Shown here: one piece after another, positions 1 through 64,000 of the stretch
Numbering within the stretch: the stretch's first letter is position 1
Layout: the number at the start of each line of letters is the position of its first letter
NCBI RefSeq assembly: GCF_014174395.1
Contig: NZ_JABEQD010000007.1
Location: 124,001-188,000, forward strand
From: Gluconacetobacter aggeris
GTDB lineage: Bacteria; Pseudomonadota; Alphaproteobacteria; Acetobacterales; Acetobacteraceae
Length of the DNA: 64,000 bases
Direction of reading: 5' to 3'
Made by a program: the position numbers and the translations under genes
The notes under the pieces: model-generated
Databases searched by the model: none
What the model saw: only the letters and a program-made list of their open reading frames with translations
Told to the model about the DNA's origin: nothing

Positions 1-938
1 AGCCCGAGATCATCCGCGCCGGTGGCGTAGACGATCACATCGGCATTCCTCGTCAGGACCTCGCATTCTGGCGCGTCGATCAGGACGACCACAGGTTCCG
101 CGATATGCGGCGCGAACTGCTGGACACCGGCTTTCATCGACCCCGCGAACTCCGGATTGATGACGACGAGCAGGACGCGACTTCCCGGATCGATCTGCGC
201 CAGTTTCATCCGCGTCTCCATCGACGGAATGAAGGTGATGACCGCCACGCCCAGTCCGGGCAACATACGCGCGACCTCGGTGCGGCGATGTGCAAATGTC
301 ACAGCCATCTGACACAAGTCAACACGCTGCCGTTCTGACGGATTCGTCTGCAACTGGGTGATGGTCGTCGGCAGAAACCGTACCTTCCCCTCGCTCAGCC
401 GCTCCATCTGCCGACAATAGGCAATTGTGGTCTGCATGAAATTGCCGACGACCATCACCGATGGCGGGGGCACACCCAGGCCGCCACCTTCCATCCGCGC
501 GCTGACCAGGCCCAGGACCTCGCTCGTGCTCAGCCCCAGCGCCCGGGCACGGGTGACCAACACATCGATCGCGGATTGGATCTCCGAGCCGCGCGCGCCT
601 CGGGCCGACCATCCGGCCATCAGGTCGGCAACGAACGTGCCTGCCCCGGTCCGTCCGCGCAGTACGCCGCCGCGCTTGAGTTCGGCATAGACCTGCCCCA
701 CCGTGACCGGGGAAATGCCCAGCCGCTCGGCCAGTTCGCGAACAGGCGGAAGCCGCTGGCCCGGCCTGATGACGCCGAGCCCGATCCCGTATTCGATCTG
801 TCCCTTGAGTTGCGTTCCGATCGGCAGGTCCAGAGTCCTGTCGATCCGAAAGAGGGTCACGTCCAGGCGCTCGCCCCCATCCTGTTCCACCACCTCCGGG
901 TTGGCGCTGTCCTGTCGAATGAGATCCTCCTCCTCCAT
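1..938 (-). CDS. GntR-family transcriptional regulator (partial, C-terminus cut by window edge)
   Basis: The minus strand is open from an ATG at 938 to the left edge (at least 312 codons) and runs off the window, so the C-terminus is missing. Residues about 25-90 form a GntR winged helix-turn-helix, with LPPVRELAERLGISPVTVG followed by a wing ending GAGTFVADL. The rest is an alpha/beta effector-like domain I cannot assign to a named subfamily. It lies divergent from the TonB receptor at 1166, across about 230 bp that must hold both promoters, so it probably controls the peptide-uptake genes 1166-6834 (inference). The start is weakly supported, with no clear Shine-Dalgarno sequence; ATG 938 is simply the first in-frame methionine. 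Confidence 0.8.
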   Translation of the reverse strand, partial: MEEEDLIRQDSANPEVVEQDGGERLDVTLFRIDRTLDLPIGTQLKGQIEYGIGLGVIRPGQRLPPVRELAERLGISPVTVGQVYAELKRGGVLRGRTGAGTFVADLMAGWSARGARGSEIQSAIDVLVTRARALGLSTSEVLGLVSARMEGGGLGVPPPSVMVVGNFMQTTIAYCRQMERLSEGKVRFLPTTITQLQTNPSERQRVDLCQMAVTFAHRRTEVARMLPGLGVAVITFIPSMETRMKLAQIDPGSRVLLVVINPEFAGSMKAGVQQFAPHIAEPVVVLIDAPECEVLTRNADVIVYATGADDLG

Positions 939-1165
939 CGCCGGACCTGTTCGACAACATTCGGGAACGGCGCAACGTGCCTGCTCATATTAGGACGGAA
1001 ACTTGTTACACACAAGGATGCTAAAATTCGCCAAATCGTCCATTTTGTATCATTGCAGAGTAACATTTTGTGTGCTTAATCCGATAACGGTTCGTTCCGG
1101 TCGATGAATGACCTGCCGGCGGACCCGACGACCCGACATGACGCAACGGAGACGCAGGCACGCAT

Positions 1166-3505
1166 ATGTTCACCAGAAAGATGAACCCCTTCGGCGCCGC
1201 AGCCTTCATGCTGCTGTCCTCGACCGCCCTGGCTGCGACACCGCAGAACGCCACGCCCCATCAGAAGCAGCATGCGAAACCGGAGCGTTCACATGCGGCA
1301 TCGAGCGCGAAGAACGAAAACGTCATGGTCACCGCGGCACTCCGGGCCGCCCACAGCGCCATCACAGACGTGTCCAGGAAGGACATGGAAAAATTCGTCG
1401 CAGGCACAAGCCCGCTCAAGATCCTCGGCAGCCTGACGGGCGCGAACTTCGTGTCCAACGATCCCCTTGGCCTCGATATCTATTCGAAATCGTTCTATGT
1501 GCGCGGCTTCAACCAGAGCCAGCTCGGCGCGACGCTCGACGGCATTCCGCTCGGGGACCAGTCTTACAACAAATATAACGGCCTCGACGTCAATTCGGCG
1601 ATCACACAGGACAATATCGCCCGGATGAATCTCAGCCAGGGCGGCGGCGACGTCACGCTTCCGTCGACCAGCGAACTGGGCGGCGCGATGGAATTCTATT
1701 CCGCCGATCCGGCCGACAAGGCAGGCGGCATGATCTCGCAGATGTTCGGCAGCTACAACAGCTATCGCACCTACATAAAGGGCGATACCGGCACCTTCAC
1801 GCCTTTCGGAACGAAGGCATATGTATCCTATATGCGGGTCGATGCCGATAAATGGAAAGGCTATGGTGACCAGTTCACCCAGCAGGTCAATGCCAAGATC
1901 GTCCAGCCCATCGGAAACAACAGCAGTATCAAGGCATTTTTCAACTGGAGCGATCTCGCCCAGTACGAATACCAGGACCTGTCCCTGGAGCTGCTGCACA
2001 AGGTAGGCCAGCGCCTGGACAACTACGCGCCCGACTACCGCACCGCCTACCTCGCCGCGCAGGGGATTTATCCCTCGTCCTTCGCCTCGCTGTCCGATCC
2101 CGCCGATGCCGCCTACTACAATGGCGGACAGGCCGAACGCGATTATCTGGGCGGCCTGACACTCGATTTCGACATGGGCCACCATATCCGCTGGAAGACG
2201 TTGTTCTACGGCCATGGCAGCCAGGAATACTCGACCTGGGCGAACCCCTATGTCGCATCGCCGACCGGCGCCCCGCTATCGTTCATGGTCATCCCCGAGC
2301 AGGTCCGGCGCCTGGGTTTCACGACCGAGATGACCCACACCTACGAAAACAACGTGCTGCGCACGGGCGTATGGTTCGAGAATAATTGTTACGATATCGG
2401 AAAATATTACTATTCCGAACCCGCCCTCGGGCAGGGCGCTCCGATCGGCGCAGTCGGCCCGTTCAGCACCTATGGCGGCCCGTTCGCCCAGGTCTGGGGC
2501 ATGGGCTTCAACACCAACACGGTCCAATACCACCTGACCGATACGTACCACATCCTGCCGGGCCTCGCGATCACCGGCGGTTTCAAGTCCCTCGTCGTCA
2601 CCACGGCCGGCGGTGCGAACGAAAATAACGTCTCCTACACCCATGTCGACCAGTTGCCGAACGGCAGCGTCACCTCATCGGCAGCGTTCCTGCCGCACGT
2701 CAATATCGACTGGCATTTCCTCAAAAACCACGAGCTTTATTTCGACGTGGCAGAGAACATGCGCGCCTTCACCTACGAAGGCTACCAGTCGGGTAGCGTG
2801 CCGTCCCTGTGGGGCGTCAAAAACCAGGCGGCATTCGATATCGCGCGCCGGACATTGCGTCCGGAACGCAACTGGACCTACGTCGTCGGCTATCATTATT
2901 ACGGCAAGGTCGTGTCGGCTTCCGTCGACGCCTACCGCTCGAACTTCACCAACCGCCTCGGGCTCATGGCCTCCGGCTCGCTGGTCAATCCGACCTCGAC
3001 CGTCGGCAATCTCGGCGGCGTAACCATGAACGGCGTGGATGCCGACGTCGTGATCCACCCGATCCGCCATCTCGCAATCGACAACAGCATCAGCTACAAT
3101 CGCTCGACATACGATAACAACATCACCTCGGCAGGCGTGCTCTATTATCTGCAGGGCAAGAAGGTTCCCGCCTACCCTCAGTTCATGTACAAAACGAGCC
3201 TGACCTACAGCTACGAGGGGCTCTCGGCTCATTTCGATGCAAGCTACATTTCACGCCGCTACCTCAGCTACACCAACGATACCAGCGTGCCGGGCTTCTG
3301 GATGACGAATGTCGGTGCGCGATACAGCTTCGGCCAGCAGAGCATCTTCCGCGACCTCTCGGTCTCGTTCGATGTCTACAACCTGCTGAACACACCCTAC
3401 ATCTCGACGGTGGGCGAGCAGGGCTTCCCGCTGGTGGGCGACCGCCAGTCCCTGCTGGCAGGCTCGCCCCGCCAGTTCTTCGGCTCCATCAGCGCCAGGT
3501 TCTGA
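1166..3505 (+). CDS. TonB-dependent outer-membrane receptor
   Basis: A 779-residue protein starts with a signal peptide (hydrophobic run AAAFMLLSSTALA, cleavage near residue 24). A plug domain follows at about residues 65-190 (YVRGFNQSQLGATLDG, then a GGAMEFYSAD stretch), then a long beta-barrel ending in the typical terminal phenylalanine (SISARF). Length and layout fit an energised outer-membrane importer. It is the first gene downstream of a divergent GntR regulator. A POT-type peptide transporter begins 1 bp after its stop, so the natural substrate is probably a peptide or peptide-like compound rather than an iron chelate (inference from context; no siderophore genes are nearby). Confidence 0.9.
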   Translation: MFTRKMNPFGAAAFMLLSSTALAATPQNATPHQKQHAKPERSHAASSAKNENVMVTAALRAAHSAITDVSRKDMEKFVAGTSPLKILGSLTGANFVSNDPLGLDIYSKSFYVRGFNQSQLGATLDGIPLGDQSYNKYNGLDVNSAITQDNIARMNLSQGGGDVTLPSTSELGGAMEFYSADPADKAGGMISQMFGSYNSYRTYIKGDTGTFTPFGTKAYVSYMRVDADKWKGYGDQFTQQVNAKIVQPIGNNSSIKAFFNWSDLAQYEYQDLSLELLHKVGQRLDNYAPDYRTAYLAAQGIYPSSFASLSDPADAAYYNGGQAERDYLGGLTLDFDMGHHIRWKTLFYGHGSQEYSTWANPYVASPTGAPLSFMVIPEQVRRLGFTTEMTHTYENNVLRTGVWFENNCYDIGKYYYSEPALGQGAPIGAVGPFSTYGGPFAQVWGMGFNTNTVQYHLTDTYHILPGLAITGGFKSLVVTTAGGANENNVSYTHVDQLPNGSVTSSAAFLPHVNIDWHFLKNHELYFDVAENMRAFTYEGYQSGSVPSLWGVKNQAAFDIARRTLRPERNWTYVVGYHYYGKVVSASVDAYRSNFTNRLGLMASGSLVNPTSTVGNLGGVTMNGVDADVVIHPIRHLAIDNSISYNRSTYDNNITSAGVLYYLQGKKVPAYPQFMYKTSLTYSYEGLSAHFDASYISRRYLSYTNDTSVPGFWMTNVGARYSFGQQSIFRDLSVSFDVYNLLNTPYISTVGEQGFPLVGDRQSLLAGSPRQFFGSISARF

Positions 3506-3506
3506 C

Positions 3507-4982
3507 ATGATGGAGCCCCGCCGACGCACCTTCCTGCGGATCGCCACGCTCGAATTGTGCGAACGGTTCGGCTTCTACGGCCTGCAGAGCGTCTCGGTCC
3601 TGTATTTCGTCAGGACCATGGGTCTGTCGGAACAGGGCGCCATCATGCTGTGGGGCGCATTCAGCGCCCTCATGTTCGGCGTGCCCGTTCTGGGCGGCTG
3701 GCTTGGCGACAGGATTCTGGGCGCCCGGCGGACGGTCGCCGTCGCGCTCGCACTGCTGGCCATCGGCTATACCGGCCTGGCCAGCGGCATGGGCGGCGCG
3801 ACCGGTGTCTCGCTGGTGCTGGCCGTCCTGGTCTGCGGCGGCGGCATCTTCAAGCCCAACATCACCAGCCTGCTGCGTCACGCCTTCAGCGGCGCCGACG
3901 ACCGGCTCGATATCGTTTTCACCATCTACTACATGTCCATCAATATCGGGGCGACAATCGCGGCCCTCGCCATTCCCTTCCTCGCCGTGCATATCGGCTG
4001 GCAGGCAAGCTTCGGTATCGCCGCCGCCGTGCTGTGGGCCGGTTTCGCGGTCTCGCTGACGCTGCCGGCCACGGCGCCCCCGCCGGCCGGCGCGCCGGAT
4101 CGCCGCCTGTGGCTGCTGCTCGGTGCCGGTATCGGCGCGGCCTTTACACTGCTTCACTATCCGGCGCTCGCGAGGGCCTGCATCTGGGTCGCGGCCGCCG
4201 CCATCCTGCTGATCTGGATCATGCTCTACCGGCGTTCGAAACCCGCCTGGCGCGCGGGCCTGAAACTATCCTTCGCCCTCCAGTCCGAAGCGATCCTGTT
4301 CTTCCTGTTCAACCAGCAGATCGCGACCTCACTGACCGGCTTCGCGCGCGACCACGTCGCGGCCACGATCCGCCTCGAGGGCATGGACTGGGCGCTGCAA
4401 CCCGGCCAGTTCCAGTCGCTGAACAATCTGTGGATCGTCGCGTTCGCCCCCTGCCTCGCCGCACTCTATTACCGCGCCGAACGGAAGGGGCGCCCGATTT
4501 CCGTCCCAATCCGCTTCCTGTCCGGCTTCGTACTGCTGACCGGCTCCTTCGTCCTGTGGCGCGCGGCAGCACTGGCTGGCGCGGCCGGGCCGGTCTCGCC
4601 CTGGTGGATGGTCGCGGGATATGCGCTGTTCTCATTGGGCGAACTGCTGATCGCAGCCCTCGGGCTCGCCGTCATCGCCCGCTACGCACCCCCCGACGGC
4701 GTCGGCCGCCTGATGGGGTGTTTCTCTGTCCTCGGCGGCCTTGCCAGCTATCTCGGCAGCCTCGTCGCCACCGATGCCACGCGCGGGCCGGCAGGAGGTC
4801 TCGGCGCGGCTTCCATCGCCGGATATGCCCATCTGTTCGGCAACCTGGCCGCGCTGGCTGCGCTCGTCGCCCTCGCTTCCGCCCTGTTCATCCCCTTCGC
4901 CCGCAAGATGGACGCACACTGGCGCCGCGCGCTTCCGCCACCGCCGGCCGCCAACGAACCAATCCTGGAAACCCTGCCATGA
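3507..4982 (+). CDS. POT/PTR-family proton-coupled oligopeptide transporter
   Basis: A 491-residue polytopic inner-membrane protein. The N-terminus carries the POT signature ExxERFxxYG (E16, E19-R20-F21, Y24-G25), and a second family motif, GGGIFKPN, occurs near residue 110. These residues mark proton-coupled di/tripeptide symporters. It starts 1 bp after the TonB receptor stop and overlaps the next gene by ATGA, so outer-membrane and inner-membrane uptake are probably co-transcribed and coupled in translation to the downstream hydrolases. Substrate is inferred to be a small peptide. MFS transporters of other classes are less likely because of the ERF motif. Confidence 0.88.
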   Translation: MMEPRRRTFLRIATLELCERFGFYGLQSVSVLYFVRTMGLSEQGAIMLWGAFSALMFGVPVLGGWLGDRILGARRTVAVALALLAIGYTGLASGMGGATGVSLVLAVLVCGGGIFKPNITSLLRHAFSGADDRLDIVFTIYYMSINIGATIAALAIPFLAVHIGWQASFGIAAAVLWAGFAVSLTLPATAPPPAGAPDRRLWLLLGAGIGAAFTLLHYPALARACIWVAAAAILLIWIMLYRRSKPAWRAGLKLSFALQSEAILFFLFNQQIATSLTGFARDHVAATIRLEGMDWALQPGQFQSLNNLWIVAFAPCLAALYYRAERKGRPISVPIRFLSGFVLLTGSFVLWRAAALAGAAGPVSPWWMVAGYALFSLGELLIAALGLAVIARYAPPDGVGRLMGCFSVLGGLASYLGSLVATDATRGPAGGLGAASIAGYAHLFGNLAALAALVALASALFIPFARKMDAHWRRALPPPPAANEPILETLP

Positions 4983-5896
4983 CGACGCCTCCCGACACCC
5001 CTCTCCCTCCCTGGCAATGGCCCGAGAGTCGCTGGCGCGCAGCCGTCGGACGCGCCAGGGCCGGGCGCTCGCTGCATCCCGCTGCCTGGCCGGACGGCGC
5101 ACGCTGCGCCTTCGCCATCTCGTTCGACGCCGACCACGACACGATCCCGCTGCGTGACGGCGATGAAAGCCCGATGCGGATCAGCCAGGGCCATTACGGC
5201 AACCGTCGCGGCGTGCCGCGTATCCGCGCGCTGCTGCAACGCCATGGCGTGCCCGCAACCTTCTTCTACCCTGCCGTGTCCGCTCTCCTCTATCCCGAGG
5301 AAGTGCGCGGCATCGTCGCCGACGGGCATGAAATCGGCATCCATTCGTGGATCCACGAGCGCAACACCCATCTGGACGCAGAAACCGAAAGGGACCTGAC
5401 CTCCCGCGCGCGGGACGTGCTACAGGATATCAGCCGCAAGCTGGTCGTCGGCATCCGCACGGCAAGCTGGGATTTCTCGCTCAACACGCTGTCCATCATC
5501 CGCGAGATGGGCCTGCTATACGACAGCAGCCTGATGGCCGACGATGATCCGTACGAACTGGTACAGGACGGGGGCCCCACCGGTATCGTCGAACTGCCGC
5601 CCGAATGGATCCGGGACGACGCCGTCTATTTCAATTTCGACCGCTTTTCGGCGCTCCGCCCCTACACGCCCCCGCGCGACGTACTGGATATCTTTCTGGC
5701 AGAATTTCAGGGCGCCCATGACGAAGGCGGGCTGTTTCTGCTGACGCTGCATCCGCATATCAGCGGCCATCGCAGCCGGATCGGCGTGATCGCCGCCCTG
5801 CTCGAAGCCGCCCGGCAGAAGGGGGATGTCTGGTTCGCCACACACGAGCAGGTCGCGGCCTGGTGCATGACCCACCCCCAGGGAGATACGCCATGA
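4979..5896 (+). CDS. Polysaccharide-deacetylase-fold (NodB/PuuE/imidase-like) hydrolase
   Basis: This 305-residue protein starts at the ATG overlapping the transporter stop (ATGA). It shows the metal-binding motifs of the NodB/CE4 fold: SFDADHD (D50, D52) and HEIGIHSWIH (H122 and H126). There is no signal peptide, so it should act in the cytoplasm, which argues against cell-wall deacetylation. Cytoplasmic members of this fold include PuuE allantoinase and imidases/cyclic-imide hydrolases, which open cyclic amides. With an isoaspartyl peptidase overlapping immediately downstream, a role in opening cyclic imides or imide-containing peptides (for example aspartimides) is attractive, but this is inference. 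A peptidoglycan-fragment deacetylase remains possible. Confidence 0.82.
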   Translation: MTTPPDTPLPPWQWPESRWRAAVGRARAGRSLHPAAWPDGARCAFAISFDADHDTIPLRDGDESPMRISQGHYGNRRGVPRIRALLQRHGVPATFFYPAVSALLYPEEVRGIVADGHEIGIHSWIHERNTHLDAETERDLTSRARDVLQDISRKLVVGIRTASWDFSLNTLSIIREMGLLYDSSLMADDDPYELVQDGGPTGIVELPPEWIRDDAVYFNFDRFSALRPYTPPRDVLDIFLAEFQGAHDEGGLFLLTLHPHISGHRSRIGVIAALLEAARQKGDVWFATHEQVAAWCMTHPQGDTP

Positions 5897-6834
5897 GCCC
5901 CGCGCCGACCCGCCGCCCCGTCATCGCCCTGCATGGCGGCTGCGGTGTCATGTCCCGTTCCCTTCTGTCCGAGGAGGAATGGGCCGACGCGCGAGCCGAC
6001 ATCCGCAAGGCGCTGGAAGCCGGATACGCGATCCTGTCCGAAGGCGGCCCTGCCGTCGCGGCCGTCGAAGCCTGCGTGATGGCCCTGGAGGATTCCCCGC
6101 ATTTCAACGCCGGGCATGGCGCCGCACTGAACGCCGCGGGAGGGCATGAACTGGACGCCTCGATCATGGACGGCGCGACCGCGCTGGCGGGTGCCGTCGC
6201 GGGCGCACGGGCCGTGCGCAACCCGGTGCGGTTGGCCCGACGGCTCATGGAACAGAATATCCCCATGATGCTGGCCGGCCCGGCAGCCGACGAATACGCC
6301 GCCGCCCATGGGCTGGAGACGATGCCGCAATCCTATTTCACCACCCCGCGTCGGGCAGAGGCGCTGCAGGCGATGCGCGCGCACGACCGGCTGGGCACCT
6401 TCGCCAGCGAGAGCGAGAAGCACGGCACGGTCGGCGCGGTGGCACTGGATTGCGACGGCAACCTCGCCGCTGCCACCTCCACCGGGGGCTTCACCAACAA
6501 GGCGGTGGGCCGCGTGGGCGACAGTGCCATCATCGGTGCCGGCACCTATGCGCGGAACGGCATCTGCGCGGTGTCCTGCACGGGACAGGGCGAACAGTTC
6601 ATCCGCCACGTGGTCGGCCACGAGATCGCTGCACGCGTGCGCTATGCCGGACACTCAGTCGGGGCGGCGATTCGCATGATCCTGGCGGAGTCCTTCACGC
6701 CGCAGGGGATCGGCGGCGGCGTCATCGCCATCGACCACGCCGGCACGGTCACGGCGGAATTCAACACAGAAGGCATGTTTCGCGGCTGGATCGACGCAAA
6801 CGGCGAACTCTTTGTCGCCACTCACAAGGACTGA
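5893..6834 (+). CDS. iaaA: Isoaspartyl peptidase / L-asparaginase (plant-type, Ntn-hydrolase)
   Basis: A 313-residue protein starting at ATG 5893, which overlaps the upstream stop (ATGA); the in-frame ATG at 5863 would overlap too far. It has the N-terminal ALHGGCGV motif, the NAGHGAALN loop, and the autoprocessing site KHGTVGAVA. T179 there would become the N-terminal catalytic threonine after self-cleavage into alpha and beta subunits. GVGVI-like GIGGGVIAID near the C-terminus also fits. The family cleaves beta-aspartyl dipeptides and asparagine. It is the last gene of the peptide-uptake operon and predicts that isoaspartyl peptides are the end substrate. Confidence 0.9.
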   Translation: MSPAPTRRPVIALHGGCGVMSRSLLSEEEWADARADIRKALEAGYAILSEGGPAVAAVEACVMALEDSPHFNAGHGAALNAAGGHELDASIMDGATALAGAVAGARAVRNPVRLARRLMEQNIPMMLAGPAADEYAAAHGLETMPQSYFTTPRRAEALQAMRAHDRLGTFASESEKHGTVGAVALDCDGNLAAATSTGGFTNKAVGRVGDSAIIGAGTYARNGICAVSCTGQGEQFIRHVVGHEIAARVRYAGHSVGAAIRMILAESFTPQGIGGGVIAIDHAGTVTAEFNTEGMFRGWIDANGELFVATHKD

Positions 6835-6868
6835 AACTCAAGCCCGATTGCCCGGAAACCGCTCCCGT

Positions 6869-6893
6869 CCCAATGCCGCCAGAAGGCATTGGG
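6869..6893. terminator. Hairpin downstream of the isoaspartyl peptidase gene
   Basis: A perfect 9-bp inverted repeat (CCCAATGCC ... GGCATTGGG) has a 7-base loop and lies 35 bp after the stop codon. There is no T-run, so it may be a weak or Rho-assisted terminator, or an mRNA-end stabiliser. Confidence 0.4.
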
Positions 6894-6939
6894 CGGCCCG
6901 CCGCTACCCGGCCAGACGGCCAACTGAGAAATGCGGTCT

Positions 6940-7032
6940 GATGAGCAAGAGTGCCGCATAGGGCCACGCCGTCACATGCTTCCGGGCGCCGAAGCGCAGA
7001 AAACGCACGTCGGATCGCCACCAACCGGAATG
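6940..7032 (+). repeat. Dispersed intergenic repeat, copy 1 (diverged)
   Basis: The stretch contains GAGCAAGAGTGCCGC and, further on, GAAGCGCAGAAAACGC followed by GTCGGATCGCCACC. The same blocks in the same order recur at 31696-31855 (inverted), 39727-39882 and 61150-61203. All copies sit between genes. It is non-coding; apparent reading frames here are artefacts of the repeat. Confidence 0.6.
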
Positions 7033-7044
7033 TATCAGCAAGTC

Positions 7045-7118
7045 TGGAGCGGGTGAAGGGAATCGAACCCTCGTATGCAGCTTGGGAAGCTGCCGTTCTA
7101 CCATTGAACTACACCCGC
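7045..7118 (-). tRNA. tRNA-Gly (anticodon CCC)
   Basis: The reverse strand folds into a standard cloverleaf. The acceptor stem is GCGGGTG/CACCCGC with discriminator T and an encoded CCA. The anticodon stem is GCAGC/GCTGC around loop TTCCCAA (anticodon CCC), and the T-arm loop is GTTCGATTC. Total length is 74 nt including CCA. It is a single tRNA with no neighbours transcribed with it. Confidence 0.95.
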
Positions 7119-7245
7119 GTCGCGGCTAGCCCTATACCGCACCGGCCGGCCCGATGCAATCCACCCCCACCCGCCCCACATGGTTGACGAGCAGCCCCGC
7201 GATCCGCAATAACCCTGACGTCCAATGGCCCCAGGGGGCTGCGGG

Positions 7246-7305
7246 GCCCTCGTGATTTGGATCGGCCGGCTTGCGACGAGGTTAAACAGACGCGCTAAAG
7301 AGGCC
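7246..7305 (+). promoter_or_regulatory. SAM-II (metA-type) riboswitch
   Basis: The layout matches the SAM-II aptamer. The P1 stem CCTCG (7248-7252) pairs with CGAGG (7277-7281). The enclosed loop reads TGATTTGG then GCCGGCTTGC, a TTAAACA linker follows, and the conserved 3' segment is GCTAAAGAGGCC (7294-7305), whose GGCC can pair back into the loop as the pseudoknot. SAM-II elements precede methionine-biosynthesis genes in alphaproteobacteria and switch off expression when S-adenosylmethionine is abundant. The next gene on this strand is metZ. Unusually, about 137 bases separate the element from the metZ ATG. Confidence 0.88.
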
Positions 7306-7442
7306 TGACACCGCCAGACTCCGCGGGCGTCACGGTTTCCACGGTCGGATTTCCGCGCCAGGACGCGGGGGCCACGGAGCCGGTTCGCCACCCGGATGCT
7401 CCCAGCCTCGGCCTCCTGACGGTTTTGTTCCGGGAACTGACG

Positions 7443-8642
7443 ATGAGCAACGACTCCACCTCCGCCTACCGCCCCGCCACCCGCCTGCTCCATGCGGGCA
7501 TCGAGCGCACGCCCTTCGGCGAGACGAGCGAAGCGATGTTCCTCACCTCCGGCTTCGTCTACGACAATGCCGAACAGGCCGAGGCCACCTTCACCGGCGA
7601 CGTGGTCCATTATCAGTACAGCCGTTTCGGCAACCCCACCGTCGCGGCGCTGGAATCCCGCCTGGCGGACTTGGAAGGGGCCGAGGCCTGTATCGCGACC
7701 TCCACGGGCATGGGCGCCGTTTCCTCGGCCCTCCTGTCGCACGTCAAGGCCGGCGACCGGGTCGTGGCATCGCGCGCATTGTTCGGGTCCTGCCACTGGA
7801 TCGTCGCCAACCTGCTGCCCCGCTACGGTGTCGAGACCGAATTCGTCGACGGGCGCGACCTGGACGCCTGGGCCGCCGCCCTCTCCCGCCCCACGGCGGC
7901 GGTGCTGCTGGAAAGCCCGTCGAACCCGATGCTCGAGATCCTGGATATCGCCGCGATCTCCGAACTGGCGCACAAGGCCGGCGCGCTGGTGGTGGTCGAT
8001 AACGTCTTCGCCACCCCGCTGTACCAGAAGCCGCTGGAACTGGGTGCCGACGTGGTCGTCTACTCCTGCACCAAGCATATCGACGGCCAGGGCCGCGTGC
8101 TGGGCGGCGCGGTGCTGGGCCGCCGCGACTGGATCACCGACACGCTGCAACCCTTCACCCGCAATACCGGCAACGCCCTGTCGCCCTTCAATGCGTGGGT
8201 GATGCTGAAGGGGCTGGAAACACTGTCGCTGCGCGTGCGCGCAATGACCGAAAACGCCGCCGCCGTCGCCGACCATCTGGCCGCCGCCGATTGCGTGACC
8301 CGCGTCTTCTACCCCGGCCGCACCGACCATCCGCAATACGAGCTGGCCAAACGCCAGATGAGCGACGCCTCCACCCTGGTGGCGTTCGAGGTCGCAGGCG
8401 GCAAGGAGGGTGCGTTCGCCTTCATGAACGCGCTGCGGCTGATCGCGATCTCCAACAATCTGGGCGACGCACGCTCCATGGTCACCCATCCGGCCACCAC
8501 CACGCACATGAAGATCGGCGCCGAGGAACGGGCCCGCCTGGGCATCAGCGACGGCGCGATCCGCTTCTCGGTCGGGCTGGAAGATATCGCCGATCTGAAA
8601 GACGATCTGGATCGCGGCCTCGCGGCCCTGCGGTCGCGCTGA
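7443..8642 (+). CDS. metZ: O-succinylhomoserine sulfhydrylase
   Basis: A 399-residue PLP enzyme of the Cys/Met-metabolism family that makes homocysteine from O-succinylhomoserine and sulfide. Visible family features are the N-terminal ATRLLHAG, the cofactor loop TSTGMGAVSS, and the PLP lysine K211 in YSCTKHIDGQG. The HIDGQGRVLGG form is typical of MetZ rather than cystathionine gamma-synthase. The upstream SAM-II riboswitch confirms the methionine role. ATG 7443 is preferred over an in-frame TTG at 7425; neither has a strong Shine-Dalgarno sequence, and the frame stays open back into the riboswitch. apaG follows 18 bp downstream. Confidence 0.93.
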   Translation: MSNDSTSAYRPATRLLHAGIERTPFGETSEAMFLTSGFVYDNAEQAEATFTGDVVHYQYSRFGNPTVAALESRLADLEGAEACIATSTGMGAVSSALLSHVKAGDRVVASRALFGSCHWIVANLLPRYGVETEFVDGRDLDAWAAALSRPTAAVLLESPSNPMLEILDIAAISELAHKAGALVVVDNVFATPLYQKPLELGADVVVYSCTKHIDGQGRVLGGAVLGRRDWITDTLQPFTRNTGNALSPFNAWVMLKGLETLSLRVRAMTENAAAVADHLAAADCVTRVFYPGRTDHPQYELAKRQMSDASTLVAFEVAGGKEGAFAFMNALRLIAISNNLGDARSMVTHPATTTHMKIGAEERARLGISDGAIRFSVGLEDIADLKDDLDRGLAALRSR

Positions 8643-8660
8643 GCCGACAGGGACCACGCC

Positions 8661-9137
8661 ATGGCCATTGACAGACCGCCGCCGCCGGGAATGCCCCCCG
8701 ACCCGGACGCCGCTCTGGCGGAGGCCATGGACGGCGCCCCCTGCTACGAGGCGACCACGGAATCGATCCGCGTGACCGTGCAGACCTTCTGGCTGGACGA
8801 CCAGTCCATGCCGGAAGAACACCGCTTTGCCTGGGCCTACCGCATCCGGATCGAGAATCTGGGCCGCGAGACGGTCCAGCTCCTGCGCCGGACGTGGGAG
8901 ATCATGGATGCCATCGGGCGGGTCGAACATGTCCACGGCGACGGCGTGGTGGGCGAACAGCCGGTGCTGGAGCCCGGCCAGGTCTTCGAATACACATCGG
9001 GCACCGGGTTGCAGACACCGACCGGCTTCATGCGCGGCCTCTATCATATGATCGATGCCCGCTCGCACCGGCCGTTCGACGTCCAGGTCCCGCCCTTCAG
9101 CCTGGATTGTCCCTACCACCCCGCCATCATCCATTAG
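8661..9137 (+). CDS. apaG: ApaG-family protein
   Basis: A 158-residue protein with an ApaG fibronectin-III-like domain from about residue 30 onward: [27 protein letters not shown], then [20 protein letters not shown]. The family is usually about 125-130 residues. The extra N-terminal 25-30 residues (proline-rich start) could be real or could indicate a later start. Molecular function is not firmly known; ApaG has been linked to Co2+ resistance and Ap4A levels in enterobacteria. Here it is the middle gene of metZ-apaG-folE, with short gaps that suggest co-transcription. Confidence 0.9.
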
Positions 9138-9172
9138 CCCATCGCGCACGCTCTTCCCCGAAGACAGGATTC

Positions 9173-9790
9173 ATGACCGAAATGTCCCAGTCCCCCCTTC
9201 TCCGCCCCTCTCGCGAGGAGGCGGAAGACGCGATCCGCACCCTGCTGCGCTGGGCGGGCGAGGACCCGTCGCGCGAGGGCCTGCTGGACACGCCCGGCCG
9301 GGTCGTGCGCTCCTACGAGGAATTCTTCGAAGGCTATGGCGAAGACCCGTCGGCGATCCTGTCGCGCACCTTCTCCGAGGTCGATGATTACGACGAGATC
9401 GTGCTCCTGCGCGACATCCGCTTCGAAAGCCATTGCGAACATCACATGGTGCCGATCATCGGCGTCGCCCATGTGGCCTACCTGCCCAGCAAGCGCGTGG
9501 TGGGCATTTCCAAACTGGCCCGCGTGGTCGACGCCTTTTCCCGCCGCCTGCAGATCCAGGAACGCCTGACGGCACAGATCGCCAACACGATCAACGACGT
9601 GCTGCAACCGCACGGCGTCGCCGTGATCCTGGAAGCCGGGCATCAGTGCATGACCACGCGCGGCGTCCACCGCCCCGGCGTATCGATGGTCACCAGCCGC
9701 ATGCTGGGCATCTTCCGCACCAATTCCGACACAAGGCGCGAACTGATGTCCATGCTCAACCGCCCCTCGGTCGCAACCGCCCATCTCTGA
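9173..9790 (+). CDS. folE: GTP cyclohydrolase I (type IA)
   Basis: A 205-residue enzyme converting GTP to dihydroneopterin triphosphate, the first step of tetrahydrofolate synthesis. The zinc site HCEHHMVP (C88, H90, H91), the later cysteine in [10 protein letters not shown], the substrate loop [16 protein letters not shown], and QIQERLT are all intact. ATG 9173 is chosen because conserved sequence begins shortly after it; the frame is open further upstream, inside apaG. Folate and methionine supply are biochemically linked through methyl transfer, which may explain the grouping with metZ (inference). Confidence 0.95.
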
Positions 9791-9831
9791 CGCCATCCTC
9801 CGATCCACCCTGCGAGGCACCAGGAGGTAAC

Positions 9832-10731
9832 ATGTCGATCTTCCACGGCCTGTCCGCCTTCCCGATCACCCCGGCCGACGAACACGGCGTCGTGGATGCC
9901 GAAGGCGTCGCGCGCCTGACGGCGCATCTCTCGGCAGCCGGCGTCGATTCCATCGGCCTGCTGGGCAGCACCGGAATCTATGCCTACCTCACCCGCGCCG
10001 AACGGCGCCGGGCCATAGGCGCCGCGGTCAAGAGCGTGGGCGGCCGCACCCCCCTGATCGCCGGCGTGGGGACGCTGCGCACGGACGACGCCCAGGCCCT
10101 CGCGCGCGATGCCGAAGCCGAAGGCGCGGACGGGCTGCTCATGGCCCCGGTCTCCTACACCCCGCTGACACAGGAAGAGGCTTACCAGCATTACGTGGCA
10201 GTCGCCGGCGCCACGCAATTGCCGCTGTGCATCTACAACAATCCCAGCACCACCCATTTCAGCTTCGGCGCGGAACTGCTCGAACGGCTGGCGGATGTCC
10301 CCAACATCGCCGCCATCAAGATGCCGCCCCCGCCCGAAGGCGCCGTCGCCGACGAACTCACCCGCCTCCGCGCCGGCCCGGCGGGCAGGCTGGCCATCGG
10401 CTATAGCGGCGACTGGATTGCCGCCGAGGCCCTGCTGGCGGGCTGCGACGGCTGGTTCAGCGTCCTTGGCGGCTTCCTGCCAGAACTGGCCCGCACCCTG
10501 GTTACGGCCGCCCGCACGGGTGACGATACCACGGTGCGGCACTGCAACGACCGGCTCCGGCCGATATGGGCCCTCTTCCGCGAATTCGGAAGCCTTCGTG
10601 TCGCATACGCAGCCATCCATCACCTGCGATTGTCCGGGGCCAACCCTCCGCGACCGATTCGCCCTCTGCCCGAACGCGATCGCCACCGCGTGGCGGAAGC
10701 TCTCCTTGCCTGTTCCGAAGACGAAAGCTGA
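9832..10731 (+). CDS. Dihydrodipicolinate synthase/N-acetylneuraminate lyase family protein
   Basis: A 299-residue (beta/alpha)8 aldolase-family protein with an excellent ribosome-binding site (AGGAGGT, 9821-9827). The Schiff-base lysine is K163 in AAIKMP, and the catalytic tyrosine motif is LCIYNNPS (Y135). The family includes DapA, NanA, KdgD and several 2-keto-acid aldolases. The true substrate cannot be read from sequence. The usual DapA GTTGE motif is replaced by GSTGIY, which argues against it being the housekeeping lysine-pathway DapA. It lies 41 bp after folE on the same strand, with no other lysine or sialate genes nearby. Confidence 0.82.
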   Translation: MSIFHGLSAFPITPADEHGVVDAEGVARLTAHLSAAGVDSIGLLGSTGIYAYLTRAERRRAIGAAVKSVGGRTPLIAGVGTLRTDDAQALARDAEAEGADGLLMAPVSYTPLTQEEAYQHYVAVAGATQLPLCIYNNPSTTHFSFGAELLERLADVPNIAAIKMPPPPEGAVADELTRLRAGPAGRLAIGYSGDWIAAEALLAGCDGWFSVLGGFLPELARTLVTAARTGDDTTVRHCNDRLRPIWALFREFGSLRVAYAAIHHLRLSGANPPRPIRPLPERDRHRVAEALLACSEDES

Positions 10732-10790
10732 CGGTCGCCTACACGTCCCGGCCACGCCCCCGATACGATTCCACCATCCCTCGGCACGCC

Positions 10791-13160
10791 TCAGAATTCC
10801 GAGACAACCGAGAAATATGCGCCCCGTCTCTGCCCGTATTGCGCCTGGTAGATTCCAACGCCGCTGCCGTTCCTCAACTGGTAACGCTCGTCCAACAGAT
10901 TGACGATATCGGCACGGATCGTAACATCGTGCCCAAAGCGCACTCTCGTGAAACTGTGCTGATAGCCGATGTTGAACACATCATATTCCGGCTGTTTCTC
11001 AAGGTTGGCAAAACCACTGCGCAGGCCATACCCATACACGAAATCGACATAGGCCATGTCCCGCTTCGTGCTCCATGACGCGCCGGCCGTTGCTGTGAAT
11101 TCTCCTTGATGGTCGAGCTGAATCGCATGAGTTCTAATGTAGGCAAGCTCCGCCGCATCGAACTGGTATTGGGCCGAATTGATATCGCGCGCAGCCGTTT
11201 TCACATAAGAGAAATTCCCGAACACCGACCACGGGCCATGCCGCCATGAACTTCCGAACTCCGCGCCATGGACACGCCCGCGCCGATAGCTGAAAGGTGC
11301 CAGTATCACCGCCCGGCCAAATTGGCCCAGATCGGTAAGATCATGTGCCCATTTGGCATAGGCATCGAGCGAGATCTGGAAATCCGGCGTAATACGCAGC
11401 AGAATCCCCCCATCAACATAGTGCGATCTTTCGACTCGCGTCGCATCGTCAATCATGTTCGCCGCAGCATTGGTCGTTCCCGCGAACCGCGCCAACGTCG
11501 AAGGGTAGACATATTGCGGCGAAGGCGGAGCGAAATAGCGCGCATATCCAATATGCAGGGTCGCGATCCGGCCTGGTTTCCAGACCATGTTCGCACGCGG
11601 ACTCAACTGCCCCTCCCGACCGAAGGATGAGGCAAAACGGTCATAACGCAGACCATAGTTGAACGTCAGATCGCGGGCGATCCTGTACTCATCCTGAAGA
11701 TAGACCCCGGCTTCGATCGCCCAATTCTCCGTATTGTCGATCAGGCGCACCGGCACATCCGAAATCTGCCGACCATTCGCATCGGCGGGGAATGCCAGCG
11801 TATCCGTATCGAGCCGCTCGGACGTATATTGCCCCAGCGCCCCCACCCGCATCGTATGCTGGGGCGCGATTGCATAAGACAGATCGAACTGCACGCCTCC
11901 GGTCGTGAAATCATTCACCTCATGTTCGGAAACACCCTGATAGATAAGATCCCGATCGCGATCCGGCGCATAATCGATGCGCCCATAACGAAAATACGGC
12001 GACACCTGGACATTCATCCTGTCCGTGCTGCGCTGGTAGGAAAGGACCGCATAATCATTCTGTTCCGTCTGGCTGTCGTCCAGCCCGGCCCAGTTCATGG
12101 CGGGATCGTGCGGGTCGACGCCGGCCACATCGTAGAGGGTCGTATAATCCGGGCTGCGCATATCGAACGTCTTGAACGAATTCGGAATCTGGAATCGGGC
12201 ATAGGACGTACTGGTCAGCAGGGTGACACGGCTGACATCATCGACATGACAGGACAGGTAGGAAAAAGCCTTTTCCTGCATGGTCACGTCGTGAACGGGA
12301 CGGAAGGTGTCGCTCGGATTCTCGATTCCGATATTGTTCCGCGTGAACGACAGCGTCGTGAAATAGTCCAGTTTTCCGTGCCGGCCGCCAAGCTGCACGG
12401 ACGGGACGACACTGTCATAGCTCCCCCCATAGAGCGAAACCTGATTGTGCTTCAGACTTTCTCCGGTCTTGGTATTCACATCCACCACCCCGGCCGTACG
12501 GAAACCGAACTGCGCCGGCAATGTACCCGTCAGCAGATCCACAGACTGGATGATGCGGGTATCCAGTTCCTGCCCGAACCCATTCAATCCCTCGGGCAAC
12601 AGCACACCGTTGACACGATAGGCCAGCCCTCCATGTTCGCCCCGCACATGAACCTCGCCATAGCTGTCCAGGACGACGCCGGGCACACGCAGCAGGATCT
12701 GATTGAACGCAGCATTCTGCCCCTGGGGCGTGGCCGCGATCTGGCGCTGGTCGATCGTATAATCCACAGCTCCCAGCCCCGGAAAAATACGGGCCCGCTC
12801 CCGATTGAGGTGCCCGACCACATCGATACGCTCCCGACCCGCCGCAGGCTCTGCCGCGGCAGCCGCTGCCCCCCTTCCGCCGCTTTCTCCACTCGCCTGA
12901 TTCCGCCCCGCAACCGCCCCCATGCTCGCGCCCTTCCCCTGCACGGGTGGTGCCCGCACGACACCCGGCGGGGAAAAGGGCGCGTCATCGGTCGCCCCCG
13001 CCGATGCAGGCTCCACGGAAAAGCATCCCAATCCGAAAGCCAGGCAGCCGCCCAGCACGCCCAGGTTCCCCGCGCGTGACCACGGGCCGGCGATTTTCGG
13101 TCCACATCTGAAATGCATAAGCTTATAAACATAGCATATGCTATATTCGTGCCGTCGCAT
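10791..13160 (-). CDS. TonB-dependent outer-membrane receptor
   Basis: A 789-residue receptor. A hydrophobic segment (NLGVLGGCLAFGLGCF) ends a long N-region, the plug domain lies near residues 105-230 (LLRVPGVVLDSYGEVHVRGE), and the barrel ends in phenylalanine (FSVVSEF). The start is ambiguous. ATG 13160 has a good AGGAAG site, ATG 13181 has none, and ATG 13118 would give a more normal signal peptide and free the AT-rich palindrome at 13131-13144 for regulation. It is divergent from the Dcp peptidase and separated from it by palindromes that may control both. The ligand is unknown; peptide or siderophore are both possible. Confidence 0.88.
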   Translation of the reverse strand: MRRHEYSICYVYKLMHFRCGPKIAGPWSRAGNLGVLGGCLAFGLGCFSVEPASAGATDDAPFSPPGVVRAPPVQGKGASMGAVAGRNQASGESGGRGAAAAAAEPAAGRERIDVVGHLNRERARIFPGLGAVDYTIDQRQIAATPQGQNAAFNQILLRVPGVVLDSYGEVHVRGEHGGLAYRVNGVLLPEGLNGFGQELDTRIIQSVDLLTGTLPAQFGFRTAGVVDVNTKTGESLKHNQVSLYGGSYDSVVPSVQLGGRHGKLDYFTTLSFTRNNIGIENPSDTFRPVHDVTMQEKAFSYLSCHVDDVSRVTLLTSTSYARFQIPNSFKTFDMRSPDYTTLYDVAGVDPHDPAMNWAGLDDSQTEQNDYAVLSYQRSTDRMNVQVSPYFRYGRIDYAPDRDRDLIYQGVSEHEVNDFTTGGVQFDLSYAIAPQHTMRVGALGQYTSERLDTDTLAFPADANGRQISDVPVRLIDNTENWAIEAGVYLQDEYRIARDLTFNYGLRYDRFASSFGREGQLSPRANMVWKPGRIATLHIGYARYFAPPSPQYVYPSTLARFAGTTNAAANMIDDATRVERSHYVDGGILLRITPDFQISLDAYAKWAHDLTDLGQFGRAVILAPFSYRRGRVHGAEFGSSWRHGPWSVFGNFSYVKTAARDINSAQYQFDAAELAYIRTHAIQLDHQGEFTATAGASWSTKRDMAYVDFVYGYGLRSGFANLEKQPEYDVFNIGYQHSFTRVRFGHDVTIRADIVNLLDERYQLRNGSGVGIYQAQYGQRRGAYFSVVSEF
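13131..13144. promoter_or_regulatory. AT-rich perfect palindrome near the TonB receptor start
   Basis: ATAGCATATGCTAT is a perfect 14-bp palindrome in a sharply AT-rich patch of otherwise GC-rich DNA. It shares the core GCATATGCTATAT with the larger inverted repeat at 13293-13322, suggesting two binding sites for one regulator. Confidence 0.5.
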
Positions 13161-13292
13161 GAGCGCGTGCTTCCTTTGCATGGAATGTTCCAGACTTGTT
13201 CAAACAGCCGGACGCCGGACAATCCCGCCCCGAAACCGGAAACGAGAGCAGGATGCTCTCAGGGCCGGCACACTCAATCGTACCGCCCCAAA

Positions 13293-13322
13293 ATATGCAA
13301 TATGCTATATTATATTGCATAT
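13293..13322. promoter_or_regulatory. 11-bp perfect inverted repeat in the TonB receptor/dcp divergent region
   Basis: ATATGCAATAT (13293-13303) is followed after 8 bases by its exact complement ATATTGCATAT (13312-13322). The minus strand carries a consensus TATAAT inside it (13314-13309). The element sits in the 319-bp gap between divergent genes, so it is a candidate operator or promoter for the receptor. The rest of the gap shows nothing recognisable. Confidence 0.55.
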
Positions 13323-13479
13323 GGAAATTCATCATCGGCGTTCCCCTCGGCCGGAACGCACGGTACGGGCCACCCGGTTTCCATCCCGATCCCGTCTGCC
13401 TATAAATGATTACCAGCCGGATCATCCGGCTTCGCCCGCAGCGCCACACGGCGCCGCCTGTGTTCCAAGGGTTCACTGA

Positions 13480-15603
13480 ATGACACGATTGCTCCGCATC
13501 AGCACGCTGGTCGCCACGACCGCGCTGGCCAGCCTTTCCGCCAGTGCAATGGCCGCCTCCAATCCGTTCGCCACCCCGAGCACGCTTCCGCTCCAGGCAC
13601 CGCGTTTCGACATCATCCATGACGGCGACTACAAGCCGGCCTTCCTCCAGGCCATGGCGATCCAGAAGGCCGAGATCCGCCGCATCGCCGACAATCGCGC
13701 CGCGCCGACCTTCGACAACACGATCGTCGCGATGGAACGCTCGGGCCGCATGCTCGACCGCGTGGGCCTGACCTTCTACGGCGTCTATCAGGCCAACACC
13801 AATGCCACATTGGACAAGACACAGAGCGACATCGCCCCGCTGCTCTCGCAACATCAGGATTCGATCTATCTCGATGCGAAACTCTTCAAGCGCGTCGAGA
13901 CCCTGTACAATGACCGGGCCCGTCTGAATCTCACGCCCGAACAGATGCAGGTGCTCACGCTCTACTACCAGCAGTTCGTCCATGCCGGCGCGAAGCTCTC
14001 ACCCGCCGACCAGGCGAAACTGCGTGCCCTGAACACGCAGATTTCCACATTGGAAACGGCGTTCCAGCAGAAGCTCCTGGCCGCCACCCGTGACGGCGCG
14101 CTGACGGTCGACAGCAAGGCTGCCCTCACCGGCCTCGATGACGGCACGATCACCGCATTCGCCAAGGATGCCGGCGATCGCAAGCTGTCCGGAAAATGGC
14201 TGATCCCGCTGCAGAACACAACGCAGCAACCCGACCTGGAGAGCATGACCGACCGCGCCACGCGCGAGGCCCTGTTCCAGCAGAGCTGGACCCGCGCCGA
14301 AAAGGGCGATGCCAACGACACCCGTGCCACGATCTCGACCCTGGCCCATGCACGGGCGCAGAAAGCAGCCCTGTTCGGCTACCCCGATTTCGCATCCTAT
14401 GTGCTGTATGACCAGATGGCCGGCACACCCGCCGCCGTGCAGCGCTTTATCGCCCAACTGGCGCCGGCGACCCGCACGCAGCAGGATCACGAAGCCGCCC
14501 GCATCCAGGACACGATCCGCAAGGACGGCCAGTCCTTCTCACTGCAACCCTGGGACTGGACGCATTACGCCGAGCAGGTGCGCAAACAGGATTACGCGCT
14601 CGACCAAAATCAGGTGAAGCCGTATTTCGAGCTCAATACGGTGCTGCGCGACGGCGTGTTCTTCGCGGCGACGCAGCTCTATGGCATCACCTTCAAGCAG
14701 CGGACGGACATCCCCGTCTACAACCCGGACGTGATGGTGTTCGAGGTCCTCGACAAGGACGGCTCGACCCTCGGCCTGATCTATTTCGATTATTTCAAGC
14801 GCGACAACAAGAATGGCGGCGCGTGGATGTCGAATTTCGTCGGCCAGTCCAAACTTCTGGGCACGAAGCCGGTCGTCTATAACGTCGCCAACATCGCCAG
14901 GCCGGCGGCCGGCCAGCCCGACCTGATCACGTTCGAAGACGTGGTCACGATGTTCCACGAATTCGGCCACGCGCTGCACGGGCTGTTCGCGAGCCAGACC
15001 TACCCGCTCGTGTCGGGCACCCAGGTCGCCCGCGACTTCGTCGAATTCCCCTCGCAGTTCAACGAGCACTGGGCGCTCGATCCGACCGTCTTCGCCCATT
15101 ACGCGCGCCACTACCAGACGGGCGCCGCAATGCCGAAGGAACTGGTCGACAAGATCAAGAAGGCGGCGACATTCAATCGCGGCTACGCCATGGGCGAACT
15201 GATCGCGGCGGCCCAGTTGGACATGGCCTGGCACAGCCTGCCCGCCAACGCGGCCCAGCAGGATGTCGACGCGTTCGAAAAGGCGGCCCTGGACAAGACC
15301 GGCCTCGACACCGCCCTCGTCCCCACCCGCTACCGCTCCAGCTATTTCCTGCACATCTGGTCCAACGGCTACTCCGCCGGCTACTACGCCTATCTGTGGA
15401 CCCAGATGCTCGCCGACGATTCCTTCGCCTGGTTCCGCGACCATGGCGGCCTCACCCGCGAAAACGGCCAGCATTTCCGCGACATGATCCTCTCCCAAGG
15501 CCACACGCAGGACTACGCCCCCCTATTCCGCGCCTTCTACGGCAAGGACCCCGACATCACCCCCATGCTGAACCACCGCATACTGGGCACAGACCCGAAC
15601 TGA
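13480..15603 (+). CDS. dcp: Periplasmic M3-family peptidyl-dipeptidase (Dcp-like)
   Basis: A 707-residue metallopeptidase with a signal peptide (ISTLVATTALASLSASAMA), so it is predicted to be periplasmic. The zinc motif is FHEFGHALHG (H493, E494, H497), with the third ligand region EFPSQFNEHW downstream, as in M3 enzymes. Dcp removes C-terminal dipeptides from peptides. The signal peptide distinguishes it from the mainly cytoplasmic E. coli enzyme. It is transcribed divergently from a TonB receptor, which suggests linked import and trimming of peptides (inference). A strong hairpin follows its stop. Confidence 0.92.
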   Translation: MTRLLRISTLVATTALASLSASAMAASNPFATPSTLPLQAPRFDIIHDGDYKPAFLQAMAIQKAEIRRIADNRAAPTFDNTIVAMERSGRMLDRVGLTFYGVYQANTNATLDKTQSDIAPLLSQHQDSIYLDAKLFKRVETLYNDRARLNLTPEQMQVLTLYYQQFVHAGAKLSPADQAKLRALNTQISTLETAFQQKLLAATRDGALTVDSKAALTGLDDGTITAFAKDAGDRKLSGKWLIPLQNTTQQPDLESMTDRATREALFQQSWTRAEKGDANDTRATISTLAHARAQKAALFGYPDFASYVLYDQMAGTPAAVQRFIAQLAPATRTQQDHEAARIQDTIRKDGQSFSLQPWDWTHYAEQVRKQDYALDQNQVKPYFELNTVLRDGVFFAATQLYGITFKQRTDIPVYNPDVMVFEVLDKDGSTLGLIYFDYFKRDNKNGGAWMSNFVGQSKLLGTKPVVYNVANIARPAAGQPDLITFEDVVTMFHEFGHALHGLFASQTYPLVSGTQVARDFVEFPSQFNEHWALDPTVFAHYARHYQTGAAMPKELVDKIKKAATFNRGYAMGELIAAAQLDMAWHSLPANAAQQDVDAFEKAALDKTGLDTALVPTRYRSSYFLHIWSNGYSAGYYAYLWTQMLADDSFAWFRDHGGLTRENGQHFRDMILSQGHTQDYAPLFRAFYGKDPDITPMLNHRILGTDPN

Positions 15604-15618
15604 CGCCCACCCCACAAC

Positions 15619-15645
15619 CGCACGCCGGAACCAATCCGGCGTGCG
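15619..15645. terminator. Bidirectional hairpin between dcp and the ArsB-type gene
   Basis: A perfect 11-bp stem (CGCACGCCGGA / TCCGGCGTGCG) with a 5-base loop begins 16 bp after the dcp stop. It lies between convergent genes. No T-run follows on the plus strand. Confidence 0.6.
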
Positions 15646-15765
15646 TCCACCACGCTCCTCCGCATCGCAGACAGCATGACAGCCGCACGACCATCCTTAG
15701 CCGACGCTCAGATCGCCTCACCAGACCGCCCCTTGGAAACGCGCTGCAAGTATCGCACAGACCGC

Positions 15766-17019
15766 TCACCCGGCTAAAAATCGTGCACCAAGAGCTGTAA
15801 AGAGCGCAACCGGCATGGCTACGGCGCCTATTTTTAGAAACTGTAGAAACCCGACGTCCTCGCCCCCGCGACGGATCACCTGCAACCACAGAATCGTGGC
15901 CAGAGATCCTGTTACGGAAAGATTTGGGCCAAGATCCACACCGATCAGGAGGTTATCAGTCACCAGTCGCGGTACATGAGCTTGCGCGACTGCCTCACTG
16001 GCGATCAATCCGGCAGGCAGGTTGTTCATGATGTTGGATATGAAGGCCAAAAGGGTGCCCGCGCCCCAGGCAGCGGTTACAGGATTGGCGTTGGCGGTGT
16101 GCTGAAGCAGGCGGGCAATCTCCCCGACCAGCCCCGTACTTTCGACGGCGGCCACCAAAACGAACAGCCCACCCACCAGCGGCAGAACACCCCATGAAAT
16201 ATCCCGCACGAGCGCAATTGGTGATCGTCCTGCCAGCGCAGACACGCCCAAAGCTGTCCCAATGCCGGCAATCGCTGTTGGCAAGCCGAGAGGCCGGTCA
16301 AATGCGGACACCGTCACAAGCAGGAGCGCGGTCAACACGATCCCGCCAAAAGCCGCCTTGCCTCCCAGTGTCAACGGGATGGTCTCAACCTGAGCGGCAC
16401 ATTCCCGACGCAGGTGTGTCCGTTCCATGCGACGCAAAACCAGATAAGTCGTCACGATCGCCAAGAGCGATGGCAGCGCGAATGATACCATCCATGATCC
16501 CAGGGCTGGGAGTGCGCCGTCATACAGAACCAGGTTTGCTGGATTAGAGACGGGCAGGACAAAGCTTGCCGCATTGGCAACGAGTGCACAGGCAAACAAC
16601 AGTGGAAGTGGATCGGCTTTTGCCTTGGTCGCTGCTGCGAACACTGCAGGTGTCAGTACAACGGCCGTCGCATCATTGGACATGAAAGTCGTCACCACGA
16701 CACCCGCCAGATAGACCAGTGTGAACAGCTTTACCGTCGAACCCGCGGCATGATTGACCGCCCAGGTTGCTATCCAGTCGAACAGCCCGTTTGCGCGTGC
16801 CGTTTCACTGAGCAGCATCATGCCAATCAGAAACAGATAGACATCGCCACCTTTCAGGAGGCCGGCACCTGCCATGGAAAGGGGGATCAGTCCCGTCAGC
16901 ACGAGGAGTACGGCTCCTATGGCTGCCCATACCCGCTCCGGGACCCGAAACGGCCGGATGATGACTCCAGCTGTCGCCAGGATGGCGATCGCCCAGATCG
17001 CTTCATGATGAAAAATCAT
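15766..17019 (-). CDS. ArsB-type ion transporter (SLC13/arsenite-antiporter superfamily)
   Basis: A 417-residue polytopic inner-membrane protein with about 11-12 hydrophobic segments. FMSNDATAVVLTP and NAASFVLPVSNPANLVLYD, and in the second half FISNIMNNLPAGL and GVDLGPNLSVTGSLATILW, match the inverted-repeat signature of ArsB/ArsAB-type pumps. Arsenite or antimonite export is the best guess, but no arsR, arsC or arsA is nearby, so the substrate is unproven. It overlaps the upstream MFS gene by ATGA. Base composition is less GC-rich than the flanks, suggesting transfer as a pair. Confidence 0.8.
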   Translation of the reverse strand: MIFHHEAIWAIAILATAGVIIRPFRVPERVWAAIGAVLLVLTGLIPLSMAGAGLLKGGDVYLFLIGMMLLSETARANGLFDWIATWAVNHAAGSTVKLFTLVYLAGVVVTTFMSNDATAVVLTPAVFAAATKAKADPLPLLFACALVANAASFVLPVSNPANLVLYDGALPALGSWMVSFALPSLLAIVTTYLVLRRMERTHLRRECAAQVETIPLTLGGKAAFGGIVLTALLLVTVSAFDRPLGLPTAIAGIGTALGVSALAGRSPIALVRDISWGVLPLVGGLFVLVAAVESTGLVGEIARLLQHTANANPVTAAWGAGTLLAFISNIMNNLPAGLIASEAVAQAHVPRLVTDNLLIGVDLGPNLSVTGSLATILWLQVIRRGGEDVGFLQFLKIGAVAMPVALFTALGARFLAG

Positions 17020-18275
17020 GCCGGCGCCCGGTCGGCAGAACGCACGGTCGATGCGGATCCTATCCAGAGGCCCAGCGATACGATGGCAAAGCAGCCCAGA
17101 ATGTAGAATGCCGCAGGGTATCCAAGATCCTCAGCAAGCCATCCTCCCAGCGCAGGAGAAAGGCTTGCTCCAATTCCCTGCGCGGTCATGACCACCCCCT
17201 GTCCGATATTGATCCGTCCGGTTCCGTTCAGAAGCCTGGCCACCAGCCCCGGCACGGCGACACTCTGAAGCCCCGCACCGATACCATCGAGGATCTGCAC
17301 CGGCCACACGCCCCAATGCTGGATGAAGCTACCCGCAATCAGGCCACGAAATGGCAGGGCGGCAAACGATATGAGCAGGACGATCCAGTAGCCACGCCCC
17401 CTGATGAAGCGCATCGCCAGAAGACTGACGACGATCATCACGGCCTGTGCGACCATCACGGTCATCGCCGTGAACATGGCCGGATTGCCTTTGCCTGCAC
17501 TGACGACTGCCATGCCGTATAGGGGCAACATCGCTGCGTTGCCCAGATGGAAGAAGCACAGACAGATCGCCAGGATAAGGAGAGGCTTATGTCGTAGAAA
17601 TGACTGCAGGCCCTCGGCCTTCCTCTCATCATGGTCTACGGTACCGTCCAGCCCGCGCGCTGCCTTATGATCGATGGATTTTTCCGGGATCATGAGCACG
17701 GCAGAAATGGCGAACAAGCCGAAAGCCACTTCGAGGCAGAAGATCGCTGAGAGGCCAAACTGCCACCCCAGCCAGCCGGAAAGTCCGGCCCCGACCATAT
17801 TGCCGGCATGGTTCCAGGCCTGGTTACGACCGATCTGTGTGTTGAAGCCTTTCTGACGCACGATCCCAAGCGTTATTCCCGCCATCAGAGGGCCGATCCC
17901 GGCTCCAGCCAAAGCGGTTGCAAGCTGACTGACCGTTACGACCGGCACCGATTGCGAACTCAGCAAAAGAAGAGAGGCAGAAATCGTGCAGAGCGCCGCC
18001 ACAATGACGAGCAGCCGCTTTTTCGTCGTGTGATCAATCAGCGCCCCCGCGGGAATGGTGGCGAGCATTCCCGCAATGCCTCCCGCACTCATGACGGTTC
18101 CGATCGGCCCCGTTTGCCAGCCATGACGCTGAAGAAAAACGCCCAGAAAAGGACCTATACCCGCCTGAACATCCGCCATGAAGAAATTGAGTACGCATAA
18201 GGCGAACAACGCCCGATTGAGTCTGGGGACGTCAAGACTTTCATCAATGCCGGCAGTGGCGAGGGTCTGGATCAT
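17016..18275 (-). CDS. MFS transporter coupled to the ArsB-type pump
   Basis: A 419-residue, 12-helix major facilitator. The early loop LIDHTTKKRLLVIV has the position of the MFS A-motif. It resembles the MFS protein at 42490-43767 over the whole N-terminal half (NFFMADVQAGIGPFLGVFL here against NFFVGNLQASFGSFIAVYL there), so the two are paralogues or xenologues. Translational coupling to the ArsB-like gene suggests both act on related compounds, perhaps organic or inorganic arsenicals (inference). A small palindrome lies upstream at 18325-18334. Confidence 0.82.
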   Translation of the reverse strand: MIQTLATAGIDESLDVPRLNRALFALCVLNFFMADVQAGIGPFLGVFLQRHGWQTGPIGTVMSAGGIAGMLATIPAGALIDHTTKKRLLVIVAALCTISASLLLLSSQSVPVVTVSQLATALAGAGIGPLMAGITLGIVRQKGFNTQIGRNQAWNHAGNMVGAGLSGWLGWQFGLSAIFCLEVAFGLFAISAVLMIPEKSIDHKAARGLDGTVDHDERKAEGLQSFLRHKPLLILAICLCFFHLGNAAMLPLYGMAVVSAGKGNPAMFTAMTVMVAQAVMIVVSLLAMRFIRGRGYWIVLLISFAALPFRGLIAGSFIQHWGVWPVQILDGIGAGLQSVAVPGLVARLLNGTGRINIGQGVVMTAQGIGASLSPALGGWLAEDLGYPAAFYILGCFAIVSLGLWIGSASTVRSADRAPA

Positions 18276-18324
18276 CAGGTACTCTTCGTTCAGCAGCTAG
18301 CCTTAACCGGGTTCGAGAGAATAA

Positions 18325-18334
18325 GTTATATAAC
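18325..18334. promoter_or_regulatory. Palindrome upstream of the MFS/ArsB pair
   Basis: GTTATATAAC is a 10-bp palindrome 50 bp upstream of the MFS start in an AT-rich stretch; a related GGTTATAGAT lies at 18371-18380. It may be part of an operator or a -10 region. Weak evidence. Confidence 0.3.
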
Positions 18335-18416
18335 CCTTTCTGCCGCTCTTTTTGTCGAATTTAATGAATTGGTTATAGATATCCACTCGTTTGGACGAAG
18401 TCGCGCAAGCAGGAAA

Positions 18417-18479
18417 GTGTCCGCTTTGGAGAAAATACATAATAAGCCGAAATGTCTTAAAGGAAGCGAAAGCGGACAC
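18417..18479. repeat. Inverted repeat with 11-bp perfect arms
   Basis: GTGTCCGCTTT (18417-18427) is mirrored by AAAGCGGACAC (18469-18479) with 41 bases between them. It is in the 284-bp gap between the MFS and phosphoesterase genes. It could be a recombination or insertion-sequence end remnant, or a long-loop terminator for the phosphoesterase gene. Confidence 0.45.
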
Positions 18480-18559
18480 GCTCGCAATGCGAACATACCC
18501 GCTCCAAACGCAACTCGATCAGCCATTCCGACACCCGATTCTGAGTCCCCCCATATTCC

Positions 18560-19501
18560 TCATGTATTCTGCGGATCGACGCTCCGAAAGCCATATGTCT
18601 CATACCGCGTCGTCACGGCTCCGTTCGCGACGTCCACCACCATGAAGCCTTCCGGGGTCCCGTAGCGCGTGCCATGCCACCAGTTGCCGGAGACGGCACC
18701 GCCGGTAATGTAGGGCACGCCGTGCCAGTCGATACGCTCCAGAATATGCGTATGCCCCTGAAATACACCGATGACATTATAGCGGTCGAACAGGGGAAGA
18801 ACCTCGTAAGCATTGACGACGCTCAGCGCGTGATGCTTCGCAGGCGTCGCAGGCGGGGCCGCATAGTCCTCGACGGCGGTGACGAGCGGAATATGCGTCA
18901 CCACGATAATCGGCATGCCTTCAGGCTGCGCGGCGAGATCATTGGCCAGCCACGCAATCTGCGGGGCGTCGATCCGTCCCTCATATGAGCGATCCGCCGT
19001 GATCCCGATGGAATCGAGCACGACGACATGCACGCCCTTATGGTCGAATGAATAATAAAGACGGCCGAAATTATCCTCGAAATACTTCTTGCCATACATC
19101 GGGTCGGTCGGTTCCGCGCCGCTCTTCGTATAGACGCCAAAGCAGTCGTGATTGCCGATCGTATGATGAACCGGCAGCATCAGATCGTCGGCGGTACGCT
19201 TGTAAAGGTCCAGCAGCATCGTGGCGCGCGAAGCATTGACGCCAAGTGCGTCGAAAACATGGTCACCGCCCTGAATGGCGAAATCCGCTGGAACACCACG
19301 CGCTTTGACGAAGGCCGCATGACATCCAACCTGCGCGTTCAGCTCCGGCTGAAGATGCGTGTCGGTGATGAACAGAAAGGTAAATGGCTCATGCGCACGC
19401 ATCGGCGGACGATTCGGCGCCGCCGCCCGCGCGCTGGCGGCACCGGCCAATACAAACCCGCCCGTCAGGGAAAGGAAGGAACGTCGGTTGATCTGAAACA
19501 T
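18560..19501 (-). CDS. Tat-exported calcineurin-like metallophosphoesterase
   Basis: A 313-residue protein. ATG 19501 is chosen because it puts a twin-arginine signal right at the N-terminus (INRRSFLSLTGGFVLAGA). All metallophosphoesterase blocks are present: TDTHL, GGDHVFD, GNHDCFG, VVTHIPL and GHTH, giving a two-metal site. It should act in the periplasm on a phosphomonoester or phosphodiester. The exact substrate is unknown; the fold covers nucleotidases, phosphodiesterases and acid phosphatases. It stands alone, with 324 bp upstream and 284 bp downstream free of genes. Confidence 0.88.
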   Translation of the reverse strand: MFQINRRSFLSLTGGFVLAGAASARAAAPNRPPMRAHEPFTFLFITDTHLQPELNAQVGCHAAFVKARGVPADFAIQGGDHVFDALGVNASRATMLLDLYKRTADDLMLPVHHTIGNHDCFGVYTKSGAEPTDPMYGKKYFEDNFGRLYYSFDHKGVHVVVLDSIGITADRSYEGRIDAPQIAWLANDLAAQPEGMPIIVVTHIPLVTAVEDYAAPPATPAKHHALSVVNAYEVLPLFDRYNVIGVFQGHTHILERIDWHGVPYITGGAVSGNWWHGTRYGTPEGFMVVDVANGAVTTRYETYGFRSVDPQNT

Positions 19502-19778
19502 GAAAGAGATGCTCCGGGCCAGGATGAACGATCTCGACAGTTTCGCATTCCCGCGCACGGAACGAAGCAGCAGACAGTCAATGTCATAAAGGATTCATAG
19601 AACGGGCCTGCCAACGACCCATTCATCCGAACGGCCCTCAAACCAGAGCGTTCAGGCACATTCCATATAGGTATCGGAACGTCTTATGGACGCATAGGCT
19701 CATGAACGAGGACCGAGCAACCGCAATGCAAAGAGCCCGTTCAAGAGAAACCGCCCGCCCAAGCCACCGCTCTATCCA
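19502..19778. other. Gene-free stretch upstream of the phosphoesterase
   Basis: No supported gene. A single TGTCATAAA resembling half a Pho box occurs near 19579, but no second half at the right spacing was found. The stretch is only moderately GC-rich and should hold the phosphoesterase promoter on the minus strand. Confidence 0.4.
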
Positions 19779-19817
19779 AAAAGACGCGGAGCGCGGCCAA
19801 CAGCCCCGCCCCGCGTC
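19779..19817 (-). terminator. Rho-independent terminator of the POTRA gene
   Basis: On the minus strand a GACGCGG ... CCGCGTC stem is followed directly by TTTTT. It lies 9 bp after the stop of the POTRA-domain gene. Confidence 0.65.
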
Positions 19818-19825
19818 CACCACCT

Positions 19826-20437
19826 TTATTTCTCGGTAATCTGATACGTCAGCACCACATGGTTATCCCCAGCCGGCTGCGACGGCACCACCTGGATCGC
19901 CGCGCCGACACCATGGTCCTGATAAGCCTTCTGCACCGCCTGCTGATCGGCCGCCATCGCCGCCTGATCGATCGTCGAGCCGGGACGCAGCTTCGTCGCA
20001 GCCGTCAGGTCGGCAGCCGACAGCTTCTTGTTGCCCTCGAAGACGATCTTGTCGACCACCAGCGCGGTCTGGACCACCTCCGGCGCCTGCTCCTCGATCG
20101 CCCATTCGACATAGACGGCGGCACCGGCGAATTTCATTTTCTGGCCGAATTTCAGGCCCACATTCTTTTTCTGATACACGCCCATCACGTCCTGCGCGCC
20201 GGCGGCGATCTGGTCCCGGGTCACGGTATCACCCTGATGGAACGGCAGGGCGGCCAGGATCTCGTCGGTCGAGACCAGCTTGTTCCCGGTAATGACCAGC
20301 GATTTCAGCTTCAGCGGCGTGGTGGCCGACGGCGGGGAGGCCGCGAACGCCTGCGGGCCGCAGAACGAGGCGGAGGCAAAGCCGGTGGCGATCGCAACGG
20401 CCAGCGCCGAGCGGGCCAGAAGATGACGGGTGCGCAA
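19826..20437 (-). CDS. Secreted free-standing double-POTRA-domain protein
   Basis: A 203-residue protein starting at a TTG at 20437 with a GGGAG site 9 bases upstream. It has a clear signal peptide (SALAVAIATGFASASFC, ending near AFA). Two POTRA-like repeats follow: one beginning LKLKSLVITGNKLVSTDEI and one beginning VVDKIVFEGNKKLSAADL, each with the GN-K/L-S-ADL pattern. POTRA domains normally form the periplasmic arm of BamA/TpsB/TamA barrels, but the protein ends after the second repeat (LTYQITEK) with no barrel. It is likely a soluble periplasmic partner or decoy for a barrel or secretion machine. Its own terminator follows, so it is not a truncated gene running into another. Confidence 0.78.
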   Translation of the reverse strand: MRTRHLLARSALAVAIATGFASASFCGPQAFAASPPSATTPLKLKSLVITGNKLVSTDEILAALPFHQGDTVTRDQIAAGAQDVMGVYQKKNVGLKFGQKMKFAGAAVYVEWAIEEQAPEVVQTALVVDKIVFEGNKKLSAADLTAATKLRPGSTIDQAAMAADQQAVQKAYQDHGVGAAIQVVPSQPAGDNHVVLTYQITEK

Positions 20438-20552
20438 GACGGAATTCTCCCAGACATGACCGGGCGGCCGGAACGCCGCCCTTGCCTGTCCATGATGCAC
20501 AGCTATCCGCCCATGCCAATGCCGCCAGCCGACATGGGCGGCCCCAAGGCGA

Positions 20553-21128
20553 TCAGATCGTGACGCCCACCCCCAGCACGGCAATAAACTGCGCCAGCCA
20601 GCGCGGATGCGCCGGCCAGGCCGGCGCCGTGACCAGCCATCCATCGGTCACCGCGTCATCGACCGCGATATCCGCATAAATCCCGCCCGCCAGCTCAACC
20701 TCCGGACGGCACGCCGGATAGGCCGACACGGTACGTCCCTCGATCACCCTTGCGGCAGCCAGCAACTGGGCCCCATGGCACACGGCAGCAACCGGCCGGC
20801 CGGCAAAGGCGCGCACCAGGTCGATCACCCGCGCATCCAGCCGCAGATATTCCGGCGCCCGGCCACCCGGAATCACCAGCCCGGCATAATCCGCCGCGTT
20901 CACCCCCTCGAAATCCGCCGTCAGGGCGAAACGATGCCCCGGCTTCTCGCTGTAGGTCTGCGCCCCCTCGAAATCGTGAATCGCCGTCAGCACATGCTCG
21001 CCCGCTTTCTTGCCCGGACAGACCGCATCGACGGTAAACCCCAGCATCGACAGCGCCTGATACGGGACCATGATCTCGTAATCCTCGACATAGTCGCCCG
21101 CCAGCAGCAGCAATTTCTTCGCGCTCAT
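20553..21128 (-). CDS. DJ-1/PfpI-family protein
   Basis: A 191-residue flavodoxin-like alpha/beta protein. The nucleophile-elbow cysteine is C117 in AAVCHGAQ, with the family glutamate region [12 protein letters not shown] near the start and [12 protein letters not shown] before the cysteine. Members include the PfpI-type peptidase/deglycase group and several without known activity. It may act on glyoxal-damaged proteins or as a stress protein, but the sequence does not decide. It is followed 30 bp away by moaB, same strand (moaB is upstream in transcription). Confidence 0.88.
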
Positions 21129-21158
21129 GGATCGCGTTCCCTTTTCCGTGGTCGTCGT

Positions 21159-21707
21159 TCAGTCGTGCGAAGCCGGCAGATGCTCGCGCAGGCGCGGCAT
21201 CAGCTCCACGAAGTTGCAGGGCCGATGCCGGCTGTCGAGCTGCCAGACCAGAATGTCGTCCCAGCCATCCTTCACCGCACCGCTCGATCCTGGCAGCGCG
21301 AACAGGTAGGTCCCCCCCGCCACCCCGGCCAGCGCCCGCGACTGGATCGTGGAGGTCCCGATCTTCTGGTACGACAGCATGCGGAACAGCTCGCCGAATC
21401 CCTCGATGCGCTTCTCCAGCACCTGCTCATAGGCTTCGGGCGTCACGTCGCGCCCGGTCACACCGGTGCCACCGGTCGAGATGATCACGTCGATCTCGGG
21501 ATCGGCGATCCATTCCTTCAGGCAGCCGGTGATATGGTCCACATCATCCGGCTCGATGCTGCGCGCCGCCAGATGATGCCCGGCAGCAACAATCCGCTCG
21601 GCCAGCAACCTGCCGGAGGTATCGGTTTCCAGGGTACGCGTGTCCGACACGGTCATCACCGCGATGCGGACAGGCAGGAAGGGGCGGGTAAGATCCAGCT
21701 TTGACAT
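21159..21707 (-). CDS. moaB: Molybdenum cofactor biosynthesis protein B
   Basis: A 182-residue MoaB/MogA-family protein. It has the N-terminal [12 protein letters not shown], the molybdopterin-binding [16 protein letters not shown], and [19 protein letters not shown], which is the MoaB-type ending. It probably adenylylates molybdopterin or binds a precursor on the way to molybdenum cofactor. No other moa or moe genes are in the window. It probably co-transcribes with the DJ-1-like gene downstream. Confidence 0.9.
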
Positions 21708-21773
21708 GGCGGCATGTTCTCCATCGCCGGAAGGGGCGTCAACGCCTTATTCAACCCGCAGGCCACGGCGTGA

Positions 21774-21818
21774 TTGACAGACGCTCCGGTACATTTAATT
21801 AATGATCCATATGGATCA
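21774..21818 (+). promoter_or_regulatory. Promoter with perfect 16-bp palindromic operator for the TetR operon
   Basis: A consensus TTGACA (21774-21779) is followed by AT-rich -10 candidates at 21794-21802, and then by the perfect palindrome TGATCCATATGGATCA (21803-21818), which ends 3 bp before the TetR start. The position over the start region suggests autorepression by the TetR protein. Confidence 0.65.
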
Positions 21819-21821
21819 AAA

Positions 21822-22415
21822 ATGAAGCTGAGGAAGATGGCACGCCCCATAGATCCCGACCTCCGCCCGCGCCTTCTTGAGCAAATCATCGCCTATGTGA
21901 TCGCCAACGGCGTGGCCGACTTTTCCGTCAGGACCGTGGCCGCCGCGATCGAAACCAGCCATCGCACAATCCTGTATCATTTCGGCTCGCGCGAGCAGTT
22001 GCTCTGCACCGTCTTCGATACGATCCGCGAGACCGGAAGCGTAGCGCTGGACGCCGCCCTGCCACAGCAAGGCGATCCGCAACGCATCTTCAAAGCGGCA
22101 TGGCGTTATCTGGCCCAACCGCGCATGCGGCCGACCCTCTGCCTTTTCTACGAAATGTATGCGATCGCCACCCGCGATCCGGATCGGTTTGGCGATTACG
22201 CACGCCGCACGGCGCATTTCTGGCTGACGACGGCCAGTGCCCGCTTCAGCAACGCGGGCGCATCACCCGAGGCCGCGCGCCTACTGGGCGGGATGACGAT
22301 CGCTATGCTGCGCGGCGCCACACTGGAACTGGCGGCAACCGGCGAGGTGGAGCGGCTGACCGAAGCGGTCGATGCCTTTCTCGACCTCCTGCCCTGTGCC
22401 GGGGACATGCCATGA
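21822..22415 (+). CDS. TetR/AcrR-family transcriptional regulator
   Basis: A 197-residue regulator. The N-terminal helix-turn-helix (VRTVAAAIETSHRTILYHFGS) fits TetR, and the C-terminal ligand domain has no recognisable subfamily signature. ATG 21822 or 21837 could be the start; the first lies just after a perfect palindrome that is a likely operator. It overlaps the next gene by ATGA, so it is co-transcribed with the membrane acyltransferase it presumably controls. Confidence 0.88.
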   Translation: MKLRKMARPIDPDLRPRLLEQIIAYVIANGVADFSVRTVAAAIETSHRTILYHFGSREQLLCTVFDTIRETGSVALDAALPQQGDPQRIFKAAWRYLAQPRMRPTLCLFYEMYAIATRDPDRFGDYARRTAHFWLTTASARFSNAGASPEAARLLGGMTIAMLRGATLELAATGEVERLTEAVDAFLDLLPCAGDMP

Positions 22416-23563
22416 CACAACCGGCCCGAATCGCCGGCATGGATGCCGCTCGAGGCGCCATCATGCTCATCATGGCCACGGACCACGTCAACGCGCTGGT
22501 CGTACGTCGCCATTCGGCCGAATTCTGGGCCGGATCATGGACGCACTACGGCGATACGCTGGCTGATCGCATCCAGCTCGGCTTTCGCATCTTCTCCGAT
22601 CTCTGCGCGCCGGGCTTCTTCTTCTGGATGGGCAGCGGGATCGCCCTGCTGGCGGCGCGCCGAACCGACTGGCCCCACGGACGGCTGAGAACGCACACCT
22701 TGCTACGTGGCATCCTTCTCATAGCCCTGAGCTGGTTTGTCGAGGTGCCGGCATGGCTGGTCGGCATACACGGCGACCATACCGGTGGGTCGCCGGGCGG
22801 ATGGCCGGGCGCGGGCCCGGCCATCCGCCTGCCGATCACCGTGCTGACCGCATTGGGACTATGCACCATCCTGCTGGCCCTGTTCCAACCCCTGCTGCGA
22901 CGACGTATCGCCATGGCGTGCCTCGCCGTGTTCTGCGCGCTGTCCCCTTCCCTCTTCCTACCCGACGACCCGCGATCTCCCACCGGCATGCTGGCCCGGC
23001 TGGGACTGGTGGCCGGACAGACCGGGGGGCTCTATGTCGAATATCCGGTGCTGCCATGGCTGGGCGTCACCCTGTTCGGCCATCTTTTCGGTCAATGCCT
23101 GGCCCGCCAGCCCGGCAGAACGCTGCAGGCTTCGTTGTGGATCGGTGTCGGGTGCCTCCTGCTGAGCCTTATGCTGCGCTGGCACGGCACATTCGGCAAT
23201 CTGCGCCCACCTCGTGACGGATCGTGGCGGGAGTTCCTCAATCTCGTCAAATACCCGCCCTCGCCGGTATTCGTGCTGTCGATGCTCGGCGGCACGCTCT
23301 GCCTGTTCCGGGCCTTGTCCCACGATCCCGAAAACCGGCTGGCGAGACTGTGCATCGGCTTCGGGCGCGCGCCACTGGCGTTCTACCTGGGGCATCTGTG
23401 GCTGTTCGCCATCATCGGCGCCGCGTTCTTCCCATTCGGTACCGACTACGCAACCGGGCTGCTGGTCTGGCTGGTCGGCCTGGGGCCGCTTTACTGGCTC
23501 TGCGCCACATTCGCGCGGATCCGGCGCGCCCAGTCCGCCACATCATGGTTTCATCTGTTCTGA
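22412..23563 (+). CDS. HGSNAT-like (DUF1624) membrane acyltransferase-family protein
   Basis: A 383-residue multi-pass inner-membrane protein that begins with the family pattern GMDAARGAIMLIMATDHVNA, matching the heparan-alpha-glucosaminide N-acetyltransferase/DUF1624 family. In such proteins the early RG and DH residues are conserved and acyl groups are moved across the membrane. About 9-10 hydrophobic segments follow. The acceptor, perhaps a sugar or lipid, is unknown. It is translationally coupled to the TetR regulator, and a DUF2834 gene lies 29 bp downstream. Confidence 0.78.
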   Translation: MTQPARIAGMDAARGAIMLIMATDHVNALVVRRHSAEFWAGSWTHYGDTLADRIQLGFRIFSDLCAPGFFFWMGSGIALLAARRTDWPHGRLRTHTLLRGILLIALSWFVEVPAWLVGIHGDHTGGSPGGWPGAGPAIRLPITVLTALGLCTILLALFQPLLRRRIAMACLAVFCALSPSLFLPDDPRSPTGMLARLGLVAGQTGGLYVEYPVLPWLGVTLFGHLFGQCLARQPGRTLQASLWIGVGCLLLSLMLRWHGTFGNLRPPRDGSWREFLNLVKYPPSPVFVLSMLGGTLCLFRALSHDPENRLARLCIGFGRAPLAFYLGHLWLFAIIGAAFFPFGTDYATGLLVWLVGLGPLYWLCATFARIRRAQSATSWFHLF

Positions 23564-23592
23564 CTGTCCTCCGAAAACCGCTGGAGACAATC

Positions 23593-23946
23593 ATGTCTTT
23601 ACGACATCGATATTTTGCACTGTGCGTGTTGGGTGTGGCGACACCCTATGCGTTCTTCGTCCCCTGGTTGCTGGACCATGGATTGGTGCCCGGCGCTTTC
23701 ATACGCGATCTGGCCGTGAACCGGGTCAGCCTCTTCTTCGCGGCAGATGTCGTGGTGTCCGCGCTGGTACTCTTCCGGTTTGCCTGGACCGAACACCGGG
23801 CCGGCAGGCTGTGCCGGGTCTGGCCGGTTTACGCCGCCACTCTTCTGGCAGGCGTATCATGCGGATTTCCACTGATGCTCTTCATGCGGCAGGCTCGGAC
23901 AGAGCGGGCCACGAACCGCAACACCCCGGATCAGCCAGCCGGCTGA
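23593..23946 (+). CDS. DUF2834 membrane protein
   Basis: A 117-residue protein with three hydrophobic segments and the DUF2834 pattern: YFALCVLGVATPYAFF, a DHGL...AFIRDL loop, FFAADVVVSALVLFRFAW, then a third helix. Function is unknown. It follows the acyltransferase and probably belongs to the TetR-controlled operon. Its last 16 bp overlap the convergent SbcC-like gene. Confidence 0.82.
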   Translation: MSLRHRYFALCVLGVATPYAFFVPWLLDHGLVPGAFIRDLAVNRVSLFFAADVVVSALVLFRFAWTEHRAGRLCRVWPVYAATLLAGVSCGFPLMLFMRQARTERATNRNTPDQPAG

Positions 23947-26615
23947 TTCTGTTCCCCCACCGGCTCGACCGCCAGCCGCCTTGCCCCCAGCCCGGTAAAC
24001 AGCTCCGTCCGGCAGGTCAGGATCAGGATCTGCAACCGGCCGGCTGCCTCGGTCAGAATGTCGAACATCCGGTCCAGCCGCCCCGAATCGGCATAGGTCA
24101 GGGCATCGTCCAGCACCAGCATCGCCGGCCGCCCCCGCGCCTGCATCAGGTCCGCCAGCCCCAGCCGCGCCAGCACCGCAATCTGCTCGCGCGTTCCGTC
24201 CGACAGAGTCGCGAACGGCTCGTCGATCCGCCGCGACAGCGCCGAAATGCTGAAATCCGGCTCCACGGTGGCCACGGCACGCGGAAACAGCGCCGCCAGT
24301 GCCGGCTGGATCGCGCGGGCCAGCGGCGCCAGATAACGCTCGGTCGCCGCCCGCTCCGCCGCCGCCACCGCATCGCGCAGGCATTGCAGGATCGCAACCT
24401 CCCGCGCGCAGGCCGCATCCTCCGCGGCATGGGCCGCCCGCAGCCGCTCCTGCGCCGCAATGCGCTCGTCCAGCCCATCGCCCTCCGCCGCGCGAATGCG
24501 GGCCTCGCGCGCCGCCATTTCCTGCCGCAGCGCCGCCAGGCGCGCATGGCCCTCCTGAATCGTGCGCTCCAGCCGCTGGATCGCCGCATCGGCCAGCGCC
24601 TCGGTCCCCTCGGGCCGCGTCTCCTCGATACGCACCAGCGCCTGCTCCGCCCGCTCGGCGGCTTCATGCCCGGCCGCCAGGCGGGCCGACAGCGCCTCAT
24701 CCGCCTCCACCGCCCGCGCGGCCTCCAGATCGCGCGCCAACTGGGTCGCGCCATCCCGCGCCACCTGCCATTCAGCCCGCAACCGCGCCAGATCCTCCGC
24801 CGCCCGACGCATCGTCTCGTCGGGAGAAAGCAGCGCCCGATGCGCGGCATCGTACCGCGCCTCGGCCACGTCCATCGCCTGTCGGGCCGCCTCCAGCATC
24901 GCCAGCGGGTCATCCGTCCCGTCGCCGGCCTCACCGATCCGCGCGATGCGCACATCCAGATCCGCCAGCCGCCGCCGGGCCGCTTCCATCGCCGTCGCCG
25001 GCACCTGATCGGCGCCGGCCAGCAGGCCGCCCAGCACCGTCCGAGCAGCCTGGAAGGCCAGTTCCGCCTGCCGCCGCACAGCCAGCGCCGCCTCGGCAGC
25101 GGGAGTATCGGCACAACCAGCCGCCGCCAGCGCCCGGCGCAGCACCTCTTCCGCTCCCGCCAGTTCCGCGCGCAACGCGTCACGCCCATGGCTGGCCGGT
25201 TCGATGCGGATGGTGCCGATCCCCTCGATCCGCAGCACGGCATTGTCCGTCACCACAATGCGGCCGCTCTCCAGCGCCTGCCCATCCAGCACCAGCCGCC
25301 CGCGCGCGCCATCGGCCAATGTCACATCCAGCGTCGTCGCCTGTGCCCGGCTGGCAGCGCGCGCCGCATCCAGCGCGCGCTCGGCCTTGCGGATCGCCCC
25401 CAGCCGCGCATCGTCGATCGTGCAGGCATCCAGCTCCGCCGCCGCCTGCGTCACAGCCCGCGCCGCCTCGTCCAGCCGGTCCAGCGCCGCCGCCGCCTCG
25501 CGCCGCTCACGCACCAGCCGCGCCCGTTCCACCCGGCCCGCCGCCAGGTCCAGCGCCCGGCGTGCCGCCTGGCGCCCGGCATCGGCCATCCGCACCGCCT
25601 CCAGCCGCGCGGCATGCGCCGCCCCCGCCGCATCATGCGCCCCCTGCGCCGCCTGCAACGCGCCTTCCAGCTCCGCCACCCGCGCCGTTCCCGCCGCCAG
25701 ATCGCGCTCCCACGCCGCGCGCCCGGCCAGATCCTGCCGCACGGCAGCCAGTTGCGCCGCCGCATGGTCGCGCACCGCCCGCGCGGCCCGATGCCGGGCA
25801 TCATAATCCCGCAGCCGGTCACGCACCCGGCCCGCCTCGGCCAGACCGGCGCGCTCCTTTTCCCGCCGGTCGGCATCGTCCTCATGCGCCAGCCGGCGGC
25901 GCAGATCCGCCATGGCGTTCAGATCGTCTTCCAGGCCCTGCCGGCGGGTCTCCAACCGCGCCAGTTCGGCCGCCGCCTCCTGCTCGCCCTCCTTCGCGGC
26001 ACGAAAGCGGCCGCGCGGATTCCCACGCCCGTCCAGCAGCACGGCAAGGTCGGCCGTCACCCGCGCCAGCACCCGGCCCGCCGCGTCCCCGCCGGTCATG
26101 GCATCCAGATCGGCTTCCAGGCACGACCGGATGGTGGCCCGCGCCGGGTCCGACAGGTCGGGCTGCACCAGGCTCTGCCCCTGCGTCACCCACAGCGCAT
26201 TCAGCAGCCCCATCGCCTCGGCGCCGCGCTTGCCCGCCTCCACGCCCAGCAGATCCTGCAACCGCGCCTCGGCCGCGTCGCCATCCAGCCGTTCGCCGCC
26301 CCCTTCCAGCCGGGCAAAAGCCCGCTGCATGAAGCGCTTCTCCAGCCGCCAGTCGCCCCCGTCGAGCGTGAAATCGACCGCGATACGCGGCGCCCCCCGC
26401 CCGCCATAAGGTTGCAGGTCCGCGATCGGCCGCGCCTTCGACCCGTGCGGCAGCAGAAACACCGCACGCAACGCCGCCAGCAGCGTCGATTTGCCGAATT
26501 CGTTCGGCGCCCCCAGCAGGTTGATGCCCGGCCCCAGCCCCGTCAGCCGCACGGCATCGCCGAACCGGCGAACCTGCTCGACCTCCAGCCCCCGCAGAAT
26601 CATGCCACCGGTCAT
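23931..26615 (-). CDS. SbcC/YhaN-like AAA ATPase (SMC-like)
   Basis: An 894-residue ATPase. The N-terminal Walker A is GAPNEFGKST (K42), and long alanine/arginine-rich coiled-coil stretches occupy most of residues 190-800. The C-terminal head has the signature LSDGTREQIAVLARL and Walker B MLVLDDALTY. There is no obvious CxxC zinc hook at the apex, so it is closer to YhaN than to classical SbcC. ATG 26615 overlaps the stop of the nuclease gene by ATGA. The pair should form an ATP-driven DNA end-processing complex. Role in repair, restart or phage defence is not decided by sequence. Confidence 0.85.
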   Translation of the reverse strand: MTGGMILRGLEVEQVRRFGDAVRLTGLGPGINLLGAPNEFGKSTLLAALRAVFLLPHGSKARPIADLQPYGGRGAPRIAVDFTLDGGDWRLEKRFMQRAFARLEGGGERLDGDAAEARLQDLLGVEAGKRGAEAMGLLNALWVTQGQSLVQPDLSDPARATIRSCLEADLDAMTGGDAAGRVLARVTADLAVLLDGRGNPRGRFRAAKEGEQEAAAELARLETRRQGLEDDLNAMADLRRRLAHEDDADRREKERAGLAEAGRVRDRLRDYDARHRAARAVRDHAAAQLAAVRQDLAGRAAWERDLAAGTARVAELEGALQAAQGAHDAAGAAHAARLEAVRMADAGRQAARRALDLAAGRVERARLVRERREAAAALDRLDEAARAVTQAAAELDACTIDDARLGAIRKAERALDAARAASRAQATTLDVTLADGARGRLVLDGQALESGRIVVTDNAVLRIEGIGTIRIEPASHGRDALRAELAGAEEVLRRALAAAGCADTPAAEAALAVRRQAELAFQAARTVLGGLLAGADQVPATAMEAARRRLADLDVRIARIGEAGDGTDDPLAMLEAARQAMDVAEARYDAAHRALLSPDETMRRAAEDLARLRAEWQVARDGATQLARDLEAARAVEADEALSARLAAGHEAAERAEQALVRIEETRPEGTEALADAAIQRLERTIQEGHARLAALRQEMAAREARIRAAEGDGLDERIAAQERLRAAHAAEDAACAREVAILQCLRDAVAAAERAATERYLAPLARAIQPALAALFPRAVATVEPDFSISALSRRIDEPFATLSDGTREQIAVLARLGLADLMQARGRPAMLVLDDALTYADSGRLDRMFDILTEAAGRLQILILTCRTELFTGLGARRLAVEPVGEQNQPAG

Positions 26616-27754
26616 GCCATCCCCCCGGCCCCGTCGCGCGCCAGCAGATACAGCCGTTGCAGCGCCGCCGCCGCGATCGCCCGCGCCGCCTCGTCGCCCT
26701 CGCCGGCCTGCCGCGCCAGCGTCTCGGCGGCGGCCCGCACGGCGCCGCCCGGCCCGAACGCATCCAGATCGTCCGACGACGGCGCCAGCCCCGGCGCGCC
26801 ATCGATTCGCAGCAACCGCAACGCCGAGCCCAGCCCGTCCACAATCCGCGCCTGCCAGCCTTCCAGCTCCGACAGCCCCAGCGCCCCGCTCACGGCCAGC
26901 CACACCAGCACCCGGCTGGGATCATCGGGATCGATCGCGCGCAGCCGCCCCTCCAGCGCCGCGATATCGTCGGCACAGGTCAGCACCGCCTGCGCCCGCG
27001 CCCAGCGAAAGCGCCCGACCGCATGGGATTCGACCACCGGTTCGGCCCGAGGCCCATCCAGCGTCACCAGCAGCGCCTGCCCCCCGCCCGCACCGCCGAG
27101 GTCGAACCCATCGACCTCCGGCGTGCCCGAATACCAGGTGCGGGCATCGATCCGCTGGGCGCCATGCCAATCGCCAAGCGCGAGATAGGATAGCCCCGCC
27201 TGCCGCGCCCGATCGATGGCCAGCAGATTATGCCCCGGCGCCTCCTCCCCGAAACTCCGCACCGAACCATGCGCCAGCCCGACCCGGATCGCCCCCTCGG
27301 GCGTGGCCGCGCCATCCATCCAGGCGGTCGGGTCGCCGATGACATGCCGATGCCCCAATCCGGCGGGCAGCAGCCACGCCGTACCCGCCGCATCCAGCGC
27401 CGCCGGCGCGTGGGCCAGATGCGGCACGATATGATCCGGCAGGCCGGTCCGCGCCAGCCGTTCCCACAGCCCGTCCCGCTCGTTGAAATCATGGTTGCCG
27501 GGAATCAGGTGCCAGCGCAGGTCGGGAAACTGGCGCATCCGCTCCACCGGCTGGCGCAGCGTGCGCTCCGAGGGGCGCAGATGGTCGTAGATATCCCCCG
27601 CCACCACGACGCATTCCGCCCCCTGGGCGCGGGCCAGACGGCCGATCCGGCCGATCGCTTCCAGCCGTTCCTGCTGCAGGACGGGCAGGATATCATCGTC
27701 GGCGAAGCGGAAGACCTTGCCGATCTGCCAGTCGGACGTGTGAAGCAGGCGCAT
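26612..27754 (-). CDS. SbcD/YhaO-like DNA exonuclease (metallophosphoesterase)
   Basis: A 380-residue Mre11/SbcD-like nuclease subunit. Metal motifs are SDWQIGK near the N-terminus, VVAGDIYD, IPGNHDFNE, AHGSV and a late LGDWHGAQ. The first motif has Q where SbcD normally has H (DWHLG); I believe this variant is common in the YhaO-like branch, but it could alter metal use. It is upstream of and coupled to the SbcC-like ATPase. The two genes face the divergent FUSC operon across 254 bp. Confidence 0.86.
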   Translation of the reverse strand: MRLLHTSDWQIGKVFRFADDDILPVLQQERLEAIGRIGRLARAQGAECVVVAGDIYDHLRPSERTLRQPVERMRQFPDLRWHLIPGNHDFNERDGLWERLARTGLPDHIVPHLAHAPAALDAAGTAWLLPAGLGHRHVIGDPTAWMDGAATPEGAIRVGLAHGSVRSFGEEAPGHNLLAIDRARQAGLSYLALGDWHGAQRIDARTWYSGTPEVDGFDLGGAGGGQALLVTLDGPRAEPVVESHAVGRFRWARAQAVLTCADDIAALEGRLRAIDPDDPSRVLVWLAVSGALGLSELEGWQARIVDGLGSALRLLRIDGAPGLAPSSDDLDAFGPGGAVRAAAETLARQAGEGDEAARAIAAAALQRLYLLARDGAGGMA

Positions 27755-28008
27755 CCCCCCTTATCGCCCGATCCGGCAAGGACGGCCAGAGGGACATGCC
27801 ACCGGCGCATACCAGCCATCGTCACCACCCGAAGCCGCAGAGGGCGCATGCGATAACGATATTTCTCATGCACCCATCATGTATTTTTCACATTCGTACA
27901 TTTCCGATCCCCGCCGCACCCACCCTCTGATACGGTTTGTCGCGACCTGGACATATATGGCGCGTCCGCAACCGCCATAGTCCGCGCCGCGCGAGCAGAC
28001 GGAGGACC

Positions 28009-30084
28009 ATGAAGGCGATGGAACAGGGCGGAACGGGCATGGCGACGGCCCTCGCGCGCTGGATCTGGCTGCCCGCCACACGCCCGGCCTGGCTGCCGCC
28101 GGGCAGCATCGCCTTCTGCCTGCGCAGTTGGGCCGCCGTCATGCTGGCACTGGGCGTGGCCTTCTGGCTGCAGATCGACTCCCCCGCCAGCGCAGGCGTC
28201 ACGGTCATGATCCTGACCCAGCCCCTGCGCGGGCAGATCCTGTCCAAGGCGCTGTACCGCATGGCCGGCACCCTGGCGGGCGCCACGGTGGCCATCGGGC
28301 TGATCGCACTCTTCGGGCAGGACCGCATGATGTTCCTCGGCGGCGCCGCCCTGTGGCTGGGCCTGTGCGTGGTGGTGGGCACGCTGTTGCGCGATTTCCG
28401 GGCCTATGGCGCGCTGCTGGCCGGCTACACGGTCGCCATCATCGGCATCGGCTGCATCGACCGCCCGGAGGATGTCTTCACCGTCGCCATCTTCCGCGTC
28501 TCGGCCATCATGATCGGCATCGTCTCGGTGGCGGTCGTCAATGACGTGACGGGCTCGCCCACCGCATGGCACCGGCTGGCCACCGGCCTGCGCCACGGCG
28601 CCGCCGAGGTGCAGCGGATCGCCCGCGACGCCGTCAACGGGCAGGCTTCGCCCGACGACGTCACCTGGGTGTCGCTGGCGGGGCGCATCATGGCCCTGAC
28701 CAGCCAGGTCTCCTTCGCCCGCACCGAACTGGCCGACAGCGCCCTGCGCATGACGGGCGCACGCTCGGCCATGGTCGCGATGCTGGACATGATCTCGTGC
28801 AGCCGCGCCATCAGCGGCGTCCTGCGCATGGATCAGGAAGTCCGGCCCGCCATCCTCGCCCGCGTGCGCCAACGCTTCGGCGACGGCACCCCCTTCGCCG
28901 ACGAGGACGAAGCCAGCCGCGCGCTGGAAGACCTGCTGCGCCTCGAACCCGGCGCCCCGCCCCTGACCCCGGCCGAAGCCTATCTGATCGAACGCACGAT
29001 GGCCCTGCTCTCCTACGGGCGCTGGGTCCGGGACGGCATCCGCACGCTGGAGGAAGGCCACGCCGCCCCCCGTATCGCCCAGGATGTGCGGATCGCCCGC
29101 CAGCAGGACCCGGTGCTGGCCCTGCTGAACGGCATGCGGGTCATGGTCGGCTTCACCGTCGCCGCCCTGATCTGCATCCTCAGCGGCCTGCCGGGAACGA
29201 CGACGACCCTGCTCCAGGTCGCCACCATCCTCACCCTGTCGATCACCACCTTCGACACGCGCGCCTTCGGCATGGGGGCGCTGATCGGCGTGCCGCTCTC
29301 CACCGTCTGCGCCCTGGTGCTCGATACCCGCATCCTGCCCTATGGCTCGGGCATGGTCTTCTTCTCGCTGATGCTGGCTCCGGTCATCGTCGCCAGTTGC
29401 CTGCTGCTGATCCATCCGCGCCTGATGCCGATAGGACTGAATTTCGGGGTCTTCTTCTTCATCGTGCTGGGCCTGGACAATTTTCACAATTACGACCCGA
29501 CCCAGTTCGTCGACCGCAATCTCTATTACATGCTCTCTTCGGTGATCCTGTTCTTCGCGCTCACGCTGGCACCCCCATCGGCCCGGCGGCGGCGGTTCCG
29601 CATCGCCATGGCGGTGTCCATGACGCTGCGGCGCCAATTCACCGGCCAGGGCGACATCGCCAGCCCCGCCCTGATCAGCCGGCAATATGACCGCCTGCTC
29701 CAGGCCCGCACCTGGACCGGCCACCTGCCGCAGAAACCCATCACCCTGCGCGTGTTCGACCGCATCGTGTCGCTGGGCGACCTCAACGGCGCGCTGGCGC
29801 GGGCCCGCCGCCACCTGATGCGCGCCGCCACCATCCCGGCCGTGGCCCAGCCGGTCGCCCGGACCCAGGACATGCTGCGCACCCTCAACCTGGCCGAGGC
29901 CGGCGCCCCCATCCTGGACCAGGCCGCCCACCTGCTGGCAGCGTCCGACACCCTGCCCCCGGCCGACCGCGAAACGCTGATCGGCGCCGTATCCGGCCTG
30001 TTCGGCGCGGCCCGCCTGCTGGACCGCAACGCCCGGGCCCTGCGCCATTACGGCATCCTGCCCGTGCCGGAGGCATCGCGATGA
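28009..30084 (+). CDS. FUSC-family (AaeB-like) efflux transporter subunit
   Basis: A 691-residue inner-membrane protein with two blocks of hydrophobic helices (about residues 25-165 and 375-515) separated by and followed by soluble domains. This is the AaeB/fusaric-acid-resistance layout. The start ATG 28009 follows GGAGGA closely; ATG 28018 has better spacing and cannot be excluded. It forms a classic three-gene set with the DUF1656 protein (overlapping ATGA) and the HlyD-type adaptor, exporting aromatic carboxylic acids or similar hydrophobic weak acids. Confidence 0.88.
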   Translation: MKAMEQGGTGMATALARWIWLPATRPAWLPPGSIAFCLRSWAAVMLALGVAFWLQIDSPASAGVTVMILTQPLRGQILSKALYRMAGTLAGATVAIGLIALFGQDRMMFLGGAALWLGLCVVVGTLLRDFRAYGALLAGYTVAIIGIGCIDRPEDVFTVAIFRVSAIMIGIVSVAVVNDVTGSPTAWHRLATGLRHGAAEVQRIARDAVNGQASPDDVTWVSLAGRIMALTSQVSFARTELADSALRMTGARSAMVAMLDMISCSRAISGVLRMDQEVRPAILARVRQRFGDGTPFADEDEASRALEDLLRLEPGAPPLTPAEAYLIERTMALLSYGRWVRDGIRTLEEGHAAPRIAQDVRIARQQDPVLALLNGMRVMVGFTVAALICILSGLPGTTTTLLQVATILTLSITTFDTRAFGMGALIGVPLSTVCALVLDTRILPYGSGMVFFSLMLAPVIVASCLLLIHPRLMPIGLNFGVFFFIVLGLDNFHNYDPTQFVDRNLYYMLSSVILFFALTLAPPSARRRRFRIAMAVSMTLRRQFTGQGDIASPALISRQYDRLLQARTWTGHLPQKPITLRVFDRIVSLGDLNGALARARRHLMRAATIPAVAQPVARTQDMLRTLNLAEAGAPILDQAAHLLAASDTLPPADRETLIGAVSGLFGAARLLDRNARALRHYGILPVPEASR

Positions 30085-30275
30085 CGCCCACTATCTCGAT
30101 AGCGGGGGTGGAGGTCGCCTCCTTCCTGATCGATGCCGGGCTGGCGGTCCTGACCCTGCTGCTGCTGCGCCCGCTTCTGGCCAGCCGGATGGTGCAGAAA
30201 CGGGTGTGGAACGTGCCGCTGGTCGAATTCGGCATCCTGATCTGCCTGGTCGGGCTGTATGTGTTTCTTCTGTAA
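30081..30275 (+). CDS. DUF1656 small membrane protein (AaeX-like)
   Basis: A 64-residue protein with two transmembrane helices and the DUF1656 pattern: SIAGVEVASFLIDA at the start and WNVPLVEFGILICLVGLYV at the end. These proteins accompany FUSC pumps with HlyD adaptors, in the order pump-DUF1656-adaptor or the reverse. Its role in the pump is not known. It overlaps the FUSC stop by ATGA. Confidence 0.9.
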   Translation: MTPTISIAGVEVASFLIDAGLAVLTLLLLRPLLASRMVQKRVWNVPLVEFGILICLVGLYVFLL

Positions 30276-30287
30276 AAGGGTCGGATA

Positions 30288-31295
30288 GTGTTCGAACGCG
30301 CCCGCATGGTCATGCGGATGACCACCACGCTGGCCATCCTGGCCGTCGCCACGATCGTCCTGCTCGGGCTGTGGCAATACTATACCGCCGCCCCCTGGAC
30401 CCGGAACGGCCAGGTGCGCGTCCAGGTCGCCAACATCGCGCCGCGCGTATCGGGCCAGATCGTGGAGATCCACGTCGCCGACAACCAGTACGTCCATCGC
30501 GGCGACGTGCTGTACACCATCGACCCGTTCGATTTCCGCGTCGCGGTCGCCCAGGCCACGGCCCGCGTCAACGAACGGCAGGCCGACATGACCCTCCGCC
30601 TGGCACAGCACCAGCGCCGCCAGCAACTCTCCTCGGCCTCCGCCTCGGCCGAGGAAAAGCAGCAGTTCGAAGCCGTGGCCGAACAGGCCAAGGCCCAGTA
30701 TGCCGAAGCCCTGGCCGCCATGTCGCAGGCACGCATCAACCTGGAACGCACCCAGGTCCACAGCACCGTCAACGGCTACGTCACCAACCTGACGATGCGT
30801 GTGGGCGATTTCGCGACCGCCGGCGTGTCCGACATCCAGGTGATCGACGCCGATTCCTTCTGGGTCGACGGGTATTTCGAGGAAACGCGGCTGCGCGGCC
30901 TCTATCGCGGCGCCCTGATGCGCATCGACCTGATGGGCGTGCCGACCCCGCTATGGGGCCATGTGGAAAGCATCACGCGCGGCATTTCCTCGACCAATGC
31001 CGAGCGCTCGACCCAGGGCCTGCCCTCGGTCAATCCGGTCTATACCTGGGTCAGGCTGGCCCAGCGCATCCCGGTACGCATCCACATCGACACGCTGCCC
31101 GCGGGGCTGACGCTCTCGGCGGGCATGACGGCCAGCGTCTCGATGGTCCTGCCCGACGGCCGCCGGCCCCGCCTGTCATGGCGCACCCTGTTCGACGGGC
31201 TGAAACGGCTGGTGGCCCACCCCAGACCGCCCAACGCCACGCTGCACACCGCCACCGCAGCCGCCCCCCTGTCGGACACCGACCAGACACAGTAA
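30288..31295 (+). CDS. HlyD/EmrA-type periplasmic adaptor of the FUSC pump
   Basis: A 335-residue adaptor with one N-terminal membrane anchor (TLAILAVATIVLLGLW), the first lipoyl half (NIAPRVSGQIVEIHVADNQ), an alpha-helical hairpin, the second lipoyl half (INLERTQVHSTVNGYVTNL) and a beta-barrel domain. The start is a GTG at 30288 preceded by AAGGG; later ATGs at 30306 and 30315 are alternatives. It would bridge the inner-membrane pump to an outer-membrane channel, but no TolC-like gene lies in the window. Confidence 0.9.
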   Translation: MFERARMVMRMTTTLAILAVATIVLLGLWQYYTAAPWTRNGQVRVQVANIAPRVSGQIVEIHVADNQYVHRGDVLYTIDPFDFRVAVAQATARVNERQADMTLRLAQHQRRQQLSSASASAEEKQQFEAVAEQAKAQYAEALAAMSQARINLERTQVHSTVNGYVTNLTMRVGDFATAGVSDIQVIDADSFWVDGYFEETRLRGLYRGALMRIDLMGVPTPLWGHVESITRGISSTNAERSTQGLPSVNPVYTWVRLAQRIPVRIHIDTLPAGLTLSAGMTASVSMVLPDGRRPRLSWRTLFDGLKRLVAHPRPPNATLHTATAAAPLSDTDQTQ

Positions 31296-31346
31296 GGTCC
31301 GGCAAAAGACAAGACAGACAACACAGGCAAACCCGGAGACTACGCC

Positions 31347-31694
31347 ATGCCCCGCCTTCACGCCCTTGCCGCCGCGCTGCTGGCCCTGTCCGCGACACAG
31401 GCCCATGCCGCCGCCAGCCCGCTCACGGGCCAGTGGGCCGCCATGGGCCTCTCCCCGGTCGTGGTCGGCGCACCCGACGCACACCATCAGGTCCAGGTCA
31501 CGCTGCCCGACGAGTTGCACACCTACGCGCCGCATCAGGTCACGCTGGCCCCCCACGGCAAGGACGAGCTGCAATCGCTCGGCCATGATCCGCTGGTGAC
31601 ATTCCGCCTGGTCTCGGCCAACAGCGCCAACCTGACCATCAAGGGCACCAAGCCCGGTCAGGTCGCCAACCTCCCCCTCAGCCGCAACGACTGA
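31347..31694 (+). CDS. Small secreted protein of unknown function
   Basis: A 115-residue protein with a clear signal peptide (ALAAALLALSATQAHA). The mature part is short, with no cysteines and no motif I recognise; it looks like a small beta-rich periplasmic domain. It follows the efflux trio by 51 bp on the same strand and may belong to that operon. A palindrome-ended repeat begins directly after its stop. Confidence 0.6.
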   Translation: MPRLHALAAALLALSATQAHAAASPLTGQWAAMGLSPVVVGAPDAHHQVQVTLPDELHTYAPHQVTLAPHGKDELQSLGHDPLVTFRLVSANSANLTIKGTKPGQVANLPLSRND

Positions 31695-31695
31695 G

Positions 31696-31855
31696 AGCGT
31701 GGCCGGACATGCGCGCTGGTGGCGATCCGGCGCGCGTTTCCTGCGCTTCGCTGCTCACGGCCATCAAGGCCGCTCCGCTGCGATGCTCGGAAACACACGC
31801 CGGGCGCGGCCCTTCGGGCCGCTCTCGCTCACCAGCCCACATGTCCGGCCACGCT
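31696..31855 (-). repeat. Dispersed intergenic repeat, copy 2, with 16-bp terminal inverted repeats (MITE-like)
   Basis: The element is bounded by AGCGTGGCCGGACATG (31696-31711) and its exact complement (31840-31855), giving 160 bp in all. Its inner blocks (GAAGCGCAGGAAACGC, CCGGATCGCCACCAGC on the minus strand) match the copies at 6940, 39727 and 61150. The terminal repeats can form a long hairpin, which may also serve as a terminator between the convergent genes on either side. Confidence 0.7.
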
Positions 31856-31896
31856 CTTCGGGACGTTCCTGAAGCATCACTGCCGGCCGGCTCCTG

Positions 31897-32229
31897 CTAC
31901 CCTTCTTCCGGCACGCCCAACAGGGCGGCCAGGCGCGTGCGCAGATCGCCCGCCTGGGGGCGGTCCAGCACCGCGCGCAGATGCAGCATCTGGCGCCGCG
32001 CGTCATAGAGCTGGTCCAGCAGGGACAGCACCACCGGCATCCCCTCGTCCCCGATTCCCAGATCCCCCGTCAGTTCGGCAATCAGCCGCGCCCGGGCCAC
32101 GTCGATATCATGAAAGACATAGGCCCCCGGCTCGCCCTCCGGCCGCAGCCACGCGCTGTCGATCCAGTGCTGGATATCGACCGCGCTGACATTGCCCACC
32201 TGCACGCACAGGGTCTCGATCGTGATCAT
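31897..32229 (-). CDS. cbpM: Chaperone modulator CbpM
   Basis: A 110-residue MerR-like helical protein that binds the J-domain of CbpA and inhibits it. [20 protein letters not shown] and [20 protein letters not shown] match the family, followed by a helical C-terminal half. It overlaps the cbpA stop by ATGA and is downstream of it, the usual arrangement. Confidence 0.9.
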
Positions 32230-33143
32230 GCGGCACCTCCCCCCTTCGCCTCGCCCGGTGGGGTCCAGGATTTCAGGAAGTCCTCCAGCGCCGCGTCCGT
32301 GGGGCCGATCGTGACCTGCAACGTCACGTACAGGTTGCCGGCCTCCTGGCCGCCATGGGCCTTCACGCCCTTGCCGCGCAGGCGCAGCACGCTGCCGCTG
32401 TCGGAATGGGCCGGAACGTTCATCGACACCGACCCGCTCGGCGTCGGCACCTTGATCGGCCCGCCCAGCACGGCGGTCTTCACGCCCACGGGCAGCGTCA
32501 TGCGCACATCGTTGCCGTCACGGGTATAGGTCGGACTGGGGGCAACACTGATGGTGATCAGCGCATCACCGGCCGGCCCGCCCTGATGGCCCTCGCCCCC
32601 CTTGCCGCGCAGGCGCATCACCTGCCCGTCCTCGATCCCGGGCGGGATCTTCACATCCAGCGTCCCGCCGCCCGGCAGGGTCACGCGCGACGTGCCGCCA
32701 TTGACCGCATCCTCGAAACTGACGGTCAGCGAGAAATTCCGGTCGTCGCCCCGCGCCGGCCCCTGCGGCCGGCGGCGAAAACCCCGCTGCCCGAACATCG
32801 ACCCGAAGACATCGCCCAGATCATCCTCGGAGAACCCGCCGGCGGAATAGCGAAACCCCTGCGCCCCCTCGGCATGGTCGCGATAGCCACCGCCCCCTCC
32901 GCCGGGCCAGCCACGCTCCTGGCCCGCCGCATCGATCTCGCCACGGTCGAAACGCGCACGCTGGTCGGCATCCGACAGCAACGCATGAGCCGAGCCGATC
33001 GCCTTGAATTTCTCCTCGGCCACCTTGTCACCCGGGTTGAGGTCGGGATGATATTTCTTGGCCAGCTTGCGATAGGCCTTGCGGATGTCGTCCTGGCTGG
33101 CCGTGCGCGACAGGCCCAGGATCTCGTACGGATCGGTACTCAC
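32226..33143 (-). CDS. cbpA: DnaJ-family co-chaperone CbpA
   Basis: A 305-residue co-chaperone: J-domain at residues 1-70 with HPD at 32-34, a glycine-rich linker ([11 protein letters not shown]), then the C-terminal beta-sandwich domains ([19 protein letters not shown], and later [17 protein letters not shown]). It lacks the zinc-finger region of DnaJ, which places it as CbpA/type II. It stimulates DnaK and in E. coli also binds curved DNA. It is transcribed with cbpM. Confidence 0.92.
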
Positions 33144-33348
33144 GGTTCTGCGTCTTCTCCCTGGCTGGACGCGATGTCGAACGAACGGGCGCGCCGCCCG
33201 GCGGCGCCCCGGCGCCCCGTCATGCAGGCGCGCCCCTTACCCGAAATAATGGGGAGCCCCCGCCGGACGGTCAATGTAAGCCGGCGCGCAGGGCTGCTAT
33301 CCTGCGCGCGCCCTCCCGGCGGAGGCCGCAGAAACAGGGATTTCGACC

Positions 33349-33699
33349 ATGACCCTCCGCATCGACGCAAGCCGCCTGCTTCTGCTGCTGGCCGGAACGG
33401 GCATGGGCCTCGCCGGCCCGGCGCAGGCGCACCCGCACAAGGAACATTCGATCTACGGCTCCGTTTCCGGCTACCGCGCGATCATGGACCATGACAGCGA
33501 CGCCTATCACGCCGCCGACGCCTTCTGCCAGACCGATGCCTCCGTCAACGCGGCCACCAGCGGCACCATGACGGCGATGAGCGGCGGGAGCGGCAATCAG
33601 TTCAAGCGCCTGAAGACCCAATACGCCGCCTGCATGGAAAGCCGGGGCGCATGGATACGCATCACCGGCAACGCGGCCGGCGACCGACCCCGACAATGA
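33349..33699 (+). CDS. Small secreted histidine-rich protein of unknown function
   Basis: A 116-residue protein with a signal peptide (LLLLLAGTGMGLAGPAQA) and a mature N-terminus starting HPHKEH. Two cysteines (AFCQTD and YAACMES) could form a disulfide. No family is recognised. Codon use matches the neighbours, the frame is intact, and the start ATG follows an AGGGA-like site, so it is probably real. It lies alone between cbpA and the lut promoter. Confidence 0.6.
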   Translation: MTLRIDASRLLLLLAGTGMGLAGPAQAHPHKEHSIYGSVSGYRAIMDHDSDAYHAADAFCQTDASVNAATSGTMTAMSGGSGNQFKRLKTQYAACMESRGAWIRITGNAAGDRPRQ

Positions 33700-33733
33700 C
33701 TGACGCCGGGACAAGCCCCCAGAAATCCCCCGG

Positions 33734-33763
33734 TTGAGTCGCCCCCGCATCTTGTTATAACAA
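33734..33763 (+). promoter_or_regulatory. Promoter and palindromic operator candidate for lutABC
   Basis: TTGAGT (33734-33739) and TATAAC (33756-33761) are spaced by 16 bp. The -10 lies inside the palindrome TTGTTATAACAA (33752-33763). TTGT...ACAA palindromes are typical of FadR-type GntR regulators such as LldR/LutR, which control lactate genes. The regulator itself is not in the window. Confidence 0.55.
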
Positions 33764-33847
33764 TCGCCGGTCCAAGAACCGAGAAGGCCGGAAACGGCCC
33801 ATCATGACGGCCCGCACGGGCGGCGGTGCCGAGGGGGGGAAAGCCCG

Positions 33848-34597
33848 ATGCGAATGAAAATAGGCCTGTTCGTGCCCTGCTATATCGATGCCTTCTATCC
33901 CGGCGTCGGCATCGCGACGCTCGAATTGCTGGAACGGCTGGGCCAGGACGTCACCTACCCGCAGGAGCAGACCTGCTGCGGCCAGCCGATGACGAACGCC
34001 GGCTGCGTGTCGGATTCCGCGGCGTCCGAAGCCCTGTTCGTGCGGCTGTTCGCCGGCTTCGACGCCATCGTGATGCCGTCCGGAAGCTGCACCCATCACG
34101 TCCGCGCGCATTTCGACGCCATCGAACAGACCGACGCCGTACGCCACGTCCGCGCCAACACCTACGAGCTGGTCGAATTCCTGCACGACGTGCTCAAGGT
34201 GCGCGATTTCCCATGGGCGGAATTTCCCCATACGGTCGGGCTGCACAATAGCTGCTCGTCCCTGCGCGCGCTCCGCACCGCCAGCATGTCGGAACTGGGC
34301 GAACCCGCCTTCTCCAAGCCCATGACCCTGCTGTCCGGCGTCAAGGGCATCCGCTTCGCCACCCCTGCCCGGCCCGACGAATGCTGCGGCTTCGGCGGCA
34401 CCTTCTCCGTCTCCGAGGAAGCCGTGTCCGCCCGCATGGGGCTCGACAAGGTCCGCGACCATCACCAGGCGGGCGCCGAATATATCGTGTCGGCCGATTC
34501 CTCCTGCATGATGCACCAGCGCGGCTGCGCCGAGCGCGCCGGCGTCAACATCCGCTTCATCCACATCGCTGAAATCCTCAATGGAGCCCGGCAATGA
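33848..34597 (+). CDS. lutA: L-lactate oxidation complex subunit LutA (Fe-S protein)
   Basis: A 249-residue protein with two CCG-type cysteine modules: TCCGQPMTNAG early and DECCGFGGTF late, plus SADSSCMMHQ. These bind an Fe-S cluster. With LutB and LutC it forms the cytoplasmic L-lactate dehydrogenase LutABC (LldEFG), which oxidises lactate to pyruvate. It overlaps lutB by ATGA. No lactate permease gene is adjacent. Confidence 0.92.
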   Translation: MRMKIGLFVPCYIDAFYPGVGIATLELLERLGQDVTYPQEQTCCGQPMTNAGCVSDSAASEALFVRLFAGFDAIVMPSGSCTHHVRAHFDAIEQTDAVRHVRANTYELVEFLHDVLKVRDFPWAEFPHTVGLHNSCSSLRALRTASMSELGEPAFSKPMTLLSGVKGIRFATPARPDECCGFGGTFSVSEEAVSARMGLDKVRDHHQAGAEYIVSADSSCMMHQRGCAERAGVNIRFIHIAEILNGARQ

Positions 34598-36012
34598 AGG
34601 AAAAGCCCATCAACCACGCCGGCGCCGCCGCCACCTTCATCGCCGACAAACCGCATCTGGACTTCCACGATGCAAGGCTGTGGGACATGCGCCAGAAGCG
34701 CGACGCCCAGATGCATGTACTGCCCGAATGGCAGGAACTGCGCAGCCGGGCATCGGCCATCAAGGAACACGCGCTGGCAAACCTCGCGGACTATCTGGAA
34801 CAATTCGAACGCAACGCCAAACGCAACGGCATCCACGTCCACTGGGCCGCCGACGGCACGGAGCATAACCGCATCGTCGCCGAAATCCTGGCCGCACGCG
34901 GCGCCAGGACGCTCATCAAGAGCAAGTCGATGGTGACAGAGGAATGCGACCTCCGCCCCTACCTGGCGGCGCGCGGCGTCACAGTCACCGAGACCGACCT
35001 GGGCGAACGCATCCAGCAGCTCGACGACCAGTTGCCCAGCCACATCGTCGTCCCATCGGTCCACAAGCTGACCGAGGACGTGGCCCGGATCTTCGCCCGG
35101 CATTACGGCACCGACCCCGACGCCGACGACCCGCACCAACTGGCCGAGGCACAGCGCCTGGCCGCGCGCCCGGTCATCCTGCATGCCGACGCAGGCATGA
35201 CCGGCGGCAATTTCTTCGTGGCCGAAACCGGCACCTTCGTCGTCTGCACCAACGAGGGCAATGCCGATCTCAGCGCCACCGTGCCGGGCGTGCATATCGC
35301 CACCATCGGCATCGAACGCGTCGTGCCCCGCATGGCCGACCTCGGCGTGTTCATCCGCCTGCTGTCGCGCAGCGCCCTGGGCTCGCCCATCACCCAATAT
35401 ACCAGCCATTTCCGCGGCCCGCAGGATGGCGGCGAAATGCACGTCATCCTGGTCGATAACGGCCGCTCCGCCCGGCTGGGCATGGACGATTTCTGGACCT
35501 CGCTGAAATGCATCCGCTGCGGCGCGTGCATGAACACCTGCCCGGTCTACCGCCGCTCGGGCGGCCTGTCCTACGGCGCGGTCTATTCCGGCCCGATCGG
35601 CGCGATCATCGACCCCACCTTCAACGAGCGCAAATACAGCACCCTGCCCTACGCCTCGACGCTCAACGGCAGTTGCACCAATGTCTGCCCGGTCAAGATC
35701 AACATCCACGAACAGCTCTTCAAATGGCGGCAGGTCCTGGTCGAACACCACCAGATGCCGTTCGTGAAGCGCGAGATCATGCACATGGCCGGCAAGCTGA
35801 TGGGCCAGCCCAAACTCTACCGCGCCGCCATCGCCGGCACCGAAACCGCACTCGGCACCCTGCCCCGCTTCGCGCTGTACAACTGGCTGAACCCCTGGGG
35901 CAAAAACCGGGAACTCCCCGAACCGGTCAAGGAAACCTTCCATAGCTGGTACCGCCGCAACCGCCCGGCGGCAAAGCCCGGCCAAACCGACAATGCGGAG
36001 AACACGCCATGA
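34594..36012 (+). CDS. lutB: L-lactate oxidation complex subunit LutB (Fe-S, LUD domain)
   Basis: A 472-residue protein with an N-terminal LUD (DUF162) domain (KSKSMVTEECDLRPYL, HADAGMTGGNFFVAETGT) and two ferredoxin-type cluster motifs: CIRCGACMNTCPVYR, and GSCTNVCPVKINIHE further on. The spacing is that of 2[4Fe-4S] proteins. It passes electrons within LutABC. It overlaps both lutA and lutC by ATGA, so the three are translated as a unit. Confidence 0.93.
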   Translation: MKEKPINHAGAAATFIADKPHLDFHDARLWDMRQKRDAQMHVLPEWQELRSRASAIKEHALANLADYLEQFERNAKRNGIHVHWAADGTEHNRIVAEILAARGARTLIKSKSMVTEECDLRPYLAARGVTVTETDLGERIQQLDDQLPSHIVVPSVHKLTEDVARIFARHYGTDPDADDPHQLAEAQRLAARPVILHADAGMTGGNFFVAETGTFVVCTNEGNADLSATVPGVHIATIGIERVVPRMADLGVFIRLLSRSALGSPITQYTSHFRGPQDGGEMHVILVDNGRSARLGMDDFWTSLKCIRCGACMNTCPVYRRSGGLSYGAVYSGPIGAIIDPTFNERKYSTLPYASTLNGSCTNVCPVKINIHEQLFKWRQVLVEHHQMPFVKREIMHMAGKLMGQPKLYRAAIAGTETALGTLPRFALYNWLNPWGKNRELPEPVKETFHSWYRRNRPAAKPGQTDNAENTP

Positions 36013-36599
36013 GCGCCCGCGACACCATCCTGGCCACCCTGCGCCGCAACAGCCCCGACCCGGCCGCCCACCCGCTGCCGGAGCCGGCCCTGCTGGGCGA
36101 ATCCGACGCCAGCCCGGAACGCTTCACCGCCAGCCTCATCCCGATGGGCGGCACCATGCTGGACCGCGACCCTGACGAGACACTGGACCAGGCCATCGCC
36201 CGCCGCTTCCCCCAACCCGGCCTGATGATCTGCTCCCTGGTCCCCGAAGCCACCGGCACGGTACACATCGAAGACCTGCCCACCCCGCAAGCCGCCGAAC
36301 CGGTCGACGTCACGATCGTCCGCGCCGCCTTCGGCATCGCGGAGACCGGCTCGATCTTCCTCAGCGAATCCCAGCTCCACCTCAACGCCATCGCCCACCT
36401 GACCCAGCACATGGTGGTCCTGCTGGACCCGGCGCAGATCACGGCCAACATGCACACCGCCTACCTGCGCCCCGAATTCCACACCGCCCGCTACGGCGTG
36501 CTGATGAGCGGCCCCTCCGCCACCGCCGACATCCAGGGCGTCCTCATCCGCGGCGCCCAGGGCGTCAGGAGCCTCACTGTGTGTTTCGCATCCCAATAG
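36009..36599 (+). CDS. lutC: L-lactate oxidation complex subunit LutC (LUD domain)
   Basis: A 196-residue LUD-domain protein. AAFGIAETGSIFLSESQLHLN and the late YGVLMSGPSATADIQGVLIRG are the family blocks. It completes LutABC. The start overlaps the lutB stop (ATGA). Ten bases after its stop, coding potential resumes in a headless ccdB remnant, suggesting an insertion/deletion event just behind the operon. Confidence 0.92.
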   Translation: MSARDTILATLRRNSPDPAAHPLPEPALLGESDASPERFTASLIPMGGTMLDRDPDETLDQAIARRFPQPGLMICSLVPEATGTVHIEDLPTPQAAEPVDVTIVRAAFGIAETGSIFLSESQLHLNAIAHLTQHMVVLLDPAQITANMHTAYLRPEFHTARYGVLMSGPSATADIQGVLIRGAQGVRSLTVCFASQ

Positions 36600-36609
36600 G
36601 AGGGATTAG

Positions 36610-36864
36610 GCAGTCGGACACCGCGCCGATCTGCTCCAGGAACTCGGCACCCGCGTCGTTGTGCCGTTCCTGCCGCCCCACAAAGCCCCGAAACCCGCCA
36701 AAGGACTGAATCCGGTCTTCGCGTTCGAGGGGCTGCCCTGGGTGATGATGACCCAGTACCTCGCCGCCGTGCCCGATCGGGAGCTCAAGAAAGTGGTGGC
36801 GTCTCTCGCCATCCACCAGGACGATATCACCCGAGCCCTCGACCTGCTCCTGACCGGTTTCTGA
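36610..36864 (+). pseudogene. ccdB: 5'-truncated ccdB toxin remnant
   Basis: From 36610 an open frame reads HRADLLQELGTRVVVPFLPP and continues through APKPAKGLNPVF, MMTQYLAAVPDREL and ITRALDLLLTGF. This is the pattern of CcdB, the gyrase-poisoning toxin, from about residue 20 to the end. The first 20 or so residues are missing: an in-frame TAG lies at 36607-36609 and the sequence before it belongs to lutC. The only start inside is a GTG at 36661, which would lose more of the domain. No ccdA antitoxin is visible on either strand nearby, as expected for a dead remnant. Confidence 0.78.
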
Positions 36865-36890
36865 ACGACAAGCCTCCGATGTGATCAGCC

Positions 36891-37874
36891 TCAACCGCCC
36901 GGCGGCGCCATGAATTCCGGCCCCACCGGATCGGTGATGTGGGCCGCCAGAATACGGTCGATCTCCGCCTTGTCCTCCGCCGACAGCGTCCAGCCGCACG
37001 CCTGATCGATCCCGGCGATCTGCTCGGGCTTCCTCGCCCCCCACAACGCGATGGTCGGCCCCTGGTCCAGCACCCAGCGGATCGCCAGCGCCAGCACCGA
37101 CCGACCGAACCGCTCCTTCGCAAACGCCTCCAGCGCCGCAACCGCCGCCAGATACTGGGCAAAGCGCGGCGCCTGGAATTTCGGATCGGCACTCCGCAGA
37201 TCGTCACTCCCGAAATGGCTGTCGGCCTTCATCTTGCCCGACAGCAGCCCCCGGCACAGCGGCCCATAGGCCAGCACGGCCAGACCATGCCCGACCGACC
37301 AGGGCAGGATATCGGCCTCGATCGCACGTTCGAACAGGTTATAGGGCGGCTGCACGGCCGCCAGCGGCGCCACGGCGCTGAACTGCTCCATCTGCGCGAC
37401 CGAGAAATTGCTCACCCCCAGCGCCAGCACCTTGCCCTCGCGATGCAGATCCTCCAGCACCCGCGCCGTCTCGTCGATCGCCACCGACGGGTCGGGCCAG
37501 TGGATCTGGTAGAGGTCGATCCGGTCGGTGCGCAGCCGGCGCAGCGAATCCTCGATTTCCTGCCGGATGCGCGCGGCGGAGCAGTTGCGGAACGGCTTGC
37601 CGTCCTTCCAGTCCAGCCCGACCTTGGTGGCGATGGCCACCTTGTCGCGCCGCCCTTCCAGCGCCTGGCCCACGACCTCCTCCGAATGACCGAACCCATA
37701 GACCGGTGCGGTGTCGATCAGGCTGATCCCCAGATCCAGCGCCTCGTGAATCGTGGCGATGGCCTGGCGGTCGTCCGCGCCACCCCACATCCAGCCACCG
37801 ATCGCCCATGTGCCCAGCGCAATGCGCGAGACCGGAAAGGGAATGCCCGAGACGGCAATGGTTTCCATCGGCAT
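36891..37874 (-). CDS. Aldo/keto reductase
   Basis: A 327-residue (beta/alpha)8 NADPH-dependent reductase. The catalytic tetrad regions are visible: DTAPVYGFGHSEE (D, Y), ATKVGLDW (K) and IDLYQIHWPDP (H). It resembles the YdjG/MocA-like class acting on small aldehydes and ketones. The substrate is not defined by sequence. It is monocistronic and divergent from the DUF2272 lipoprotein across 334 bp that contain a long perfect palindrome. Confidence 0.9.
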   Translation of the reverse strand: MPMETIAVSGIPFPVSRIALGTWAIGGWMWGGADDRQAIATIHEALDLGISLIDTAPVYGFGHSEEVVGQALEGRRDKVAIATKVGLDWKDGKPFRNCSAARIRQEIEDSLRRLRTDRIDLYQIHWPDPSVAIDETARVLEDLHREGKVLALGVSNFSVAQMEQFSAVAPLAAVQPPYNLFERAIEADILPWSVGHGLAVLAYGPLCRGLLSGKMKADSHFGSDDLRSADPKFQAPRFAQYLAAVAALEAFAKERFGRSVLALAIRWVLDQGPTIALWGARKPEQIAGIDQACGWTLSAEDKAEIDRILAAHITDPVGPEFMAPPGG

Positions 37875-37942
37875 GAAATGCTCCTTCCTGCCCGGCTCTC
37901 ATCGAGAGCGGACTCAACGATGGGGAGAGAACGCAAAAAGGA

Positions 37943-37964
37943 CCGGAGCGTACGTACGCTCCGG
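37943..37964. promoter_or_regulatory. Perfect 22-bp palindrome in the aldo/keto reductase promoter region
   Basis: The half-site CCGGAGCGTAC is followed immediately by its exact complement, centred between 37953 and 37954. It sits 69 bp upstream of the aldo/keto reductase start in a 334-bp divergent gap. Perfect dyad symmetry without a loop suits a dimeric repressor or activator site better than a terminator. Nothing else recognisable was seen in the gap (37875-38208). Confidence 0.5.
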
Positions 37965-38208
37965 CCAAGTCTTTCCCTCGTATGCAAGCGACGGCCGAGC
38001 CGTCGCCTGTCATCGGGCGCCAGAACCGGCCATACGGCAATGAAAAAACATTTCATAATATTGCTGGACTCCAGGAGGACGTCCCCGGTCGCCTGCTCCG
38101 GTTCCCCCGACGAGGCCTCTTTTCCTGCCACGCGTCGCGTCCTATGGGTAAGGGGCCGGCGTCGTGCGCGCGACACAGCCGGTCCGCGCTGAATGGAGAA
38201 GCGAATCA

Positions 38209-39126
38209 ATGTCGCGCAAGGTCGCAATGACGGCATCCCGCACGATTACCCTCATGGCCCCCCTGGCGCTCCTCGCCGCCTGCGCCCCGCATTATCCCTC
38301 CCCGCATCGAGCCCATACGCCATCGGCGCAATACGCGAACGGCCAGGGCGCGCTGGTGGTGGACGAGCACGTCCCCGACTTCGCCAGCCGCAATTTCGAA
38401 CCCTTCACCCGCCAGGACGTCGCCGCGATCGCGATGCGGGAATGGCGGATGTTCGGGCAGGCGGTCGATGACGACGACCCCGAACAGCGCCCCGAGGCCG
38501 CCAGCGCGACCGTCAAGCCGGAACGCATGCCCGGCCTGTGGCAGCGCGTGGGCGAATATTGGTGGATCGGCCAGGACCCGAGCGAACGCGAGGTCGCCTG
38601 GACCGGCAAGCACAATACCGAAGGCGCGATTACCGACTATGTCCATGACGGCATGTTCGCCTGGTCGGCGGCCTTCATTTCCTACGTCATGCGGGTAGCC
38701 GGCGCGAACGACCGTTTCGTCTATTCGCCGAACCATTCGACGTATATCAACGCCGCCGCCTCCGGCACCGAAAGCGGCGTCCGCGCGCAGGACCCGGCCG
38801 CCTACGCCCCGGCACTGGGCGACCTGATCTGCGTCGGCCGGGGTGCGAGCAAATCGGTCCGCTTCGCCGACCTGCCGACGCGATATGGTTTCCCGGCCCA
38901 TTGCGGCATCGTGGTCGCCACCGGCCAGAACGGACAGCCCTTCGGCCGCCAGATCAGCATCATCGGCGGCAATGTCGACGACACGGTGGCCCTGACCCAC
39001 GTCCCGGTCGGGCCGGACGGAAAACTGGCCGACGCCACCGGCCACAGCTACGACCCACGCTATCCATGGTGCGTCGTGCTGCAGGTGCTGTACGACGCCG
39101 ACGCCGAACCAGCCGGGCAAGACTGA
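38209..39126 (+). CDS. DUF2272 lipoprotein (CHAP/NlpC-like fold)
   Basis: A 305-residue protein with GGAGAAG 7 bases before ATG 38209 and a lipobox LAAC (C25). The DUF2272 blocks are WWIGQDPSEREVAWTGKH, FAWSAAFISYVMRVAGA and YSPNHSTYINAA, with AHCGIVVA later. The pattern of Asp/Trp-Ser followed by a late Cys-Gly or His region is suggestive of an NlpC/P60-like hydrolase, but activity is unproven. It is probably anchored in the outer membrane and acts on the cell envelope. Confidence 0.83.
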   Translation: MSRKVAMTASRTITLMAPLALLAACAPHYPSPHRAHTPSAQYANGQGALVVDEHVPDFASRNFEPFTRQDVAAIAMREWRMFGQAVDDDDPEQRPEAASATVKPERMPGLWQRVGEYWWIGQDPSEREVAWTGKHNTEGAITDYVHDGMFAWSAAFISYVMRVAGANDRFVYSPNHSTYINAAASGTESGVRAQDPAAYAPALGDLICVGRGASKSVRFADLPTRYGFPAHCGIVVATGQNGQPFGRQISIIGGNVDDTVALTHVPVGPDGKLADATGHSYDPRYPWCVVLQVLYDADAEPAGQD

Positions 39127-39174
39127 ACCGCGACACGACCCGGCACGCGCACCGGGTCGCCGCCAGCCGCGTGT

Positions 39175-39618
39175 CTACGCGCCGACCTGGGCGGCCGCAT
39201 GCCGGATGGCCCGCGCCATCGCCTCGACCCCGTTGCCGCGATTGGTCGACAGCGCCTGCACCAGCCCCAGATCACGCAGGAAACCGGAATCGGTCGCCAG
39301 GATTTCTTCCGCGCTCCGCCCCGAATAAACGCGCAGCAGCAGCGCCACCAAGCCCGAGACGATGGCGGCGTCCGACGCCCCGGCAAAGAACAGCACGCCG
39401 TCCCGCGCGGTCATTTCCAGCCACACCTGGCTCTGGCAGCCGGGCACGCGATGGGCATCATCCATCCATTCGGCGGGAAAGGGCGGCATCGTGCGGCCCA
39501 GTTCGATGATGTACTGGTAGCGCTGCATCCAGTCATCAAAGAGGTCCAACTCCTCACCGATCGCAGCAATCGCGGCGGCGGCAGTCGCATCCTGGGGCGT
39601 GACGAAAGGATCAGTCAT
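39175..39618 (-). CDS. sufE: Cysteine desulfurase-stimulating protein SufE
   Basis: A 147-residue SufE-family protein. The sulfur-accepting cysteine is in HRVPGCQSQVWLE. The surrounding AAIGEELDLFDDWMQRYQYI and LGLVQALSTNRGNGVEAM are family blocks. It accepts persulfide from SufS for Fe-S assembly. ATG 39618 is preferred to the upstream start because conserved sequence begins just after it. No other suf genes are in the window. Confidence 0.93.
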   Translation of the reverse strand: MTDPFVTPQDATAAAAIAAIGEELDLFDDWMQRYQYIIELGRTMPPFPAEWMDDAHRVPGCQSQVWLEMTARDGVLFFAGASDAAIVSGLVALLLRVYSGRSAEEILATDSGFLRDLGLVQALSTNRGNGVEAMARAIRHAAAQVGA

Positions 39619-39726
39619 CAAGGCTACCTGACACAAAACAATCAAATGGGCGGGCGAAGACTAAAACACATCCCCACCCGCTAGAAGCCCGCGCCAACCG
39701 CGCAGTGCAATCCAGTGCAGGCATCG

Positions 39727-39882
39727 CAGTTTGTGCCGGAAACGTGGGCTGGCGAGCGAGAGTTCCGCAAAGCGGCACGCCCGGCGTGCGTTTGCGAGCA
39801 CCGAAGCGCAGCGGCCATATGGGTCGTGTGCATCCGAGCACAGGAAACGCGCGCCGGATCGCCGCCAGCGCGCGTCTACAGC
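39727..39882 (+). repeat. Dispersed intergenic repeat, copy 3
   Basis: The blocks GTGGGCTGGCGAGCGAGAG, CGCCCGGCGTGCGTTTGCGA, GAAGCGCAGCGGCC and CAGGAAACGCGCGCCGGATC occur in the same order as in the inverted copy at 31696-31855. It sits between sufE and the rhodanese gene. The terminal inverted repeats of the 31696 copy are not conserved here. Confidence 0.65.
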
Positions 39883-39883
39883 A

Positions 39884-40303
39884 TTAATTCTGGCGCCAGG
39901 GCAGGCCGTCGGCCTTCCACCCCGCCTTGGCACCCCGATGCCCCTCGGCATCCAGCGGCCCCTCGAATCCCCCCGCCACATTGAACACATGCGCGAATCC
40001 CGCCATCCGCGCCGCCATGGCGGCGGAATGGCTGCGCGCGCCGGAGCGGCAGATGAAATGGATCTCATGCTCCGGGGTCAGTCCCGCCGCCTGAAGCTGC
40101 TCCACAAAGCGCGGGTTCGGCTGGCCGCCCAGCGTCTGCCACGACACCGGGATCACCTGCTTGCCAACCGACGTCAGGTCGGGCAGGCCCACGAACATCC
40201 ATTCCGCATCGGTGCGCACGTCGACCAACTGCGCCTGCGGGCGATTGCCCAGCGCGTCCCAGGTTTCGGTGGGGGCTACGTCCTCGATCATCTTGTGTCC
40301 CAT
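39884..40303 (-). CDS. Rhodanese-like domain protein
   Basis: A 139-residue single-domain rhodanese. QLVDVRTDAEWMFVGLPDL and the active-site loop FICRSGARSHSAAM (catalytic cysteine) are intact, and VFNVAGGFEGPLD is the usual ending. It transfers sulfane sulfur or acts as a persulfide carrier. ATG 40303 is used; ATG 40318 is an alternative. It is divergent from cysteine synthase and close to sufE, hinting at a sulfur-handling neighbourhood. Confidence 0.88.
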   Translation of the reverse strand: MGHKMIEDVAPTETWDALGNRPQAQLVDVRTDAEWMFVGLPDLTSVGKQVIPVSWQTLGGQPNPRFVEQLQAAGLTPEHEIHFICRSGARSHSAAMAARMAGFAHVFNVAGGFEGPLDAEGHRGAKAGWKADGLPWRQN

Positions 40304-40405
40304 CGCAAGAATGCACATTGTGCGCCTGAACGGGCGCCCGGCCCCGGCCGGGCGCATTCCGGCGGCACCCAGCCGCCACGCACGTTGCGGAGAAGGTGCT
40401 GCGTT

Positions 40406-41443
40406 ATGGGCCAAAGTGCAAATCCCGCCTCGATCGGCTGGACGACCTCGTCCCCCGACATGACTGCCGCGATCGGCCACACGCCGCTGATCCGCCTGCG
40501 GCGCGCGTCTGAGCTGACGGGCTGCGAGATCCTGGGCAAGGCGGAATTCATGAATCCCGGCGGCTCGGTAAAAGACCGCGCCGCCCTGGCGATCATCAAC
40601 GATGCCGAACGGCGCGGCGTGCTCAAGCCCGGCGGCACGGTGGTCGAAGGCACGGCCGGCAATACCGGCATCGGGCTCACGCTGGTCGCCAACGCGCGCG
40701 GCTACCGCTCGGTGATCGTGATGCCGGAGACCCAGAGCCAGGAGAAGATCGACTTCCTGCGCATGATCGGCGCCGACCTGCGCCTGGTGCCGGCCAAGCC
40801 GTTCCGCGATCCGGGCAATTACGTCCACGTCTCCCGCCGCCTGGCCGAGGAAACGGGCGCGGTCTGGGCCAACCAGTTCGACAATCTCGCCAACCGCGAG
40901 GGCCACCGCGTCACCACCGGCCCCGAAATCTGGACCCAGACGGCAGGCAAGATCGACGCCTTCACCTGCTCCTGCGGCACCGGCGGCACCCTGGCCGGCA
41001 TCGCCCTGGGCCTGGAGGATTCCGCCCGCGCCGAAGGCCGCGCGCGCCCCCGGATCGTGCTGGCCGACCCAGAAGGCTCGGCCCTGTACGGCTGGGTCAA
41101 GTCCGGCGACCTCAGCGTCAGCGGCGGTTCGATCACCGAGGGCATCGGCCAGTCGCGCGTCACCGGCAATCTGGAAGGCATCGCCATCGACGACGCCGAA
41201 CGCATCCCCGACCCCGAGGCGCTGGAGCTGATCTACGACCTGCTGATCCACGAAGGCCTGTCGATCGGCGGCTCGTCGGGCATCAACGTGGCGGCCGCCA
41301 TCCGCGTCGCACGCAGGATGGGGCCCGGCCACACCATCGTCACCATCCTCTCGGACGGCGGTAGCCGCTACCAGTCCAAGCTCTTCAACCCCGCCTTCCT
41401 GCGCGAGAAGAACCTGCCGGTTCCCGCCTGGCTCGACCGATAA
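40406..41443 (+). CDS. cysK: Cysteine synthase A (O-acetylserine sulfhydrylase)
   Basis: A 345-residue PLP enzyme with GGAGAAGG ahead of ATG 40406. The PLP lysine is K56 in NPGGSVKDR, with EGTAGNTGIGL for the substrate loop and GTGGTLAG for phosphate binding. It makes cysteine from O-acetylserine and sulfide. It is somewhat longer than E. coli CysK and has the YQSKLFNPAFL ending seen in CysK-like proteins of alphaproteobacteria. Cystathionine beta-synthase is less likely because no CBS domain is present. Confidence 0.9.
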   Translation: MGQSANPASIGWTTSSPDMTAAIGHTPLIRLRRASELTGCEILGKAEFMNPGGSVKDRAALAIINDAERRGVLKPGGTVVEGTAGNTGIGLTLVANARGYRSVIVMPETQSQEKIDFLRMIGADLRLVPAKPFRDPGNYVHVSRRLAEETGAVWANQFDNLANREGHRVTTGPEIWTQTAGKIDAFTCSCGTGGTLAGIALGLEDSARAEGRARPRIVLADPEGSALYGWVKSGDLSVSGGSITEGIGQSRVTGNLEGIAIDDAERIPDPEALELIYDLLIHEGLSIGGSSGINVAAAIRVARRMGPGHTIVTILSDGGSRYQSKLFNPAFLREKNLPVPAWLDR

Positions 41444-41518
41444 GAGACAGTTCGCGCAATCGCCCGATGCCTCCACTCCGCAGGCTGGCGGCGTGGGGGC
41501 CTGCCGGCCGCCCGACGG

Positions 41519-42319
41519 TCAGTCCACCCATTTCAGGAAGCGGGCCGGGCGAACGGAGGCCAGATAATCGCCGACGCCACCCAGTGGCGCCACGCTGTCG
41601 CGCGAGACGGTAACGACCATCACCTTGCCCTGAAGGTTCCACAGCGGCAGCAGGCCCACGCCGCCTTCCGCCTGCGGTACACGGCTGTCGGCCGAATTGT
41701 CGCGATTGTCCCCCATCACGAACAGATGGCCGGCCGGGATCGTAACCTCCGCCATATCGTCCAGCGGCGTGCCGTCCGGCGTTTTCAGCAACAGATGGCG
41801 CGTGCCGCCGGGCAGCGTCTCGGTGAACCGTTCGGCCGGGACGGTGCGGCCGTCGGAGAGTTCCTCCCGCGCCGGCCCTTCATCCTTCCAGGCCAGTTCG
41901 CGGCCGTTGAGCCAGACCCGCCCGCCGGAAAGAGCGATCCGGTCACCAGGCAGCCCGATCACACGCTTGACGAAGGTGGTGTCGGTCCGGGCCGGGCTGC
42001 GAAACACGATCACGTCGCCGCGTCGCGGCAGGCGCTGGAACAGCCGCCCCCCTTGGGGCAGGCGATTGCCGAACGGCAGATTGGCGGTGCTGATGCCATA
42101 GGCCAGCGGCCGGGCCAACAGATAATCGCCGATCAGCAATGTCGGCTGCATGGAGCCTGACGGCACGACATAGGGCGTTGCCAGCGCAACGCGGCTGAGG
42201 ACGATCAGAACGGCGAAGAAACCCCAGCCCGGAACCCATCCGAACGTCCCACGCGTCGACGGCATGCGTTGCCGTCGCAGCGCGAGATACAGGTGAAGCC
42301 GATTCCGGAAATTACGCAT
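41519..42319 (-). CDS. lepB: Signal peptidase I
   Basis: A 266-residue protein. One hydrophobic anchor (GFFAVLIVLSRVALA) precedes the catalytic serine S56 in VPSGSMQPTLLIGDY. The general-base lysine is K118 in TFVKRVIGLPGD, and the late box is MGDNRDNSADSR. It removes signal peptides of exported proteins. ATG 42319 has an AAGGA site 6 bases upstream; the TTG start at 42349 is unnecessary. It is probably a second or specialised LepB, since it is not next to rnc/era here. Confidence 0.92.
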   Translation of the reverse strand: MRNFRNRLHLYLALRRQRMPSTRGTFGWVPGWGFFAVLIVLSRVALATPYVVPSGSMQPTLLIGDYLLARPLAYGISTANLPFGNRLPQGGRLFQRLPRRGDVIVFRSPARTDTTFVKRVIGLPGDRIALSGGRVWLNGRELAWKDEGPAREELSDGRTVPAERFTETLPGGTRHLLLKTPDGTPLDDMAEVTIPAGHLFVMGDNRDNSADSRVPQAEGGVGLLPLWNLQGKVMVVTVSRDSVAPLGGVGDYLASVRPARFLKWVD

Positions 42320-42489
42320 GCCGAGTCCTTCCAAAAGCCAACTGGCCAACGCACGTCACGGGAATCGGAACCCGATGCGTGCATGACGATCTGGATGACG
42401 CACCCAGAATGCACGGCGCGACGCTCCCTGCCTACATCGCGCGCTGCCGGCCATCATGATGTGATCGCCCGCAGCGAACGGCCGCTACC

Positions 42490-43767
42490 CTACGCCCCTC
42501 CCTCGGCCGCATCCTTCCCTTCGGCCACGGCAGGCACCCCATCCGGGCGCGACGTATCGCCCATCAGCAGCGCCACCAGAATCACGCAGACCAGCCCCGC
42601 TGCAGCCAGGATCAGGAAGGCCAGCGAGGCCGAACGGTCGGCCACCGTGCCGGCCAGCGTGGTCGAGAAGCTGGCCCCCGCCCCCATGGCCAGCCCCAGA
42701 ATGCCCATGCACATGTTGAACCGCCCGCTGATGCGCGTCAGGTCGGCGGCCACCAGCGGCATCATCACGCCGAACGACGACGAGCTGATCCCGTCCAGCA
42801 ACTGGATCGCGATGATCAGATAGGGGTTGCTCGTCGTCGCCAGCAGGGCGGCCCGCAACGGCAGGGCGGCAAAGGTCACCAGCATCACCGGCCGCCGCCC
42901 GATCGTCTCCGCCAGCCGGCCGATGACCGGCGACAGCGCCGCGCCGACCAACTGCGGCAGCAGGATGCACGCCGCGATCACGATCTCGGCGATATTGCCC
43001 GCATCCTTGGTCACCTGCCCCGCCGCCAGCGACAGGATACCCGCCGCCGACAGATGGAAGAAGGCGACGCAGATCGCAAAGGCGAACAGCCGCCGGTCGC
43101 GCAGCAATTCCCACATCGCTCCCTTGGTGCGGGGCGGCCGCTCGCCCTCGGCCACGGCGGCGGTGTTGATCGAGGCCGACGCTTCGACCGGCTCGATCAT
43201 CATCAGCGCCATCAGCCCCGGCATCGCCAGCGCGGCACCGAGGAAGAACGTGGCCTGGGGCGACACCCAATAACCCACCGCCCCCATCAGCCCCGAGCCG
43301 ATGGCGTTGCCGATGGACGCAAAACTGGCATTGCGGCCGAATCGCTCGCCCAGCAGCCCCTTGCCGTCATCGGGCAGGCGCAGCACCTGCGCCGCCACCA
43401 CCGCCAGGGTGATGGCACCGATCGCCGGCGTCAGCGTGCAGCTCGCCAGCCCGTGCAGAACCTCCGCCAGCGCGACGGGCATCTGCTGCGGGAAGATGGC
43501 CAGCAGCAGGCACGAGAAGATCACGGCGAGAATCGAGAGCGCCGCCACGCGATGCTTGTCGCGCAGCCGGTCGACCAGCATCCCGGCCGGAACCTGGCTG
43601 ACCATGGCGGTGACCGACCCGATGCTCAGGACGTAGCCGATCTGGCCCTGCGTCCAGTGGGCGCCGGTCAGATACACCGCGATGAACGAGCCGAAGGAAG
43701 CCTGCAGATTTCCGACGAAGAAATTGAGCAAATCCAGCCCGCGCTGGCTGTTCCTGGGCAGTTTCAC
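42490..43767 (-). CDS. MFS transporter, paralogue of the one at 17016-18275
   Basis: A 425-residue, 12-helix major facilitator starting at a GTG at 43767. The frame is open to 43872, but that start would overlap the PRC-barrel gene by 68 bp. LVDRLRDKHRVAALSIL is the A-motif loop. The N-terminal region is clearly related to the MFS next to the ArsB-type pump, down to NFFxxxxQAxxGxFxxVxL. Substrate is unknown. Codon use is core-like, so this copy may be the native one. Confidence 0.85.
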   Translation of the reverse strand: MKLPRNSQRGLDLLNFFVGNLQASFGSFIAVYLTGAHWTQGQIGYVLSIGSVTAMVSQVPAGMLVDRLRDKHRVAALSILAVIFSCLLLAIFPQQMPVALAEVLHGLASCTLTPAIGAITLAVVAAQVLRLPDDGKGLLGERFGRNASFASIGNAIGSGLMGAVGYWVSPQATFFLGAALAMPGLMALMMIEPVEASASINTAAVAEGERPPRTKGAMWELLRDRRLFAFAICVAFFHLSAAGILSLAAGQVTKDAGNIAEIVIAACILLPQLVGAALSPVIGRLAETIGRRPVMLVTFAALPLRAALLATTSNPYLIIAIQLLDGISSSSFGVMMPLVAADLTRISGRFNMCMGILGLAMGAGASFSTTLAGTVADRSASLAFLILAAAGLVCVILVALLMGDTSRPDGVPAVAEGKDAAEGGA

Positions 43768-43804
43768 GCAGGGCCGTCCCCGCGCTGTCCCTTGCCGCGC
43801 CGCC

Positions 43805-44563
43805 TCATCGCGCCATGAATCCCGACCGGCCGGCGGCAGCATGCCCGGCGGGCGGCTCGTCTCCTCCGCCACCCGGCGCGGGGGGCACCAGCGGCGGCGG
43901 CGCGGGCTGGGGTTCGACCGATAGCGGACCGGGCTCGGCCTCGGCGGGAGCCACCGCCGGGGCCACGGGCGCGGGCGGCGGCGCCTGGACTACCGTCACG
44001 TCCATCGAGGTCGGGTCATAGGCCGGGGCCGAGCGGACCCCCGCCCCGTCGATGCGCAGCTTGACCGGGCTCTTCTCCGTCAGCCCGCCCATCACGAACG
44101 CATCCCACGCAATGGCGATGCGCCGGTTGCCCACCCCCAGAAAACCGCCGACATCCACCACCACGGCCGCCGGACGCCCCTCCTGGTCCAGCAGCACGTC
44201 GATCACCTGTCCCACATGGCTGCCATCGGGCGCCACCACGTCGCGGTCGATCAGGCTGCCCAGCCGGTGCGCGGCGGTGGCTGGCGCGGCATGGCCATGC
44301 TCGGCCGGCACCGGCGGCGGCGCGGCCAGCACGACCGGCGGCGGCGCCGTCAGCTCCGGCAGGTCGCCCGTCGGCATGTCCCGCGCGGGATTGCCGAGAA
44401 AGGACACTCCCGGCCCGCCATCCGGGCCAGGCCCCACCGGGTCGGCCGCGCGAACGGCGCCGGCCGACAGGACAAGAAGGGCCGACAGCGCGCCGGACAG
44501 GACCGCCGGACGTACGAAACGGCCGGGCGTACGCGCGACCGGGGACAGGGTGGAATGTTCCAT
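43805..44563 (-). CDS. Secreted PRC-barrel domain protein
   Basis: A 252-residue protein with a signal peptide (VLSGALSALLVLSAGAVRA), a proline-rich linker, a PRC-barrel at about residues 98-165 (LIDRDVVAPDGSHVGQVIDV), and a long proline/alanine-rich tail. PRC barrels are small beta barrels found in ribosome-maturation and photosynthetic proteins and in many envelope proteins. The role here is unknown, perhaps a periplasmic adaptor. It is divergent from a two-component system. Confidence 0.85.
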   Translation of the reverse strand: MEHSTLSPVARTPGRFVRPAVLSGALSALLVLSAGAVRAADPVGPGPDGGPGVSFLGNPARDMPTGDLPELTAPPPVVLAAPPPVPAEHGHAAPATAAHRLGSLIDRDVVAPDGSHVGQVIDVLLDQEGRPAAVVVDVGGFLGVGNRRIAIAWDAFVMGGLTEKSPVKLRIDGAGVRSAPAYDPTSMDVTVVQAPPPAPVAPAVAPAEAEPGPLSVEPQPAPPPLVPPAPGGGGDEPPAGHAAAGRSGFMAR

Positions 44564-44713
44564 TCCCAATCCTGTGCATGAACCGGGCGCTCCTGTCACA
44601 GGCTTCCAGCGGGTCCATCGCGTTTTTTTTCCGGCCCCGCCCCTTCCGGGCCCCGATTGCAACCGAATGAAACACCGGCTGCACGGCGCGAAAAAGCACG
44701 TTAGAACGAAGGC

Positions 44714-45436
44714 ATGGAGCCCCTGCCTCATATTCTGGTCGTCGACGACGACCGCGAAATCCGCGATCTTCTCGCCCGTTTCCTCGAACGCAACATGTTC
44801 CGCGTCACCACGGCGCGCGACGGGCGCGAAACCCGCAAGGCGTGGCAGGCCGGCCATTACCAGATCGTGGTGCTGGACCTGATGCTGCCCGGCGAAACCG
44901 GTCTGGAACTCGCCCGCTGGCTGCGCGAGCAGGCCAATGTGCCCATCATCATGCTGACGGCGATGGGCGAGGAGACCGACCGCATCATCGGCCTGGAAAT
45001 GGGCGCCGACGATTACCTGCCCAAACCCTTCAACCCGCGCGAACTGCTGGCGCGAATCCGCGCCATCCTGCGCCGGACCAGCGAGGCCGCTCCCCTGCGC
45101 GGCGCCGGCGGCGCGGCCCAGTGCCTGCATTTCTCGGGCTGGACGCTGGACGCCACAAGGCGGCGGCTGCTCAACCCCGACGGCACCGAGGTGGCACTGA
45201 CGGGCGGCGAATACGACCTGCTGACGGCATTGCTCGACCGCGCCAACCGGGTGCTGACCCGCGACATGCTGTTCGACCTGCTGCGCGGCCGCCAGGCCGG
45301 CCCCTTCGACCGCGCGATAGACGTCGCCATCAGCCGTCTGCGCCGCAAGCTGGAAGATGACGGCCGCAACGCCCAGCTCATCAAGACCGTCCGCGGGGGC
45401 GGCTACGTGCTGGCATCCGATGTCGAACGCAGTTGA
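44714..45436 (+). CDS. OmpR-family response regulator
   Basis: A 240-residue regulator. The receiver domain has acidic pocket D11-D13, phospho-acceptor D55 (VVLDLMLPGE) and K104. The C-terminal winged helix ends DRAIDVAISRLRRKLEDD...IKTVRGGGYVLA. It pairs with the histidine kinase 52 bp downstream. The closest look is to the OmpR/RstA/FeuP type. The stimulus is unknown, but the divergent PRC-barrel envelope protein may be a target. Confidence 0.93.
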   Translation: MEPLPHILVVDDDREIRDLLARFLERNMFRVTTARDGRETRKAWQAGHYQIVVLDLMLPGETGLELARWLREQANVPIIMLTAMGEETDRIIGLEMGADDYLPKPFNPRELLARIRAILRRTSEAAPLRGAGGAAQCLHFSGWTLDATRRRLLNPDGTEVALTGGEYDLLTALLDRANRVLTRDMLFDLLRGRQAGPFDRAIDVAISRLRRKLEDDGRNAQLIKTVRGGGYVLASDVERS

Positions 45437-45463
45437 TGAACGCAGTTGATAAACGCAGTTGAT
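45425..45463 (+). repeat. Three tandem 13-bp repeats across the response-regulator stop codon
   Basis: GAACGCAGTTGAT occurs twice exactly and once with one change (45425-45463), with a degenerate fourth copy after. The first unit contains the response-regulator stop codon. Slippage here would change the tail of the regulator gene and its spacing to the kinase gene. Confidence 0.7.
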
Positions 45464-45488
45464 GACCAGAGCTGAAGACCGACGCTGA

Positions 45489-46955
45489 ATGAACGCCGCC
45501 GATTCGGGCCAGGCCGCCCGCACGCCCAGCCTGCCCCGCCGCGTGCTCCGCTGGTTCTGGCCCCGCTCGCTGGCAGCCCGCACCAGCCTGCTGCTGATCG
45601 TCGGCCTGGGGATCATCGAGGCCATCGGGCTGACCGTCCACGCGCTGGACCGCATCGATTTCGACCGCCGCATGATCCAGCAGGAAAGCCAGAATCATGT
45701 CGGCATGATCTATCGCTCGATCGTCGAGACCCAGCCGCAGGACCGCGAGGCCGAACTCGAGGCCCTGCACCCGCCCGCGACCTTCCACATCGCCCTCACC
45801 CCCGGCCCCGACCCCGACATGGTCGAACAGACGGCCAACGACCCGCTGGCCCATATGCATATGGGCCAGCCCCCCTTCGGGCACGAGCCCTTCGACCGGC
45901 CGCCCTTCGCCCGCTCGCCCCAGGGCCAGCCGCCGCTGCCGCCCCACCTGCGGCCGCGCCAGATCCTGTTCAGCGCGCCGCACGGCTCGCCCCGGCGGGC
46001 GGTGGCGTTCCTGCTGCCCGACGAGACACGGTGGCTGACGATCCGCTACACCCTGCCGGCGCCCAATCCGTTCCGCTCTCCCACCTTCCCGACCGCCTTC
46101 GCGCTGATGACGGTGGCCGGCGGCGTGCTGATCGTCTGGGGCGTGCGGCGGCTGGTCGCCCCCGTCGGCACCCTGGCGGCAGCGGCCGAGGCCCTGGGCC
46201 GTGACGTCAACGCCCCACCGATGTCCGAGGACGGGCCGCTGGAAATCGCCCGCGCGGCGCAGGCCTTCAACACCATGGCCAACCGCATCAGGCGCTTCCT
46301 CACCGACCGCACCCTGATGCTGACGGCCATCGGCCACGATTTGCGCACCCCCATCACCCGCCTGAAGCTGCGGGCCGAATTCGTCGAGGACGACGAGCTG
46401 CGCGGCAAGTTCCTGGCCGACTTGGACGAGCTTGAGGCCATGGTCTCCGCCACCTTGGCCTTCGGGCGCGATACCTCGCGGCGCGAGCCCATGGGCCGCC
46501 TGGACCTGACCGCCCTGCTCCAGACCATCCTGGACGAAGCCGCGGAAACCCACCCCGACCAGGCCGACGCGATCGGCTTCGCCGTCCCCCCGCCGGCGGT
46601 GACGATCGAGGCCCGCCCGGTGGCGCTGAAGCGCGCGCTGAACAACCTGATCCAGAACGCCATCCTCTATGGCGGCGGCGCCCGGGTCACGCTGGAAACG
46701 CCGCTGCCGGAAAACGAGGGCGAAAGGCTGGTCACGGTCCTGATCGAGGATGACGGCCCCGGCCTCCCCCCCGAGGATCTCAACCGGATGTTCGAACCCT
46801 TCGTCCGCGCCGAAATCAGCCGCAACCGCGAAACCGGCGGCACCGGCCTGGGCCTGGCCATCGCCCGCAACATCATCTGGGGCCTCGGCGGCGACATCCG
46901 CCTGGGCAACCGCACGCCCCACGGGCTACGCGCCACAGTCACCCTCGTCTGCTGA
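45489..46955 (+). CDS. EnvZ-type sensor histidine kinase
   Basis: A 488-residue kinase with an N-terminal membrane helix, a periplasmic domain rich in Pro/His/Met (HMHMGQPPFGHEPFDRPPF), a second helix near residue 205, HAMP, the H-box GHDLRTPITRL (H283), and ATP-binding N, G1 (DDGPGLPP) and G2 (GGTGLGLAIARN) boxes. The Met/His-rich sensor region could bind copper or another metal (inference). It is the partner of the upstream OmpR-type regulator. Confidence 0.92.
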   Translation: MNAADSGQAARTPSLPRRVLRWFWPRSLAARTSLLLIVGLGIIEAIGLTVHALDRIDFDRRMIQQESQNHVGMIYRSIVETQPQDREAELEALHPPATFHIALTPGPDPDMVEQTANDPLAHMHMGQPPFGHEPFDRPPFARSPQGQPPLPPHLRPRQILFSAPHGSPRRAVAFLLPDETRWLTIRYTLPAPNPFRSPTFPTAFALMTVAGGVLIVWGVRRLVAPVGTLAAAAEALGRDVNAPPMSEDGPLEIARAAQAFNTMANRIRRFLTDRTLMLTAIGHDLRTPITRLKLRAEFVEDDELRGKFLADLDELEAMVSATLAFGRDTSRREPMGRLDLTALLQTILDEAAETHPDQADAIGFAVPPPAVTIEARPVALKRALNNLIQNAILYGGGARVTLETPLPENEGERLVTVLIEDDGPGLPPEDLNRMFEPFVRAEISRNRETGGTGLGLAIARNIIWGLGGDIRLGNRTPHGLRATVTLVC

Positions 46956-46975
46956 AGCGCGTGAATATGCGCGCC

Positions 46976-46997
46976 AACGCCAACCGCCTTTGGCGTT
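46976..46997 (+). terminator. Hairpin after the histidine kinase gene
   Basis: An AACGCCAA / TTGGCGTT stem of 8 bp with a 6-base loop, starting 20 bp after the stop. A short T stretch follows. It marks the boundary to the IS630 fragment. Confidence 0.5.
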
Positions 46998-46999
46998 TA

Positions 47000-47405
47000 C
47001 ATTGAGCAGACATCCGCGCAGACGGGCCATCTTCGTCGAGACGGCGGTTTCGTCCATGAAGACCAGCCGGGCCCGATCAAGGTCAGGCTGACTGTCGAAC
47101 CAGGCCTCGCGCCGCTCTGCGACGTCGGGCCGTGTCTGCTCGCTGGCGTGCGCCGTTTTTTTTACGATCATGTCGTGACGGTCAAGGCAGCGCCAGATCG
47201 TGCTCGGCGCGAAGCGGACCCCATGTTCCGTAGCAAGTTTCTCCGCCAGCGCGATGAGGGAGATGTCTGCCCTGGCTTCAATCGCAGCCAACAAGACGCC
47301 CGACCAGGCCTCGATCCGATGGGAGCGACGATCATCACCCTGCCGCGGCGCGTGCTCCCGGCCGCTCGCACGCCATTCCGCCACCCAGCGGATCACGCTG
47401 AACTT
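47000..47405 (-). pseudogene. IS630-family transposase fragment
   Basis: On the minus strand the frame encodes VIRWVAEWRASG, GRxxSHRIEAW-like sequence, FAPSTIWRCLDRHD, KKTAHASEQTRPDVA and LVFMDETAVSTKMARLRGC. This is the middle of an IS630-type transposase up to the first catalytic Asp (DET). Both ends are lost: the N-terminal helix-turn-helix start is replaced by unrelated sequence, and after RGC the frame runs into non-IS DNA. No inverted repeats were found. It marks the left edge of the AT-rich block, and the 549-bp gap 46956-47504 holds only this and the hairpin. Confidence 0.82.
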
Positions 47406-47504
47406 AAACGCCCGCTGCTCGCCGCGTATAAAAACGCAGAATACCAGACACACTCGTCATCCGCGCCCAGGTCTCCTAAGCATTCGCGTTGTACGGCCTT
47501 CAGA

Positions 47505-48122
47505 TTATCCATGCCGCTCGATCTGGCGTGTCAGAGCCCGAATCAGCGCATCTATATTGCCATTATTGCGTTCAATATAGGAGACATAATCCTGTCTTTC
47601 CGTTAAGCGTAAACTTACACCTTCAGCTATCATATCCACGACTTTTGGACCACCACTCGCCTGATTGACAATCCACAGGACGTTGGCCCTCGTCTGATTG
47701 GGGCGAACAATAACTGTCTCCACGGCCATATCGTCACCGGAGGGTGAAGCGCGACCTATACTGAACGTCACCCCACGATAATCACCAAGCCTGTCGGCGA
47801 TCGAATTCGTAAACATAGCATGAAACAAATCAAGATAATGCTGCTTCTGTTCGGGTGTCGAAGTTCGCCAATATGTGCCCAAACAGTAACGGGCAACATC
47901 ATCCACATCCACCATCCTATCCAGGAAAGGACGGATCTGAATCTTCTTTTCTGAAGGCGACATATCGCTGTTAATGATATCCACCAACTGACCGCCAAGC
48001 GTCTTCACGAAGACTTTCGCGGCAAGCGCGGAATCAGTTGCGAATGCCGAACGTGTTACCGCCAAACATGCAACGCCAACAACTGCAATGAAAACTTTTC
48101 GACGGGAAGAATGTTTCCCCAT
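47505..48122 (-). CDS. MlaC/HpnM-like periplasmic phospholipid-binding protein
   Basis: A 205-residue protein with a signal peptide (VFIAVVGVACLAVTRSAFA). It matches MlaC/Ttg2D: DVDDVARYCLGTYWRTSTPEQ, YLDLFHAMFTNSIADRLGDY, then a VRPNQTRANVLWIV core. MlaC carries phospholipids between the outer-membrane MlaA complex and the inner-membrane MlaFEDB transporter. HpnM, the hopanoid-cluster relative, cannot be excluded. Visibly lower GC than the core genes. The inner-membrane Mla subunits are not in the window. It is downstream of the sensor kinase on the same strand (32 bp). Confidence 0.85.
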   Translation of the reverse strand: MGKHSSRRKVFIAVVGVACLAVTRSAFATDSALAAKVFVKTLGGQLVDIINSDMSPSEKKIQIRPFLDRMVDVDDVARYCLGTYWRTSTPEQKQHYLDLFHAMFTNSIADRLGDYRGVTFSIGRASPSGDDMAVETVIVRPNQTRANVLWIVNQASGGPKVVDMIAEGVSLRLTERQDYVSYIERNNGNIDALIRALTRQIERHG

Positions 48123-48154
48123 AACGGTCTCCTCTGAATACAACCTGCATCTAC

Positions 48155-49486
48155 CTACGGAAGAACAATGAGAACCTGTAGGCCGCCTTGCTCGTGATTG
48201 AGCAGTTTAATTTCGCCTCCATGGGCATGGACGATGGCGCGAGCCGATGTTAACCCCAATCCGACACCACCCGTTTTTCGGTTGCGCGAAAGTTCGACGC
48301 GGTAGAAAGGCGAAAAGACCTTCCCGATATGGTCTTCCGGAATACCCGGACCCCGGTCCCGGACAGAAACCATGGTTCCATGGCCGTTCGCTTCTATGGA
48401 AACCACAGCCTCATCTCCATATGCACAAGCATTTTCAATAATATTTCCAAATGCCCTCTTGAGAGCAACTGGTCGGCCGCTATAGACAACAGGCTCCGCT
48501 TCATGAAGTTTGGCGTTACGACCCTGGTCGACAAGGTCATCTACAATCACTTGCAGCAACTCCGTAAGTGCGAAGGTCGTGGACTGCTCGGCCAAAGTCT
48601 CATCGCGAAAGAAAGCAAGCGCCGAGTCGATCATTGTCTGCATCTCGTCAACATCGCGAAAGAGTCGGTGCCGCTGATCGAGATCGTCGATGAATTCACC
48701 TCTCAGCCGCACCCGCGTCAATGGCGTCCGGAGATCATGCGATATAGCGGCAAGCATGTTCGTTCGATCCGTTATAAATCGGCGAATCTGGGTCTGCATC
48801 GCGTTGAACGATGCCGTTGCCGCCTGAAGCTCTCTCGGGCCTCGCTCGATCATCGGAGGCGCATTCGGATCTGTACCGAAGCGGCGGGCGGCAATCGTGA
48901 ATGCCTCGAACGGCCTGACAAGATTCCGGGCACCCAACCACGAGACAGCGCCTGTCGAAACGAGAACAAAGCAGCCTATCAAAGTATAGCGCATCCAGGG
49001 TCCCATACCCCACCGTCGCTTCGGCACCTTGAAGATCAGCCACGAGCCATCTGAAAGCGATATGGCCATACCGTAAGCGTCCGTGCCAAAAATCCTGTCA
49101 TGTGGAACCGTTCGTGCGAAAATAGAGGTTTGATAGAGAACGATTTTTCGGTCGGGATCATTGAGAAGGCGACGCATCGCCGCCTGAACGGACGACGAGG
49201 CACCTTCCCTGGGGGATGCGGGAATTTCTGGACGCCACTCCATCCTGAACACATCGTTTGTCGCCGCAGCGGCGATCTGGGCCCGCAGGTCACGCGGAAT
49301 AACCGAGTATATCCGGACCAGCGTCGCCGCTTGCCCTTCCAGCCCCGTCTCGCTCAGATCCGGCCTAGCCCAAACCCCTGCTGTACTGATGAAGAATATA
49401 TACAGGCAAACCGAGGCCGACACCGCGAGCAGAACCGTCAGGGCCAGACGTCTTGCGATTGTATCGTAGATGAGCAGGAACTTCAT
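48155..49486 (-). CDS. Sensor histidine kinase (second system, AT-rich block)
   Basis: A 443-residue EnvZ-type kinase: N-terminal helix (LALTVLLAVSASVCLYIFF), periplasmic loop of about 130 residues, second helix (YTLIGCFVLVSTGAVSWL), HAMP, H-box SHDLRTPLTRVRL, and ATP-binding G boxes DRGPGIP and GGVGLGLTSARA. It resembles the kinase at 45489 in the catalytic core (SRNRxTGGxGLGL) but differs in the sensor domain. It overlaps the regulator stop by ATGA. Lower GC suggests acquisition. Confidence 0.92.
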   Translation of the reverse strand: MKFLLIYDTIARRLALTVLLAVSASVCLYIFFISTAGVWARPDLSETGLEGQAATLVRIYSVIPRDLRAQIAAAATNDVFRMEWRPEIPASPREGASSSVQAAMRRLLNDPDRKIVLYQTSIFARTVPHDRIFGTDAYGMAISLSDGSWLIFKVPKRRWGMGPWMRYTLIGCFVLVSTGAVSWLGARNLVRPFEAFTIAARRFGTDPNAPPMIERGPRELQAATASFNAMQTQIRRFITDRTNMLAAISHDLRTPLTRVRLRGEFIDDLDQRHRLFRDVDEMQTMIDSALAFFRDETLAEQSTTFALTELLQVIVDDLVDQGRNAKLHEAEPVVYSGRPVALKRAFGNIIENACAYGDEAVVSIEANGHGTMVSVRDRGPGIPEDHIGKVFSPFYRVELSRNRKTGGVGLGLTSARAIVHAHGGEIKLLNHEQGGLQVLIVLP

Positions 49487-50199
49487 CCTGGCCGCACGTC
49501 CAAAGTGAATATATATCCACCACTCCGAACGGTTTTTATAATAGATGGATCTTTCGCATTCGGCTCAAGCTTGCGTCGCAACCGACTGACCTGCGTATCG
49601 ATGGAACGGTCGAAGGCATCATGACGCTCCCCATGGGCCAGATCGAGAAGTTGATCACGGCTCATGACCTCATGCGGGCGCTCGACGAACGCCAGCAGCA
49701 AATCAAACTCCCGCCCGGACAGCGGAATCAGTATGTTTTTTGCCGTCCTCAACTCCCGGCGTGCGATGTCCAAGCGCCAGGAACCAAATAACAGCAAAGG
49801 CCGTGTCTGGGTTGTTGGCTGCCGCATCGGCTCTATGCGGCGCAAGACTGCCTTGACTCGCGCCAGCAACTCACGCTGATCGAACGGCTTGGTAATATAG
49901 TCGTCGGCTCCAAGTTCAAGCCCGACGATTCTGTCGGTCAGGGCATCAACAGCAGTCAGCATTATGATGGGAACCTGTGATTTCTTTCGAAGTTCCGCGC
50001 AAAGTTCGAGACCGTTCTCTCCGGGCATCATAAGGTCAAGAATAACGAGGTTGATCGATGCCGCCTCCAATACGGCGAACATTTCACGTCCGTCGCTAGC
50101 GACACTGACCTCATGCCCGTAAGTTTCGAAGAATCGTGTTAGAAGCAACAGGATTTCCTCGTCATCATCTACGATCAGAAGGTGGGTCATGTTCGTCAT
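49483..50199 (-). CDS. OmpR-family response regulator (second system)
   Basis: A 238-residue regulator starting at ATG 50199, with AAGGG just upstream. The acidic pocket is D11-D13, the phospho-acceptor D55 (VILDLMMPGE), and the winged helix ends SIDTQVSRLRRKLEPN...IKTVRSGGYIF. It is transcribed first and coupled to the kinase, then the MlaC-like gene. It is divergent from the MlaA gene, across a gap with repeated TGTCA half-sites that may be its binding sites. Confidence 0.93.
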   Translation of the reverse strand: MTNMTHLLIVDDDEEILLLLTRFFETYGHEVSVASDGREMFAVLEAASINLVILDLMMPGENGLELCAELRKKSQVPIIMLTAVDALTDRIVGLELGADDYITKPFDQRELLARVKAVLRRIEPMRQPTTQTRPLLLFGSWRLDIARRELRTAKNILIPLSGREFDLLLAFVERPHEVMSRDQLLDLAHGERHDAFDRSIDTQVSRLRRKLEPNAKDPSIIKTVRSGGYIFTLDVRPG

Positions 50200-50229
50200 G
50201 CGCCCTTTTAGCAGGAAGTTGTCCCAAAA

Positions 50230-50302
50230 TGATGTCAAGTTGCTTCGGTTTTATGTCAGATCTTACACAATACACCCTTTTTTTGAAAAAAAGCTGACAT
50301 CA
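50230..50302. promoter_or_regulatory. Repeated TGTCA half-sites between the response regulator and mlaA
   Basis: TGATGTCA (50230-50237), TATGTCA (50252-50258) and the inverted TGACATCA (50295-50302) lie in the 180-bp divergent gap. Spaced, repeated half-sites suit an OmpR-type regulator controlling both directions. A T7-G-A7 palindrome near 50278-50292 lies within. Confidence 0.45.
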
Positions 50303-50379
50303 AAAACCGAATGCGATCAGGTAGAGTTCCAAGGATACGACGCACTGGCGCAGACACAATCCGAAGGAACAGGTTCGTC

Positions 50380-51150
50380 ATGCAGGTAACACCAATCAGA
50401 TCCTCCAAATATATCTTGTTTTTCTTTCCAGTAATGTTCGCCGCCGGGTGCGCGCACAATAAAAATGACATCGTCGCGAATGATCCGGTCGCACCAGCCA
50501 ATCGTACTGTATTCGACGGGAATCTCTTCGTCGATCATCATGTGCTGCGTCCGGTGGCACGGACATATGCGGCCAATGTGCCTGGCGGCGTCAAACGTGG
50601 CATTCATAATTTTTCCACCAATCTCAATGAGCCGAAAGTACTTGTAAATGATGTCCTACAGGGAAACTTCAGCCGCTCCTGGAATACCCTCAAACGGTTT
50701 ACCATAAACTCGACGGTAGGAGTCCTGGGGATCTTCGATTTTGCCCAGGTATGGGGAATGCCATACCACAACGCCGATTTCGGCCAGACACTTGGTGTCT
50801 GGGGCATAGGGCCTGGGCCGGATGTCCAATTGCCTCTTATGGGATTTTCCAATGCACGTGATGCCGCGGGAAGTCTCGCAGGAATTGTCCTGAATCCGAC
50901 GACTTTCGTCAGCGCGGGCGTGGTGTCCGTGGTCAGGGGCGCATCATCTGGCCTGGATGTCGTGGACGGAAGGGCGAGCACCCTCGCTGTAACCGACGAC
51001 GTTGAAAGGAACTCTCTCGACGAATATGCAAGCCTGCGCGCAATGACGACTCAACACCGAGCGGCATTCATACAAGAGGGTATCCAGGGAAAAATCAAAC
51101 CTGATAACCTTGCCGTCGCTGCGAATCAGAATGTCATCTCCATGAAATAA
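50380..51150 (+). CDS. mlaA: MlaA/VacJ-family outer-membrane lipoprotein
   Basis: A 256-residue lipoprotein (lipobox FAAGC after SKYILFFFPVM) starting at ATG 50380. MlaA blocks are visible: FDGNLFVDHHVLRPVARTY, NFSTNLNEPKVLVNDVLQG, FTINSTVGVLGIFDFAQ and FGQTLGVWGIGPGPDVQLP. MlaA forms a ring-like channel in the inner leaflet of the outer membrane and extracts misplaced phospholipids for MlaC. Here it is divergent from a two-component system and opposite an MlaC-like gene, so the regulator may control both. Confidence 0.9.
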   Translation: MQVTPIRSSKYILFFFPVMFAAGCAHNKNDIVANDPVAPANRTVFDGNLFVDHHVLRPVARTYAANVPGGVKRGIHNFSTNLNEPKVLVNDVLQGNFSRSWNTLKRFTINSTVGVLGIFDFAQVWGMPYHNADFGQTLGVWGIGPGPDVQLPLMGFSNARDAAGSLAGIVLNPTTFVSAGVVSVVRGASSGLDVVDGRASTLAVTDDVERNSLDEYASLRAMTTQHRAAFIQEGIQGKIKPDNLAVAANQNVISMK

Positions 51151-51524
51151 TGAATGTTAACAAAATATTTTTATGTATATATCGCAAGATGCCAATGAAA
51201 TATATAATAAAGAACTCACAATGCAGAGACAATAAATCGTTTAACTGGTCTCACAACGATTCCAGTACATGCCTCCAATGACATAAAGCACCATACCATG
51301 GTGAGTGACCTCGATGAGAACTTATCCGACGTCTCTCGTAATGAGGCCACCGCGCGAGACGGGTTTGAATTGCATTCATTGGTGCGGATCCGTCTTCTTT
51401 ACTCTTGACGTCCTTGAACTCCAACCAAACGAGACAATTGGATGCCGGTCAAGTACCATCTCATATGCGGCAATCATTATGGGTTGCGAAATGTTCAGGA
51501 GCGTCTCGCGACGCGTGACCGATC
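51151..51524. other. Gene-free AT-rich stretch between mlaA and the acyltransferase
   Basis: No supported gene and no clear terminator. The first 130 bp are strongly AT-rich (AATATTTTTATGTATATAT). The second half has open frames on both strands, but none gives recognisable protein sequence. It could be decayed coding DNA from the same transfer. Confidence 0.5.
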
Positions 51525-52436
51525 GTGACCTTGACGTGTAACGTCGGCGTCGCCCGGTCGCTACAGAGTTTGCAAGGGCTGGCATTGGGCGGCGCCATTC
51601 GCCTGCTCCAATGTTTGGAACCCACGATGTGTTCCCACTTCGGGGCCATTCTCGCACGAACCATCGGTCCTACCCTCGCAGTTTCCCGTGTGGCCCTTAA
51701 TAATCTTAAAATCGCATTTCCGGAAATGGCCGAATCCCGTCGGCATGCCATCATGCGTGACGCCTGGGATAATCTCGGCCGCCTCGTTGCCGAATTTCCA
51801 CATCTGCCGAACCTTGTCCGTACACAGGATGGTCCAGGCTGGGAGATCGTCGGTGAAGAGTTCATCGAGCAGGCATGGCGCAAGGGAAATCCACCACTAT
51901 TCTTTTCAGCGCATTTGGGAAATTGGGAAATGATCCTCCCGATCGCCGGCGCACTTGGCTTACCAGTGGGTGGGGTGTACCGCAGGACCAAGAACCCCGT
52001 TGTCGACTGGCTGATTCAGGACATCAGGAAACGTGCCAGCCGGGGAAGAAAAATGTTCCCCAAGGGTCGTCAGGGCGCCAGAGCGATTATCGCACATTTG
52101 TCCACCGGTGGTACGGTTGGCTTTCTAGTCGACCAAAAAATGAACGATGGAATAAAGATTCCTTTTTTCGGCAGGCCAGCATGGACCGCGCCCGCCATTG
52201 CGCATCTCGCACTACGCTTTGATAGAAACATCGTTCCCGTCAGGGTCGTACGAACCGGTCCTGCACGCTTTCGTCTCATTTGCGAACCCGCGCTCCAGAT
52301 CAATTTGTCCAATGACCAGAGAGAGGACGAAATCTCAATTATGTCGGCGATCAATCGCCATGTCGAAGGATGGATTCGCAGCTACCCGTCATCGTGGCTA
52401 TGGTTCCATCGAAGATGGCCAAAGGACGGTGCATAG
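51525..52436 (+). CDS. Lysophospholipid/lipid A acyltransferase family protein (LpxL/HtrB-like)
   Basis: A 303-residue enzyme from a GTG at 51525. The HX4E catalytic motif is HLGNWE, followed by GGVYRRTKNPVVDWLI and FLVDQKMNDGIKIPFFGRPA, which is the LpxL/HtrB pattern. It would add an acyl chain to lipid A or a related lipid at the inner membrane. GC is lower than the core. Together with MlaA and MlaC it makes the block an outer-membrane lipid module. The gene end abuts a broken RND pump. Confidence 0.86.
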   Translation: MTLTCNVGVARSLQSLQGLALGGAIRLLQCLEPTMCSHFGAILARTIGPTLAVSRVALNNLKIAFPEMAESRRHAIMRDAWDNLGRLVAEFPHLPNLVRTQDGPGWEIVGEEFIEQAWRKGNPPLFFSAHLGNWEMILPIAGALGLPVGGVYRRTKNPVVDWLIQDIRKRASRGRKMFPKGRQGARAIIAHLSTGGTVGFLVDQKMNDGIKIPFFGRPAWTAPAIAHLALRFDRNIVPVRVVRTGPARFRLICEPALQINLSNDQREDEISIMSAINRHVEGWIRSYPSSWLWFHRRWPKDGA

Positions 52437-52453
52437 AGAATCAAGGACGATCG

Positions 52454-52652
52454 CTCCGCGTCGGGCCGTGCCTGTGCCGCATCGTCTTCATGATCATGGC
52501 ACTGCTGGCCTGTTTCGGTATCCTGGCGTGGCGGGATATCGCGGTCGAGGCATATCCGACAGCCGGTCCAGCAGCACTTTCGGCCTGTCGTTGATCACCC
52601 TGATCTTCCGCGACGGGACAGACGTCTATTCCGCGCGCCAGAGCACGTCCAC
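52454..52652 (+). pseudogene. Heavy-metal RND efflux pump (CusA/CzcA-like) remnant
   Basis: One frame reads VFMIMALLACFGILAWRDIA then VEAYPTAGPA, matching the first membrane helix and the following IEAYPD-type motif of HME-RND pumps. A different frame slightly downstream reads TFGLSLITLIFRDGTDVYSA, which matches CusA/CzcA around residue 80-110. About 50 residues between them are deleted and the frame is shifted. The rest of the pump (over 900 residues) is gone; the IS3 remnant begins 22 bp later. Confidence 0.72.
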
Positions 52653-52673
52653 TGGACTATGAATTGTAGGGGA

Positions 52674-53007
52674 TGACGCGTCCCGGGTTTCCCGGAGGCT
52701 ATTTGGATTGAGTCACGCAGCCATATCGATGTTCTCAGAGGCTGCATAGTAGTTGGCTTCAGCCTCGGCGGGTGGGAATAGCGACGCTGCGCTGGGTGCA
52801 GTTCATGACGAGGTATTGAACGCCCCGGTCGCTATGGTGGATCAGGCCATCCCCGGGTCGCAGCCCATTCCGACCCGTAATCGGCCCGATGCTCCCCAAC
52901 CATACGGACCGCACGCTCCCGCACCTCAGGCGGAAATCTCTGGCTCATCGTGTTCATCATAGCTCCTTCTCACAGACAGGTGCCTCCGGGAAACCCGGGA
53001 CGCTTCA
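52674..53007 (-). mobile_element. IS3-family insertion sequence, internally deleted (about 334 bp)
   Basis: Perfect 22-bp inverted repeats (52678-52699 beginning GCGTCCCGGG; 52982-53003) bound the element, and TGA starts the repeat just outside on both ends. On the minus strand the start of orfA is intact ([19 protein letters not shown], from ATG 52960), fused to orfB sequence [12 protein letters not shown]. After a gap come the last residues of orfB (PAEAEANYYAASENIDMAA). No target duplication was found. It is not autonomous but has intact ends, so it could move in trans. Confidence 0.85.
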
Positions 53008-53079
53008 CCCTCCTTACGATTGCGTCCGCCACCCTTTTTCGGGCGTTGTATCAGACGGCATCCCGACCCCAACCCGGAC

Positions 53080-53673
53080 ATGGCGAACCGATACATGCTC
53101 GACCGACTCTACGCCCGCACCCTCTCCCTGGCCGCCAGCCGCCACGCCCCGCTGTGGCTGGCCGTGATCGCGTTCGCCGAGGCCAGCGTCTTTCCCCTCC
53201 CGCCCGATATCCTGCTGGTGCCGATGGTGCTAGCCCATCGCGACCGCGCCTGGGCGCTGGCGGCACTCTGCACGCTGGCCAGCGTCTGCGGCGGCCTGCT
53301 GGGCTGGTATATCGGGGCCGTCCTGCTGCAGCACGTCGCCATGCCGATCATCCATTTCTACCACGCGGAATCCCGGCTGGCCGCCCTGCAGGAGCAGTTC
53401 CGCCAATGGGGGGTGGCGATCATCCTCTTCAAGGGCCTGACTCCGATCCCCTTCAAGATCGTCACCATCGCCAGCGGCGCTGCCCATTTCCCGCTGCTGC
53501 CCTTCGTCCTGGCCTGCATCGCCACCCGCGGCGCCCGCTTCTTCCTGCTCGCCGCCCTCCTCCGCCGCTACGGCGCGCCGATCCAGTCCTTCATCGAACG
53601 CCGCCTGACCCTGGTGGCCGCCCTGTTCGGTGTCGTACTCGTCGGCGGCTTTGCAGCCCTGAAATATCTGTAG
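53080..53673 (+). CDS. YqaA-family (DedA-like, SNARE-associated) membrane protein
   Basis: A 197-residue inner-membrane protein with 4-5 hydrophobic segments. AFAEASVFPLPPDILLVPM and GGLLGWYIGAVL, then FKGLTPIPFKIVTIASGAA, are the family blocks with the re-entrant proline motifs. DedA-superfamily proteins affect lipid flipping and membrane homeostasis. ATG 53080 is used; ATG 53095 is possible. It begins 73 bp after the IS3 remnant, where GC returns to the core level. Confidence 0.87.
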   Translation: MANRYMLDRLYARTLSLAASRHAPLWLAVIAFAEASVFPLPPDILLVPMVLAHRDRAWALAALCTLASVCGGLLGWYIGAVLLQHVAMPIIHFYHAESRLAALQEQFRQWGVAIILFKGLTPIPFKIVTIASGAAHFPLLPFVLACIATRGARFFLLAALLRRYGAPIQSFIERRLTLVAALFGVVLVGGFAALKYL

Positions 53674-53766
53674 GCCGCACGACCGGGCATACCCGCTCCG
53701 ACTTGCGGCGCGCCTGATCCAAGAGCAAACAGGGCACCAGACAGACTTGCCCAGCGGAGCCCGCCC

Positions 53767-54753
53767 ATGCCTCACCAGATCGCCGTCATTACCGGAGCAG
53801 GCGCCGGAATCGGCCGCGCCACCGCGCGCACGCTGGCCCGCGCGGGCTGCGACGTCGCGCTGATCGGCCGCAACACGGCACGGCTGGAAGACGCGGCGGC
53901 GGAACTGGCGGAACTGCATATCCGCACCCTCACCATCACCGCCGACGTCACCGACGCCGAGGCGCTGGAACGCGCGGCCGACGAGGTCGAAGCCACGCTG
54001 GGCCCGATCACCCTGTGGGTGAACTGCGCGGGCGCCGGCGTCAGCGGCCAGTTCGTGGAACTGTCGCCCAAGGAAATCCAGCGCGCGACCGACGTCACCT
54101 ATCTGGGCACCGTCTTCGGCACCCGCGCGGCGCTGATCCGCATGCGCAGGCGTGGCTACGGCACCATCGTCAATCTCGACGCCATCTCCCTGCCGCGCCC
54201 CCTGCGCAGCATCGAAAGCGGCGCCCGGGCCGCGATCCGGGCCTTCACCGAAAGCCTGCGCCCCGAAATCCTGCATGATGGCGACCGCATCCATTTGTCG
54301 CTGGTCAGCCTGCCCGCCATCAACACCCCGCGCTTCGTCTGGACACGCAACCGCACCGGCAAGCGCCTGCGCCCCGCCGGCCCGCTCTTCGAGCCCGAAA
54401 TCGCGGCCGAGGCCATCAGCCGCGCCGCCTTCGGCCGCCACCGCGACGTCCGCGTCGGCCTGTCGGGCATCGGCCGGCGCGTGGCCGCCTTCCTGGCCCC
54501 CACGCTGGTCGACCGGCGCCAGGCCGTCCACGCCTATCACCAGCAACTGGAAAAATACCCCGCCCCCGACGACGCGCCGGACAATCTGTTCGCCCCCGTC
54601 GCCGGTGCCCACGGCGCCCACGGTCCCTTCGACCATCTCAGCCGGCGCGGCATGCCGCTCCTGTTGACCACCACCCTGCGGACCATCCTCACCGGCACCG
54701 TGCTGGCCGCCGGCGCGGCCGCCCTGGTTACGGCCCTGCGCCGCAAGCGCTGA
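53767..54753 (+). CDS. SDR-family protein with replaced catalytic triad
   Basis: A 328-residue short-chain dehydrogenase-fold protein. The dinucleotide motif TGAGAGIG (residues 9-16) and NCAGAG are intact. The usual catalytic YxxxK is ESGAR (E150, R154), and the normal serine position reads TIVNLDAIS (Ser to Ala), when aligned to the typical VGSALAYR...SAYCASK pattern. The C-terminal extension with NLFAPVAGAHGAHG is typical of a 330-residue SDR subgroup, and a single hydrophobic helix ends the protein. It likely binds NAD(P) but does not catalyse standard oxidoreduction. A strong terminator follows. Confidence 0.85.
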   Translation: MPHQIAVITGAGAGIGRATARTLARAGCDVALIGRNTARLEDAAAELAELHIRTLTITADVTDAEALERAADEVEATLGPITLWVNCAGAGVSGQFVELSPKEIQRATDVTYLGTVFGTRAALIRMRRRGYGTIVNLDAISLPRPLRSIESGARAAIRAFTESLRPEILHDGDRIHLSLVSLPAINTPRFVWTRNRTGKRLRPAGPLFEPEIAAEAISRAAFGRHRDVRVGLSGIGRRVAAFLAPTLVDRRQAVHAYHQQLEKYPAPDDAPDNLFAPVAGAHGAHGPFDHLSRRGMPLLLTTTLRTILTGTVLAAGAAALVTALRRKR

Positions 54754-54781
54754 TCCCCACCACCACGGACCATCCGGCCCA

Positions 54782-54829
54782 CGCGCTCCCATCCCCCATG
54801 CGGGGCGGGAGCGCGCGGGCTTTTTTTTT
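54782..54829 (+). terminator. Strong Rho-independent terminator after the SDR gene
   Basis: A CGCGCTCCC / GGGAGCGCG stem of 9 bp, then a short GC stretch and nine T residues (54821-54829), 28 bp after the stop. Confidence 0.85.
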
Positions 54830-54933
54830 CGCTCCCCAGGCATCCTCCACCCCGGGACCGGCGCTTGGCCTTCATGGGGCCGTCCGATCGCGGCAGCCTC
54901 ACCGCATCGCCTCCCCGCGCCAGGAGACCGCCC

Positions 54934-57504
54934 GTGGACCAGCCGGCTGAAGCCCTCGACCGGCCCGCCTCCCTGGCGGGCCTGAGCGAACAGCAGGCCC
55001 AGGCACGGCTGAAGACGGACGGCTTCAACGAACTCCCCCGCCAGGAACATCGCACCCCGCTGGCCATCGTGGGCGAGGTCCTGCGCGAACCCATGCTCGC
55101 CCTGCTGCTGGTCGGCGGCGGCATCTACCTCCTGCTGGGCGACGTGCAGGAGGCGCTGATCCTGCTGGCCTTCGCCTGCGCCTCCATCGCGATCACCACG
55201 GTCCAGGAAACGCGGACGGAACGGGTGCTGGACGCGCTGCGCGACCTGACAAGCCCCCGCGCCCTGGTCATCCGCGACGGCACGCGGCGGCGCATCCCGG
55301 GCCGCGAGGTCGTCAGGGGCGATCTCATCGTGCTCGGCGAAGGCGACCGGGTCCCGGCCGACGCCGTGCTGGTGCAGGCGCAGGACCTGCTCGCCGACGA
55401 ATCGCTGCTGACCGGCGAAGCCGTCGCGGTGCGCAAATCCGTCGCGACGACGGTGCCGCCCACGGCCCGGCCGGGCGGCGACGACCTGCCCTTCGTCTAT
55501 TCCGGCGCGCTCATCGTGCGCGGCAGCGGCCTCGCCGAGGTCCACGCCACCGGTGCCGCCAGCGAGATCGGCCGGATCGGCCAGTCTCTCCGCATGCTGG
55601 ACACCGAACCACCCCGCCTGCGCGCGCAGATGGCGCGCCTGACCCGCCTCTGCGCCATCGGCGGCAGCGCGGTCAGCGCCCTGGCCCTGATCCTGTACGG
55701 AACCTTGCGCGGCGGCTGGCTCGACGCGGTGCTGGCCGCCATCACCATCGGCATGAGCATGCTGCCCGAGGAATTCCCGGTCGTGCTCACCGTGTTCATG
55801 GCCATGGGCGCATGGCGCATCTCCCGCGCCCGCGTGCTGACCCGCCGCGCGGCGTCCATCGAAACGCTCGGCTCGGCCACCGTGCTCTGCACCGACAAGA
55901 CCGGAACCCTGACCGAAAACCGCATGTCGATCGTCGAACTCCGGCCAGCCGACAACGCGACCATCGCCCCGCCCACCCCCTTGACCGCCCTCACCCCCCA
56001 GGCCCAGGCGCTGGCCCTCCACGGCCTGCTGGCCAGCGCCCCCCAGCCCTTCGACCCGATGGAAACGGCCTTCCACGCTTTCGCCCGCACCGCCCTGCCC
56101 GACACCCAGCTCCCGTCACGCGCGGGCTGGACGCTCGCCCGCACCTACGGGCTGCGGCCCGACCTGCTGGCCGTCACCCAGGCCTGGCGGCCGGACGCCG
56201 CGAAGCCCGCCTGCATCATCGCCGCGAAAGGCGCACCGGAAGCCATCGCCGCCCTCTGCCATCTGGACGACACCCGGCGCACGGCCATCAGGCAGGCGCT
56301 CGACGCGATGGCCGCCCAGGGGCTCCGCGTCCTCGGCATCGCCAAAGGCGCTTACGAGGGCGAGGATTTCCCCGAGACGCCGCACGGCTTCACGCTCACC
56401 TTCCTCGGCCTGGTCGGCATAGCCGATCCGCTGCGGCCCAGCGTGCCGGCAGCGGTGCGCGACTGCCGGACGGCCGGCATCCGCATCATGATGATCACCG
56501 GCGATTACCCGGAAACCGCCCGCGCCATCGCCCGCGCGGCCGGGATCGACGCGGGCGCGACCGTCCTGACCGGCGATGCCATCGCAACCCTCTCCCAGCC
56601 CGATCTCCAGCAACGCGCCCGCACCGCCACCGTCTGCGCCCGCATCATGCCGGAACAGAAATTGCGGATCGTGCAGGCGCTGAAAGCCGACGACGCAATC
56701 GTCGCCATGACGGGCGACGGCGTCAACGACGCACCGTCGCTGAAGGCGGCCCATATCGGCATCGCCATGGGCGGACGCGGCACCGACGTGGCGCGCGAGG
56801 CCGCCGCGATCGTGCTGCTCGATGACGATTTCGGCTCCATCGTCACCGCCATCCGGCTGGGCCGGCGCATCTACGACAATCTGCGCAAGGCGATGGGTTT
56901 CATCTTCGCCGTCCACGTGCCCATCGCCGGCCTGGCGCTGCTGCCGCTCGTGCTGGGCGACCCCATCATCTTCGCCCCGATCCACATCGCGTTTCTCGAG
57001 ATGGTCATCGACCCGGTCTGTACCCTGGCCTTCGAGGCCGAGACCGAGGAAGACGACATCATGCGCCGCCCGCCCCGCCCTCCCTCCGAACCGCTCTTCT
57101 CGCCGCCGCTGATCGTCTGGAGCCTGCTCCAGGGCCTGCTGGTCTTCATCCTTGTCGGCGGAATCTTCATGTTCGCCACCCTGCGCGCCATGCCGGCCGA
57201 CGAACTCCGCGCCCTCACCTTCGTCTCGCTGGTGCTCTCGATCGTCAGCCTGATCCTCGTGAACCGCTCGTTCAGCACCTCCCTCGTCACGGCCATCCGG
57301 CGGCCCAATGCCACGCTGGTCTGGATTCTCGCGATGGTGGTCGCCGTCCTCGCCGCCAGCGTCCTGGCGCCGCCCATCCGCGGCCTCTTCCGCTTCGGCC
57401 CCCTGCACTGGCACGATCTGGCACTGATCCTCGCCGTGGCGGCCACGGTCCTGATCGTGCTGGAAACCGCCAAGATCTTCTGGCGCGATCGTTTAAGGTT
57501 CTGA
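54934..57504 (+). CDS. P2-type cation-transporting ATPase
   Basis: An 856-residue P-type ATPase from a GTG at 54934 with AGGAG seven bases ahead (ATG 54874 and TTG 54865 are weaker). The N-terminal cation_ATPase_N domain, actuator motif DESLLTGEA, TM4 PEEFP, phosphorylation site DKTGTLTEN (D321) and hinge MTGDGVNDAPSLKAAHIG are all present. PEEFP and the lack of a metal-binding CPx motif point to Ca2+ or another P2-type ion rather than heavy metals. It has about ten membrane helices. Confidence 0.93.
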   Translation: MDQPAEALDRPASLAGLSEQQAQARLKTDGFNELPRQEHRTPLAIVGEVLREPMLALLLVGGGIYLLLGDVQEALILLAFACASIAITTVQETRTERVLDALRDLTSPRALVIRDGTRRRIPGREVVRGDLIVLGEGDRVPADAVLVQAQDLLADESLLTGEAVAVRKSVATTVPPTARPGGDDLPFVYSGALIVRGSGLAEVHATGAASEIGRIGQSLRMLDTEPPRLRAQMARLTRLCAIGGSAVSALALILYGTLRGGWLDAVLAAITIGMSMLPEEFPVVLTVFMAMGAWRISRARVLTRRAASIETLGSATVLCTDKTGTLTENRMSIVELRPADNATIAPPTPLTALTPQAQALALHGLLASAPQPFDPMETAFHAFARTALPDTQLPSRAGWTLARTYGLRPDLLAVTQAWRPDAAKPACIIAAKGAPEAIAALCHLDDTRRTAIRQALDAMAAQGLRVLGIAKGAYEGEDFPETPHGFTLTFLGLVGIADPLRPSVPAAVRDCRTAGIRIMMITGDYPETARAIARAAGIDAGATVLTGDAIATLSQPDLQQRARTATVCARIMPEQKLRIVQALKADDAIVAMTGDGVNDAPSLKAAHIGIAMGGRGTDVAREAAAIVLLDDDFGSIVTAIRLGRRIYDNLRKAMGFIFAVHVPIAGLALLPLVLGDPIIFAPIHIAFLEMVIDPVCTLAFEAETEEDDIMRRPPRPPSEPLFSPPLIVWSLLQGLLVFILVGGIFMFATLRAMPADELRALTFVSLVLSIVSLILVNRSFSTSLVTAIRRPNATLVWILAMVVAVLAASVLAPPIRGLFRFGPLHWHDLALILAVAATVLIVLETAKIFWRDRLRF

Positions 57505-57560
57505 AAACCCGTTTGGAAATGCGCGTCGGCGGCACAGCCGGGAACAGCCTCGCCCCTGCC

Positions 57561-58085
57561 TCACCATTTGATCCGCATGCCGGCGGTCAGCGCACCGGTG
57601 CCCACATTGCTGCCGGTGTTCGTCTGCCGGTGGCCGGCGAACATGTTGATGGTCAGGTCCATTCCCGGCACGCCCTTGACGGGATATGCAGCGGTCACGG
57701 TCCGTCCCGTTTCCATCGGAACGGGGCTGGCATTGCCCTGTTCGATAGCGAACGGCCCGACATGGCCGGGCACGCCGGGCGCCCGCGGTGGCGGCGAAAA
57801 GGCCGGAGCGGTGACATCATACCCCGATCCCCCCGCGCCGCCGATACCGGCCTTCACCCCGCCCTGCCCGGCACGCAAACCATCCGGCGCGCCATTCCGG
57901 GGCACGGCCATTGTGGGCGCCGGAGGCATGAAATAGGATGCGGCCGGAGCACCGGATGCAGGACGCCCGGCCGCCGCCATCGCGACGACCATCCACATCC
58001 GGAAGAACGGCCATTGCCCCTCCGACCCGTCATGAGGCGGCCCGACAGGTCGGCCCCGCCCGTCCGGTGGGGATATGTCGCTCAT
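57561..58085 (-). CDS. Hypothetical secreted protein, possible outer-membrane strand end
   Basis: A 174-residue open frame with a GGAG site 8 bases before ATG 58085 and a signal-like stretch (MWMVVAMAAAGRPASG). The C-terminal third (MDLTINMFAGHRQTNTG, then ALTAGMRIKW) alternates like beta-strands and ends in an aromatic residue. The middle is proline/glycine-rich. No family recognised. It lies convergent to the ATPase and divergent from the ABC gene, and competing frames exist on the plus strand, so it is moderately supported. Confidence 0.5.
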   Translation of the reverse strand: MSDISPPDGRGRPVGPPHDGSEGQWPFFRMWMVVAMAAAGRPASGAPAASYFMPPAPTMAVPRNGAPDGLRAGQGGVKAGIGGAGGSGYDVTAPAFSPPPRAPGVPGHVGPFAIEQGNASPVPMETGRTVTAAYPVKGVPGMDLTINMFAGHRQTNTGSNVGTGALTAGMRIKW

Positions 58086-58266
58086 CTGCATGGCTCCGGA
58101 TTGTAACATGCCAGCAACATGCAGGCGGAAACCGCTGCACCGGAAATCAATAACTGCGACAGTCCACGATCCCGCGACACAAAGCGTTATTCCGGTACAG
58201 CGACAATATCGGGCGCGCGGCCAGCCCGGCTTGACAGAAAATCACCCGCCGCTGCAACGTTCTGAA

Positions 58267-59184
58267 ATGTTTTCCGAAGCGCGCACCATGACAGGCCAGG
58301 CCACTCCGGATCGCGAGGCCCCCGCTCGCGAAGCCCCCGATCACCAGGCCCCGGTCCAGATCGCCCATCTGCGCAAGATCCTCGGCGGCCGCGCCGTCCT
58401 CGACGATCTCAGCCTGACCTTGCGCCCCGGCGAGATCGCGGCCCTTCTCGGCCCCAACGGCGCGGGCAAGACCACGCTGATCGGCTGCCTGCTCGGCCTG
58501 CTCTCGCCCGATGCCGGCACGGTGCGGCTGTGGGGCGAGGATGCGTCCGCCCTGCGCGCCGAAACACGGGCGCGCATCGGCTTCGTGCCCCAGACCATGA
58601 CCGGCTTCACCTGGTTCCGGGTCGGAGAGCTGATGGCCTATCTGGCGCAGTACCGTGCCCGCCCCGACGATATCGAAGACCGGACCTGGCAGGAATGGGC
58701 CGGCCTCGACCCCAACGCCCGGATCAGGACCCTCTCGGGCGGCGAGCGCCAGCGGCTGGCCATCGTGCTGGCGCTGCGCTTCCGCCCCGACCTGATCGTG
58801 CTGGACGAACCCGTCGCCAGCCTCGACCCGCAGGCCCGCTACGATTTCATGCGCCTGCTGCCGGCCTATGCGCGGCGCACCGGGGCCAGCGTGCTGATCT
58901 CCTCGCACATCATCTCCGACCTTCAGGAGATCAGCGACCGGTTCGTCATGATGCGCCACGGGCGGATCATGCTGGACATGACGGCCCCGGAGATCGCGTC
59001 CACCGTCCGCCGCCTCTCCGCACCGCCCGTCGCGGCATGGGGCGTGGAGATCATCGCCGACCAGGGGGTGGAGGGCGTATGGGTACGCGGCTGGCACCCG
59101 GCGCTGGACGACGCGGCGGCCGGTGCGGGCCACGCCATGCTGCCGGGCGATGTCGAACGGCTGTTCCTGGCCCTGACCCGATAG
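58267..59184 (+). CDS. ABC transporter ATP-binding protein
   Basis: A 305-residue ATPase with Walker A GPNGAGKTT, signature LSGGERQRLAIVLAL, Walker B LIVLDEPVASLD and switch SSHIISD. It is typical of ABC-2-type exporters (single ATPase, separate permease). The first 35 residues are an acidic/proline-rich extension; ATG 58267 or 58288 may be the start. Seven bp later a large membrane protein begins, its likely partner. Confidence 0.9.
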   Translation: MFSEARTMTGQATPDREAPAREAPDHQAPVQIAHLRKILGGRAVLDDLSLTLRPGEIAALLGPNGAGKTTLIGCLLGLLSPDAGTVRLWGEDASALRAETRARIGFVPQTMTGFTWFRVGELMAYLAQYRARPDDIEDRTWQEWAGLDPNARIRTLSGGERQRLAIVLALRFRPDLIVLDEPVASLDPQARYDFMRLLPAYARRTGASVLISSHIISDLQEISDRFVMMRHGRIMLDMTAPEIASTVRRLSAPPVAAWGVEIIADQGVEGVWVRGWHPALDDAAAGAGHAMLPGDVERLFLALTR

Positions 59185-59191
59185 CCGCGAG

Positions 59192-60577
59192 ATGACCGAC
59201 ACGCTGCGCGCGCTCCGGCTCTATGCCTCGCCGGTCTTCACCCGTGAAAATCCCACCCTGATCTCGGCGGCGATCTATCTCGTCATCACCTTCTCCAGCC
59301 TCCATCATCCATCCCCGGGGCATGCCGCCAGCCTCCACGATATCGGCATGTTCTGGTGGCTGGCCCAGCAATCGCTGTTCTCCAGCCTGTGCTGCCAGTA
59401 CTGGCGCCAGGTGCGCTCGCCGCTGGCACCGATGTTCCCGCGCCTGATCGCGGCGGAATACCGGGCAATCCATATCCTGCTCGCGCTGGGGCTGCTGCTG
59501 CTGGCCGTGCCCGCGATCGTGCGCGGCCTGCCGCTGCTCAACGTGCTGGCGCTGGAATCCCTCAACCTCTCCCTCAGCACCGGCAGCGATCTGGTCGGGC
59601 CGAAAATCCTGCGGCCACGCCTGCGCAAGGTCCGCACCGCCATCGTGTTCGGCCTGTTCGTGGTGTTCATGATCCCCACGATGCAGGACCTGCTGATGAA
59701 GGCCCCCTGGTTCGTCGCCCTGGGGGTGCTGGCCGTCGCCCTGCCCGCGGCACTGGTCGAACTGCATCACAGCCCCTTCGCCCACCCGGGCGACCATGGC
59801 CCCGCCCTCCCCGCCACCCGGCCGGCCCGCAGGCCGCCGAATCCCGCCACCCGCACCCTCATCCACGCACTGATGTGGCAGCCGCCGCGCCTGCGTGCGG
59901 TGCCGCTGCCCAACGGGCTGGCGTCCGGCGCGCCGCTGGCCCTGCTCGCGCAGTCGGCCGCGATCCTGATGCTGGTCACGGGCTTCGCACTGCTGATCAA
60001 TATGATCAGCACCCTGCACGCGCCCACATGGCAGGATGCGCGCGACGCCGCCACCGCCACGCTGGGCCAGGTCACCATGTTCGGCGCGGTGGCGCTCCCC
60101 CACTGGATGCTGTCGCGCCGCGACTGGCCGTTCCTGCTGTCGCTCGGCCCGTTCGGCGCGCGGGCAGATTTCGCCCACGCGCTCTATCGCGCCCATGCCG
60201 GCCGCGCGGTGCTGGCCGGCACGATCCTGGGCCTGTTCACCGCCCTGGCGGCAATCCTGATCGGCACGGTGCCCGTGCCGCGCGCCATCGCGGCGGCACC
60301 GGCTCTGGCGGCCGTCATCGTGGGCGGCAGCTACCTGCCCAGCCTGGCCATGTTCTCCCCCCTGACCAACCGTCCCGGATTCATCCTGCTGCTCTCGATG
60401 CTGGGCAGCCTGGCCGGCCTGCAGATCTACGCCGACATCCTCTTCAACAAGCCCCCGGTGCCCCCGCTGGCCTGGGCCGTGCCCGTCCTGGCGGCCGCCT
60501 TCGCCCTGCTGATGGCCCGCCTGGCCCCCCGGGCCCTGGCCCGCGCCGATTGGCCGATCGAGCCCCCCGCCCTCTGA
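59192..60577 (+). CDS. Predicted permease of the ABC transporter
   Basis: A 461-residue protein with about ten hydrophobic segments in two halves. Residues 190-235 are a soluble proline-rich loop. It does not show ABC2_membrane or FtsX motifs that I can recognise. Its place 7 bp after the ATPase gene, on the same strand, is the reason for the permease call. Substrate is unknown. Confidence 0.65.
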   Translation: MTDTLRALRLYASPVFTRENPTLISAAIYLVITFSSLHHPSPGHAASLHDIGMFWWLAQQSLFSSLCCQYWRQVRSPLAPMFPRLIAAEYRAIHILLALGLLLLAVPAIVRGLPLLNVLALESLNLSLSTGSDLVGPKILRPRLRKVRTAIVFGLFVVFMIPTMQDLLMKAPWFVALGVLAVALPAALVELHHSPFAHPGDHGPALPATRPARRPPNPATRTLIHALMWQPPRLRAVPLPNGLASGAPLALLAQSAAILMLVTGFALLINMISTLHAPTWQDARDAATATLGQVTMFGAVALPHWMLSRRDWPFLLSLGPFGARADFAHALYRAHAGRAVLAGTILGLFTALAAILIGTVPVPRAIAAAPALAAVIVGGSYLPSLAMFSPLTNRPGFILLLSMLGSLAGLQIYADILFNKPPVPPLAWAVPVLAAAFALLMARLAPRALARADWPIEPPAL

Positions 60578-60633
60578 CCTCCGACAGCCTGTTTCCACCC
60601 AGGCGTCTCAATACGCCCCACAGGAGGCAGCCG

Positions 60634-61026
60634 TCAGCTCGGCAGGCCCGTATCGCCCCGGCCGGAATGCATCATCGCCTGATGCCGCGTCAGGGCCTGG
60701 GCCACGCGCCGCGCATCCTCGGGCGCCAGGGCCAGGCCGACCGGACCATAGGCCGGATGCTGGAAGGCGATCAGCGACCCCTCGCTCAGCGCCTCGGGCT
60801 GGACGGCCCAGTTGGTGCGAAAGACCGGCACCACCGGCGCCCCCTCGATCGGCGGCGGCGGCACGTTCTCCACCATCGCGCTGCGGACGGTACCCAGACT
60901 GGCGATCAGTTCGCCCAGTTGCTCCAGCGTAAAGGCAATCGTGCCCTCAATCCCGCTGCCATCCAGAAATGCCAGCGTCGCCGTCTGGCGATCCTCGGAC
61001 AGACTGACCTGCATGCGCGCGCTCAT
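60634..61026 (-). CDS. Conserved-looking small protein of unknown function
   Basis: A 130-residue protein with GGAGGT just before ATG 61026. The sequence has no signal peptide and no cysteines; it looks like a small mixed alpha/beta domain (FTLEQLGELIASLGTVRSAM). GC and codon use match the core. It is alone on the minus strand between the permease gene and a repeat. Confidence 0.6.
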   Translation of the reverse strand: MSARMQVSLSEDRQTATLAFLDGSGIEGTIAFTLEQLGELIASLGTVRSAMVENVPPPPIEGAPVVPVFRTNWAVQPEALSEGSLIAFQHPAYGPVGLALAPEDARRVAQALTRHQAMMHSGRGDTGLPS

Positions 61027-61149
61027 CGCCACCTCCCCACCCTCTTCGCAGGCCAGGATATCACAGCACGCCACGATCCCGTCAGGCGAAGCGCGCCGAT
61101 CCGTTCCCACCCCGAAACACGCAGATCATCACCGGACGATTCGAGCCAC

Positions 61150-61203
61150 GAGTGAGCAAGAATGCCGCGCACAGGAAACGCGCGTCGGATCGCCACCCGC
61201 CCG
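61150..61203 (+). repeat. Dispersed intergenic repeat, copy 4 (short)
   Basis: GTGAGCAAGAATGCCGCGCA then CAGGAAACGCGCGTCGGATC and GCCACC match the inner blocks of the copies at 6940, 31696 and 39727. It sits directly behind ispE on the minus strand and may act as its transcript end. Confidence 0.6.
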
Positions 61204-61206
61204 CGT

Positions 61207-62088
61207 TTACGGGCACAACCCCCCGGACCAGACCCACCAGCCGGGCCGCTCAACCGCCGCCTGGGCATCCTGCGCCGCCTGCGGACTGTCGAACAGCGCA
61301 AAGCAGGTCGCCCCCGATCCGCTCATGCGCGCCAGGCGGCAGCCCGGCGCGGCCTCCAGCACATCCAGAACGGTGCGGATCGTCGGGCAGACGGCACAGG
61401 CCGCATCCTGAAGATCGTTGGTCAGCCCTGAAAGGTCCCGCACCATCGCCGCCACGTCGGGCCAGGCGGCGGGCAGGGAGGCAGCCGGGGTAAAGACCGG
61501 CGCGCGCGAACGGAACACGGCGGGCGTCGAGACCGCCTCGCCGCAATTGACCAGCATCATGCCGCAGGGCGGCAGGGCGGGCGCCGGGTCCAGCCGTTCG
61601 CCGACGCCGCCCATGCGGGCGGCACGCTGGTCGATGCAGACGGGCACGTCGGCCCCCAGCTCGACCGCCAGCGCCATCAGCCGCTCGCGGGGCACATTGC
61701 CCGGCCAGGCCCGCAGCAGCAGGCGCAGCGCCGCCGCCGCATCGGCCGAGCCGCCGCCGATGCCCGAGGCCACCGGCAGCCTCTTGTCCAGAACGATATG
61801 CAACGGCTCCAGCCGGTCGGTACCGCCGATTTCCGCCCGCAGCAGCCGCGCGGCCCGCAGGATCAGGTTGCTGTCGGCATCGGCCACCAGCCCGGCGCCG
61901 AACGGGCCGGTAATATCCAGCGAGACCGCTCCGGCCCCGCCATGGCCCGGATGCAGCGCCAGCCTGTCGCCCGCGCCGGCAAACACCGCCAGACTGTCCA
62001 GCAGATGGTAGCCGTCCGGCCGGCGCCCGGTCACATGCAGATAGAGGTTGATCTTCGCGTGGGCGGATTCGTACAGGGTCCCTGTCAC
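61207..62088 (-). CDS. ispE: 4-diphosphocytidyl-2-C-methyl-D-erythritol kinase
   Basis: A 293-residue GHMP kinase of the MEP isoprenoid pathway. AHAKINLYLHVTGRRPDGYH at the N-terminus, the ATP loop PVASGIGGGSADAAAAL and SGSGATCFALF are all present. The GTG start at 62088 lies 7 bases after the TPR gene stop, so the two are co-transcribed. Isoprenoid supply feeds hopanoid and quinone synthesis in acetic acid bacteria. Confidence 0.95.
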   Translation of the reverse strand: MTGTLYESAHAKINLYLHVTGRRPDGYHLLDSLAVFAGAGDRLALHPGHGGAGAVSLDITGPFGAGLVADADSNLILRAARLLRAEIGGTDRLEPLHIVLDKRLPVASGIGGGSADAAAALRLLLRAWPGNVPRERLMALAVELGADVPVCIDQRAARMGGVGERLDPAPALPPCGMMLVNCGEAVSTPAVFRSRAPVFTPAASLPAAWPDVAAMVRDLSGLTNDLQDAACAVCPTIRTVLDVLEAAPGCRLARMSGSGATCFALFDSPQAAQDAQAAVERPGWWVWSGGLCP

Positions 62089-62095
62089 GGGCGGT

Positions 62096-63880
62096 TCAGT
62101 CCTTCTTCTGGCCCGATTGTGCCTGAACGGGCGGCCCGCCCTGATGGACCGAACGCGCGGCGTCCGCAAGGGCGGCGCTGATCCGCTCGGCGTCGCCCGG
62201 ATCGCTGGCCGGCAGCCCCTGGGCGAAATGCCACTGGTTGACGGCCTCGCGCAGCCGGCCGGACTCCTGATAGGCCACGCCGAGATGGTAATTGACCGCC
62301 TGGTCCTCGGGCGTCTGCTCCGCCGCGCGTTCCAGCATTACCACCCCTTCGGCGACATGCCCCTGCCGCACCAGCGCCCACCCCAGACTGTCGCGGATCG
62401 CCGCATTCTGCGGCTCCAGCGCCACCGCCCGGCGCAACAGCGACTCGGCGCGGGGCAGGTCGCGCCCCTGCTGCACCAGCGAATAGCCCAGATAATTCAG
62501 CAGCAGCACCTCGTCGGGCGCCAGCGCCAGCGCATGCTCCAGGTCGGCCTGCGCCTGCGGCCAGCGCTCCAGCCTGTCATAAGCCACCGCCCGGCCGAAC
62601 AGCAGCAGCCAGTCCTCGCCCGCCAGCGGCCCCGAAGCCGCGATCGCGCGGCTATAGGAGGCCTCGGCCCCATGCCAGTCCTGCCGGTCCGATTGCAGGT
62701 CGCCCAGCATCTGCCAGATGCGCGGCTGGCCGGGCTGGGCGGCGGCCAGCCGGCCGAGCGCCGCATTCGCCTCATCCCACCGCCCGGTGGCGGCATCCAG
62801 CCGCGCGCACTGAAGCCGGATCACCGTGGCCAGCGGATCGTCCGCCGCCGCCCCGGCCAGCGTATCGCGCGCCGCCACCGCATGCCCGGCGTCATATTGC
62901 AGTGCCGAGAGCATCAGCCGCGCCTGCCCCACCGCCGGGTCCAGCCCCAGCGCGAAGCGCAGCAGCAGCATGCGCATGTCCCGCAGCCCGCCATCATGGG
63001 CCAGCCGGCCCGACGGGTCGGGCATGCGCGCCACCTCCTGCCCGACCAGCCCGGACAGGAAGGCAAAGGCCTGCGCGATTCCCTGGCGCGGGGTGGCCGG
63101 CGGCGCGCGATCCATCGCCGCCAGGATGCCCTGCCGCGACAGCGACAGGCCGGGCGCGCCGGACAGCAGCGTATCGACCAGATGCGCCGCCTGCGCGCGC
63201 TGCCCCTGGCCGATCAGCCAGTGCCCCAGGGCCAACACGGTAAACAGGTCGTGGCCCGCCGCCGGGCTGGCCAGCGCCGCGCGCTCATAGCGGGCCGCCC
63301 GGTCGGGCCAGCCGGCCGCCCGCGCGATGAGCGCGGCATGAACGGCATAATATCCCCCCAGGTCGCGGTCGCCCACCAGCGGGTCCAGCGCGGCCAGCGC
63401 GCGCTCGCCCTGCCCGGCGCCCAGCAGGCTCCAGGCCTCCAGCAGCGGGCGGACGGTCGCCACCAGCGCGTCCTTGCGCACCCGGTCGTAATGCGCCAGC
63501 GCCTCGGCCCACCGCCCCGCCCGCACCGCGTCATTGCCCAGCACCAGTTCGGCCAGCGCCTGGCCCTGCAGCCGCCCGGCCAGCACCACCGCCGAATCGT
63601 CGCCGGCCAGCGCACTGTAGAGAAAGGCCCGCCGCAGCAGCGCCGGCTGACCGGGATCGATCTCCGCCGCCTGGCGAAACGCCGCTCCGGCCACCGCATC
63701 GTCGCCTTCCAGCGCCGCGACGGTGGCGACCAGATACGGGCCGGCGAGCCCCGCCGGCCACGACGCCGCCGCACTGTCCACGACCGGCGCCGGCCGGGCC
63801 GGCACCTCCCGCGCATGGAGAAGACCGGCCGGCACCGCCAGCGCCAGGAAGAACGCGCAAAAAGAGCCAGAACGCTGCAT
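62096..63880 (-). CDS. Secreted tetratricopeptide-repeat protein
   Basis: A 594-residue protein with a signal peptide (SFCAFFLALAVPAGLLHA) from ATG 63880, then many alpha-helical repeats. The last 200 residues have clear TPR units (for example LLNYLGYSLVQQGRDLPRAE, then AIRDSLGWALVRQGHVAEGV). It is a scaffold in the periplasm or at the outer membrane, similar to alphaproteobacterial TPR proteins next to ispE. Partner is unknown. The next gene, divergent, starts at 63977. Confidence 0.88.
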   Translation of the reverse strand: MQRSGSFCAFFLALAVPAGLLHAREVPARPAPVVDSAAASWPAGLAGPYLVATVAALEGDDAVAGAAFRQAAEIDPGQPALLRRAFLYSALAGDDSAVVLAGRLQGQALAELVLGNDAVRAGRWAEALAHYDRVRKDALVATVRPLLEAWSLLGAGQGERALAALDPLVGDRDLGGYYAVHAALIARAAGWPDRAARYERAALASPAAGHDLFTVLALGHWLIGQGQRAQAAHLVDTLLSGAPGLSLSRQGILAAMDRAPPATPRQGIAQAFAFLSGLVGQEVARMPDPSGRLAHDGGLRDMRMLLLRFALGLDPAVGQARLMLSALQYDAGHAVAARDTLAGAAADDPLATVIRLQCARLDAATGRWDEANAALGRLAAAQPGQPRIWQMLGDLQSDRQDWHGAEASYSRAIAASGPLAGEDWLLLFGRAVAYDRLERWPQAQADLEHALALAPDEVLLLNYLGYSLVQQGRDLPRAESLLRRAVALEPQNAAIRDSLGWALVRQGHVAEGVVMLERAAEQTPEDQAVNYHLGVAYQESGRLREAVNQWHFAQGLPASDPGDAERISAALADAARSVHQGGPPVQAQSGQKKD

Positions 63881-63976
63881 ATGGCGGACCCTACCCCGCG
63901 TCGGGTAAACTGCCAAACCCTGCCCGCCATTCTCCCCCGGCGGACGGTCCACCCGCGCGGAAGGCCCCGGTAGAGC

Positions 63977-64000
63977 ATGATGGAAGCACTCGCCCTGCTG
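63977..64000 (+). CDS. Start of a divergent gene cut by the right edge
   Basis: ATGATGGAAGCACTCGCC opens a frame (MMEALALL...) 96 bp from the TPR gene start, in the divergent direction. Only 8 codons are in the window, so no product can be named. Confidence 0.35.

Follow-up and report, generated by a model that had tools for sequence, protein, structure and literature searches.

Genes of the Mla system are usually treated as housekeeping parts. The DNA analysed here, a stretch of 64 kb on contig 7 of the 4.32-Mb genome of Gluconacetobacter aggeris that is called the window in the following, raises the question of whether such genes can also be acquired, together with a regulatory system of their own. 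Within the window, a block of low GC content carries genes for proteins of the MlaA and MlaC families, a two-component pair and a lipid A acyltransferase. The features of the region, in window coordinates, are:

46926-47453, minus strand: fragment of an IS630-family transposase at the left edge (NF033545, 57 bits, profile positions 28-163 of 299; below the cut-off of 100 bits)
47476-52644, no strand: block common to G. tumulicola (89.9% identity over 47476-52558, 95% over 52557-52644)
47505-48143, minus strand: MlaC-family periplasmic lipid carrier (PF05494, 118 bits), beginning 11 bp after the kinase gene
48155-49486, minus strand: EnvZ-like histidine kinase (HisKA and HATPase_c; H, D-x-GPG and G-x-G-x-GL boxes)
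49483-50199, minus strand: OmpR-family response regulator (Response_reg and Trans_reg_C; ATG at 50199, longer TTG start at 50238)
50230-50302, no strand: predicted conserved divergent operator/promoter, with TGATGTC (50230), TATGTCA...ACACA (about 50252-50270) and GACATCA (50296-50302)
50380-51150, plus strand: MlaA2 lipoprotein (PF04333, 197 bits; lipobox AAG-C with Ala at +2; reading frame open from 50311)
51525-52436, plus strand: LpxL/HtrB-type lipid A acyltransferase (PF03279, Lip_A_acyltrans, 175 bits; HLGNWE, HX4E)
52549-52647, plus strand: remnant of a CusA/CzcA-type RND pump (TIGR00914, E 5.5e-5, residues 118-150 of the ORF 52198-52662)
52680-53002, no strand: apparent IS deletion derivative with inverted ends, recognised from the sequence

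The GC content of the block was about 53% (0.529 for 47476-52644), compared with 70-71% in the flanks (0.701 and 0.713). The 1-kb bins from 47001 to 53000 had values of 0.507-0.572, the four bins to the left 0.692-0.708 and the four bins to the right 0.688-0.725. The third-position GC was 0.48-0.60 for the five block genes and 0.86-0.93 for three flank genes. In the IS630 fragment, the region of about 47013-47400 matched plasmids of acetic acid bacteria with 82-93% DNA identity. The right end carries inverted repeats with a length of about 20 bp and a distance of about 320 bp, which fit a deletion derivative; when these ends were inspected by eye, no target-site duplication was recognised. The pump remnant comprises 33 residues in the window and is longer in the related locus L006 (76 residues, E 1.1e-11). 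This small fragment is a hint that the island may once have carried efflux. The preliminary description had named the five genes, the lower GC, the two IS remnants and the broken metal RND pump, and these elements were all recovered, the five genes by Pfam matches at 47.5-52.6 kb. An integrase or a tRNA site of its own was not found in the block, and among the proteins tested only IS remnants were recognised. The sole tRNA gene of the window lies at 7 kb; it encodes tRNA-Gly(ccc) (7045-7118) and has a SAM-alpha riboswitch (7239-7319) beside it.

The sequence motifs of the five proteins were present, including the lipobox, the kinase boxes and the acyltransferase motif. MlaA2 is a PF04333 lipoprotein with a lipobox, MlaC is a PF05494 carrier, and the acyltransferase combines PF03279 with the HX4D/E motif of the LpxL/HtrB family. 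At the level of NCBIfam, the best matches of MlaC were HpnM and MlaC, both below the cut-off, and none of the 17 matches of the acyltransferase reached its cut-off. The two-component pair has the domains of the OmpR/EnvZ family, a receiver and a winged helix in the regulator and HAMP, HisKA and HATPase in the kinase; HAMP, with 22.4 bits, was under its cut-off of 25 bits, and all the other domains scored above theirs. The model of the kinase sensor domain was of too low a quality to compare folds (pLDDT 62), and a structure search with it gave no match at E<=0.001. Because the regulator and kinase genes overlap by 4 bp and the gap to the MlaC gene is 11 bp, the three genes probably form one operon. 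The lpxL gene starts 374 bp downstream of mlaA2.

The joint occurrence of MlaA and MlaC had been regarded as unusual. This view could not be maintained, because the core mlaA and mlaC genes of the host are neighbours as well (C1:295251-296500), so that adjacency of the two genes is nothing out of the ordinary. The core proteins are 35% (MlaA) and 56% (MlaC) identical to those of the island. A third MlaC-family gene of the host, on contig C16, lies beside hpnJ and hpnI and is therefore probably hpnM. Outside the block, the host contains eight MlaD-domain stretches, of which three share one open frame, and no MlaFED transporter was present among the block's genes. Two other LpxL-family proteins of the host are 47% (at C2) and 30% identical to that of the island. 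As the host has its own Mla and LpxL-family genes, the island adds to host functions and does not replace them.

Next, the insertion site was compared in the 13 other genomes of the genus. Both flanks were found at near full length in 12 of them. The flanks are only 94-184 bp apart in seven genomes (G042, G215, G247, G305, G123, G299, G303) and about 2.6-6 kb apart in four (G277, G302, G300, G301); in G174 they are on different contigs, and the fragmented assembly G304 gave short flank matches only. The inserts in the four genomes lack the block's Mla genes, which characterises the site as a hotspot. The nearest carrier of the block is G302 (G. tumulicola), which has it on another contig than the insertion site. 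The identity of the block is 89.9%, compared with 97% for the flanks at the insertion site (94% and 97% for the re-aligned ends), and this different location and higher divergence argue for a separate acquisition and not for descent in place. At the same site, G302 holds a different insert of low GC (L072, about 600-3800, 0.49-0.56), and therefore the site attracts foreign DNA. A second OmpR/EnvZ-like pair, which belongs to the genus core, borders the insertion site (44714-46955). Compared with the island pair, the identity is about 48% for the regulator and 43% for the catalytic half of the kinase.

An ancestral chromosomal locus with a locally low GC would agree with the fact that the flanks of the site are core in the genus. 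However, it is contradicted by the near-empty site in 7 of the 13 other genomes, by the occurrence of MlaA2 in only 3 of 14 genus genomes and by the location and divergence of the block in the nearest carrier, and we regard it as hardly conceivable. The proposal that the block was acquired is thus upheld by its composition, by the near-empty sites and by the displaced copy in the close relative, and its mobility also by the presence of MlaA2 and a pair of this kind on a Lichenicola plasmid (NZ_CP053711.1). The atypical composition and the empty site in relatives are features of a genomic island or mobile insertion. In a plasmid search with the block DNA, 11 records were matched, only at the two IS ends and none covering 80%. 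With the MlaA protein, 68 records were matched; among the 30 matches listed, the Lichenicola plasmid was the best with 51% identity and the others were at most 40% identical. The flank of the G302 block matched 17 plasmid records, among those listed over at most 14% of the query and largely in an IS3 transposase.

The preliminary description had also treated the five genes as one module. This was not borne out, because lpxL occurs only in the window and in L006/L068 among the loci compared, that is, in two species. An MlaC gene behind the kinase gene was found only in the window and L006/L068, with the contig of L007 ending just past the kinase; L008 contains a partial MlaC gene on the opposite strand at a contig end. 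A conserved system of five genes is therefore rejected for the loci compared. The recurrent core is a set of three genes, an accessory MlaA lineage, termed MlaA2, and one OmpR/EnvZ-like pair.

Proteins of the MlaA family as such are common in the Acetobacteraceae: with MlaA2 as query, some MlaA was found in 272 of 299 family genomes (E<=1e-30). Copies at least 50% identical to MlaA2 were present in 5 of the 299, among the matches listed. In a draw of 397 family genomes, 7 contained MlaA2, with 10 copies (E<=1e-56), and an order-level search of 395 genomes (E<=1e-58) yielded four carriers, all of them already known in the set. The same regulator/kinase clade adjoins MlaA2 in 8 of the 10 copies. 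The exceptions are the two copies of G168, one with MlaC and an unrelated pair nearby and the other without a full pair. Two contigs of metagenome-assembled genomes (L008 and L009) contain further MlaA2 copies with the same pair. The arrangements vary: in addition to the divergent orientation, mlaA2 can lie downstream of the kinase gene (L052/L053), and in L067 the MlaA and kinase genes are on one strand and the regulator gene is convergent. MlaA2 forms one clade of 13 sequences (support 100 and 98), and this pair is lacking for three of the members (L010, L054, L055). The Reyranella locus L010 has a weaker OmpR/EnvZ-like pair (regulator 47%, kinase 35% identical). In L054 (G168:C5), the genes for MlaA2, MlaC and the unrelated kinase/regulator pair are all on one strand, possibly a case in which Mla genes became linked to a two-component system independently. 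For 10 loci, the distances of MlaA2 were highly correlated with those of the regulator (Mantel r 0.918) and the kinase (0.943), and none of 5000 permutations reached values as high.

Could the block nevertheless be IS debris, i.e. a group of neighbours that were acquired independently and have no joint function? The IS remnants on both sides, the restriction of lpxL and the RND piece to the window and a near relative, and the different inserts that four relatives have at this site are in agreement with this explanation, which holds well for lpxL and perhaps for mlaC. Yet it leaves the recurring association of MlaA2 with the pair, the co-divergence and the operator unexplained, and for the block as a whole it is improbable.

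The operator was recognised in an alignment of the divergent intergenic regions, which share TGATGTC, TATGTCA, a short spacer, ACACA and GACATCA, followed by an element that contains TAG and resembles a -10 box; we interpret this element as part of a promoter. A 52-bp matrix was trained on five divergent promoters (L006, L051, L008, L009, L018), and its maximum in a control of 42 loci, including core mlaA loci, was 14.0 bits (605,366 positions). In held-out loci, sites were found upstream of mlaA2 genes that are not divergent (L067 32.2, L053 23.2 and L052 20.7 bits) and at the regulator promoters (L052 31.4, L053 34.8 and L067 14.9 bits), showing that the operator follows mlaA2. Since L052 and L053 come from a single genome as sister copies (proteins 95-97% identical), the mlaA2 test represents two independent lineages and not three. 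L052 has an additional site of 14.7 bits at 4221, away from both genes. In the window, the site of 20.0 bits is the only place above 14.0 in 64 kb, with the close relative L006 being part of the training set. L007, the MlaA of which is 80% identical, reached 11.0 bits, below the control maximum. When the host genome was searched with a looser pattern, five matches with two mismatches were obtained (none in the reversed control), and as the best of them scored 8.3 on the matrix, no second operator was found in the host. Taken together, recurrence, co-divergence and the shared operator support the earlier proposal that a dedicated two-component system is tied to an MlaA.

A search with the regulator (E<=1e-76) yielded 30 matches in 24 of 397 genomes, 8 at MlaA2 and 22 not. 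The ancestral job of the pair therefore need not be related to Mla. The partners near the 22 sister pairs were DUF3313 proteins (12/22), DedA together with a PmtA-like phospholipid methyltransferase (5/22) and MipA (1/22); four loci were without any partner tested (L081, L084, L103, L107), and the contig of L103 ends inside the kinase region. Pfam cut-offs were passed by three DUF3313, two VTT/DedA and one MipA protein, and two PmtA-like proteins scored 97-100 bits with NF045881, below the cut-off of 250. The DedA and PmtA-like genes are divergent from the sister pair in L085, L086, L089, L090 and L092. MipA-like pieces also adjoin the pair in L052 and L053. When the MlaA2 label was mapped on a regulator/kinase tree that combined 10 MlaA2 loci with 12 of the 22 sisters, three changes were required, indicating exchange of the partner gene.

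With the first matrix, sister sites were found in L083 (35.0 bits, upstream of the DUF3313 gene) and in L085, L086, L089 and L090 (20.7-30.3 bits, toward DedA). L081, L099 and L100 were barely above the control maximum (14.6-15.5 bits), and in two of them, L099 and L100, the site is directed away from the DUF3313 gene. Fourteen of the 22 sister loci (L082, L084, L087, L088, L091, L092, L098, L101-L107) remained under 14.0. A matrix retrained on 15 sites, several of them taken from related loci, gave 29.5-37.8 bits for L087, L092 and L103 (control maximum 11.4), a result that is partly circular. A Paraburkholderia pair, the regulator of which is 57.5% identical, has a 35.6-bit site between it and a divergent MipA/OmpV gene, and thus the operator reaches another class. 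In summary, the pair appears to belong to a two-component family associated with genes of the outer membrane and of envelope lipids, with a mobile MlaA2 form in some branches.

These partners bear on the role of MlaA2, which might chiefly be that of a co-sensor: the outer-membrane lipoprotein would report disturbed lipid packing to the kinase by which it is also induced. The DUF3313 and MipA partners of the sister pairs and the Paraburkholderia case fit such a role, and a Pseudomonas study offers a precedent, as MipA/MipB have been proposed to act with ParS in this way (PMC10936184). On the other hand, the DedA and PmtA-like proteins of five sister loci look like effectors, and a chiefly sensory MlaA2 seems rather unlikely.

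We favour, as somewhat probable, the view that the block was acquired horizontally and serves as a module for outer-membrane lipid asymmetry under its own regulation. The kinase would sense an envelope disturbance, which the partner genes of the sister systems make plausible as the signal, and would phosphorylate the regulator. The regulator would then bind to the putative operator, which separates the divergent promoters, and, acting as an activator and not as a repressor, would raise the expression of its own operon (regulator-kinase-MlaC) and of mlaA2, perhaps with lpxL behind it. MlaA2 would reach the outer membrane, extract phospholipid that is misplaced in the outer leaflet, and pass it on to MlaC and an MCE transporter of the host. 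LpxL, found only in this version of the module, may alter the acylation of lipid A. As MlaA2, the pair and a conserved control site recur in relatives, the one-step acquisition of a self-controlled membrane repair function is probable. A wider and more tentative idea is an envelope two-component family with a conserved operator and an exchangeable output gene (MlaA2, DUF3313, a MipA barrel, or DedA with a PmtA-like enzyme), in which the MlaA2 form might be a travelling unit for inducible repair and sensing, the outer-membrane protein being both target and co-sensor. If an MlaA that is mobile and has its own sensor exists, it would offer a direct handle on the signal by which cells detect lost lipid asymmetry, and the sister systems are a hint that a broader family of regulators may be related to phospholipids.

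In one open-licence collection of papers, nothing was found on VacJ/MlaA in Acetobacteraceae or Gluconacetobacter, on an MlaA paralogue with a two-component pair in alphaproteobacteria, or on a VacJ lipoprotein gene divergent from a response regulator. The excerpted text of a 2024 review lists Fur, iron deprivation, taurocholate, phenol and QseC as influences on mlaA expression, and an adjacent dedicated two-component pair is not among them (PMC11131202). The block resembles the Mla system (MlaA-MlaC-MlaFEDB) in its MlaA and MlaC family proteins and the lipobox of MlaA; it differs in that its MlaA is a separate lineage with its own two-component pair and in that MlaFED is absent from the block. 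OmpR and EnvZ are the best NCBIfam matches of the regulator and the kinase (232.8 and 194.3 bits), but the scores are under the equivalog cut-offs (331 and 415), and the island pair has a linked partner gene and its own operator. ParR/ParS of Pseudomonas lies beside the mipBA envelope genes and controls them, and the partners may feed the sensor (PMC10936184). The island pair likewise adjoins a gene for an envelope partner, which, however, is MlaA; the likeness noted is one of gene arrangement. In this sense, ParR/ParS-mipBA is the nearest working analogue of the island system.
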